Origin: a virus
DNA: 20,361 nt
Strand: one strand, 5' to 3'
Virus record (IMG/VR): IMGVR_UViG_3300021197_000826
Location: 1-20,361 of that record
A program made the position numbers and the translations under genes. The notes below the pieces were generated by a model that was not told where the DNA came from, did not search any database, and saw only the letters and a program-made list of their open reading frames with translations. Positions 1 through 20,361 of this stretch are shown piece by piece. Positions within the stretch are counted from its first letter, which is position 1; each line of letters starts with the position of its first letter.

Positions 1-597
1 ATCAGCAACATGAACAACCCCTGTTCTTATTGTGTGATGATGGACATCAATTTCGTCTGTAGATACAACCTGTCCAGAAAATGTTAGAACTGCACTAGAT
101 CCAGTAACCGAATAGTTTGTTGTTGGCTTCTGATAAATTCCATTAACAAATACTGAAATCGAATCAGAGTTTAATGGAATCTCTGAAAGTGTAAATGTTG
201 AATTACTACTCACTACAGAATGAGCACTTCCTGCAAATGAATCTACATTACCTGACCTCAAGTTGTCTGCAAGTGCAACCGAATCAACTGTACCGGCTGC
301 AGGAGTTATGTTCAGAGTACCAACTCCTCTATGAGTCACATAGATAACATCCGTAGATGCTGGTACTGTTCCTGCAAAATCTAATCTTCTTGGATTTCCA
401 TTTGCATCTGCCTTGATTGTATATGAATCAAAGGGATGTTGGACTACGTTGTTGACAACTACAAGAACATTATCAGCATTGTAGCCTGGAACATCTTGAA
501 CTAAGTCAAAGAAACTCGCAGACCCATCTGGTGTGACTACTTCCCTATGGAAAGCAGGACTGACTTGATTCTGTGATTGTACTCCAATATAAGACAT
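1..597 (-). CDS. Probable tail-fibre/virion structural protein, N-terminal 199 codons (runs off the left edge)
   Basis: An uninterrupted minus-strand frame starts at ATG 597-595 and has no stop before base 1, so the protein is C-terminally truncated by the window edge. I chose this start because AAGGA lies just upstream, and the preceding gene stops 8 bp earlier. The visible protein begins MSYIGVQSQNQVSPAFHREV and continues with a 'DNVLVVVNNVVQHPFDSYTI' strand pattern. A second, similar element lies near residues 155-170 ('SISVFVNGIYQKPTTNYSVT'). This V-N-N/G-hydrophobic-Q-P-x-x-x-Y pattern is common in tail-fibre and fibre-like proteins of marine T4-like phages. The rest is beta-rich, Ser/Thr-rich and without membrane segments. 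Position at the end of the tail cluster fits a fibre or other host-contact protein. Its specificity would lie in the missing C-terminal part. Confidence 0.7.
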   Translation of the reverse strand, partial: MSYIGVQSQNQVSPAFHREVVTPDGSASFFDLVQDVPGYNADNVLVVVNNVVQHPFDSYTIKADANGNPRRLDFAGTVPASTDVIYVTHRGVGTLNITPAAGTVDSVALADNLRSGNVDSFAGSAHSVVSSNSTFTLSEIPLNSDSISVFVNGIYQKPTTNYSVTGSSAVLTFSGQVVSTDEIDVHHHTIRTGVVHVAD

Positions 598-605
598 TTA
601 TTTCC

Positions 606-1211
606 TTATGATACCTCTGCAAGAACTGACGCTACAACATCTACATTACTTGCAGATGAACAGTGTGCATATAATTTATCAGAAGCTTCTAATACTAACT
701 TCTGTCCAGCAATAACTTTCAATGCGCCTCCAACTGGAATTGGTGCATCTCTAACAACATCTGCAATTGCTTTCTTTATGTATGTAATCGTGTCTCCATT
801 ACTAGAAAACAATATTGGTGAACCTGCACCTCTTGTTTCTGCAATCTTAAAAGTATTTGTATCAGATGTCTGTACATAATAAATTTTAGTAGCCAATAGT
901 GCAGAATCCGTACTACCAGAAGAAATATTTGGTAATGTATTAGCTGCAAAAAGAAGTCTGTCTCCTACTACTAAACCATGTGTATTGTCTGTAAAAATTC
1001 CAGTTGCACCTACAAGTGTAGCTGCTGTTGCAGATGCATTTGCACTGTTATCTTCTATCGAAACTGTAATTGTAACTCCTGCTGTAGACTTATTAGCTGC
1101 ATCAAGTTCGATTGCAATTGCTTTAATTGCAGAAGGACTATAAATTGTTGTTGGTGCAGATGCATTTGCTGAAATATTCGGTTTTACAGCATTAAAAAAA
1201 TTGTTTGCCAT
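606..1211 (-). CDS. Small virion structural protein with an apparent internal module insertion (201 aa)
   Basis: The start at ATG 1211 has GGAG about 10 bases upstream, and the gene ends in TAA 8 bp before the fibre gene. The N-terminal part (residues 23-55, 'IYSPSAIKAIAIELDAANKS' and following) and C-terminal part (150-201, 'VRDAPIPVGGALKVIAGQKL' to 'SNVDVVASVLAEVS') resemble small (~100 aa) structural proteins that I know from marine phage tail clusters. Between them, about residues 60-146 read as a separate beta-rich insert with 'FTDNTHGLVVGD' and 'YYVQTSDTNTFKIAETRG', a pattern also found in gp8 and the gp7-position protein here. There is no signal peptide or membrane segment. A candidate late promoter overlaps the stop codon of the preceding gene. 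A role as a fibre-associated or decoration component is inference; its exact place in the virion cannot be told. Confidence 0.7.
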   Translation of the reverse strand: MANNFFNAVKPNISANASAPTTIYSPSAIKAIAIELDAANKSTAGVTITVSIEDNSANASATAATLVGATGIFTDNTHGLVVGDRLLFAANTLPNISSGSTDSALLATKIYYVQTSDTNTFKIAETRGAGSPILFSSNGDTITYIKKAIADVVRDAPIPVGGALKVIAGQKLVLEASDKLYAHCSSASNVDVVASVLAEVS

Positions 1212-1234
1212 TGGTTAATCTCCAAGTTCTATTA

Positions 1235-1242
1235 TATTTATC
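1235..1242 (-). promoter_or_regulatory. Candidate T4-type late promoter (GATAAATA, one mismatch)
   Basis: The minus strand reads GATAAATA, seven of eight matches to the T4 late -10 element TATAAATA. It lies 23 bases before the start codon of the 201-aa gene, and its first bases overlap the TGA stop of the preceding gene (TGATAAATA). The distance leaves room for a short leader containing GGAG. The single mismatch is at the first position. Confidence 0.45.
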
Positions 1243-1762
1243 ATCCTAACGCAACCGCCATTGCCGCAGCAAATCCTTGAGTCGATCCAAAGTCTAAAGC
1301 AGTATCGCCTGGACTTACATATTTTACAGAATAGTTTGTTGAATTATCTGCATTTGAGAATTGTACAAATGTTCCACTAGTTGGATGTAACTTAGTGGCC
1401 TGTAAACTAACTAAACTCGTTATATTATCATTCAATAAGAATGACATGGTATCATCTGCTGTTATATCTGTGACAATGTTGGTTGATTGGCCTCCAGAAT
1501 GTATTCCAGTGCCACCTTTTAATGTAAGAGTCTCGGCATTGGATGATTGTAAAAATGTTGCCGATCCATAAGAATTTATTTGTGCCGAGAGTTGCATCCC
1601 AGCAAAGATTTCGTTGATGGCTCCTACAACTGAAGTTGCAGAAGTGTTAAGTTGATCTCCTGCATTGGTTACTGTTACGTTACCAATATCATCTACCAGT
1701 GCATTAAAATTTACTCTAAAAGTTTCTAGAGTATTTGTTGCTTCTGTAGTCCTAGTTGCCAT
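1241..1762 (-). CDS. Short fibre-like structural protein (173 aa)
   Basis: The protein begins MATRTTEATNTLETFRVNFN and continues with 'LNTSATSVVGAINEIFAG' (about residues 38-55). This N-terminal arrangement, with a 'TLE.FR...N' helix and then 'T.A.S(V/I)VGAINE', is the usual opening of fibre-type proteins in cyanophage and related T4-like phages. The rest (about 60-173) is beta-rich and low in charge, with no catalytic motif or membrane segment. At 173 aa it is short for a tail fibre, so it may be a small adaptor or a compact fibre subunit. It overlaps the preceding 80-aa gene by 11 bp, and the Shine-Dalgarno signal is weak, which suggests coupled translation. It ends in a TGA that overlaps a candidate late promoter for the next gene. 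Confidence 0.65.
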   Translation of the reverse strand: MATRTTEATNTLETFRVNFNALVDDIGNVTVTNAGDQLNTSATSVVGAINEIFAGMQLSAQINSYGSATFLQSSNAETLTLKGGTGIHSGGQSTNIVTDITADDTMSFLLNDNITSLVSLQATKLHPTSGTFVQFSNADNSTNYSVKYVSPGDTALDFGSTQGFAAAMAVALG

Positions 1763-1994
1763 TCGATTTATTTTCTAAAAGTTGTCGAAGCATACCCTTC
1801 ATCTCCGACATTTCTTGTTTAATAGTATTTATTTCTTCTACAGTCTCATCTAATTTTATTTTTCGAGATTTTCTTGCAATAGCCCCACTCATGTAGTTTT
1901 TGTATGCAGAAGTATCTCTATTTGTAATTCCTTTACTATAAGTATCCCGAATAAGTTCTGGATTGTCTTCAACGACCTGAAAATCTGGTTTCAT
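1752..1994 (-). CDS. Small coiled-coil protein of unknown function (80 aa)
   Basis: The start codon overlaps the stop of the giant structural gene in an ATGA junction, and the 3' end overlaps the next gene by 11 bp, so it is embedded in a coupled operon. It is basic in the middle ('AIARKSRKIKLDE', about residues 39-51). The C-terminal third is a predicted amphipathic coiled coil ('VEEINTIKQEMSEMKGMLRQ', 52-71). The protein has no signal peptide or membrane segment. I recognise no named family. Small coiled-coil proteins like this recur in tail-fibre clusters of marine T4-like phages and could be chaperones or oligomeric connectors, but that is inference from position and shape only. Confidence 0.65.
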   Translation of the reverse strand: MKPDFQVVEDNPELIRDTYSKGITNRDTSAYKNYMSGAIARKSRKIKLDETVEEINTIKQEMSEMKGMLRQLLENKSNGN

Positions 1995-4900
1995 AAGGCA
2001 AGTGCAATCGCTCTCAAGTCCTTAACTAAAGGTGGTTCAGCAGTATTCGTTCCCTTCAGAACAATCTTAATTGCAAAAGAGATAAAGCCATTAAGACCAG
2101 AGGCCTCAAAAGAATACTCACGATAGTCTAGATAATTCTTTGATTCTGTAATAGTCTTATCTGCTGTCATCTCGACCCATGCAAGATCCTCAAACTGACC
2201 TGTATCATCTGATTGTTGTGTCTTCTGATATACCTCAATAGAAGAATCACTAAATCGAATTGCATCAAACAGAACCTTGACTGCCGTAGCTGAATTTTCT
2301 AAAGTAACTTTTCTGGTACAATAAATGGCAGAGTTGTTGTCTCCATCTGCAGCTGTAGACTGTCTAAATGCATCTGAGAAAACTGTATCAGCAGTATTAA
2401 CTCCAGCAGAGTAAAGATCAGTTGCTGAATTTATATTATTCAATCTATTTTGAATTGTAAGCAGACCCATTCTTTGAGTATCAAGAACTGGTGATAAATT
2501 TACATTATTAGTTGAAAGGGTCATATTCAATTGGAATGACTTGTTACCTGTCATCTCATTTGTTTCATTGATTGTTGATGCAACCATTTTAGGAGATTCA
2601 AAATCTACATTCTCATTGATTGCAATTGGTTTCGCACTAGATAATGCAGTCAATGTAAATGGAGTCTGAGATCCACCAGAAACACCAGATGTACTTGAAG
2701 GACTAGCACCAGTTGTTGTTCTGATTGTTGTTGAAGTTCCTGTCCCAGAGTTTTCCATAACCTGAAGAACTGTCTTCATAGTATCCATCATATAATTCTC
2801 TGAAGCCTTAACTGCAGCCCCACCAACCTTTTGTGCTCCTGCATTACCTCCAAAGCCTGGATCTGGATTTGTACCAGTAGCTGATGCAAGATCAATAATA
2901 TAATGATCAAGTCCCATCTCGGATATTGCAGTATAAGTTTTATTCAGATTTGAAAGATCGTAAGTTGTACTGTTATCTGAAAGAGTTACCGAACCAGAAA
3001 TTCCTGAAAGTTCTACGTTATTTGTAGTCTTGTACATTCCATGATTTAAGTGTTTTACTAAAATCTTCTTAGAACTTGGAATTGTAGTGATTGGATTCTC
3101 TGTTAATGTAGTTGTCTCTAATCCAGAATTTTCTAGTGTAATTACCCCAGAAGTGGTACTAAAGTCCGCTTTACGGACAGTAAATTTTAAGTCCTCCATC
3201 TGAGATGCAGTCCATGTAGAAGCGTTCTGAGACTTGAAAAGTACACCAGCATAAGGTTGATCTGAAATCATTCTACTTCCACCAACCTCTTGATCTCCCA
3301 TGTGCGACAACCAAATCATATAGTCTTGAGTGTTGGCCATGATGACAAAACAATATTCAATATCCTGTTGTAGATATACAGGAGATGGAAAAGTAAACTT
3401 AGTTGCAACTGAAGCGTCCTCTGAAATATTTACATTTTCAGGTTCTACTGTAGTCTTACCAAAAGGAAGAATCGTTGTTGTTGGATAACCATTCTTCATA
3501 GTACGAACTTGACATTGTACTGGAACTGTTTCAGACTTAGATTGAAAGTAAACATCGACTGATGTGATAAAGGCCCCACCTTTTGGATCAATCATGATTG
3601 ACTGAGCAACTGGATCGTACCATCCAACCTGTCTATCAGACTGTCTTGTACTTGTGACTGTTTGGTTTTGATTGACTAGGACACGATTAACATCAGCATT
3701 TCTAGTTGCAATAATTGTCTCTTGAATATTATCAAGAAGTCCCTTTGCAAAATATGTAGCCTCACCAGATGTTTGTGTGTCTCCATTAAGAACTCCGTTT
3801 GCAGAGTCAGAAGTCAGTCTCAGGATTCTTTCACCAACTTTGAATGCAGGGTTTCCAGAAGTGTTTGGATCTGGAATTGAAAATGTTCCTGAAATTTTTC
3901 CTGTGGCCCCTGTGATAAGAGGATCACCCATGTTCAGTGAGTAAACTACAGCATTGTCTGAATGACTAGCTGCAGTTGTTCCACTTGTTCCTCTAGTACA
4001 TCCAGTAAATGTTGTACTAGTTGTATTTGTATATGTTATCTTCTCATCATCAATTTGAATCGTTCCAGAACTTGGAAATACAGATGTTGAGTCTACAGTA
4101 ATCGTAGTATCAGTTGTATTGATTCCATCAGAGTCATTAATATTATTGTACTTATTGACAAATGGTGGTGTTGGTGTAATGTACTGAGTGACATCTATGT
4201 TATCAAAAAATGCAAAGAGTCTTGTTCTTGGTTTAAAGAGAGATCCAGTAAAGGCTACATCTCTTGCACGACAGAATGGAAGAATTTCTGTACTGAGTAC
4301 TTTATCACCTTTAGAATCATAATCAATTCTAGGAGTAATTTCTGTTCTTAAGCCACTTCGGGACTGTCTTCTTGTTGTAGTTGTAACAGTCCTTTGCATG
4401 ACTCTTCGGTGAGGAGCCTGTGCCCTAAATCCAGTGTTAGATCCATCTCTCCATTGTGAAGATGTGGAAGTAGTTCCTGTCCAGAATGTCTCCCACTCAT
4501 TCCAGATAGTATTAATAGCACTTCCACCATTTCTTGCTACCAGTGTGTCATAATTACCTTCACGATTGATAATCAAGTTTGGTAGTCTGTTTGTGTCTTT
4601 CCAAATATCAGATGCAGGATTTAATTCGATTGCACCAACCCAAGCGATCACGTTGAATGGGTTTACATTCTCAATGCGTGATGCGAAAGGTTGAATAATA
4701 AAATCTGTTTCAGTATATGGGAGTGTTAAAAGATCTCCTGTTTTTTGATATCCAGCCGCAGTCCTGAGTGCATCTGTAGAAACAGATTCTTGTAACCCAA
4801 CTGCTCTTGACATGAACTCTGGGCGTAAAATACCATTTGCCATGTCGATTGAATTTTTATAATCTGGATGAGCCGCATCTCCTACACTATGACCTGTGAA

Positions 4901-7900
4901 GTTATCAACAACAAACCCATTCTTGAATCGGTCAAGTCCGTCACCATCTTGAATTTGAAAAGTTTCTGTATCTTTTTCAAGCATATTGAGTTGAGTATAA
5001 TACTCAAGATTCTCTACTCTCTCGCTGATCTTACCAATATCAGACATAGTGAATCTCTTATGTTTCAACTTACGAACACCAATATCAAGAGGATTGAATG
5101 TGTATTGTGGAACTCTGAACTCTGCAAGAAGCATTCCGTCATCAAGTTTATTTGGCATCTCTGGATTTTCAGCGGCCCCACCTGAGATTGTTTGAAACTC
5201 ACCTTCTGTATCCAAATACAATGCAGAGTTTTGTGGTAGATAAAAATCAAATGATGCTAAGAAAGTATTATCAGTTTTTGGAATATCAACAAGGGAAGCA
5301 GTTCCAACAGTAAAATCTCTTTTAGGAAATTGAAATGCAGACATTGAAGTATCATCTAATTCATCACCTGTCATTCCAGCAGTTCCATCATTTGCAGCTG
5401 TAATTGTATCAACATCACCAACTCTAGGTCTAAAGTCTACTGAATCTCTAAGTTCATATTCACCAGTTGGAGAAATTGTATCTGGGTCAACTCTTTGTGC
5501 TGAATATACTGGAATCTCTTCGTATGTGATACTTGTTGTTGATGTACCCACTGGATATGAGTCTACACTAAAATAGTTTCCTGCACCATGAGTAAAGTAA
5601 TCATAAATGATAAGAAGTCTTCCAGTTGGTGGCGTAGAACCAGCCTTTCGGGTAAGTCTTCCAATATCATAATATGTGTCTCTCATTCCAGTGTCGATCT
5701 GAAAATCACTTAGAATATTTGTACTTCCAGTGGCAATAGCCGTTGTGGTCAAAGTATTTGCAAAGGTATTCTGAGATGAAGTTAATGTAGTACCGACTGC
5801 AAAAGTCTTGGTAGTCAAGTAGACTATGTTTGCTGTTGAGGTAGTTCCTGTTGTTCCACCTGTAACAACTCTCGCAATTGCACCATTAGAACCTGTAATT
5901 TTTTCTCCAGGCTGAAAGATTTCAGTTGAAAGTGTGTTACCCCCTGTTCCATTATTATATGTTACAGTTGGAGTCGTTGCATCAGCAGAAGATGTTCCCA
6001 TGTAAACTGCACGAACTTTAAAGATATCAGCCTTCTGCAAAGAAATTTCTGAGTCTTTATAGTTGGTTCCAAAAATATTACCCTTCTCATTTCTGATATG
6101 TAATTGATTTGAAGGAGAAAGAGTTTTTGTTTTTTCTTGAGCCGTTGCAATCTGAACTGTGAAAGTAACTTTGAGTACCATCGAAGCACCACTAGCAACT
6201 GTTATTCCTAAACTAGTAGTTCCTATGTTTAAAACAGTTCCAGACCCAGTTGTTGCTGGGGATAATAATTGTCCATCTGGATAAACAGTATTTGAAGCAC
6301 GATCATGTACTTGTATCATATAATCATCAGCAGTAAAAGAAACAAATGATTCACCTTCTGGTAAAGAAATACTTCCACCCCCACCCGATAAAGTAACTGT
6401 TTCTTGTCTGCGAACTGTAAGTGTAGTGTCAACTTGATTGTTTAAACGAGAAGACTTGAGAGTTTTAACTGCATTTTTTGGAAGTTTAGAAATCATTACC
6501 AACTCTTCCTGTTCTTCAATTTTAGACCGAACTCTTAGAATAGTTGAACCAGAAATGCTTGTAGGTAAAGTTTCGACTGTAGTAAATGCAACATCACTTG
6601 CGATAGCTCCAACTTCTACTCTTCTAACTGTACCACCTGTATCCTGCATTTCTACGAGATCCCCAATCTTGAGATCACCAAGAAATCCAGTATTCGTTCC
6701 ACTTACGACTGTTCCAGATGCTCCAGTGTTTCCTGTAGCAGAAACACTACCTGTTAATTTCTTTGCATCGGCTGGATAAATGTCTGTGATATAATCTGAA
6801 CCATTGTCATCACTGAATAATGAGTGAGCATCCCCCATTCCAAAATAAACTGGGGCTGCATTTAAAGTTGCTGTTCCACCAGCAGGAGCAGTACCTCCAA
6901 AGTCTTCACTGATACTACTTGTGATGGTTTCTCCGTTTTGAAATGTTCCTGTGGTCTGAATAATATGAAAAGTTGTACCACTTTCAATTCTTAGTCCATC
7001 TGGATTAGCAGGTATTGATGTTACAGTTGCATCTGATCCATTTTTTACTGTACTTGAAACTAGGTCTTGTTTTGTGATATGAACAAATCCAGTTGCACCA
7101 GAAGTAGACCCTGTAATTTTTGCACCATTATGAAGAGTATTAGAGGATGACATTGCAGCTGAAAGTGTCAACTTACATAACATCCGAACATCAAAAAGAT
7201 AATGTTGAAATCTAGATGTTAATGGATAGGCTCCTGTGATATATCCACCTTCAGAACCAGTACCATGTTCAAATGCTCTTGTTCTTGCAAATCCAATTAC
7301 GTTTGCTTTATTTGCATCAGTTGTTTGTGGATCAATACCCCATCCAGTAATGAGTGCATTTACAAGATGTGCAGCTGCAGACCCAAATGCACCAGTTCCA
7401 CCACCCCTAACCACTGTCCATGTTTTATTTGCAGTTCCAGCTGTATTAGTGACCTTTAGTATTTCACTACCCATTCTAATTAAGAAATGAGTAGCGGCAT
7501 TACCAGTAGCGGCTACAGGAAATCTTGCAGCCGAATCAACAGCAATAGTAACTGCTGAATCATTAATTCCAGCAGTTTCTAAATGAGTTTGTGGTATTCT
7601 CTGATCACGAATCTCAACTTCTTTGAATGGTGAAAGTGTCGTTCCGAAAGAGTCAATATCTGGTGAACCAAATGTATTCTCTACCTGAAGGAAGTTTCCT
7701 GCACTAAATGTAGTTGGGTAATTTTGTACGAACTCTGTACTTCTAGCCTTGTCTAAGGGAACTACTGTCTGTCCAATAGTTTCTACCTCAAAACCTCTGA
7801 TGTATGCTTTGCCTGGAGCAAGCACGACTGCAACTTTAGTGGCATCTCCACCATTCGTAGATGTAAATACACCATTGTTCAATCCATCATCAAAATGTTC

Positions 7901-8881
7901 TCGTAAGTCAATATCAAATCCACGAACCATATAGTCACCAGATTCGTCAAAAGTTCTTCGGGCAAGAGTCTCTTCAAGAACTGAGTATTCTGTAGACCTT
8001 GCAATCGTTCTTGGAGAACCTTGTTCTAGTTGCATCAATTCTACAAAGTCAGCATCATCTGCACTTGATAGAGCCTTCTTTGCAAGAGTTAATGAATACT
8101 TGAGTCTATGTGCCCCTTTGGCTGCAAAGTTAGATGAACCAGTTGCGTTATCTAAAAGTGAAGAATCTTCTTCAGGAGTTGATAGTGATTCAGTAATATT
8201 GAAACCAACTCTGTAAGAAGGAGCATTTGTATACTTGTCTAATACAATAGTTTGTTCTTCAACTTGAACAAATGTTCCACGAATGTAATAGATTCCTTTT
8301 TGGACATTTGCAGAAGAACCAATTCCAGTTGCGGCGGCTGCAGATGTTGTACCTATCTGTGCATTTACATTCAAAGTATAAGAAGTTCCTCCTGCTGTGT
8401 ATGAAATTGCAGTATCGGTATTGAGTGCCTCACCATTACTGAAAGTAAAATTTGTAGTTGAGTTGACTGCCGTTCCTGAAGACTCATACTTAATGAATAA
8501 AGTTAAATCATCAGAGTTTTCTGCGGCCACACTTGCAACAACTTTTGCAATAACATTGGATGTTGCACCTGTAAGTTTCTTACCGACTAAAGATGTTCGA
8601 TAATTTTCTACAGTGTGTGTAGTAGATCCAGAAGTAAAAGTTGCTTGAACTTTAACAAAGGAAAAGGTGACATCAAACCCAGCCTGGCCAGGAATGATCA
8701 TTGCACCTTCTTTGAAGAAATGTGATCCGAATCTCTCTATTTGATTTTGCAGAATAGACTGCATTTGAGTAAGTTCTCTAGCCTGTATGGAAAATGCAGG
8801 ACGAAACAATACTCTATGAAAATTATCATCCTCCGTAAAATCATCATAATAAGGAGATACATTTAGATCAGTTTTTTGCAT
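1991..8881 (-). CDS. Giant DUF4815-type virion structural protein (2296 aa), baseplate/tail periphery
   Basis: The N-terminus ('LNVSPYYDDFTEDDNFHRVL', then 'FRPAFSIQARELTQMQSILQ', residues 6-45) is the hallmark of the DUF4815-type large tail proteins of marine T4-like phages. Other family landmarks are 'LRDSVDFRPR' (near 1145), a helical 'SERVENLEYYTQLNMLE' (near 1285), 'RLFAFFDNIDVTQYITP' (near 1550), and a late beta-sandwich region (about 1774-1905) with 'YFQSKSETVPVQCQVRTMKN' and 'QPYAGVLFKSQNASTWTASQ'. The C-terminus ends 'VKDLRAIALAL'. Several inserted beta modules are visible (440-510, 580-610, 645-675 and about 1584-1650). There is no signal peptide or enzyme motif. The gene starts one base after the gp8 stop (TAATATG). 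It occupies the place of T4 gp9-gp12, so it probably forms the outer baseplate or fibre-attachment structure; this is inferred from position and family. Confidence 0.8.
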   Translation of the reverse strand: MQKTDLNVSPYYDDFTEDDNFHRVLFRPAFSIQARELTQMQSILQNQIERFGSHFFKEGAMIIPGQAGFDVTFSFVKVQATFTSGSTTHTVENYRTSLVGKKLTGATSNVIAKVVASVAAENSDDLTLFIKYESSGTAVNSTTNFTFSNGEALNTDTAISYTAGGTSYTLNVNAQIGTTSAAAATGIGSSANVQKGIYYIRGTFVQVEEQTIVLDKYTNAPSYRVGFNITESLSTPEEDSSLLDNATGSSNFAAKGAHRLKYSLTLAKKALSSADDADFVELMQLEQGSPRTIARSTEYSVLEETLARRTFDESGDYMVRGFDIDLREHFDDGLNNGVFTSTNGGDATKVAVVLAPGKAYIRGFEVETIGQTVVPLDKARSTEFVQNYPTTFSAGNFLQVENTFGSPDIDSFGTTLSPFKEVEIRDQRIPQTHLETAGINDSAVTIAVDSAARFPVAATGNAATHFLIRMGSEILKVTNTAGTANKTWTVVRGGGTGAFGSAAAHLVNALITGWGIDPQTTDANKANVIGFARTRAFEHGTGSEGGYITGAYPLTSRFQHYLFDVRMLCKLTLSAAMSSSNTLHNGAKITGSTSGATGFVHITKQDLVSSTVKNGSDATVTSIPANPDGLRIESGTTFHIIQTTGTFQNGETITSSISEDFGGTAPAGGTATLNAAPVYFGMGDAHSLFSDDNGSDYITDIYPADAKKLTGSVSATGNTGASGTVVSGTNTGFLGDLKIGDLVEMQDTGGTVRRVEVGAIASDVAFTTVETLPTSISGSTILRVRSKIEEQEELVMISKLPKNAVKTLKSSRLNNQVDTTLTVRRQETVTLSGGGGSISLPEGESFVSFTADDYMIQVHDRASNTVYPDGQLLSPATTGSGTVLNIGTTSLGITVASGASMVLKVTFTVQIATAQEKTKTLSPSNQLHIRNEKGNIFGTNYKDSEISLQKADIFKVRAVYMGTSSADATTPTVTYNNGTGGNTLSTEIFQPGEKITGSNGAIARVVTGGTTGTTSTANIVYLTTKTFAVGTTLTSSQNTFANTLTTTAIATGSTNILSDFQIDTGMRDTYYDIGRLTRKAGSTPPTGRLLIIYDYFTHGAGNYFSVDSYPVGTSTTSITYEEIPVYSAQRVDPDTISPTGEYELRDSVDFRPRVGDVDTITAANDGTAGMTGDELDDTSMSAFQFPKRDFTVGTASLVDIPKTDNTFLASFDFYLPQNSALYLDTEGEFQTISGGAAENPEMPNKLDDGMLLAEFRVPQYTFNPLDIGVRKLKHKRFTMSDIGKISERVENLEYYTQLNMLEKDTETFQIQDGDGLDRFKNGFVVDNFTGHSVGDAAHPDYKNSIDMANGILRPEFMSRAVGLQESVSTDALRTAAGYQKTGDLLTLPYTETDFIIQPFASRIENVNPFNVIAWVGAIELNPASDIWKDTNRLPNLIINREGNYDTLVARNGGSAINTIWNEWETFWTGTTSTSSQWRDGSNTGFRAQAPHRRVMQRTVTTTTRRQSRSGLRTEITPRIDYDSKGDKVLSTEILPFCRARDVAFTGSLFKPRTRLFAFFDNIDVTQYITPTPPFVNKYNNINDSDGINTTDTTITVDSTSVFPSSGTIQIDDEKITYTNTTSTTFTGCTRGTSGTTAASHSDNAVVYSLNMGDPLITGATGKISGTFSIPDPNTSGNPAFKVGERILRLTSDSANGVLNGDTQTSGEATYFAKGLLDNIQETIIATRNADVNRVLVNQNQTVTSTRQSDRQVGWYDPVAQSIMIDPKGGAFITSVDVYFQSKSETVPVQCQVRTMKNGYPTTTILPFGKTTVEPENVNISEDASVATKFTFPSPVYLQQDIEYCFVIMANTQDYMIWLSHMGDQEVGGSRMISDQPYAGVLFKSQNASTWTASQMEDLKFTVRKADFSTTSGVITLENSGLETTTLTENPITTIPSSKKILVKHLNHGMYKTTNNVELSGISGSVTLSDNSTTYDLSNLNKTYTAISEMGLDHYIIDLASATGTNPDPGFGGNAGAQKVGGAAVKASENYMMDTMKTVLQVMENSGTGTSTTIRTTTGASPSSTSGVSGGSQTPFTLTALSSAKPIAINENVDFESPKMVASTINETNEMTGNKSFQLNMTLSTNNVNLSPVLDTQRMGLLTIQNRLNNINSATDLYSAGVNTADTVFSDAFRQSTAADGDNNSAIYCTRKVTLENSATAVKVLFDAIRFSDSSIEVYQKTQQSDDTGQFEDLAWVEMTADKTITESKNYLDYREYSFEASGLNGFISFAIKIVLKGTNTAEPPLVKDLRAIALAL

Positions 8882-8882
8882 A

Positions 8883-10628
8883 TTAGAACTCTACGATCAA
8901 TTTGACATCTTCAGTCTGGTCACTTGCCCGACTGATAGGTTTGCGATTCTCAATATAAAGAACATCACCAGAATCTGGCTGCATCTCAGGATTTGCATAT
9001 CCAGCAGTAAATGATGTATTGTTTATAGCTGCATTTTGAGATACGTTTGGTACACCAGTTGCACTTGAGGTAGCACCTGTTACAGTACTGTTACCACCAA
9101 AAGGTACATTCTGTTTAGTTGTAGCATTTGTTCCCTGACTATCATAAGAAGTCTGAACATAGAACAAAATTTTATTTGAAGCATCATATTCTACAACTGT
9201 GCCTTCTGGAACTGATGTAGTATAGGTTGCTGTCCCAGACATAGAACCAGTAGGAGCCCTAGTAGATTCAACGACATAAGTAAAAGTTGTTGCTGATGCC
9301 ACTGTGATATGATGTGTTCCAGTGTGTCCTGTGGTTTGACCTCCAGCAAATGTACCACCTGTTATATCTACTGTTTGTCCAGTTGTTAATTGGTGAGCAG
9401 AAGCAGTAGTAACTGTAAGTGTATTTGTTGAAACTGTAATACCACTTACTGTCTGTGCTGGTATAGTTTGAGATATTTTTTCATCAACTAAAAATGTACC
9501 AGAGTTACTTGCAAGTTTAATTGATTTAGTCTGTCTAGCAGTAGAACCTGTATACTTGGATGTTGTACCGAAAGAATAAGGATCACGAACTACACCAATT
9601 TGTCGAAAGTCATTGACAACTGTGAAGTCAAACCCTTCGGTTTGTGTTAATTTAACATCCATTAGAACAAAGTGTCCTCCTAACTCTTTTGCAGGATTAG
9701 AACCATGTCCACCATCTGGGCCGATAATAACTTCAACAACTGGACTTGTAGAAAATGTCATCGTAGCATTTGTCCCGGCTCCTACATTTTGTATGTCATG
9801 TTGTTCAATAATATCGGTGGCAAGAACTGTACCATGTGTATACCCAGATCCATTTGTCGTGACTGAGATTGTAGTAACAGTCCCATCAGCAGATCCGTCT
9901 GTTCCACCAATAACCACACTACATCTTGCTCCTGTTCCATCTCCCCGAACTGGTATGTTTGTAATCGTTCTGTCAGCAGTTGTAGTCCAACTAGCTGCAA
10001 CTCCTGCATTTGAAATATCAATAATATGCAATGCACCATCAGCAAGTCCATTTCCAGACTCAGCCGCTGTAGGTGCAGGCATGAAGTCAGGAGTTAAAAA
10101 GTTTTGAACATCCTGTGTAGATAGTGTGTACATATACTTTAGTGTGTATCCACCAATTGTAAAAATAGCAGAAGAAGTTGAAGTTGGTTCTGTACCACCA
10201 GTAAATGCTGTGTTATTATTATTGTCTAAAATTTTGTAAACTCTATATGCAGATGTGACCACATAAAATGTAGAGTCAAATAAGTTGGTTGCACCAGATT
10301 GAGCTGTTTTAGATGCAGAGTAATCTGGTTTGTACATATCGTATGTTGTTGCACCAGAAGTATCTAAGTCTCTTCTAGGAATTGCATGAGCAACTCCCGT
10401 AGAACCAATTTTCTTGGCAGCAAGCATATCATCCCAATGAAGTGCTTCTGCTGTTCGATTGTCAACTGGTGTAGGTGGAGCTGAATCTGTTCCTCCTGTA
10501 GTACCAGTTGCAAATTCATGCTGTCTACCAATGAACATATAGTAGTTGGTAGCGGCAGATTCTGAAAATGATTCCTTAAACTGCTCAGCGTTGTGAAATC
10601 TGAATTTTGATGTGATTATCGCTGCCAT
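8883..10628 (-). CDS. 8: Baseplate wedge protein gp8, enlarged (581 aa)
   Basis: Both ends match T4 gp8. Residues 4-11 'IITSKFRF', 31-35 'MFIGR', 81-87 'HAIPRRD' and 161-169 'YTLKYMYTL' correspond to 'IVTSKFR', 'ITFGR', 'AVIPRRD' and 'YVWEYLFEI' in T4. The last 29 residues (553-581, 'SGDVLYIENRKPISRASDQT' onward) match the T4 tail 'SGEMIYMENRPPI..MDQTE'. T4 gp8 is 334 aa, so about 250 residues are extra. The extra part includes a 'VTTNGSGYTHG' element (256-266), a 'GPDGGHGSNPAKELGGH' stretch (303-319) and an Ig-like 'TASAHQLTTGQTVDI' module (about 397-470). The start has AAAGGA upstream and a perfect late promoter 24 bases before it. In T4, gp8 dimers bind gp7 and gp10 in each wedge of the baseplate; a corresponding role is inferred here. 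Confidence 0.87.
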   Translation of the reverse strand: MAAIITSKFRFHNAEQFKESFSESAATNYYMFIGRQHEFATGTTGGTDSAPPTPVDNRTAEALHWDDMLAAKKIGSTGVAHAIPRRDLDTSGATTYDMYKPDYSASKTAQSGATNLFDSTFYVVTSAYRVYKILDNNNNTAFTGGTEPTSTSSAIFTIGGYTLKYMYTLSTQDVQNFLTPDFMPAPTAAESGNGLADGALHIIDISNAGVAASWTTTADRTITNIPVRGDGTGARCSVVIGGTDGSADGTVTTISVTTNGSGYTHGTVLATDIIEQHDIQNVGAGTNATMTFSTSPVVEVIIGPDGGHGSNPAKELGGHFVLMDVKLTQTEGFDFTVVNDFRQIGVVRDPYSFGTTSKYTGSTARQTKSIKLASNSGTFLVDEKISQTIPAQTVSGITVSTNTLTVTTASAHQLTTGQTVDITGGTFAGGQTTGHTGTHHITVASATTFTYVVESTRAPTGSMSGTATYTTSVPEGTVVEYDASNKILFYVQTSYDSQGTNATTKQNVPFGGNSTVTGATSSATGVPNVSQNAAINNTSFTAGYANPEMQPDSGDVLYIENRKPISRASDQTEDVKLIVEF

Positions 10629-10652
10629 TATAATTCCTTTACCTTGTTAAAT

Positions 10653-10660
10653 TATTTATA
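10653..10660 (-). promoter_or_regulatory. T4-type late promoter (TATAAATA) for gp8 and downstream genes
   Basis: The minus strand carries the exact T4 late -10 sequence TATAAATA in the short gap between the gp7-position gene and gp8. It ends 24 bases before the gp8 ATG, which allows a leader of roughly 17 bases with AAAGGA. In T4 such promoters are read by host RNA polymerase carrying gp55 and the sliding clamp; neither factor gene is in this window. Confidence 0.85.
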
Positions 10661-10668
10661 AGAGTTTC

Positions 10669-13600
10669 CTATGTCCCAATCGTAGTATCAAACGATGGTG
10701 GGGCTGTATTGTCTGAAAAATCTGGTGGAGATGTATTATCATCAAATGAAACATACTCCCCAGTAGTTACATTTACTCCTCTGATGTATGAGGGAGGCGG
10801 TACGTTCCATAATTTGTTTGAAGTCCTTGGAATTGTAACGTGTTCCTCCATCTGTATATAATCACCATCCTCATGGATGATATGATCTACATCATCATGA
10901 TTACCATGTTCAGCCACATCATCAACTAATCTAGATCCTCTTATGATATCAACTATACGAACATCCCCAAAGGAATCCAGAGTCATCTGAGAACCCATCT
11001 CCCAAACACCAATCTGAATGTTGGTATAATTCATAGTGCTATCATAAACCCCTGCACTTCCAGCTGTTACATTATCTGTTCCTGTTTCTGGAACAGATCT
11101 ACGAGTTATATTTGGATATGCATATTCCAAACCCCCATCCAATCTTTGAGGTGATGAATCGTTCACATAACTAGTGGCCCAGAGATACTTGGTTGCAGTC
11201 TTTTGAGTTGCACCCAGACCATATCGATTCTTTCTAAGTGAATCAAATCCACTGTAGATGGAACGAATTGTAAGATCCTTATGAGTTCTTACTGTGAGAT
11301 CTCTTGTGTCTTTATCAAATGCTCGTGTGAGAACTATCTGTCCTTTAGTTCCAATAGCTGCAGGGGTTGTTAGAGAATTACTAACTGTAAATTGTAATGA
11401 CCCGACAGTTGGGATTGCTGTGACTGTATAATACCCATCATATCCTGAAGTAGTAACACCCATCACTTGTATTTCCTCATTTACCTGAACACCATGAGCT
11501 CCATTTGAATTAAGAGTGGCTGTAGTTCCAGTTCTGGTAATAGACTCAATAGGTGTGACCAATCCAAAATCATGACCACTCATATTATTACTACGTTTCA
11601 AAGTACCAGTACCAAGGTAACTGGTTCCCTTCATTTCTAATTGACTTGCAATAGAAGTACTATCATCTGTAGTACCCATCTTTCTTCGGACAATCGTAGT
11701 AATGACTGCCTCAAAGAGACTTGCAAGTTCTGGTGTGACTGAAGTAATTCCAGTAATAGGTGTGGTCATTCTTGTTGCAAGTCTTGTAGATAAACTTACC
11801 TCTCCAAATACTGCAAAACCAGCAGGATGAACTGCTTTCTTGACTGACCCTCTCCAATCTGCAATGGCTGCACCAGCTCTAACCACATAAGAAAAGTCTT
11901 GATAGTAGAATGAGTCCTGAATTTTCATCAAGGATTCACTGACCTTACCTTTGTCATTTTCGTAAGCACCAGCAGTTGTTCCTACTGTTCCTATCTCTGC
12001 TGTTAAAGATGCTTGAGATTTTCTTGAGAGAATCGCATAGTTTGATGTTGATCCTCTTCTTAAAATTTCACCTACTGTAAACGTACCACTCTTTATTGTG
12101 AGTGTTAAAATCTGTCTAGTCTGATCCCATGAAACTACATCGGCAGTAGCACTAGAAGATTGTCCTGTGATATCATCCCCTACACTAAATGAAGTACTAA
12201 GTGTTAAATCTTGAGGAGATGCTTCATTTATATTTCTAGTAAGTAAAACCTTGAGAGGTACAGTAAGAGTAGGTGATGAGGTATATCCTGTACCAAAGTT
12301 TGTGACTTCAAGACCCTTGACTGCACCAAGATTAGTTTGAGCCCATGCAACAAAAGTTGCACCTGTACCATGAGTAGTTACGCTTGTTAAATATGCTTTT
12401 GCACCAGAAGTAGATCCAGTAATTGTATTACCTTGTGCAAAGGTTCCTGAAGATGTAACAATACTTGCATTTCCTGTTCTCAGTACTGCTATTGTTCCAG
12501 TTGCATCACCAGTTGTAATTGTCTCCCCTGCTTTGAATTGTCCTGAAGTTGTTTGTGCAAGTGTAGACCAGTTTATTCTTGCAGTTGTGGCAACTACTGT
12601 AGGAACAATCTCATATCCAGATCCACCATTGAAGGTTTTAATATTAACTACCTGTCCTGCTTCAGATGCAACTCCAAGGTCTGTAAAAGTTTGTGTTTCT
12701 AATTCTATCTGATTACCAGTATATGCATCAGTTTTTTCAGTTGCATCTTCATATACAATGTGATCAAAAGTGTCCATACCATAAGCACTGGCAATGGTAA
12801 GTGTTACTCCACTTCCATTAGCAGTCGCAACTTGGGCTGATGGATTAACTTCATTTTGTATAGTGATAGTACCATTATTACTTGAACCTTCGGTAGTGAT
12901 TTGTCTAATTGTTGAACCAGCTGGAATACCAGTACCAGATATTGATTGACCAGTATGTTCTTCTAAGTGTATAAGTTGTCTGACTGTTCCATTTACCCCA
13001 CCAGAATTAGCTGCAGCAGAAATTGTAATAGTTCCATCATTACTAGTCCCTACAACATCAATAGAACTTATAGTAGCTCCTGTAGGAATTCCTGTGCCTA
13101 TGATAGTAGAACCGACAACAAAACCTATCGTAGTTACATTTGTAATTGTTGTTTCTGATGTAGTAACTTTTCCAGTAAAGTCTATAAATCTTGCTGGTGA
13201 AAGAGTGGTTGTGGTTATGTTTGAAATTGAAATTGAACCACTAGAAGTATTTCCTGTGACTGTATGACTAGCAGTATCTCCTGCTTCTGGAGCAATTGCA
13301 CCACCGACACAAGTAATCTTTGCAGATGCACCGACCCCTTCGGTATTTGCATTATCGAAAAATAGATCCTGTCCTACAGAATAACCTATGCCTGGATTGT
13401 CAATTGCAACTTCTTCAACCGAGCCAGGCGAAACATCCACAATTGTGATCTCAGCTTTTTCTCCTACGAGACTTGTTGCAGTAACAACATCACTTGTGGT
13501 ATAGAAAGATCCACCATTTGTTACATTTGCTCCTGTGATGATTGACTGAACTGTTCCTGCAATTGCTAAGTCTGCATTTGCATTGTCAATTCCTGTGATT

Positions 13601-14520
13601 GTAGCACCAGAAACAAATGTACCATCTATTGAGTCAACATTGAATACTAATTCAAATACAATAGTTGAACCTTCTTGAAACTGAAGAACTGTTTCAATAA
13701 CAGCAGTTGATGCAGTAGCCCCTAAGTCTGCATCAGTTGTTTGTGTGATAGTCTGTCCTGAAAGATTTGTAGGATCACCTTGAGTTGCAACTACACGGAG
13801 AACTGTAGATGTAGACCATTCACCAGCAGATATCTTGAGAACATTATCTCTGGGATAAAAGATCTCAGGAGTCTCACCAAAGATCAATCGAAAGAAAAGT
13901 TCATGACCTCTTCGTGTTCCTTTTGCACGATAAAGATCACGAATATTCTTGACCAGTGTTCTCTTAGATACTCCTGAAGCAAGAGTGTTTGGAATGGCTG
14001 TAAGATAAGAGTCCCTAAACTGATCAAGAAAATCCGTAATCGTTTTATCAATATCAGCATACTCCAACAATTGTTGAAGTGTCTGAACTGGATTACCTTG
14101 ATACTTGGAGATCTTACCACGGGCACTAGAAGACCCACCAGTAATAATTTCCCCAACTTGAAAGAACCGATTTTGTTCTATGTAGATTGATGAATTTGCA
14201 TTGTCTTCTGCAAGAACTACAGCAGTAGCACCAGAGGTTAGACCTGTGACTGTTTCACCCTTTTCAAAAACACCAAAAATAGAATCATCTGTATAGATCT
14301 TATTACCATCTTCTAGTAATGCAAAGTTGGTAGTAAGTTCATTCTCAAGAAGAATATTATCTGGAGCTTCAACTTGAGACATAGTAATTTTTGCAGATTC
14401 CATGAACTCATAGTAGAGTCTTAGAAATTCTACAAAGACAGGATGATCTGTCCTTACAAACTCAGGAAATTTATCCTCTATAAAAGAGGATATTTTGGTA
14501 TCTAAAAAAGTGTTGGCCAT
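10669..14520 (-). CDS. Probable baseplate wedge protein gp7 equivalent (1283 aa)
   Basis: Synteny is the main argument for gp7: it lies exactly between gp6 and gp8, and T4 gp7 is also very large (1032 aa). The N-terminus ('FPEFVRTDHPVFVEFLRLYY', residues 18-37) and 'NIRDLYRAKGTRRGHELFFR' (192-211) are conserved in large structural proteins of marine T4-like phages. So are 'IQDSFYYQDFSYVVRAG' (867-883) and 'VHPAGFAVFGEV' (897-908). The middle is built from beta-rich repeats: 'FEKGETVTGLTSGATA' (85-100) and similar, 'GTGIP.G' tandem repeats (470-555), and 'GSGY' elements (336-340, 633-636, 743-746). An Ig-like 'SNGAHGVQVNEEIQVMG' module lies near 1005-1050. The C-terminus has an acidic, His-rich stretch (1200-1227). 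TAATAAATG joins it to gp6, and the Shine-Dalgarno is weak. I see no direct sequence match to T4 gp7. Confidence 0.68.
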   Translation of the reverse strand: MANTFLDTKISSFIEDKFPEFVRTDHPVFVEFLRLYYEFMESAKITMSQVEAPDNILLENELTTNFALLEDGNKIYTDDSIFGVFEKGETVTGLTSGATAVVLAEDNANSSIYIEQNRFFQVGEIITGGSSSARGKISKYQGNPVQTLQQLLEYADIDKTITDFLDQFRDSYLTAIPNTLASGVSKRTLVKNIRDLYRAKGTRRGHELFFRLIFGETPEIFYPRDNVLKISAGEWSTSTVLRVVATQGDPTNLSGQTITQTTDADLGATASTAVIETVLQFQEGSTIVFELVFNVDSIDGTFVSGATITGIDNANADLAIAGTVQSIITGANVTNGGSFYTTSDVVTATSLVGEKAEITIVDVSPGSVEEVAIDNPGIGYSVGQDLFFDNANTEGVGASAKITCVGGAIAPEAGDTASHTVTGNTSSGSISISNITTTTLSPARFIDFTGKVTTSETTITNVTTIGFVVGSTIIGTGIPTGATISSIDVVGTSNDGTITISAAANSGGVNGTVRQLIHLEEHTGQSISGTGIPAGSTIRQITTEGSSNNGTITIQNEVNPSAQVATANGSGVTLTIASAYGMDTFDHIVYEDATEKTDAYTGNQIELETQTFTDLGVASEAGQVVNIKTFNGGSGYEIVPTVVATTARINWSTLAQTTSGQFKAGETITTGDATGTIAVLRTGNASIVTSSGTFAQGNTITGSTSGAKAYLTSVTTHGTGATFVAWAQTNLGAVKGLEVTNFGTGYTSSPTLTVPLKVLLTRNINEASPQDLTLSTSFSVGDDITGQSSSATADVVSWDQTRQILTLTIKSGTFTVGEILRRGSTSNYAILSRKSQASLTAEIGTVGTTAGAYENDKGKVSESLMKIQDSFYYQDFSYVVRAGAAIADWRGSVKKAVHPAGFAVFGEVSLSTRLATRMTTPITGITSVTPELASLFEAVITTIVRRKMGTTDDSTSIASQLEMKGTSYLGTGTLKRSNNMSGHDFGLVTPIESITRTGTTATLNSNGAHGVQVNEEIQVMGVTTSGYDGYYTVTAIPTVGSLQFTVSNSLTTPAAIGTKGQIVLTRAFDKDTRDLTVRTHKDLTIRSIYSGFDSLRKNRYGLGATQKTATKYLWATSYVNDSSPQRLDGGLEYAYPNITRRSVPETGTDNVTAGSAGVYDSTMNYTNIQIGVWEMGSQMTLDSFGDVRIVDIIRGSRLVDDVAEHGNHDDVDHIIHEDGDYIQMEEHVTIPRTSNKLWNVPPPSYIRGVNVTTGEYVSFDDNTSPPDFSDNTAPPSFDTTIGT

Positions 14521-14523
14521 TTA

Positions 14524-16404
14524 TTAACTTGTGGTATATGCACTACCAACTGAAGATGTAGAACTGGTTGTTGTGTATCCTACACCAGCAGTTGATGTTC
14601 CCTCAGCAAAAGTATCAATTTCTGCCGTTGTTGAACTACCAACTGTATCAATTTCAACCACTTGATTTCTTACAGGAATGACATCGTTAGAGTCAGGTTT
14701 TACTGTAACACTAATTGTTCCATCTGTATTCTCAACTGAAGTAACATTCAAAGAAGTCAATACGACCTCGCCTGTAGTATAATTGATTGTTCCTGCTGTG
14801 GCATTTGTGATAGTCTTTGTGGTTCCACCTAAAAGATAGAAAGTTCTAATTACTCCACTACCATCATCATCAATGTACTGTTCGTTTGTATCTCCTGACA
14901 GAAAAAATCCAGAGGATTCCACAACTGTCTGTGAGTGAGCATTAGTTGGATGATAAGCCGCATTATTGAAACTGATTGTATACTTAGTGGATGCATTTAA
15001 AGTTGGTGTAATTTTTCTTTTCAATTTAACTGCAACTGTACTTGACAATATTGCTGGGTCTGCATCATCTACGGCCTTGAGAAGATTGGAGTGTCTAAAA
15101 ACACTATCGAACTTCTGAAGATTGTTTGTATTAAAAGATGATACGGCAGTCTCAGCAAGTGCTCGAATATCTGAGTTGGTCTTCTCTGAAAGTGTCGAAT
15201 TATATTTCACTGTAGTTGTAAGCTCCAAAAGAAGTGTGATAGGATCAACAATAACAGGAGTGACAGATGCTACATTGAAAGCCTTGAGACTTGAAATGAT
15301 AGAATTTTTTGTTGTCGTTGTAAGTGTCGTTCCTGTATTTGGTTTGATAGAAATATAGACTTGACCATAAACAGCAGGATCGTTGTCTTCACCACCCCAA
15401 ACTGATATTGATTTTATGTTAGTGTATATACTTGGAAGAATTGACTTATAATCATCTGGTGTAACGGCCCTACTCTGAGATGCAAATTTAAGAGGAGCAT
15501 TGAACTTAATAGAATCTACTGATTCAGAAAGACCCCCACCTGAAGCACTCCCAACTGTAGTAACTGTTATATCAGAATATCCCCCAATAGTAGATGCTGC
15601 TGTAAATGTACTAGCTCCATCAGAATCAGATCCATTAGTTACCACATAGTCTAAGATAACAATATTTCCATCAACTGGTTTTTTGCCCGAAACACCATCT
15701 CCAAAGTATACCTCAAATCTACCATCCTCAACCTCTTGTAAAAAATACTTAGTTGATGTGGATAATAAATTTGTATAATCTGTATTGAGAGTGTAAGTTG
15801 TTGTTGTAGTGTCAGAGGATGAAGTTTGAACTCTAACAACTAAAGTGTCTGTATCAACATTTGCTGAAGGAATAATAAATTGTTGTTCCAAATTTGAACT
15901 GTTTGCTGTGTATTGAAAGTTTACTCTTGTACCTTCAAATATCTTGACATCATTGAAAGCAAATATTCCAGTATCAGAAGTTGAAGTTGAATCTGCAATA
16001 GTGACAAAATTAAATGAAGTATCATTAACTGTAGTTGTAAAAATTGTCCCTGCTGACATCACCAAAGAAGACTGAGAAGTTGGTACATTACTTACACTTA
16101 TTGATACTGTTGCGTTTGATGCTTTCATTGATGAAGGTGTGTATCCCAAAGATTTTGCATGGGATACTGCATTTGCTCTGATAACTGTAGAATCTAGAAA
16201 CATTTCGTTTGCAAGCATATTTGCATGAAACGCCAGATAGTGTGTATTGTATGCCAAAAGATCCATAAGGACTGACATACCAGAACCTTCAAAGTTGTAG
16301 TCTGTAAATTGTGATTGTTGGGAAAGGTATGTTTGAAAGTTAGATTTTACTGCATCAAAATCTAGATCAGTGATCTCTATTTTTCCCTTTGCATTTGTAG
16401 CCAT
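14524..16404 (-). CDS. 6: Baseplate wedge protein gp6 (626 aa, baseplate J family)
   Basis: Its length is close to T4 gp6 (660 aa). The N-terminus contains the family pattern 'ITDLDFDAVKSNFQTYLSQQ' (11-30), followed by 'FEGSGMSVLMDLLAYNTHYL' (38-57) and 'DSTVIRANAVSHAKSLGYTP' (71-90). This helical core is shared by gp6 and baseplate J-type proteins. Around residues 225-255 'RFEVYFGDGVSGKKP' is a second conserved motif, and the region near 305-335 ('SQSRAVTPDDYKSILPSIYT') is a third. In T4, gp6 forms the continuous ring that joins the six wedges and drives sheath contraction. It starts one base after the gp25 stop (TAATATG) and ends with tandem stops (TAATAA) directly before the next ATG. The order gp25-gp6-gp7-gp8 supports the call. 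Confidence 0.9.
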   Translation of the reverse strand: MATNAKGKIEITDLDFDAVKSNFQTYLSQQSQFTDYNFEGSGMSVLMDLLAYNTHYLAFHANMLANEMFLDSTVIRANAVSHAKSLGYTPSSMKASNATVSISVSNVPTSQSSLVMSAGTIFTTTVNDTSFNFVTIADSTSTSDTGIFAFNDVKIFEGTRVNFQYTANSSNLEQQFIIPSANVDTDTLVVRVQTSSSDTTTTTYTLNTDYTNLLSTSTKYFLQEVEDGRFEVYFGDGVSGKKPVDGNIVILDYVVTNGSDSDGASTFTAASTIGGYSDITVTTVGSASGGGLSESVDSIKFNAPLKFASQSRAVTPDDYKSILPSIYTNIKSISVWGGEDNDPAVYGQVYISIKPNTGTTLTTTTKNSIISSLKAFNVASVTPVIVDPITLLLELTTTVKYNSTLSEKTNSDIRALAETAVSSFNTNNLQKFDSVFRHSNLLKAVDDADPAILSSTVAVKLKRKITPTLNASTKYTISFNNAAYHPTNAHSQTVVESSGFFLSGDTNEQYIDDDGSGVIRTFYLLGGTTKTITNATAGTINYTTGEVVLTSLNVTSVENTDGTISVTVKPDSNDVIPVRNQVVEIDTVGSSTTAEIDTFAEGTSTAGVGYTTTSSTSSVGSAYTTS

Positions 16405-16405
16405 A

Positions 16406-16831
16406 TTATCTCAATGCTTCTAAAATTGTTTGAAATTCTATCAGTTCTGCTGGCATATTCTCAACATAAAAATAGACCCGAACATCATATCTGTTTGAGT
16501 CTCGAACTGGATAGCACTCTACTGATTCTACTCTAGCCCTTGGTTCGTAGTTAGAGATTATTTCCTCTATCTGTCTGGAAAGTTGATTTCCTGTTATGGG
16601 GCCAAAGTTTTCAAAAAGTAAGGCAGGGATATTAGAGCCAATCTCAGGATGAAATGGTCTATCGTAGTGGTTGGTGAGAAGAAGATTACGAATGGAACGC
16701 TTGACTGCATTAACATCCGTAACAGTTGCCACATCGCCTGTGACAGGATTTCTTGTAAAGTTCAGATTCAGATCTTTATAGATCCTTGTTGAACGCTTCT
16801 CATTTTGACTAGATGCATCGTAATTTGGCAT
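16406..16831 (-). CDS. 25: Baseplate wedge protein gp25 (141 aa)
   Basis: This is a member of the GPW/gp25 family. The conserved core is at residues 44-76 ('KRSIRNLLLTNHYDRPFHPE' followed by 'IGSNIPALLFENF'). The C-terminal beta part 'VRVYFYVENMPAELIEFQ' is also typical, and T4 gp25 has a similar length (132 aa). In T4, gp25 binds gp6 and the inner end of the sheath and primes sheath polymerisation; despite older reports of lysozyme activity, it is a structural part. The start is fixed by AGGGGA six bases before ATG 16831. A perfect late promoter lies 18 bases upstream, and the binding site is part of a strong inverted repeat with that promoter, described separately. gp6 follows after one base. 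Confidence 0.93.
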   Translation of the reverse strand: MPNYDASSQNEKRSTRIYKDLNLNFTRNPVTGDVATVTDVNAVKRSIRNLLLTNHYDRPFHPEIGSNIPALLFENFGPITGNQLSRQIEEIISNYEPRARVESVECYPVRDSNRYDVRVYFYVENMPAELIEFQTILEALR

Positions 16832-16835
16832 AATT

Positions 16836-16863
16836 TTCCCCTATGTTATTATTTATAGGGGAA
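16836..16863 (-). promoter_or_regulatory. Hairpin that can mask the gp25 ribosome binding site, with the late promoter in its 5' arm
   Basis: On the minus strand the arms TTCCCCTAT (16863-16855) and ATAGGGGAA (16844-16836) are perfectly complementary over nine base pairs, with a 10-base loop. The 3' arm contains the AGGGGA Shine-Dalgarno of gp25. The 5' arm and loop contain the late promoter TATAAATA. RNA reading through from the upstream operon would carry both arms and could fold. RNA started at the late promoter (expected start near 16844) would keep only the 3' arm. No U-run follows, so it is not a terminator. Confidence 0.75.
16850..16857 (-). promoter_or_regulatory. T4-type late promoter (TATAAATA) for the gp25-gp6-gp7 unit
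   Basis: An exact minus-strand TATAAATA lies between the membrane-protein gene (stop at 16872) and gp25. It ends 18 bases before the gp25 ATG, giving an expected leader of only about 13 bases that still holds AGGGGA. It overlaps the 5' arm of the inverted repeat at 16836-16863. Confidence 0.87.
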
Positions 16864-16871
16864 GACTACCC

Positions 16872-17168
16872 TTATTCTTTGTCGTGCAAGTCTTTAGTCT
16901 CTTTATGCTCTGGGTCATCCTTATCTTTGAACCAGTAGTCAGCTGTCTTAGTCAAAACAGCAACATAAGTTCCAATAAGGATGTTAATCAGATCACGATA
17001 TGTGTCTTGTACTTCTTGGAAAAATAAAACATATATCAATATAAAGAATATTGAAAATACGATACCACTGATTATAAACCGAGCGGCAAAGTTCCATTTT
17101 TTTCTAGTTTCAACGGCTCCATGTTTTTCATCAGATCCGTTTCCGTTTGTTTCAGCTTGTTTAGCCAT
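16872..17168 (-). CDS. Small membrane protein, possibly holin-like (98 aa)
   Basis: I chose ATG 17168 (MAKQAETNGN) over an upstream in-frame ATG at 17201 because AGGTGGGA sits at the right distance before it. The first ~35 residues are hydrophilic and basic at the end ('ETRKKW'). A strong membrane segment follows ('IISGIVFSIFFILIYVLFF', about 33-51), then a second moderately hydrophobic segment ('LINILIGTYVAVLTKTADYW', about 61-80), then a charged tail ('FKDKDDPEHKE' onward). Two membrane passes with charged ends and this size fit a holin, and the 'IG.YVAVLTKTADYWFK' end recalls small phage membrane proteins. No lysis partner is visible in the window, so the role is uncertain. It sits between spike and wedge genes, with a candidate late promoter just upstream. 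Confidence 0.72.
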   Translation of the reverse strand: MAKQAETNGNGSDEKHGAVETRKKWNFAARFIISGIVFSIFFILIYVLFFQEVQDTYRDLINILIGTYVAVLTKTADYWFKDKDDPEHKETKDLHDKE

Positions 17169-17235
17169 ATCATTCCCACCTGAAATATTATTTAAATCCA
17201 TAACTTATCCATAAATTAGATTTCACTCACATACC

Positions 17236-17243
17236 TATTTATC
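17236..17243 (-). promoter_or_regulatory. Candidate T4-type late promoter (GATAAATA, one mismatch)
   Basis: The minus strand reads GATAAATA, seven of eight matches to TATAAATA, overlapping the TGA stop of the 80-aa gene (TGATAAATA). It is the best match in the 73-base gap before the membrane-protein gene. A second weaker match (TTTAAATA) lies nearer the start, so which one is used, if any, is unclear. Confidence 0.4.
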
Positions 17244-17484
17244 AATTAATTTTGAATGTCCTATCTACCATTCTGATTTTTTCTGCATCATGGTCATGTA
17301 TGTAAACTTCTTTTATTGGGCCGTCTATGTTCTTGTCCCAATAGTCTAAAAATCTAGTAATTCTTGGATAGTCTGGTAATTGGTCTTCAGTCTGCCAGAT
17401 AAACTCATTGACCAAACTGAGATAGTCTGGAATATAGTACACCACCTGAACTGAAGCACTTGTCCACTTCTTGAGTATAATCAT
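17242..17484 (-). CDS. Conserved-looking small protein of unknown function (80 aa)
   Basis: The gene overlaps the PAAR gene stop by ATGA, so it is translationally coupled to the spike tip gene. The protein is rich in aromatic residues ('VVYYIPDYLSLVNEFIWQTE', about 14-33; 'RFLDYWDKNIDGPIKEVYIH', about 44-63). It has no signal peptide, no clear membrane segment and no enzyme motif that I recognise. The mixed alpha/beta pattern suggests a small globular domain. Its place between PAAR and the membrane protein suggests a tail-tip or assembly role, but nothing in the sequence proves that. I cannot name a family. Confidence 0.65.
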   Translation of the reverse strand: MIILKKWTSASVQVVYYIPDYLSLVNEFIWQTEDQLPDYPRITRFLDYWDKNIDGPIKEVYIHDHDAEKIRMVDRTFKIN

Positions 17485-17816
17485 CCATTTGCTCCACCAC
17501 CAACTGTATTACCTCCACCCATAATCATACACCCACAATCCAATAAGTCTCCAATCCTCGCCACTGGTTGTAAGTCTCCATTAATTGTCATGACCTTCAT
17601 AGTTGGAGAACCAGATGATATTTTTGGATGTGGACTTGGTGGAGAATTTGGGGATGGTGAGCCTGGGTGTGCAGAATCAATAGACCCTACACATAACATT
17701 TTGATACCTTCTATAAATGCATCTTTAGCAATGGAACCTCCCACTGGAAATGGATGTGGTGGAAATGAACCATGCCCCGATAACATATCTCCTTCTCTTG
17801 CAATTGCTCCTGCCAT
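17481..17816 (-). CDS. PAAR-type spike tip protein (111 aa)
   Basis: The sequence has the features of a PAAR protein: N-terminal 'IAREGDMLSGHGSFPPHPFP' (5-24), then 'GSIDSAHP' (44-51), 'KVMTINGDLQPVARIGDLLD' (74-93) and a terminal 'CGCMIMGGGNTVGGG'. PAAR proteins cap the central spike of contractile tails and usually hold a metal ion with His and Cys residues near the apex; H15, H21, H50, C94 and C96 are candidates here. In T4 the equivalent tip is gp5.4. A Pro/Ser-rich loop at 51-63 ('PGSPSPNSPPSPH') is unusual. The gene is joined by TAATG to the upstream 252-aa gene and by ATGA to the next, within the gp5 operon, which fits a tip that assembles on the gp5 beta-helix. Confidence 0.85.
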   Translation of the reverse strand: MAGAIAREGDMLSGHGSFPPHPFPVGGSIAKDAFIEGIKMLCVGSIDSAHPGSPSPNSPPSPHPKISSGSPTMKVMTINGDLQPVARIGDLLDCGCMIMGGGNTVGGGANG

Positions 17817-18574
17817 TACGCTGCCCTTTCTGATATTTCTGGTACTTTAGTCAATGACCCATAAGCCTCTCTATAGGCTGCGATATAAACATCCTTGTCA
17901 TTGTCTGCATTATTTATTATACCTATTGTCCATGTTTTTTCTTGTGGTGATATAGGACTTGCACCATCTGAAAAAGGTAGGAGTCCATACTCAAGAACAA
18001 ATGTAACTAGGAATACACCATTCTCTCGACCATACCCAGCACTTCTTGTTGTTGCAAAATCTGAACCATTGAACTTAGGTATACTAGTTTTTGGAGTCCA
18101 AGGTATTACCCAATCATCCATCTCCTTTACCGGCCCTGTTATGACTGCCGTAACTTCTTGAAAACCCACTCCACCAGATACAGTAGAACCACCTAAAGTA
18201 CAAGTAATTTTTATGTCTGGTGCAATCGTAAAATTAGATGGATTCTCAGAACTAGAAGATGCATGAGAGAATGATAAGGACTCTCCCTTATATGTTGATG
18301 GTATTGAAATACTCTTGACTTTAATGAAAGGCCCGGCCGCTGATTCTGCTCCGTCAAAAGAGCCAGGAATTGGGCCACTGCCAGGAACTGGTGCATCTAC
18401 AGTTTCTTTTATCTTAATCACCTCTGTCATTGTGAAAGTATTACTGGTTGCAGTCCCGATATTTTCCAGACCCCCTGCTGTTCTAGCACCAGAGTTAGTT
18501 AGAGCCCCACCTGTTCCTGCATCATCTTCTAATGACATCGTGTGTGCAGAACCAGCGGCTAGTCGAGCAGACAT
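17816..18574 (-). CDS. Unrecognised structural-type protein between gp5 and PAAR (252 aa)
   Basis: The start overlaps the gp5 stop by one base (TAATG), and the stop overlaps the PAAR start in the same way, so expression is tightly coupled to the spike genes. The first ~60 residues are Gly/Ala/Ser/Thr-rich with low charge. The remainder looks like a mixed beta domain: 'FIKVKSISIPSTYKGESLSF' (83-102), 'VTAVITGPVKEMDDWVIPW', 'FLVTFVLEYGLLPFSDGASP', 'DVYIAAYREAYGSLTKVPEI'. There is no signal peptide, membrane segment or catalytic motif. I do not recognise the family. By position it could be a spike-associated or hub protein, or cargo for the spike, but this is inference. Confidence 0.68.
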   Translation of the reverse strand: MSARLAAGSAHTMSLEDDAGTGGALTNSGARTAGGLENIGTATSNTFTMTEVIKIKETVDAPVPGSGPIPGSFDGAESAAGPFIKVKSISIPSTYKGESLSFSHASSSSENPSNFTIAPDIKITCTLGGSTVSGGVGFQEVTAVITGPVKEMDDWVIPWTPKTSIPKFNGSDFATTRSAGYGRENGVFLVTFVLEYGLLPFSDGASPISPQEKTWTIGIINNADNDKDVYIAAYREAYGSLTKVPEISERAA

Positions 18575-19608
18575 TAGTTGAAACTTATTGTAGAACCACC
18601 AACGACCATTGCAACAGTAGATTTGATTGAAGCAGCTCCAGAGATGTTTGTGGTAAGTGTAGCAGATAGAGTTTGAGTAACGGCACCAGTAATCTCTTCA
18701 GTTACAGCAGCTTTAAAAGTATTCGTTACTGCACCAGTAATCTCTAGTGTCTCTGTTCCTGTAATTGTGGTCTTTCGATTTCCATCGACCTTTTCTGTAA
18801 GGTTACCCATTGCATAGACATCAAGATTTCCTCCTGCCGTGATAGAGTAGTTTCCTTTCACATAGGTATCCATATTTCCAGCAATGATATTGGTTACATT
18901 TCCGACTGTCTTGATAACTACGTTTCCAGATGCATCAATTTCAATAAAGGTTCCTGCCTTGTGATATAGGTGAATCCTTTCACTACCACTTGTGTCATCG
19001 AACTCAAGGTAATGTCCAGACTCCGTTTCCATAACATGATTATATGGATACTTTGCACTTGACTGAGTTGATGCTGGTTGAGATGCAGAACCAGATGCAG
19101 TTGACCATGAATCAGAAGCTGTCTTGACTGAGTTGGATGCATGACTAGAGACTTGTTCTTGTCCTAGTAAATTTGTATCTGGTTTGTCTAGGTAAGATGA
19201 TGTTGGGTATTGTCCGAATGGATCTTTGAATCCACCCTTTATAGATTTACCACCAACAGCACTTGAGGAAGCTACAGTATTGTTTGTAGTTGTGGTTGAA
19301 TTAACTCCAGGCAATGCACCCATAATAACAGGCTCTTGTTTTGATGGATCTCTAAAGAAACCAACAACCCATGTACCTTGAAGTAAAAAATGTGGGGATA
19401 AACCAATGCCTGAATTTGCACCAGCAGTAACGGGCATCATAACGTGTGCCCAAGGTAGATCTTCTGTAGGTATGTCTTGTGTGTTTTCGGTATGGTATCC
19501 AACGCATCGAACCTTTACTCTGCCCGCTTTATCTGGATCATTTCTATCCTCAACAACTCCAACAAACCAGTTGAAACCATCCTTTCCCATAAAATAAGTA
19601 GTATCCAT
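18574..19608 (-). CDS. 5: Baseplate central spike protein gp5, lysozyme-less (344 aa)
   Basis: The N-terminal ~100 residues form the gp5 OB-fold type domain: 'FNWFVGVVEDRNDPDKAGRV' (12-31), 'VRCVGYHTENTQDIPTEDLP' (33-52), 'GTWVVGFFRDPSKQEPVIMG' (78-97). After a conserved 'GGFKDPFGQYPTSSYLDKPD' (125-144) comes a Ser/Thr/Ala linker (150-185). The C-terminal region (188-344) carries repeating 'GN...I.AGN.D.YVKGN' turns, typical of the triple-stranded beta-helix spike. T4 gp5 has a lysozyme domain between these two parts; here only the linker is present, as in cyanophage gp5. The trimeric spike sits under the baseplate hub and pierces the outer membrane. The start lacks a Shine-Dalgarno sequence, and a near-consensus late promoter ends only five bases before ATG. 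M7 is an alternative start, also without a binding site. Confidence 0.88.
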   Translation of the reverse strand: MDTTYFMGKDGFNWFVGVVEDRNDPDKAGRVKVRCVGYHTENTQDIPTEDLPWAHVMMPVTAGANSGIGLSPHFLLQGTWVVGFFRDPSKQEPVIMGALPGVNSTTTTNNTVASSSAVGGKSIKGGFKDPFGQYPTSSYLDKPDTNLLGQEQVSSHASNSVKTASDSWSTASGSASQPASTQSSAKYPYNHVMETESGHYLEFDDTSGSERIHLYHKAGTFIEIDASGNVVIKTVGNVTNIIAGNMDTYVKGNYSITAGGNLDVYAMGNLTEKVDGNRKTTITGTETLEITGAVTNTFKAAVTEEITGAVTQTLSATLTTNISGAASIKSTVAMVVGGSTISFN

Positions 19609-19613
19609 ATAGA

Positions 19614-19621
19614 TATTTATG
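19614..19621 (-). promoter_or_regulatory. Candidate T4-type late promoter (CATAAATA) abutting the gp5 start
   Basis: The minus strand reads CATAAATA, seven of eight matches to the late consensus. It lies directly after a strong terminator, as expected for the first promoter of a new operon. Only five bases separate it from the gp5 ATG, so RNA from it would begin at or near the start codon. The bases TCCATA (19623-19618) and TATGGA (19609-19604, including the ATG) can pair. Confidence 0.5.
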
Positions 19622-19636
19622 GAAGCAAAAAGGCCT

Positions 19637-19668
19637 AAAAAAAAGGGGAACCCAAAAAGGATTCCCCT
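19637..19668 (-). terminator. Rho-independent terminator
   Basis: On the minus strand AGGGGAATCC (19668-19659) pairs with GGGTTCCCCT (19653-19644) over ten base pairs (one G-T wobble), with a TTTTT loop. The stem is followed at once by a run of T residues down to 19637. It sits 65 bases after the stop of the 186-aa gene and just before the gp5 promoter, so it separates the two transcription units. Confidence 0.9.
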
Positions 19669-19732
19669 AGAGATTGATATAAAGAATGCCGTGGTTAGTT
19701 TTACTTCACACTCACGGATTGAGAAGAACTAT

Positions 19733-20293
19733 TTAAGCAGCCATTACCTCTTCTGCAATTTTTGCAATTCCTTCACGATGATATCTATCAATGATTTCTT
19801 CAAGGTCATCTGAGTACTCTTCGTATTCATTTCCGTAAGACCTCAAACGAGCAACAGTCTTTCGACCCTCACGAACAAAAGAAGGAATCAAGTCAGCAAA
19901 CCCATTCCAAGTTGAAGTGAACTCAGTATCAAAACAAGTTCCGTTGTGAACTTCTCGACTAGTGTTAGTCCAAGAAGCGACTATCCACTTCCCACCTGTC
20001 CAGAGGTATCCAAACTCAAGATGACTGTTCTCCATCATATATTCTTCAAACTCAGTCATGGAATCAAACATCTCAACCTCTTCGGTGTGAACTGAACTTT
20101 CCAATGACCCTTTGAGGTCTTCACTCAAACTTGAGTAGTATCCCCCAACCGAAACGGCAAGGGCTCTCTCATCTGAACTGTAGTGTTCAAGAAGGGTCAT
20201 TCCAACCCCTGTCTCATATCCATCATAGTGAACGTAGGAACTGACAATTGAACCATCACTTCTCATGTACGCAACAACTGAATTAGTACTCAT
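19733..20293 (-). CDS. Phage protein of the 'HxDGYPEGVG' type, function unknown (186 aa)
   Basis: I place the start at ATG 20293 (MSTNSVVAYMRSDG) because AAGGAG lies at ideal spacing before it; an upstream in-frame ATG at 20359 would add 22 residues with no supporting signal and at the window edge. The N-terminal part ('SIVSSYVHYDGYETGVGMTL', 15-34) matches a widespread small phage family with the pattern 'I.S.Y.H.DGY.EGVG..LL..Y'. A second part (about 75-186) is acidic and aromatic, with 'YLWTGGKWIVASW' and a C-terminal helical 'EEYSDDLEEIIDRYHREGIA'. The family has no established function that I know of. It is separated from the tail operon by a terminator, so it is probably not a structural gene. 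It is not convincingly ArdA-like. Confidence 0.75.
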   Translation of the reverse strand: MSTNSVVAYMRSDGSIVSSYVHYDGYETGVGMTLLEHYSSDERALAVSVGGYYSSLSEDLKGSLESSVHTEEVEMFDSMTEFEEYMMENSHLEFGYLWTGGKWIVASWTNTSREVHNGTCFDTEFTSTWNGFADLIPSFVREGRKTVARLRSYGNEYEEYSDDLEEIIDRYHREGIAKIAEEVMAA

Positions 20294-20361
20294 AGGACTC
20301 CTTATATTGAAAAGAAAATTACAAAGGAAAAATAAAGAGCAGCCACACTGACTACCCAACC

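Follow-up and report, generated by a model that had tools for sequence, protein, structure and literature searches.

Genes and features at the gp25 locus

The window analysed here is the whole 20,361-base stretch of an IMG/VR virus record, and the element under study lies on its minus strand. Profile searches identify gp25, gp6, gp8, gp5, a PAAR protein and a Usg-like gene. The start of gp25 is preceded by a short leader that contains an inverted repeat and a late promoter element, and the gene is followed at very short distances by gp6 and by a long open reading frame in the position of gp7 (Table 1). The upstream genes are closely packed on the same strand, in the order gp5, a 252-aa protein, PAAR, a Usg-like and/or a 139-aa protein, and a small predicted membrane protein. 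The Usg-like protein (PF06233, 6.7e-19; 17242-17484 in the window) lies in the interval between gp5 and gp25, and some relatives are without it.

Table 1. Features of the gp25 leader and of neighbouring genes and signals (positions in the window)
Feature	Position	Strand	Evidence or remark
1283-aa protein, gp7 position	10669..14520	-	ORF list, position only; start 3 nt after gp6 stop
gp6 baseplate wedge protein	14524..16404	-	PHROG 219, 1.6e-183; start 1 nt after gp25 stop
gp25 baseplate wedge protein (sheath initiator family)	16406..16831	-	PHROG 261, 1.9e-47; Pfam GPW_gp25 1.4e-12
3' arm ATAGGGGAA	16836..16844	-	Invariant in all element-bearing relatives
gp25 Shine-Dalgarno AGGGGA	16837..16842	-	5 nt before ATG (16831-16829), inside 3' arm
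Predicted late RNA start	16844	-	Placed 5 nt after TATAAATA
Hairpin loop AAATAATAAC	16854-16845	-	Sequence
T4-type late promoter element TATAAATA	16850..16857	-	Exact match
5' arm TTCCCCTAT	16855..16863	-	Perfect complement of 16836-16844
Linker GGGTAGT	16865..16871	-	By folding, predicted partner of 16834-16827, which would carry the helix over the gp25 AUG
Small predicted membrane protein	16872..17201	-	Directly upstream; stop 8 nt before 5' arm
Late-type promoter CATAAATA + 5 nt	19609..19621	-	Directly before gp5 ATG (19608); same spacing in element-bearing relatives
Intrinsic terminator (AGGGGAATCC TTTTT GGGTTCCCCT + T-run)	19637..19668	-	Before gp5 promoter

Between the membrane-protein gene and gp25 the minus strand reads TAA, GGGTAGTC, TTCCCCTAT, AAATAATAAC, ATAGGGGAA, AATT and then the gp25 ATG. 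An 8-nt linker separates the membrane-protein stop (16872) from the first of two arms that are complementary at 9/9 positions, and the promoter element is laid across this structure with its TAT part in the 5' arm and its remainder in the loop. The initial annotation had described this arrangement as a perfect 9-bp repeat with the Shine-Dalgarno sequence (SD) of gp25 in the 3' arm and the promoter in the 5' arm plus loop; the sequence bears out the description, and all coordinates were correct when re-read against it. A search for imperfect repeats lengthens the arms to 14 nt at 86% (16868-16855 / 16844-16831), reaching the AUG, and a search of 16700-17000 against the Rfam covariance models found nothing at E values up to 1.

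An intrinsic terminator at gp25 was considered and rejected, the stem being followed by AAAATTATG with no T-run and the site being absent from a terminator scan of the minus strand. A stable stem that lies 8 nt past the last upstream stop codon could also serve RNA stability or processing, protecting the upstream operon RNA at its 3' end or marking a cleavage site, with masking of the SD as an incidental effect. We regard this as quite improbable, because the hairpin lacks a T-run and hence is not a terminator, and because the 3' arm is exactly the SD plus its flank and the helix continues into the AUG.

Predicted masking of the gp25 SD on read-through RNA

Folding of both leaders, a check that the initial annotation had proposed, gave the outcome that it anticipated. 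On read-through RNA the SD is paired with a probability of 1.00, in structures of -12.6 to -19.8 kcal/mol depending on length, and on late RNA it is largely free, with a pairing probability of about 0.5 within a structure of -1 kcal/mol. These computations support the view that a late-started RNA would drop the 5' arm and expose the SD. The 5-nt distance that we infer between promoter and RNA start is consistent with the seven close late promoters of Pelagibacter phage HTVC008M, all of which lie exactly 5 nt before an ATG.

To place this effect on a common scale we defined a masking score as the opening energy of the SD-AUG region in read-through RNA minus that in RNA started 5 nt after TATAAATA, and applied it wherever a late promoter precedes an SD and an ORF. 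Window gp25 scores 12.0 kcal/mol and its relatives 10-16 kcal/mol, against a median of 3.0 kcal/mol over the T4 and relative sets; by the same score T4 gene e reaches 14.6 and 12.6 kcal/mol and I-TevII 12.9 kcal/mol, so that the predicted masking at gp25 equals that of T4 gene e in size. T4 soc scores low (2.4) under the 30-nt upstream limit, so the score misses arms that are farther away. When the 30 nt upstream of TATAAATA were shuffled, equal masking arose with p=0.005, and 0/88 upstream segments swapped in from other late promoters reached the window gp25 score. The T4 genes 26 and 51 (L394, T4 80001-118000, at about 36410-36480) share a palindrome with divergent late promoters, and they score as SD-masking because each SD is complementary to the upstream strand of the other; this caution does not apply to window gp25, whose upstream gene points the same way.

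The bare repeat is unremarkable, as the window holds 2 perfect 9-bp inverted repeats with a short loop and shuffles lead one to expect 1.9, but its placement over both a late promoter and an SD goes beyond chance. A functionless palindrome that arose by chance or spread recently with its flanks would draw on this expectation of about two repeats per window, and on leaders that are common to recombining phages and offer few independent variants. We find it scarcely credible, given the placement (p=0.005) and the conservation of the arm described below.

For the lower stem, in which the linker would pair across the AUG, the evidence is suggestive. In folding comparisons, five of the six differing linkers outperform 92-99% of random ones whatever the native context, and the sixth (GGTCTAG) does better with one downstream half (p=0.06) and not with that of L019 (p=0.65), a leader without the lower stem. 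Native leader halves were also compared with chimeric ones: swaps among relatives do not weaken folding, and co-adaptation of the halves was not seen.

Conservation of the hairpin within one clade

A search with gp25 in IMG/VR yielded 80 relatives, and conservation was assessed over 11 distinct element-bearing sequences, the window included. A search of IMG/VR for the hairpin found both copies with intact arms and the core of promoter plus 3' arm before gp25, the remaining matches to the loose pattern being unrelated or separate genes. Phage isolates gave no direct DNA similarity to the window, and a search of genome contigs found no relative; among isolates, those closest in gp25 are HTVC008M and Methylophilales phage Melnitz, at 54-55% identity (Kyanoviridae). 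A gp55-like late sigma factor is encoded by the near isolates HTVC008M, Melnitz and Mosig (E about 1e-21); a search of four element-bearing contigs, all of them fragmentary, did not find one.

The segment TATAAATAATAACATAGGGGAA is unchanged in 11/11 element-bearing sequences. The left arm TTCCCC is identical in 10/11 and reads ATCTCC in the L033 group, in which the inner substitution still allows G-U pairing and the outermost pair no longer forms. Over these leaders the left arm is 94% identical and the six bases before it 50%; in the same sequences gp25 is 56% identical at third codon positions and 50.5% at fourfold sites. The flanking linker and the gp25 third positions are near saturation. 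Upstream of other TATAAATA sites the sequence is not conserved and holds no conserved CCCC, which argues that promoter function alone does not explain the left arm. The promoter and SD portions of the pairing may be conserved for their own sake, and the hairpin is tested by the six left-arm bases TTCCCC only. Paired changes in the two arms, which the initial annotation had suggested looking for, were sought among the element-bearing leaders: no compensatory double change was found, the arms and promoter being nearly invariant, and what did emerge is the left-arm variant of the L033 group with its retained G-U pair. Recombination may have spread one copy of the leader recently, since leaders are common to element-bearing sequences whose gp25 differ.

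The same variant bears on a function at the DNA level, by which the inverted 9-bp half sites, 19 bp apart, would form an operator or an upstream promoter determinant. The half sites are symmetric, overlap the promoter and are near-invariant, and I-TevI offers a known case of an operator that overlaps a T4 late promoter (PMC2988022). Yet the L033 group breaks the DNA symmetry while keeping the RNA pairing, TATAAATA occurs elsewhere with no conserved CCCC before it, and there is no candidate regulator, all of which makes such an element highly improbable. We conclude that the gp25 hairpin is real and probably functional.

Beyond the element-bearing sequences gp25 starts in other ways. In the closest element-less phages (L010-L018, L021-L026 and others) there is no promoter, and gp25 directly adjoins the membrane-protein gene or overlaps it; this sister clade is without promoter and hairpin alike. 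Outside this coupled sister clade nearly all relatives have an ATAAATA-type motif directly before gp25: more distant relatives carry TATAAATA 5-9 nt before the gp25 ATG and no SD, and cyanophage-like phages combine TATAAATA with a free SD. The case that the initial annotation had named as contradicting its proposal, promoter and SD kept while the arms are not, does occur, but outside the clade, and within the clade the arms are kept; this marks the hairpin as a clade-specific feature. By this comparison the hairpin is one of several gp25 start designs and is restricted to one clade. A masking stem formed by AATCTC and GAGATT at the cyanophage-like gp25 was a weaker candidate and was dropped, its variants not tracking one another.

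Probable source of transcription entering gp25 from upstream

In element-bearing contigs an element of the ATAAATA or CTAAATA type lies 5-8 nt ahead of the gp5 ATG, and a strong intrinsic terminator lies just upstream of the gp5 promoter in 8/8 of the contigs checked. Sigma-70-like sites occur at the level of shuffled sequence (12 vs 12.7 expected), with no excess and no early promoter identified. Given this late-type promoter behind a terminator and the lack of a sigma-70 excess, any read-through RNA into gp25 would most likely be late and started at the gp5 promoter.

This affects the role assigned to the hairpin. The initial annotation had proposed that early read-through RNA is silenced and that gp25, gp6 and the gene in the gp7 position are translated from late RNA only; the second part agrees with folding, which frees the SD on late RNA, and the early/late timing is not supported, because an upstream operon that most likely is itself late leaves early read-through unsupported and fits insulation between late operons better. 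A temporal switch of the T4 e/soc kind, with early or middle RNA entering gp25 and staying silent until late RNA appears, is accordingly a reading that we consider rather unlikely: it has the architecture of T4 e and I-TevI/II on its side, and the Usg-like, 139-aa and membrane-protein genes are not known to be structural, vary between contigs and could in some cases be early or middle genes, but the operon begins at gp5 behind a late-type promoter and terminator in 8/8 contigs and shows no sign of an early promoter.

We think it somewhat likely that in the gp25 leader an SD-masking hairpin encloses a late promoter, an arrangement that ties the output of gp25, gp6 and gp7 to their own promoter by translational insulation. 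RNA entering from the operon that runs from gp5 to the membrane-protein gene would carry both arms; the gp25 SD, and probably the AUG too, would then be paired, and gp25, gp6 and the next gene would be poorly translated from this read-through RNA. The late promoter of gp25 would give an RNA with its start at about 16844, no 5' arm and a free SD. With an upstream operon that is apparently late as well, the hairpin would probably serve to make the output of gp25-gp6-gp7 independent of upstream RNA and of ribosomes leaving the membrane-protein gene, with any effect on timing being secondary.

Promoter-hairpin leaders and short promoter spacings at other genes

Leaders with a promoter in a hairpin also precede gp5 in kin phages (L395, L401-L438, L111:981-1024, L256, L262, L263, L268, L273, L274 and L283). 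The gp5 leaders of the cyanophage-like phages and Melnitz resemble that of window gp25 in having TATAAATA in the hairpin loop and an AAGGGG-type SD in the 3' arm, and differ from it in that a T-run follows the stem, giving a terminator-like structure with a promoter inside. In a gap-free set of seven gp5 leaders 92% of cells pair, both partners have changed in four pairs (11 such cells), and covariation is 0.283 vs 0.120 in shuffled alignments (0/500). Such leaders may combine the roles of terminator and SD mask.

At other genes TATAAATA lies inside SD-covering hairpins of 12-17 bp, before genes that we labelled by eye as HNH-like endonuclease (L093:3600-3690; masking score 20.3 kcal/mol), GIY-YIG-like (L135:3680-3740) and tail-tube-like (L156:6430-6500 and L184, which carry the same leader). 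A TTTCCCCTATAAATAAATATAGGGGAA palindrome precedes an ORF of 52-67 aa in L083, L088, L090, L095, L097, L100, L101 and L105.

The distance between TATAAATA and the ATG is bimodal across related loci, at 5-9 or 16-30 nt with none at 10-15. In HTVC008M the late promoter lies exactly 5 nt before the ATG in 7/9 cases (L392, 1-50000; sites at 6267, 7549, 19443, 31119 and 49747 on the plus strand and 16020 and 18929 on the minus strand), as it does at window gp5 (19621-19608); short spacings were also noted in relatives of L042-L080, and in the T4 regions tested 0/26 late promoters lie within 9 nt of an ATG. Late mRNAs from promoters spaced at 5 nt would, as judged from these distances, be leaderless; for these phages we found no account of such mRNAs in the literature searched.

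More tentatively, and with doubt outweighing confidence, these designs can be read together: in marine T4-like phages gp5 and gp25, which lead the baseplate operons, might be translated only from RNA of their own late promoters, through interchangeable devices that provide general translational insulation inside the late phase, not timing. The first device would be the SD-masking promoter hairpin of gp25 in the window clade, the second a promoter nested in a terminator hairpin, as at gp5 of cyanophage-like phages and Melnitz, and the third a promoter at a distance of exactly 5 nt from the ATG, which would make late RNA alone leaderless, as at gp25 of HTVC008M-like phages and gp5 of the window clade.

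Comparison with known systems

The mechanism by which a late promoter relieves SD masking has been reviewed for the genes e, soc, 49, I-TevI/II, segB and mobE (PMC3014915, PMC2988022), and the initial annotation was right to cite T4 e and soc, where it is established. Window gp25 resembles this class in having a late promoter directly upstream, an SD that a stable helix predicted for longer RNA includes in its 3' arm and, assuming the 5-nt distance, a 5' arm upstream of the late start. In T4 gene e, likewise, one or more late promoters lie in the 5' arm or loop, the SD lies in the 3' arm, and it is masked on the long RNA and open on the late one, with a 100-fold effect (PMC3014915); the difference is that e stands in a region of early and middle transcription, where the switch is temporal, whereas window gp25 stands behind an apparently late operon. 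The leaders of T4 I-TevI, I-TevII and segB and of Aeh1 mobE share the RBS-sequestering hairpin with a late promoter inside (PMC2988022), but serve mobile-element genes within early or middle units, whereas gp25 is a structural gene.

T4 genes 25 and 26 are listed among RBS-sequestered genes (PMC2988022), and the characterised structure of T4 gene 25 enhances translation (PMC3014915). Like the window element, this split RBS involves RNA folding at the beginning of gene 25, but the structure lies between the SD and the AUG, shortens their spacing and has no late promoter adjoining (PMC3014915); in window gp25 the SD is 5 nt from the AUG and inside the hairpin, an arrangement other than a split RBS. 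The statement of the initial annotation that no such switch had been described at a baseplate wedge gene must be narrowed in view of the T4 25 listing (PMC2988022); the literature searched contained no description of this particular layout at gp25, in which the hairpin that masks the SD has a late promoter within it.

The element is short and testable, and the covarying gp5 versions in kin phages can be tested in parallel. A textbook T4 device, by which RNA made from the wrong promoter keeps its ribosome binding site hidden, would thereby be extended to uncultivated ocean phages and to a baseplate gene, in a context that suggests a purpose which the T4 cases do not show, the insulation of neighbouring late operons from one another.
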